Notes under the pieces: generated by a model
Databases searched by the model: none
What the model was told of the DNA's origin: nothing
What the model saw: the letters and a program-made list of their open reading frames with translations, nothing else
Translations under genes and position numbers: made by a program
Shown: positions 1 through 14,360 of the stretch, in pieces
Numbering within the stretch: the first letter of the stretch is position 1
Layout of the letters: the number at the start of each line of letters is the position of its first letter
Origin: Clostridia bacterium
Lineage (GTDB): Bacteria; Bacillota; Clostridia; UMGS1883
Length of the DNA: 14,360 bases
Direction of reading: 5' to 3'
Assembly (NCBI GenBank): GCA_017441965.1
Contig: JAFSBF010000204.1
Location: forward strand, 1-14,360

Positions 1-181
1 AGTTACAGTGTAACCGAGGGGATTTCGAGTGCGCCCCTATGTCCGTTTGCAACAAGCAGTTCAATCATCGTGCGCATAAAGCACACTCGATTTCACTGTG
101 TTGCTGCACAGCCCTTGTGTGCTCCCTGCATCGTCCACAGGACGCGGTCGCTACTCGGTTCCACTTCGATACCTGTCCGTG
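1..181 (-). other. GC-rich, hairpin-rich unassigned segment downstream of tadA
   Basis: No gene is recognised here. The segment is about 54% GC by hand count, clearly richer than the surrounding DNA. It holds several short inverted repeats: 17-21 with 34-38, 49-54 with 99-104 enclosing 70-75 with 81-86, 106-110 with 118-122, 132-136 with 140-144, and 137-141 with 172-176. In the 70-86 hairpin one pair is C/A on the plus strand but G-U on the minus strand, which favours a minus-strand transcript. In other Firmicutes the SRP RNA gene often lies between tadA and dnaX, so a structured RNA is plausible at this place. However, I do not see the conserved SRP S-domain loop or the Alu-domain consensus, and the segment runs off the window edge. 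A chance open frame is also present (see findings). Confidence 0.3.
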
Positions 182-646
182 TTATATTAAAGTTTTCTTC
201 CCTTCGCGAAGAGAGGCAAAGAAGCTTTTCAGCATAGAGGTACATTCCTCCTCCATAATGCCGCCGTAAACCCGTGTATTACTGCCAAAATATGATTTTG
301 AAAACAAATCTATTCTTCCGCCTGCGCCGCCGTATTCTGCATCATATGCTCCAAAATAGACACTGCGCATACGCGAATTTATTATCGCACCGCTGCACAT
401 AACGCACGGTTCCAATGTGACATAGAGGTCACAGTCAGAAAGACGCCAGTCACCAAGCTTTTCACAAGCTTTGCGGATTGCAACAATCTCTGCGTGGAGC
501 GTTGGGTCGTGCGTAACATTACGCACATTATGTCCTGTTGCAATTACCTGCCCATCACGCACTATTACTGCACCTACTGGCATTTCGCCTTCTTCTATTG
601 CTTTTTGCGCTTCATTAAGAGCAAGCCTCATAAATTTGTTTTCCAA
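182..646 (-). CDS. tadA: tRNA-specific adenosine deaminase TadA
   Basis: This enzyme deaminates the wobble adenosine 34 of tRNA-Arg(ACG) to inosine in the cytoplasm. The protein has the full cytidine-deaminase fold with the zinc and catalytic signatures HAE (residues 51-53 from the TTG start) and PCVMC (80-84), and the family's usual length of about 155 residues. The reading frame is open back to a GTG at 655. I prefer the TTG at 646 because a GAGGTGG ribosome site (652-658) lies 5 nt before it, and because the resulting N-terminus MENKFMRLAL matches the way TadA proteins normally begin. With the GTG start the mRNA would be almost leaderless, since the promoter at 663-691 would start transcription near 656-658. 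It is a single-gene unit separated from the upstream operon by the hairpin at 701-743. Identity is certain; the start is the only doubt. Confidence 0.97.
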   Translation of the reverse strand: MENKFMRLALNEAQKAIEEGEMPVGAVIVRDGQVIATGHNVRNVTHDPTLHAEIVAIRKACEKLGDWRLSDCDLYVTLEPCVMCSGAIINSRMRSVYFGAYDAEYGGAGGRIDLFSKSYFGSNTRVYGGIMEEECTSMLKSFFASLREGKKTLI

Positions 647-662
647 ATCAGCCACCTCGTAT

Positions 663-691
663 ATAATAGCATAAAAGCTGCATCACGTCAA
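663..691 (-). promoter_or_regulatory. sigma-A-type promoter of tadA
   Basis: On the minus strand, TTGACG (691-686) and TATTAT (668-663) are separated by exactly 17 bases. This is a near-consensus vegetative promoter. The expected transcription start is near 656-658, only about 10-12 nt before the preferred tadA start codon. Confidence 0.8.
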
Positions 692-700
692 GAAAATTTC

Positions 701-743
701 TCAAAGGGACTGTGGCAAAATGATTTTGCCACAGTCCCTTTGA
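701..743 (-). terminator. 20-bp perfect hairpin terminator of the epimerase-asnS-TPR unit
   Basis: Bases 701-720 are perfectly complementary to 724-743, with a TGA/TCA triloop. The hairpin begins immediately after the TPR gene's stop codon (746-744) and ends 9 nt before the tadA -35 box. It therefore separates the two transcription units. There is no long U-run after the stem in either direction; the A and T runs form the loop-side and outer parts of the stem itself. Confidence 0.7.
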
Positions 744-1562
744 TTATTGATTAAGATTGTCAAGTTCCTGACGTATCATTTCCTTTGTTACGGTCAGCAC
801 GCTTGTAAAACGGCAAGTAAGTGCCTTTTCAAAGTTTTCACGTGCGCCGTCTGTATCACCCATATTTTTAAGCACAAGTGCATAATTGTAATAAGGCATC
901 GGTGTAAAGAGCTGTTTTTCGAGAAGCTTTGAATAAATCTCCTTCGCCTTTACGTACTGTCCGGTGATGTAGTAAAGCTCACCGAGATTATCAGCAATAG
1001 TCTTATCATCCTCGTTATATTCGTATGCCTCAAGAAGAAATTCAAGAGTTTCTGTATAATTTTTCTCCTTCTTTGCATTTTCAAGAAGAAGAACACCGAG
1101 CGTTCCATAGGTGTTTGTAGATGGCATCTGTTTGTGAACAATAGTCGCAATCTTTATAGCCTCTTCAAGGTTCCCCTCTTTCCACGTGAGGACAGCAAGG
1201 TTGTGTTTTGCATTAATTTTATCCTCTGTCGTCGTACGATTTGAATTAATAACCTCATTAAGAAGTCGTCTGCCTTTATCAAATCGATTTTCACGCAGAC
1301 AGAATGATGAATAGGATATTTTTGCCTGCGCATTCATAAGCCCTGTTTTATATGCCTTTTGATAAAGCTTTTCACCCTTTTCGACATTACCCTTGATGTA
1401 ATATGCCTGAGAAGCAAGCTGAGTAAGGATAAGCGCACGTCTGTTCCACAAAAGAACTGCTACTACAATCAAAAGTGCAGCAAAAGCAACAAGTGCACCG
1501 AAATACTGTCCAATGAGCCAGAAGGCTCCAAAAAACGCAACAACATAAAGTAAATTTTTCAT
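744..1562 (-). CDS. membrane-anchored tetratricopeptide-repeat protein
   Basis: Function is unknown. The 272-residue protein starts with a long hydrophobic stretch (about residues 4-40) that can form two closely spaced transmembrane helices. The rest is helical, with TPR-like units at roughly residues 50-80, 85-115, 118-150, 155-185, 192-222 and 225-255. Typical signatures include NLAVLTWKEGNLEEAIKIA and NLGELYYITGQYVKAKEIY. The sequence suggests a membrane-tethered protein-interaction scaffold whose TPR domain is probably cytoplasmic; that topology is inferred. An AGAGGG ribosome site lies 7 nt before the ATG. The gene follows asnS with a 17-nt gap and is the last gene of the unit, ending flush against the hairpin at 701-743. 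No catalytic motif is visible. Confidence 0.9.
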   Translation of the reverse strand: MKNLLYVVAFFGAFWLIGQYFGALVAFAALLIVVAVLLWNRRALILTQLASQAYYIKGNVEKGEKLYQKAYKTGLMNAQAKISYSSFCLRENRFDKGRRLLNEVINSNRTTTEDKINAKHNLAVLTWKEGNLEEAIKIATIVHKQMPSTNTYGTLGVLLLENAKKEKNYTETLEFLLEAYEYNEDDKTIADNLGELYYITGQYVKAKEIYSKLLEKQLFTPMPYYNYALVLKNMGDTDGARENFEKALTCRFTSVLTVTKEMIRQELDNLNQ

Positions 1563-1579
1563 AGTAAAGCCCTCTCAAA

Positions 1580-2974
1580 TCAGAACTCTGCGGAGCCAGT
1601 TGTTCTGGGGAAGCTCATCGCATCACGGATATTAGAAATACCTGTAATATACATAAGCGCTCTTTCAAATCCGAGACCAAAGCCCGCGTGCTTTGCACTG
1701 CCGTAACGGCGAAGGTCAAGATACCACCAGTAATCCTTGGGGTCAAGACCAAGCTCTGCCATACGTTTTTCAAGAAGGTCAAGTCTTTCCTCACGCTGAC
1801 TTCCACCGATGATTTCACCAACCCCCGGAACAAGGCAGTCCATAGCGGCAACCGTCTTACCATCATCATTCATACGCATATAGAATGCCTTAATATCCTT
1901 GGGATAATCCATAACGAACACAGGACGCTTGAAAATCTTTTCTGTAAGATAACGCTCATGCTCTGTCTGAAGGTCGATACCCCACTCTACGGGATATTCA
2001 AACTTCTCGCCGCTTTCCTGCAAAAGTTTAATTGCCTCGGTATATGACACCCTGCCAAAGTCGGAGTTAAGCACCATATTAAGTCTTTCAAGAAGTGTGT
2101 TGTCAATAAACTTATTGAAAAATTCCATTTCCTCGGGTGCGTTGTCAAGAACATATTTAATAATATATTTGAGCATATCCTCTGCAAGCTGTGCATCATC
2201 TTCAAGGTCAGCAAAAGCAATTTCAGGCTCTACCATCCAGAATTCTGCACCGTGACGTGGGGTATTACTCTTCTCCGCACGGAAGGTGGGACCGAAGGTA
2301 TACACACTTCCAAGTGCCATTGCGTGGGTTTCTACATTAAGCTGCCCGCTTACCGTAAGGCTTGTAGGCTTACCAAAGAAATCCTGAGAGAAATCCACAC
2401 TGCCATCCTCATTTCTTGGAGGATTTTCAATATCAAGAGAGGTTACACGGAACATCTCCCCTGCGCCCTCACAGTCACTTGTTGTGATAATGGGGGTGTG
2501 AACGTATACAAATCCTCTTTCATTAAAGAAGGAATGAATTGCATATGCAAGAATACTTCTCACACGGAAAACTGCAGAGAAAGTATTCGTTCTGGGACGA
2601 AGATGCGCAATAGTACGAAGATATTCGTTTGAATGGCGCTTTTTCTGCAAAGGATAATCAGGAGTTGACTCACCCTCAATCTCCGCAACATCTGCATTAA
2701 GCTCAAAAGGCTGCTTTGCATCGGGGGTAAGAACAATGCTGCCCTCAAAATACACTGCACTGCCTACGTTAAGAGAAGCAATAGCATCATAAGAATCAAG
2801 CTTGTCCTTTTCAATAACAACCTGAAGGCAGTCAAAAAAGCTACCGTCGTTAATTGAAACAAAGCCGACATTGTTATTTGCACGGATAGAGCGTATCCAT
2901 CCTGCAACACGCACCTTTTCCCCATTTTTAAGGTCTGTGCTTCTGTAAAGCTGTTTTATGGTAGTACGTTTCAT
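1580..2974 (-). CDS. asnS: asparaginyl-tRNA synthetase
   Basis: This class IIb synthetase charges tRNA-Asn with asparagine using ATP, in the cytoplasm. The 464-residue length is normal for bacterial AsnRS. An N-terminal OB-fold anticodon-binding domain spans about residues 18-105. The class II catalytic core follows: motif 1 around 140-165 (ending in the HTPIIT strand), motif 2 at 231-251 with [15 protein letters not shown] and the VEPE end, and motif 3 at 431-440 ([10 protein letters not shown]). The C-terminus [16 protein letters not shown] is the typical AsnRS ending, which confirms that its TGA stop codon is a real stop in this organism. An AGAAAGGG ribosome site lies 8 nt before the ATG. 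It is the middle gene of epimerase-asnS-TPR, with gaps of 19 and 17 nt. Confidence 0.99.
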
Positions 2975-2993
2975 AAAATATACCCTTTCTGTT

Positions 2994-3851
2994 TTAGTCT
3001 ATTGTAATCGTATGTGTATTTTTAAACACACCGTTTTTTGCAAGCTTATTTATGCCCGGTTTTTCGGGAAGGTTACTTACAACACCGTCATTATCGGGAA
3101 GTGCGCACCATGGCTCTATACATAAAAATGGTGCCTTTGGCTCTTTCCACAAAAGAAGGTGGGCAGTTTCGGGATAATCAACCGTAATTTTCTTCTTTGT
3201 GTTTTTACCCACAAGAGAAACTCTCTTCACACTGATGTTTTCAAAAATATATGTGTCACGCTCTGCAAAATCATCATCCACAAGCTGCATTTCACCATTT
3301 TCCAAAACAACGGTTTCCGTCTTTCCTGAAAGGAACGGTCCGTTAAGAAGAGAATTTTCAAGCGTATCTACACCTTCAAACCGGACACTGAAATCGCCCG
3401 TCTCTCCCTCCCACATATATGCTTCGTGAGAGCCGATTGAAAAATACATATCACCATCGGTTTTGTTATTTACGACATAGGTAACATTTATTTTATTTCC
3501 TTCAAGAGCATATATAACACGAAGCTCGTAATCAAAGGGATAGACCTTTTTTGATTTTTCATCCGATACAAGAAGATATGTTACAGAGCTGCTGTCGGCA
3601 TTTTCAATAATAAATTCACAATCTCTTCCAAAGCCGTGAGCGGTCATATTATATGAAGCTCCGTTATATATGTATCGTCCCTCGGTAAGCTTTCCGCATA
3701 TGGGCCATAAAAGCGGTGCCTGACCGTTCCAGTATTTTTCATCACCCTGCCAGAGCCTTTCTACGCCGTCTTTATCGACAATACTTTTAAGCTCCGCACC
3801 AAGTGTATCTATTTCCACTGTTAAAAAATCGTTTTTTATAATTGTACGCAT
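2994..3851 (-). CDS. aldose 1-epimerase family protein, LacX-like
   Basis: This is a galactose-mutarotase-fold protein that probably interconverts anomers of an aldohexose or a related sugar in the cytoplasm. It has 285 residues and the motif layout of the LacX subgroup: [11 protein letters not shown] (45-55), AHGFGRD (71-77) containing a candidate catalytic histidine, GSHEAY (140-145) where the family usually has G-x-H-P-A-F, and [10 protein letters not shown] (244-253) containing the candidate catalytic glutamate. The proline-to-glutamate change in the second histidine motif is unusual but both histidines and the glutamate remain. A ribosome site with AAAGGAAG lies about 9-11 nt before the ATG. 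It is the first gene of the asnS unit; the real substrate cannot be read from the sequence. Confidence 0.93.
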
Positions 3852-3887
3852 ACTTAACTTCTTCCTTTAAGATTTAGTAAATATAGA

Positions 3888-3928
3888 ACAAAAACTGTCA
3901 CACCCTCATTTTTATGAGGGCGTGACAG
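3888..3928 (-). terminator. rho-independent terminator after the CD1247-like gene
   Basis: Arms 3895-3909 and 3914-3928 pair over 15 positions with one mismatch and a 4-base loop. On the minus strand the stem is followed by five U residues and then a further U-rich stretch, a standard intrinsic terminator. It closes the efp-CD1247 unit 18 bases after the stop codon of the upstream gene. Confidence 0.9.
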
Positions 3929-3945
3929 CCTTTGCGGAGAAAGGA

Positions 3946-4353
3946 TTATTCTCCGCACTCACTGCAATTTTCGCAATCGCAGTCAAATTCAAGCTCAATT
4001 TCCTCCTGACAAGAAGGACATACAATCTTGTCATCGCAAGAAGCAAGTGTTTCAGGGTCAAGATAAATCATATCACCGCAAGCGGGACACTCAACACCGA
4101 ATTCGTCATTGTCGTCGAAATCGTCCTCATCATCATACACATAGCCCTCAAGTGCATCAAGGTCTTCATCAACCTCGTCAAGCTGCGCTTGTGTTTCGTC
4201 CTGAATTTCCTCTATCTCTGCAATCTCGTCTGCTATATCTGCAAGTGCATCAACAATTGCGATAAGGAGTTTGCCCTCTTTAGTAGTTTCGTCGATATCA
4301 AGACCTTCCGAAAGACCTGTGATATACGCCATTTTTTCTGTTAAATAGCTCAT
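3946..4353 (-). CDS. CD1247-like acidic zinc-ribbon protein
   Basis: This 135-residue protein has unknown function. The N-terminal 48 residues (starting MSYLTEKMAYITGLSEGLDI) match the conserved domain I know from clostridial CD1247-type proteins. They are followed by a very acidic helical or coiled-coil region (about 40-85). A zinc ribbon then has CPAC (about 88-91) paired with CPSC (about 111-114). The C-terminus ends in a further cysteine cluster, C-D-C-E-N-C-S-E-C, so ten or fewer residues hold four extra possible metal ligands. The frame is open for 20 more codons upstream, but GGAGGG at 4358-4363 precedes the ATG at 4353, which decides the start. It lies 22 nt after efp and shares its transcript, ending at the terminator 3888-3928. 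Confidence 0.9.
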   Translation of the reverse strand: MSYLTEKMAYITGLSEGLDIDETTKEGKLLIAIVDALADIADEIAEIEEIQDETQAQLDEVDEDLDALEGYVYDDEDDFDDNDEFGVECPACGDMIYLDPETLASCDDKIVCPSCQEEIELEFDCDCENCSECGE

Positions 4354-4375
4354 ATTGCCCTCCAAAAATGTTTTA

Positions 4376-4933
4376 TTATGCACGTCCGAGGTATTCCCCG
4401 GTACGTGTATCAACCTTAATTGTTTCCCCGTTATCGATGAAAAGGGGAACCTGAACTACTGCACCTGTTTCAAGTGTTGCAGGCTTTGTAGCACCGGTTG
4501 CAGTATTACCTGCAAAGCCGGGCTCTGTTTCTGTGATTGCAAGCTCAACAATGTTCGGAGGCTCAATAGCAAAGATATTTCCCTTATAGGAAAGAATCTT
4601 AACCTGCATATTCTCCTTAACAAACTTGAGTGCATCACCAAGCTGATCTTGGCTTACAGGAATCTGCTCGTAAGTTTCGGGATCCATAAAGTAGAAAAGG
4701 TCACCGTCATTGTAAAGATACTCCATATCCTTACGGTCAATGTGTGCCTTGGGCATTTTGTCTGTGGGGTTGAAAGTCTTTTCAACAACGCCGCCTGAAA
4801 TAACATTCTTAATCTTTGTTCTTACAAACGCTGCACCTTTACCGGGTTTAACGTGCTGGAATTCGATTATCTGATAAACGCTTCCATCATATTCAAAAGT
4901 AACACCGTTTCTGAAATCTCCTGCTGAAATCAT
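4376..4933 (-). CDS. efp: translation elongation factor P
   Basis: EF-P binds between the P and E sites of the ribosome and relieves stalling at polyproline stretches. The 185-residue protein shows all three beta domains of the family. The N-terminal KOW-like domain carries the exposed loop KPGKGAAF (29-36), whose lysine 32 is the position that is modified in homologues. The C-terminal OB domain ends in the family's [12 protein letters not shown]. An AAAGGA ribosome site lies 8 nt before the ATG. It has its own promoter at 4976-5004 and leads a two-gene unit with the CD1247-like gene. No EpmA/EpmB homologue is seen in the window, so the type of lysine modification cannot be stated. Confidence 0.99.
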
Positions 4934-4975
4934 TTTATCTATCCTTTCGTAACAAAAATATTTTCCTTATGATAT

Positions 4976-5004
4976 ATTCTACAACATATTACCATAAATA
5001 TCAA
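4976..5004 (-). promoter_or_regulatory. sigma-A-type promoter of efp
   Basis: On the minus strand, TTGATA (5004-4999) and TAGAAT (4981-4976) are separated by 17 bases. The predicted start is near 4969, giving a leader of about 35 nt before efp. The rest of 4934-5044 is AT-rich; only a weak A/T hairpin follows the U32 stop codon, with no clear terminator. Confidence 0.75.
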
Positions 5005-5044
5005 GAACTTTTTTTTGATAAAGCTGTAAAAGTTTAAGCATAAG

Positions 5045-7117
5045 TTATTTAAGCAAATATCCTCGTGTATAAAGCGCAGGCTTCGTCGGGGAGATTTCTC
5101 CGCGATACATTTTTATAACCTTTTCTGTTTCAGTTTTTCCCTCGGCTAAAAAAACTATCCGTATTGCGCCTATATTACTTTTATAAACCTCTTTCAGTTT
5201 ATCCGCCATAAATGTAATGCGTGAGTTAAGCACTGTGTTTATATGCGTATCGCTGTCCCCTATCAGTGTAAACTGCGCCCCTGTTTTGTCTTTGATGCTG
5301 ATTGGCTCTTTGCAATCACACCTGCCCGTAATTCCACGGATAAGGCACGCACGGCTTGTCATAACACATTGGTATCCATGACAAACAGCTTCGCACAAAA
5401 GCTTTGTTTTTGAAGTAATTTGTGCAATCTCAGACAGTGAAAGCTCTGTCGAAAGGGTTATTCCCTCACAAACATCTTCAAGCGACAGTGCCGAGACAGA
5501 GTTATATATATTCATTCCCCAATCGGCATATACCTTTCTCCCCTGCTTCTTCGCAAGAGAAAGCATACCTGGAGTACTTGCATATACGCCGTAGGTCCTT
5601 GGAATTTGCGAGAGCTGTTTTTCCGTTTTTTCTTCATCAAGAACGACCTGCGGCAGCAATACAAAGCACCTTTCATCAGGCACAATCTCACTCCACAAAG
5701 AAAGCGGAACAAGCACTCTGTCAGCTTTCTTTGCGCCTTCAAACTGCTCCTTTGTTCTTACCTGCACGCTGATAAGAGGTTTTTTGCGACTAATATAATT
5801 TTTATTCTGAGGATATGAATACTCAAAAGTTTCTTTCGGTATAATTTGTGCCCTTTTTTCCATAAGGGCGTTTGCCGCCTCCCTGCGGACTAAATTAAGC
5901 TCCGACGCCCGAAGCGTTAACCCCTCATCGGCTATAAATTCAAACGAATTCAGAGAAAAAGGCGTTTGTCCCAGCTTTGCAATCTGGCTGTATGCACGCT
6001 CTTTCGTAAGGGGTAGATTTTGCGCAATTTCTCCCACTGCACCATAAGCCGTTACTCTATTCACGCCGTCCGTAAGGGATAATGATGAAGGCTCATTTTT
6101 CTTTAATTTCAAGATTGCATCAATGGAAATTTTCTTGTTTTCTGCTCCGTTACGATAGGTATTTTCCGCCTCTTTAAGTGCGGCTTCATCAGCGCGCAAT
6201 GTAAGCTTATCATTGCTGATAGAATAGTTCATTATTTCAGGCGTATTATATCCGCTGAAATACCCCTTTGTAAAGCCGTCACCACGGACAAATATTTTTT
6301 CGAGGTATTCTTCGTCCTCTTTTTTAAGAGACGAAAGGCTGTCAAGATATTTTCGGTAAACTCCCGTTACTGCGGCAACGTACTGCGCACTTTTCATTCT
6401 GCCCTCTATCTTAAAGCTTGTGATGCCTGCATCGCACATTTCCCTAAGATTGTCGGCAAGGCACAAATCCCTCGGGCTTAAGAAATATCCGTTTTTTTGC
6501 CCGAAGTTATATTTTTGTCTGCACGGCTGTGCACACATACCACGGTTACCGCTCCTGCCGCCGATAAATGAGGACATCAGACATTTTCCTGAAAAGCTGA
6601 TACATAATGCCCCGTGCACAAATGCCTCCAGCTCGGTATCGGTGTTTTCGTGGATATGGCGGATTTCCTCCATTGAAAGCTCCCTCGCAAGTACGACACG
6701 TGAAAAGCCCATATTTGAAAGAGCCTCAACATCATAAATATTACACGCAGTAAGCTGAGTGCTGGCATGAAGCTCCATTTCGGGGCATACACTGCGTGCG
6801 ATTTGCGCTGCACCGATATCCTGAATTATAAGGGCATCGACACCTGCATTTGCCGCCTTTACAACTGCATTTTCATATGTTTTAAGTTCTTTATCACTTA
6901 CAAGTGTATTAAGTGCAAGATGCACACGTACACCCCTTACGTGGCAGTAACGCACTGCCTCCCCCACCTCTTTCCAGGTGAAGTTCTGGGCGTTCTTCCT
7001 CGCACTGAAGGATTGCTCCCCTATATATACTGCATCAGCACCGTTTTGCACCGCTGCACAAAGTGCCTCCCACCTTCCGGCAGGGGCAAGAAGTTCTGTT
7101 TTTCTGCTGTTTTTCAT
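5045..7117 (-). CDS. U32-family protein with DUF3656-like C-terminus (RlhA/TrhP-like RNA hydroxylation protein)
   Basis: Members of this family were named collagenase-like peptidases. The characterised relatives RlhA and TrhP hydroxylate 23S rRNA cytidine or tRNA wobble uridine in a prephenate- and iron-sulfur-dependent way. The 690-residue protein begins with the TIM-barrel part ELLAPAG (8-14). The U32 signature around 166-199 has four cysteines (C172, C179, C195, C199) fit to bind a [4Fe-4S] cluster, and FKIEGRMKSAQYVAAV follows at 235-250. The long C-terminal half resembles the DUF3656 extension of RlhA and has a further cysteine cluster near the end (ACLIRG..GRCDC). Start choice is uncertain: the ATG at 7117 has no ribosome site, a TTG at 7129 has GGGAG 8 nt before it, and the frame is open to 7228 inside zapA. 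It is downstream of zapA by 67 nt and probably cotranscribed. The exact RNA target is unknown. Confidence 0.9.
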   Translation of the reverse strand: MKNSRKTELLAPAGRWEALCAAVQNGADAVYIGEQSFSARKNAQNFTWKEVGEAVRYCHVRGVRVHLALNTLVSDKELKTYENAVVKAANAGVDALIIQDIGAAQIARSVCPEMELHASTQLTACNIYDVEALSNMGFSRVVLARELSMEEIRHIHENTDTELEAFVHGALCISFSGKCLMSSFIGGRSGNRGMCAQPCRQKYNFGQKNGYFLSPRDLCLADNLREMCDAGITSFKIEGRMKSAQYVAAVTGVYRKYLDSLSSLKKEDEEYLEKIFVRGDGFTKGYFSGYNTPEIMNYSISNDKLTLRADEAALKEAENTYRNGAENKKISIDAILKLKKNEPSSLSLTDGVNRVTAYGAVGEIAQNLPLTKERAYSQIAKLGQTPFSLNSFEFIADEGLTLRASELNLVRREAANALMEKRAQIIPKETFEYSYPQNKNYISRKKPLISVQVRTKEQFEGAKKADRVLVPLSLWSEIVPDERCFVLLPQVVLDEEKTEKQLSQIPRTYGVYASTPGMLSLAKKQGRKVYADWGMNIYNSVSALSLEDVCEGITLSTELSLSEIAQITSKTKLLCEAVCHGYQCVMTSRACLIRGITGRCDCKEPISIKDKTGAQFTLIGDSDTHINTVLNSRITFMADKLKEVYKSNIGAIRIVFLAEGKTETEKVIKMYRGEISPTKPALYTRGYLLK

Positions 7118-7184
7118 ACCTAAACACAAAAAGCACGCTCCCGACAAAAGACATATTCTGCAGGAACGCACCTTTTTCCCTTTT

Positions 7185-7568
7185 TTAATATTTTCTATTC
7201 TTAAGCTCCGTTTCAAGCTTGACAACATTCATTTTAAGCGACTGATTTTCTGCACGCAGGCGGTTAAGCTCCGCATTCATTTTATCAAGTGCAAGCTTGC
7301 TCGCCCCTGCCTCCTCGGCATATTTTAAAAGCTGCGCCCTGAGTTTTTCGTTATCCTCCTGCGCCTGCATATATTCATCACAGACATTCACTGCCGTAAG
7401 CACTGCCGCCATAGAGGTTGAAAGACGCTTATCCCTTGAAATAAGCTCCCTCATTTTCTTATCGACGTGATAAGCAACGTGACGGACATATTCCTCGTCA
7501 GCCTCACAGACTATTCTGTATTCCGCATTATTTATTTTAACAACGGTGGTTGTTCTTTTCTCTTCCAC
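7185..7568 (-). CDS. zapA: cell division protein ZapA
   Basis: ZapA binds FtsZ and bundles its protofilaments at the Z ring. The 127-residue protein has the conserved N-terminal head: TVVKINNAEYRIVCEADEEY (8-27) and a helix with the VDKKM motif (33-37). A short hinge and a long coiled coil follow (about 65-125) with leucine- and glutamate-rich heptads, such as MNAELNRLRAENQSLK. It starts at a GTG with AAAGGA 9 nt upstream and a near-consensus promoter at 7599-7627. The Firmicute ZapA length of about 90-150 fits. It is the first gene of a zapA-U32 unit. Confidence 0.95.
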   Translation of the reverse strand: MEEKRTTTVVKINNAEYRIVCEADEEYVRHVAYHVDKKMRELISRDKRLSTSMAAVLTAVNVCDEYMQAQEDNEKLRAQLLKYAEEAGASKLALDKMNAELNRLRAENQSLKMNVVKLETELKNRKY

Positions 7569-7598
7569 AAAATCAAATCCTTTCAGATATACATTTTA

Positions 7599-7627
7599 AG
7601 TATATCGCATAAAAGGACAAAATTCAA
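7599..7627 (-). promoter_or_regulatory. sigma-A-type promoter of zapA-U32
   Basis: On the minus strand, TTGAAT (7627-7622) and TATACT (7604-7599) are separated by 17 bases. The predicted start is near 7592, about 25 nt before the zapA GTG and just upstream of its ribosome site at 7578-7583. Confidence 0.75.
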
Positions 7628-7651
7628 CTGTTTTTTTACTGCAAGTCAAAA

Positions 7652-8068
7652 TTAATCAGTTGTTGCTTGTAAAATCGGTTTCGTTGTGGTAGAATAGTCT
7701 TTAACAAACAAAAGTCTTATTCCGCACCACACAAATGCACCCATTACGGCTACACAGTATGCATTTTTCAAAAACAGTGAAAGAACTGCCGCAGGGAAAA
7801 ACAGTGCAAGTCGTTTTGGGGAGGCATACGCAATAACTACTGCGCCGCAAGGAATGAGTATTCTTAAAAGCAGCGTAAAGTCCTTCCCTGCAAGATTTAT
7901 AATAATAGCGCATATAAGCGTTCCTATGGGAATTTCCCACACAAGGGAATTTCCAAGCCGGGTAAAAAGGATTATGCACACGAAAGGTGCAAAGCCGAGC
8001 CATATATCACCGATGCCTAAAACACGGCAAACGATATAGGTTAATATAAAATAAATTATTTTTTTCAT
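7652..8068 (-). CDS. small polytopic membrane protein of unknown function
   Basis: I do not recognise this 138-residue protein. It is strongly hydrophobic and could form four to six membrane segments, at about residues 3-19, 22-37, 43-60, 65-81, 86-100 and 103-121. A short polar cytoplasmic-looking tail follows. No enzyme or transporter motif is evident; four scattered cysteines lie inside or at the edges of the helices. The frame is open to 8119, but GAGG at 8075-8078 lies 6 nt before the ATG at 8068, which decides the start. The gene is divergent from hflX across a 74-bp AT-rich spacer (8069-8142) in which I see no consensus promoter. It precedes zapA by 83 bp, but the zapA promoter in that gap suggests separate control. 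Confidence 0.75.
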   Translation of the reverse strand: MKKIIYFILTYIVCRVLGIGDIWLGFAPFVCIILFTRLGNSLVWEIPIGTLICAIIINLAGKDFTLLLRILIPCGAVVIAYASPKRLALFFPAAVLSLFLKNAYCVAVMGAFVWCGIRLLFVKDYSTTTKPILQATTD

Positions 8069-8142
8069 AAAATACCTCATTTCATATTTAGTATTAAACG
8101 TGGGGAATAATATATACACATTATTTTTCGGAGGTTTTTATT

Positions 8143-9408
8143 TTGCACGAAACAGAAAAGGAAATTGAAAAGGTTATACTGTGCGGTGTTCATACGGGCG
8201 CATTAAATACACTTGACGATACAACAGATGAGTCTATGGCAGAGCTTTTTGAGCTTGCTAAAACTGCGCAGGCTGAAATTGTGGGAGAAATGGTACAAAA
8301 CAAGGATCATCCCGAGGCCTCGACATATTTTGGCGAAGGAAAAATGGAAGAACTTCGTCTTGCTGCACAAAGTCTTGGGGCAACTCTTTTAATTTTTGAT
8401 GATGAGCTTACGGGAAGTCAGATAAGAAATATTGAAAGCTACACGGGCGTACGCACCATTGACAGAAGCACACTTATCCTTGATATTTTTGCACAAAGGG
8501 CAATTTCAAAAGAGGGTAAAATTCAGGTTGAGCTGGCACAGCTTAAATATGCGCTTCCACGTCTTTCGGGAATGGGGACACAGCTTTCACGTCTTGGCGC
8601 AGGAATAGGCACAAGGGGTCCGGGTGAAACAAAGCTTGAAAGCGACCGCCGTCATATTCACAGAAGGATACACTCACTTGAAAACGAGCTGTCTGAAATT
8701 CAGGCGCACAGAAATTTGCAAAGAAGCAGACGTGAAAAGGATAATGTCGTTGTTGCGGCACTTGTAGGGTATACAAACGCAGGGAAAAGCACGATTTTAA
8801 ATTATTTTACACAGGCTGACGTTTTGGCCGAAAATATGCTTTTTGCAACGCTCGACCCGACTATGAGAAAGCTCTCTCTGCCTGACGGAAGAAACGGTGT
8901 AATAGTTGATACTGTAGGCTTTATAAGGAAGCTCCCCCACCATCTTATCGAAGCATTTAAGTCAACACTTGACGAGGCAGTGCTGGCAGATGTTTTGGTA
9001 CACGTAATAGATTCGTCAAACCCTGAAATGCATACGCAGATAAAGGTTGTTGATGAGCTTATTGAGTCTCTTGGCTGCCGTGCAAAAAGAATTATTGCAG
9101 TATTTAACAAGTGCGATGTTGCACCCCTTATTTCGCCAAGACCTGAGGGGAATTACACAGACTATGTCTGCGTTAGTGCTAAAAGCGGTGAGGGTATGGA
9201 TAAGCTTTTAGAGCTTTTGCACGATGCTCTTCCGGGGAAAAAGCGGGAAATAGAGGTTCTTATCCCATACAGTGACAGCAGAACGGCTGCCCTTCTTCAC
9301 GAGAGTGAGGTTATCATTGAGGAAAGCTACGAAGCAGAAGGCACACGTGTAAAGCTGCTTGCAGACGAGGCACTGTGTGCTCGCCTTGAAAAATATATTG
9401 TAAGCTGA
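8143..9408 (+). CDS. hflX: ribosome-associated GTPase HflX
   Basis: HflX splits stalled or heat-damaged ribosomes in a GTP-dependent manner. The 421-residue protein has the N-terminal HflX domain with a glycine-rich linker containing GIGTRGPGETKLE (154-166). The G domain has all motifs in order: G1 GYTNAGKST (209-217), switch I FATLDPT (234-240), G3 DTVGF (256-260), G4 NKCD (322-325) and G5 VSAKSG (344-349). A short C-terminal domain follows. It starts at a TTG with GGAGG (8130-8134) 8 nt upstream. Length and order match the bacterial family. It is the first gene of a plus-strand run hflX-yigZ-isomerase, with the next start 19 nt after its TGA stop. Confidence 0.98.
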   Translation: MHETEKEIEKVILCGVHTGALNTLDDTTDESMAELFELAKTAQAEIVGEMVQNKDHPEASTYFGEGKMEELRLAAQSLGATLLIFDDELTGSQIRNIESYTGVRTIDRSTLILDIFAQRAISKEGKIQVELAQLKYALPRLSGMGTQLSRLGAGIGTRGPGETKLESDRRHIHRRIHSLENELSEIQAHRNLQRSRREKDNVVVAALVGYTNAGKSTILNYFTQADVLAENMLFATLDPTMRKLSLPDGRNGVIVDTVGFIRKLPHHLIEAFKSTLDEAVLADVLVHVIDSSNPEMHTQIKVVDELIESLGCRAKRIIAVFNKCDVAPLISPRPEGNYTDYVCVSAKSGEGMDKLLELLHDALPGKKREIEVLIPYSDSRTAALLHESEVIIEESYEAEGTRVKLLADEALCARLEKYIVS

Positions 9409-9427
9409 TGAAAGGAGGCGGCACACA

Positions 9428-10054
9428 GTGGAAAATTATAAAACCGTGCTGCAGGATGCAAGTGACGAAATGATTGAGAAAAAAAGCCGTTTTATAGGCT
9501 ATTGCCGCCCCGTTAAAACACAGGATGAGGCAATTTCGTTTATAAACGAAATACGTGCACTCCACCGTCAGGCAACACACAATGTTTATGCATACGTTCT
9601 GAGGGAGGATAATATTATCCGCTACAGCGACGACGGAGAGCCTGCGGGAACGGCAGGCGTGCCCGTACTGGAGGTAATAAAAAAAGAGGGGCTGACCGAT
9701 GTTGCCGTAGTTGTGACAAGGTATTTCGGCGGAGTTCTTTTAGGTGCGGGCGGTCTTGTCCGTGCGTATGGAAAAGGTGCAAAAATAGGCATAGATGCGG
9801 CAAAACGCATTGAAAAAATCTACTGTAATTTATATCTTGTAAGGTGCGACTATTCTTCTTACGGAAAGATTGAGTATGCAGTAAATAACGGTGGATATAT
9901 TCTGCGTGACAGTTCGTTTGAAAATGATGTCTGTCTCACCGTAGGAGTGCGCGAGGGCGAGGATGAAAATTTTCTGAAAACGATTGCCGATATATCAGGC
10001 GGCAGTGCAAAGGTAGATACCCTCGGCGGAGAATACATAGCAAAGGAGTTATAG
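9428..10054 (+). CDS. YigZ/IMPACT-family protein
   Basis: This 208-residue protein belongs to the UPF0029/IMPACT family (YigZ in E. coli, YvyE in B. subtilis), whose biochemical role is not settled; links to translation or to stress have been proposed. Signature motifs are KSRFIGY (19-25), HNVYAYVLRE (51-60), RYSDDGEPAGTAGVPVLEVI (65-84) and VVVTRYFGGVLLGAGGLVRA (94-113). A ferredoxin-like C-terminal domain covers about 135-205. It starts at a GTG with a strong AAAGGAGG (9411-9418) 9 nt upstream. The ribosome site of the next gene lies inside its last codons, so the two are translationally close. Family identity is certain, function is not. Confidence 0.95.
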   Translation: MENYKTVLQDASDEMIEKKSRFIGYCRPVKTQDEAISFINEIRALHRQATHNVYAYVLREDNIIRYSDDGEPAGTAGVPVLEVIKKEGLTDVAVVVTRYFGGVLLGAGGLVRAYGKGAKIGIDAAKRIEKIYCNLYLVRCDYSSYGKIEYAVNNGGYILRDSSFENDVCLTVGVREGEDENFLKTIADISGGSAKVDTLGGEYIAKEL

Positions 10055-10057
10055 AAT

Positions 10058-10882
10058 ATGAAGTACACATTTGGTTTAAGAGGACACGATATTGGAAATA
10101 ATTTTGATGAAATGTGCGAAAAGGCAAAGGCGGCAGGCGTTAAAAAGCTGCAGTTTGCACTTGCCAAGACGGTAAACGACGTTAATTTTGACGAGGTCGG
10201 TTATGACGAAAAGCTGTCTCAGGAAATTAATGCAAAGCTTGCAGAAAACGATTTACACGTTTCAGTGCTTGGCTGCTATATATGCCCCATTCACCCTGAT
10301 GAAGAGGTTTTAAAATCGCAGCTTAAGCGCTTTGAAAATTTTCTTTATTATGCGAAGGATTTCGGTGCAGACGTTATCGGCACAGAAACGGGGGTTGCCG
10401 AAACTCTTGAAAAAACACATTCAGAGGAAAATTATCAGTTTTTCTTAAACAATATGCGCCCGATTATTAAAAAAGCGGAGGAGCTTGGCGTAATTGTGGG
10501 TATTGAGCCTGTATATACAAGTACAATCTGGTCACCGCAGGTTATGAGGCGTATGCTTGATGATGTAAAATCAGATAATCTAAAGGTAATCCTCGATATA
10601 TCAAATATGACACACGCACCTACACGACATATGCAGTGCGATATTATAAATGATTCGTTTGATTTGTTTGGTGAGGAAATCGTTGCAGTGCATCTTAAGG
10701 ACTTCACCTTTGACGAAGATAACAGAAAATCCTTTACAGTTGCAGGTACGGGCGAGCTTATGACAGAGCTTATTTTCGACAGACTCGAAGGGCTTTCACA
10801 CACTCCCGAAATCATTCTCGATGAAACAAAACTCGAGCTTTATGAGGATAGTTTAATATCGCTCAGCGAAATACTTGACTAA
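10058..10882 (+). CDS. sugar phosphate isomerase/epimerase (xylose-isomerase-like TIM barrel)
   Basis: This 274-residue protein has the AP endonuclease 2/xylose-isomerase-like TIM-barrel pattern. It probably isomerises or epimerises a sugar or related polyol in the cytoplasm. Acidic and histidine residues lie at the ends of the expected strands: E110 (GTETG), E150 (GIEPVY), D180 (ILDISN), H212 (VHLKDF) and D255/E256 (ILDET), consistent with a divalent-metal site. AAAGGAG (10042-10048) lies 9 nt before the ATG, which is 3 nt after the YigZ stop, so cotranslation with yigZ is likely. The gene ends just before the strong terminator at 10889-10928. The substrate cannot be deduced; no kinase or transporter genes stand beside it. 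Confidence 0.88.
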   Translation: MKYTFGLRGHDIGNNFDEMCEKAKAAGVKKLQFALAKTVNDVNFDEVGYDEKLSQEINAKLAENDLHVSVLGCYICPIHPDEEVLKSQLKRFENFLYYAKDFGADVIGTETGVAETLEKTHSEENYQFFLNNMRPIIKKAEELGVIVGIEPVYTSTIWSPQVMRRMLDDVKSDNLKVILDISNMTHAPTRHMQCDIINDSFDLFGEEIVAVHLKDFTFDEDNRKSFTVAGTGELMTELIFDRLEGLSHTPEIILDETKLELYEDSLISLSEILD

Positions 10883-10888
10883 ATACAA

Positions 10889-10928
10889 AAGGCGGTGTAA
10901 AAAAAGCAACTTTTTACACTGCCTTTTT
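10889..10928 (+). terminator. rho-independent terminator of the hflX-yigZ-isomerase unit
   Basis: Arms 10889-10903 and 10911-10925 form a 15-bp stem with one G-U pair and a 7-base loop, followed by a short U-run (10924-10928 includes the end of the stem). It begins 6 bases after the isomerase stop codon. Confidence 0.92.
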
Positions 10929-10939
10929 CACATTAGGTA

Positions 10940-10969
10940 TTGACATTACCGCTTTAAAAATAGTAAAAT
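10940..10969 (+). promoter_or_regulatory. promoter of hisS-aspS, upstream of the inserted element
   Basis: TTGACA (10940-10945, perfect -35) is followed after 18 bases by TAAAAT (10964-10969). The predicted start is near 10976, so the transcript would run through the entire 273-bp element and give hisS a leader of about 300 nt. Confidence 0.7.
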
Positions 10970-10990
10970 AAAATGAAGTATTGTTATTTA

Positions 10991-11016
10991 GGCATAAGGG
11001 ATCCCAGTCCGATATG
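10991..11016 (+). repeat. left terminal inverted repeat of the MITE-like element
   Basis: Matches the reverse complement of 11238-11263 at 23 of 26 positions, with the outer 11 bases identical. It is preceded by TA at 10989-10990. Confidence 0.85.
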
Positions 11017-11237
11017 GTTTAAAAACAGAAATTTCGTATAATACTGCAGAAAATTCTGCAAATATACGACAGTATTATTCTTGAATTTTCTTTGTCTTAT
11101 AACAAAATTTCTTGTTTTTAAACTCTTCGACCTTAAACGCAGGAAAATTTAATATAATTTTTATGCGAAGGACGAAGATAGGCTGACGCCTTTCGAGGAC
11201 GACAAATAAAAAGAATAAAAATTTAACAAGTTTAAGG

Positions 11238-11263
11238 CATATTGGACTAGGCTCCCTTATGCC
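11238..11263 (-). repeat. right terminal inverted repeat of the MITE-like element
   Basis: Partner of 10991-11016, followed by TA at 11264-11265. Its outer end lies only 4 bases before the hisS ribosome site (AAAGGA, 11268-11273). It contains an ATG (11259-11261) in frame with hisS. Confidence 0.85.
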
Positions 11264-11282
11264 TATGAAAGGATTGATTATT

Positions 11283-12551
11283 GTGGCAATAACTGCACCA
11301 AGAGGAACGGCAGATATACTTGCACCTGATATTCTTAAATGGAAATATATTGAAAGTAAAGTTTCTGATATAAGCGCACGCTTCGGCTACAGTGAAATAC
11401 GTACACCTGTGTTTGAGCACACGGAGCTTTTTGAGCGTGGCGTAGGCGATACAACAGACGTTGTGCAAAAGGAAATGTATACCTTTAACGATAAGGGCGG
11501 AAGAAGTATTACACTTCGCCCCGAGGGAACGGCATCTGTTGCAAGAGCGTTTTTGGAGCATAACATATATGCACAGCCGCTTCCATCTAAGCTTTGCTAT
11601 AATATTACCTGCTACCGCTACGAAAAGCCACAGGCAGGCAGACTTCGTGAGTTTCATCAGTTTGGCGCAGAGTGCTACGGCTCGAGTGAGCCTGTAGTGG
11701 ATGCAGAGGTTATCTCTTTTGCAAAAACCGTTCTTACGGAGCTTGGAATAAAAAAGCTTTCGCTTAATATTAACTCCATCGGTTGTCCTGATTGCAGAAA
11801 GAAATATAACGAGGCACTTAAAGACTATTTCAGACCCTATATAGAGGACGGAACACTGTGCGCAACGTGCCGTGACAGATTTGAGAAAAATCCCCTGCGT
11901 ATACTTGACTGTAAAAGTCCTGTTTGCGGAGAGATTGCAGATAAGGCACCCATTCTTCTTGACTACATCTGCGAAGAATGTCATGACCATTTTGAAAGCG
12001 TTAAGGAGCATCTTGGGGCAATGGGTATCGACTATAATGTTGACGGCACCATTGTAAGAGGACTTGACTACTATACAAAAACCGTATTTGAGTTTAAGAC
12101 AGCACTTGAAGGCACGGCAGGAACGGTGTGCGGTGGCGGAAGATATGATGGACTTATCGAGCAGCTTGGCGGTGCGCCCACGCCCGGAATAGGCTTTGCA
12201 ATGGGTATTGAGAGAATTATTCTCGCCCTCGATGAGGCAGGCGCTATGCCCGAATTTGAAAGCGCACCCGATATATATATTGCAAATATAGGCGATGAAA
12301 CAAAGCTTTTTGTAACAACGCTTACAGATAAGCTTCGCAAGGCGGGAGTTAAGTGCGAGCGTGATTTGTGCGGCAGAAGTCTTAAGGCACAGATGAAATA
12401 TGCAGATAAATGCGGTGCACGCTACAGTATGGTAATAGGCTCAGATGAAGCGGAGAAAAAGAGCGCCATGCTTAAAAATATGAGAGAAAAAGCAGAAACT
12501 GAGGTTAGTCTTGAAAATCTCGAAGACCTTATTGCTAAAGTAAAGGAGTAA
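11283..12551 (+). CDS. hisS: histidyl-tRNA synthetase
   Basis: This class IIa synthetase charges tRNA-His with histidine in the cytoplasm, normally as a dimer. From the GTG at 11283 it has 422 residues, the usual length. Motifs present are APRGT near the N-terminus, TLRPEGT (77-83), motif 2 CYRYEKPQAGRLREFHQFG (110-128), the histidine-binding RGLDYYT (259-265) and motif 3 GIGFAMGIERI (302-312). A C-terminal anticodon-binding domain covers about 325-420. The inserted region carries paired cysteines (CPDC, CATC, CEEC), seen in many Firmicute HisRS. The frame is open to an ATG at 11259, but that codon is inside the terminal repeat of the adjoining element. AAAGGA 9 nt before the GTG and the normal N-terminus M-A-I-T-A-P-R-G-T favour 11283. 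It overlaps functionally with aspS, whose ribosome site is in the last hisS codons. Confidence 0.98.
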   Translation: MAITAPRGTADILAPDILKWKYIESKVSDISARFGYSEIRTPVFEHTELFERGVGDTTDVVQKEMYTFNDKGGRSITLRPEGTASVARAFLEHNIYAQPLPSKLCYNITCYRYEKPQAGRLREFHQFGAECYGSSEPVVDAEVISFAKTVLTELGIKKLSLNINSIGCPDCRKKYNEALKDYFRPYIEDGTLCATCRDRFEKNPLRILDCKSPVCGEIADKAPILLDYICEECHDHFESVKEHLGAMGIDYNVDGTIVRGLDYYTKTVFEFKTALEGTAGTVCGGGRYDGLIEQLGGAPTPGIGFAMGIERIILALDEAGAMPEFESAPDIYIANIGDETKLFVTTLTDKLRKAGVKCERDLCGRSLKAQMKYADKCGARYSMVIGSDEAEKKSAMLKNMREKAETEVSLENLEDLIAKVKE

Positions 12552-12556
12552 TTAAG

Positions 12557-14356
12557 ATGGATACAATCAAAGGATTAAAAAGAACGTATATGTGCGGTGA
12601 GCTTCGTGAAAGCCACATTGGCGAAACAGTTACCCTGATGGGATGGGTTGCAAAGGAAAGAAATATGGGCGGTCTTGTATTTGTTGATATCCGCGACAGA
12701 AGCGGCATTTCGCAGATAGTGTTTGAGCCTGATAATGCTGCTCTTCAGGAAAAGGCAGCTACTCTTCATATGGAATATGTAATTGCCGTAACAGGCAAGG
12801 TCAGAATGAGAAGTAACATTAACGAAAATATTCCTACAGGAAAGGTCGAAATCGAGGCAAGTGAGCTTCGTATTTTAAACACAAGTGATGTTACACCCTT
12901 CGTTGTAACAGATGATGTTAAGGCGGGCGAGGATTTAAGACTTAAATACCGTTATCTTGATTTGCGCAGACCGACACTTGTAAAAACGCTTGAGCTTCGT
13001 CACCGTGTAACACAGGTTGCAAGAAGATATTTTGACGAGAACGGTTTCCTTGAAATCGAAACTCCCATTCTTACAAAGAGTACACCTGAGGGCGCACGTG
13101 ACTATCTTGTTCCCAGCCGTGTATACCCCGGTAATTTCTTTGCACTTCCCCAGTCACCCCAGCAGTACAAGCAGCTTTTGATGCTGGGCGGTATGGACAG
13201 ATATATTCAGATTGCAAAATGCTTCCGTGATGAGGATTTACGTGCTGACCGTCAGCCTGAATTTACACAGATTGACCTTGAAATGAGCTTCGTTGATGAG
13301 GACGATGTGATGAACATGAATGAGGGCTTCCTTAAAAAAGTGTTTAAGGAAGTGCTTGACTATGATGTGACGCTTCCTCTCCCCCGTCTTACCTGGCAGG
13401 AGGCAATGGACCGCTTCGGCTCTGATAAACCCGACACACGCTTCGGTCTTGAGCTTTGCGATATGAGCGAGCTTTTCGACGGCTGTGGCTTTAGCGCATT
13501 TGCCGATACCGTTAAGAACGGTGGAACTGTCCGTGCAATCAATGCAAAGGGACTTTCAGATAAGCTTACAAGAAAGACACTTGACAATCTTGTTGAGTTT
13601 GTAAAGACCTACAAGGCAAAGGGTATGGCTTGGCTTATCGTTGATGAAAATGAAATCCGCGGCAGCATTGCAAAATTCTTCTCCCCCGAGGAGCTTCGTG
13701 CAATTGCCGACAAAGCAAATGCTGCTGCAGGGGACGTTATCCTCTTTGTAGCCGACCTTAAGGCGAGCGTTGTTTACGCATCACTCGGTGCACTTCGCTG
13801 CGAGATTGCAAAGAGATTCGACCTTATTCCCGAGGGAATGTTCAATCTCCTTTGGGTGACAGACTTCCCGCTTCTTGAATATGACGAGGAGGAAAACCGC
13901 TACGTTGCGATGCACCATCCCTTCACCTCTCCCAAGGACGAGGATATAGCACTTCTTGACACTGACCCGGGTAAGGTACGTGCAAAGGCATATGATATTG
14001 TTCTTAACGGTTATGAGCTTGGCGGCGGCAGCATCCGTATTTATGATGCAGCTATGCAGCAGAAAATGTTTGAATGTCTCGGATTTACGCCTGAGCAGGC
14101 GCAGGAGAGATTTGGTTATCTTCTCAATGCGTTCCGTTACGGCACACCTCCGCACGGCGGACTTGCATACGGTCTTGACAGAATCGTTATGCTGATGGCA
14201 GGTTGAGACTCAATTCGTGATACAATTGCATTCCCCAAGGTTAAGGACAGCGGCGAGCTTATGATTGCGTCACCCGATGTGGTTGATAAAAAGCAGCTTG
14301 ATGAGCTTGGACTGGCGATTGTCAGCGGTGTAGACCGCTCACAAAATGCGGAATGA
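12557..14356 (+). CDS. aspS: aspartyl-tRNA synthetase, reading frame interrupted by an in-frame TGA at codon 550
   Basis: This class IIb synthetase charges tRNA-Asp with aspartate. The N-terminal OB-fold (about 1-110) is followed by the catalytic core with motif 1 (about 148-180), motif 2 at 219-243 (QIAKCFRDEDLRADRQPEF), the bacterial GAD insertion (about 290-430) and motif 3 (GLAYGLDRIVMLMAG, 535-549). A TGA at 14204-14206 then stops the frame. Reading on in the same frame gives DSIRDTIAFPK and about 40 more residues up to a second TGA at 14354-14356. That totals 599 codons plus the stop, the family's normal length. So there is no frameshift, only one codon changed to a stop. Translation strictly as written would yield 549 residues (12557-14203) and lose the conserved SIRDTIAFPK strand and helix. 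AAAGGAG lies 8 nt before the ATG, 5 nt after the hisS stop. Since AspRS is essential, readthrough or a sequence error is more likely than loss of the gene. Confidence 0.93.
14204..14206 (+). other. in-frame TGA codon inside the conserved aspS tail
   Basis: The codon lies between Gly (GGT) and Asp (GAC) directly after motif 3, a position that is variable in the family (for example Arg or Thr in homologues I know). CGA or AGA to TGA would be a one-base change. TGA is used as a true stop by asnS and hflX in this window, and no other recognised gene contains one internally, so a changed genetic code is ruled out. A weak 5-bp hairpin follows (14211-14215 with 14224-14228), not a convincing SECIS. 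Confidence 0.9.
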
Positions 14357-14360
14357 GGAG

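Follow-up and report, generated by a model that had tools for sequence, protein, structure and literature searches.

The window, by which we mean the whole stretch of 14,360 nucleotides that was analysed, contains a gene that we take to be hisS from recognition of its protein. The leader of this gene is interrupted by a TA-bounded palindromic element composed of two terminal repeats, two arms and a linker (Table 1). The only open reading frames of at least 80 amino acids that overlap the element are an extended hisS start and an antisense frame entering from hisS.

Table 1 Features of the element and of the hisS leader in the window.
Feature	Position	Strand	Basis or remark
Putative hisS promoter (TTGACA, 18 nt, TAAAAT), upstream of element	10940..10969	+	Aligns with 4 congeneric hisS leaders
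Whole element including both TA	10989..11265	+	277 bp; sequence comparison, copies in genomes
Left TA	10989..10990	.	Interpreted as belonging to a duplicated TA target; a single TA lies between abutting elements
Left terminal repeat, class GGCATAAGG	10991..11016	+	23/26 against right repeat
Arm 1 (P2), 107 nt	11017..11123	-	Read as inverted homologue of arm 2; folds, copy comparison
Linker between arms, 7 nt, TCTTCGA	11124..11130	.	
Arm 2 (P3), 107 nt, with the best conserved core	11131..11237	+	Covariance model, copy alignment
Conserved core of arm 2	11170..11205	+	Invariant alignment columns
Apical hairpin GGC-TGAC-GCC inside arm 2 core	11181-11190		
Right terminal repeat	11238..11263	-	23/26 against left repeat
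Right TA	11264..11265	.	
hisS Shine-Dalgarno AAAGGA	11268..11273	+	2 nt past right TA
hisS, GTG start, leader interrupted by element	11283..12551	+	

The preliminary description of this DNA had placed the terminal repeats, their TA flanks and the two closely spaced arms at these coordinates, and all of this was confirmed. Once the TA and an inner extension are included, the terminal repeats match at 30 of 35 positions. The two arms differ in GC content (0.23 for arm 1 and 0.33 for arm 2) and in the way they pair. Gapless self-complementarity of arm 2 reaches 28 of 53 positions (shuffle mean 13.9, maximum 24 in 2000 shuffles), while that of arm 1 reaches 27 of 53 (shuffle mean 17.0, maximum 28 in 2000 shuffles) and does not exceed the most extreme shuffle; arm 1 therefore depends on its bulges. 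Folding of the whole element gave z values of -11.2 for the + strand as RNA, -12.9 for the - strand as RNA and -9.8 for the + strand as DNA, and none of 200 shuffles folded as well in any of these three settings. In the RNA folds, the ends pair over about 26 bp into a terminal stem that meets arm 1 and arm 2 at a junction; small hairpins lie beside these parts. Under DNA parameters the arms are rearranged in the best single fold, and the three-part layout appears only in the centroid. The tripartite design proposed earlier is thus supported by the RNA folds, and the layout of terminal stem plus two arms is also kept in distant copies.

Comparison with related genomes indicates that the element is an insertion into the hisS leader. 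The hisS DNA was searched in eight genomes and matched in six (G005 and G006 gave no hisS match); the upstream region is comparable only in the congeneric G001-G004, as the matches in G025 and G027 begin inside the gene. All four comparable congeners have a hisS leader without the element, and their promoter and Shine-Dalgarno sequences align with those of the window; the element was therefore inserted between the promoter and the ribosome-binding site, at a TA that the empty leaders are too diverged to place exactly. The absence from four congeners rules out a native hisS leader. By this account the element would have moved into the leader and, if transcription starts at the upstream promoter, would now form most of the 5' UTR.

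A BLAST search of the window's own genome (G000) returned 26 matched pieces that represent 14 distinct places, some of them cut by contig ends or internally deleted. Across 60 genomes, matches were found in 17, a count that includes the own genome and all six congeners, and a scan of genome contigs with a core pattern recovered at least 112 stretches. Among the matches listed, most come from Clostridia and Oscillospiraceae assemblies, many of them from goat, sheep, roe deer or yak gut, and Acetivibrio sp. MSJd-27 is also among those listed for the core pattern. From 26 copies a covariance model was built for arm 2; with at most nine candidates scored per genome, it matched 54 of 391 sampled genomes of the class (own genome counted), 30 of 317 genomes of good quality and 33 of 222 genera. 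The core pattern had no match in viral contigs and BLAST of the element had none in plasmids or phages, and a phage or plasmid element was rejected on these grounds. The copies sit amid flanks that are unrelated to one another. At locus L260 two full copies abut with a single TA common to both, and pairs of end matches overlap by 2 bases in G025 (C23, C50) and in G053 (C7), the last pair being a solo palindrome and a copy (L161) that have one TA in common. A TA stands on both sides of every kept copy, TA being a selection criterion, and some other copies are flanked otherwise. The multiple copies, unrelated flanks, TA boundaries, single TA between abutting elements and empty orthologous sites bear out the mobility first suggested for this sequence, and the opposite case named in the preliminary description (a single copy, always before hisS, with no empty site) is contradicted by the copies and the four empty leaders. 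The element is almost certainly mobile and inserts at TA.

A Shine-Dalgarno sequence with a start codon lies within 8 nt of an end in 21 of 93 copies and in 133 of 2940 control TA sites (odds ratio 6.2), the controls being taken from outside long open frames at the same loci and 9 of 102 copies being excluded for short flanks. The element thus settles unusually often directly ahead of ribosome-binding sites. The letters beside the TA favour T on the left (51 of 101) and A on the right (50 of 101), that is, T-TA-A. Of 102 copies, 21 have a gene start within 60 nt on their right and 20 have one on their left; these overall numbers led us to reject an orientation rule before genes, the copies of the own genus in the same list standing at 8 versus 2. 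The next gene at L171 (G053:C36) seems to take its ribosome-binding site from a left terminal repeat that has remained there (about 300-325).

The scanned stretches gave 115 core matches, of which 70 have paired, TA-bounded ends and 45 were left out, some because they lie at contig edges and some because they are flanked by letters other than TA. Among the 70 paired-end copies, 44 measure 275-279 bp and 14 measure 148-163 bp. Most of the latter belong to a short kind of about 156 bp with one arm, and some short copies (such as L203, L219 and L271) look like deletions of the long kind. The arm 2 model matched all five short-kind loci given to it. In 7 of 50 sources it additionally matched the opposite strand of arm 1 (E 1e-8 to 3e-3), in each case beside arm 2 (L040, L220, L278, L084, L247, L041 and L240), and had no match on arm 1 in the other 43, the window among them. 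A direct comparison of the two arms of the window, with one reversed, gave 45 of 107 identical positions against 32.1 ± 4.5 for shuffles. The apical loop of arm 2 reads CTGACG, and that of arm 1, read outward, is usually similar (CTGTCG in the window). From these sequence comparisons we judge that the arms are probably homologous in inverted orientation, and we regard the element as a pair of end modules placed back to back. Within arm 2, 27 of 33 predicted pairs have both sides changed with the pair kept in at least one copy. Solo terminal palindromes of about 50 bp, centred on CATATG and without an armed interior, were also seen in G053 (L160 451-500 and L161 about 372-420).

What is surprising about the element is that its ends vary while still matching each other. 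In 71 copies, 18 classes of terminal repeat were distinguished. The left and right ends of one copy agree at 18.9 of 22 positions and ends of different copies at 10.4, and over the outer 12 nt of the class representatives the agreement is 10.67 within a copy and 4.51 between classes, figures that are flattered because the copies were picked for paired ends (45 of 115 dropped). Among the 18 representatives, repeat positions 2, 4 and 5 are never mismatched, and each of the four Watson-Crick types occurs at both position 4 and position 5 (at position 4, A-T 5, C-G 4, T-A 5 and G-C 4). In five copies of the own genome, aligned with their ends in register with the interior, 23, 22, 21, 15 and 24 of 26 positions are paired. 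Four copies of the own genome with interiors 94-98% alike have only 14-20 of 26 letters in common at either end. Across all copy pairs whose interiors are alike to 97% or more, the mean likeness of the ends is 90%, and the strong contrast between ends and interior was found in the own genome. The ends therefore change faster than the inside, and largely in step. Ends that vary yet match suggest that the mover reads shape more than letters. The part of the repeat around TCGAAC is nevertheless common to many end classes, so some recognition of sequence is likely.

Two side observations concern the repeats. The left and right repeats of L188 differ in class, so that this copy looks like the product of an internal recombination between two copies. 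The inner repeat of many long copies, read outward, resembles a tRNA T-loop (GTTCGANTC), the window's own repeat being an exception; the motif occurs in 66 of 152 distinct outward ends, and 61 of the 66 have it at one offset. The adjoining T-stem is partial (2.67 of 5 pairs versus 1.36-2.02 when slid), and tRNA-like ends therefore remain a remark and were not upheld as a reading.

The genomes that bear the element were searched for an enzyme that might move it. An IS630-like transposase had been put forward as the partner, but the corresponding domain, DDE_3 (PF13358), was found in 0 of 12 element-bearing genomes and in 3 of 14 control genomes, and derivation from IS630/Tc1-mariner is not supported on this count. 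In a further set of 12 such genomes, each with a completeness of 90% or more, TnpB (PF07282) was found in none, reverse transcriptase (PF00078) in four, DDE_Tnp_1 (PF01609) in one and IS110 (PF02371) in two. TnpB was found in 6 of 14 control genomes, and its absence from all 12 leaves an omega-RNA of TnpB unsupported. Y1 (PF01797) was present in just 5 of 11 genomes, in G053 as short pieces only, and was absent from G000, G002, G006, G012, G025 and G031; a REP/RAYT or IS200/IS605 derivation is accordingly not supported. None of the six tested protein families is a general partner. A gene-bearing relative with the ends of the element was sought with one end pattern each in G053, G025 and G027, the ends of separate copies being discounted, and inspection by eye of 73 end matches in G053 and 45 in G025 and G027 gave no end pair 1-3 kb apart.

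It is usually by their constant ends that small repeats of bacteria are linked to a transposase. Here the inside is conserved across a bacterial class, the ends vary in matched pairs, and the host genomes are mostly without the six transposase or mobility families tested. The element is short, has no mobility gene, has terminal inverted repeats, is multi-copy and has empty orthologous sites, as expected of a MITE, while ends common with an autonomous transposon were not found in G053, G025 and G027. We consider it MITE-like, of unusual build. Our preferred reading, to which we assign a probability of roughly 0.6, is that of a non-autonomous, MITE-like DNA element whose ends are read more by their fold than by their sequence and which is moved by a putative trans-acting enzyme. 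That the ends are read by fold rather than by sequence is, taken alone, a tentative proposal held at slightly less than even odds. The enzyme would use the conserved arm cores to recognise ends folded as a hairpin or cruciform of one strand, and the outer repeat could then take many sequences provided that the two ends pair. Mismatches between the ends may be removed by copying one arm from the other, through template switching in the palindrome, or may be selected against. With such an element the question of sequence or shape becomes testable in a widespread case, and the answer would point to an unrecognised mobilising enzyme. A broader proposal, which we regard as unlikely, would make these elements a separate class of small mobile DNA of Clostridia. 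What sets their ends would be mutual pairing, shape or a guide copied from one end rather than a fixed sequence, and their conserved outward arms would be recognised as a folded single strand of DNA or RNA. The terminal repeat would then be free to change as a pair, and the enzyme would lie outside the families tested.

The most serious competitor, itself rather unlikely, is an ordinary sequence-specific MITE whose ends stem from several autonomous insertion sequences, now lost or unassembled, so that the end classes follow different transposases. The constant part of MITEs is usually their ends, whereas here it is the inside. The counts given above for DDE_3, DDE_Tnp_1, IS110 and Y1 and the lack of end pairs 1-3 kb apart also argue against such an origin, although insertion sequences can go missing from draft genomes and the inner motif TCGAAC is common to classes. 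TA ends, inverted repeats and small size are moreover usual for bacterial MITEs, as far as these are described in the portions of PMC2229807 consulted.

The preferred reading, that of a DNA element with fold-read ends, also has to be weighed against a role as RNA. Among 91 pairs predicted on both strands in 53 copies there were 4320 Watson-Crick, 129 G-T, 108 A-C and 236 other combinations, with 56 G-T and 54 A-C in the terminal stem. In the three clusters that have three or more copies, the consensus helices contained 257 Watson-Crick, 1 G-T, 1 A-C and 5 other pairs, 9 ambiguous pairs being left aside. The consensus helices of all 13 clusters, ten of which hold one or two copies each, contained 977 Watson-Crick, 38 G-T, 37 A-C, 91 other and 40 ambiguous pairs, numbers that count against the preferred reading. 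For comparison, 14 tRNAs of these loci, taken from those with CCA and with TT in the T loop, had 156 Watson-Crick, 12 G-T, 0 A-C and 0 other pairs in their acceptor and T stems. The near absence of G-T in the consensus helices of the three larger clusters speaks for palindromy that is kept at the DNA level. When arm pairs were chosen by a rule treating G-T and A-C alike, arm 2 showed 38 G-T versus 19 A-C on the + strand (28 copies) and arm 1 showed 58 versus 17 on the - strand (38 copies); since related copies are not independent, both pairing counts are indications. Read outward, both arms bear a mild resemblance to a folded single strand. Rfam gave no match in the window at the gathering threshold and four matches far below it (E 0.87-9.6, chance level), and a known RNA family at the element was rejected on this basis. 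The RNA function that the preliminary description had added to mobility therefore keeps the G-T excess on the outward arm strands in its favour and has the Rfam result and the consensus helices, almost without G-T, against it.

It is quite improbable that the element is at heart a mobile structured RNA whose arms function as transcripts, for instance in a leader tuning the next gene. Such a role would agree with the outward-strand excess of G-T, with the conservation of unpaired letters and with the 21 of 93 copies close to a Shine-Dalgarno sequence. It fits poorly with the missing Rfam family, the larger-cluster helices, the similar G-T and A-C numbers for pairs predicted on both strands, the use of both orientations before genes and the opposite direction of the two arms. 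A two-step history, in which solo terminal palindromes came first and an armed interior later entered at their centre, would explain ends that are matched but different and could draw on the solo palindromes of G053 (L160, L161) and on the different extents to which ends and interiors have diverged, but is very improbable given the few solo forms seen by eye among the G053 end matches and the identical layout of kinds without ATAT at the junction.

RUP, ERIC/IRU and Correia/NEMIS are bacterial MITEs with TA ends and units of about 100-200 bp, which the consulted parts of PMC2229807 describe as having neither arms nor a linker. Like them, the element is intergenic, is without a mobility gene and has TA ends, terminal inverted repeats and a stem of paired ends; unlike them, it is 277 bp long, has two homologous inverted arms with a linker, and shows matched variation between its two ends. 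IS630-Spn1 is the proposed partner of RUP according to the same text (PMC2229807), whereas none was found for the element among the six families. The CIR repeats of Caulobacter and Brucella share with the element two long arms joined by a linker and, as portrayed in those parts of PMC2229807, are without the terminal stem of paired ends that the element has together with its arms. On these descriptions, the element combines the paired ends of most bacterial repeats with the two arms and linker of the CIR type. The bcr1-bcr3 repeats are likewise MITE-like and interspersed, often in untranslated regions, but are restricted to the Bacillus cereus group with mobility tied to a TTTAT motif, which sets them apart from the element by the descriptions in the portions of PMC6542083 and PMC3446304 consulted rather than by sequence. 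A literature search, which took a partial view of the papers and is no proof of absence, recognised no published description of the element. The T-shaped terminal repeat of the AAV type, a viral replication terminus, also has a terminal stem and two palindromic arms at a junction, and the likeness to the element is one of shape only.

Several copies contain or adjoin other repeats or an intron domain. The copy at L012 contains within arm 2 an insert of roughly 60 bp with small palindromes, likely another repeat. At L139 and L149 the right end of the copy is adjoined by another palindromic repeat of smaller size, whose ends resemble TAAGCATAGAACGCAG and whose inner part has GAACCC/GGGTTC. At L229 a group II intron 3' domain (152-221 on the - strand; RF00029, 44.2 bits against a threshold of 40) directly adjoins a short-kind copy.
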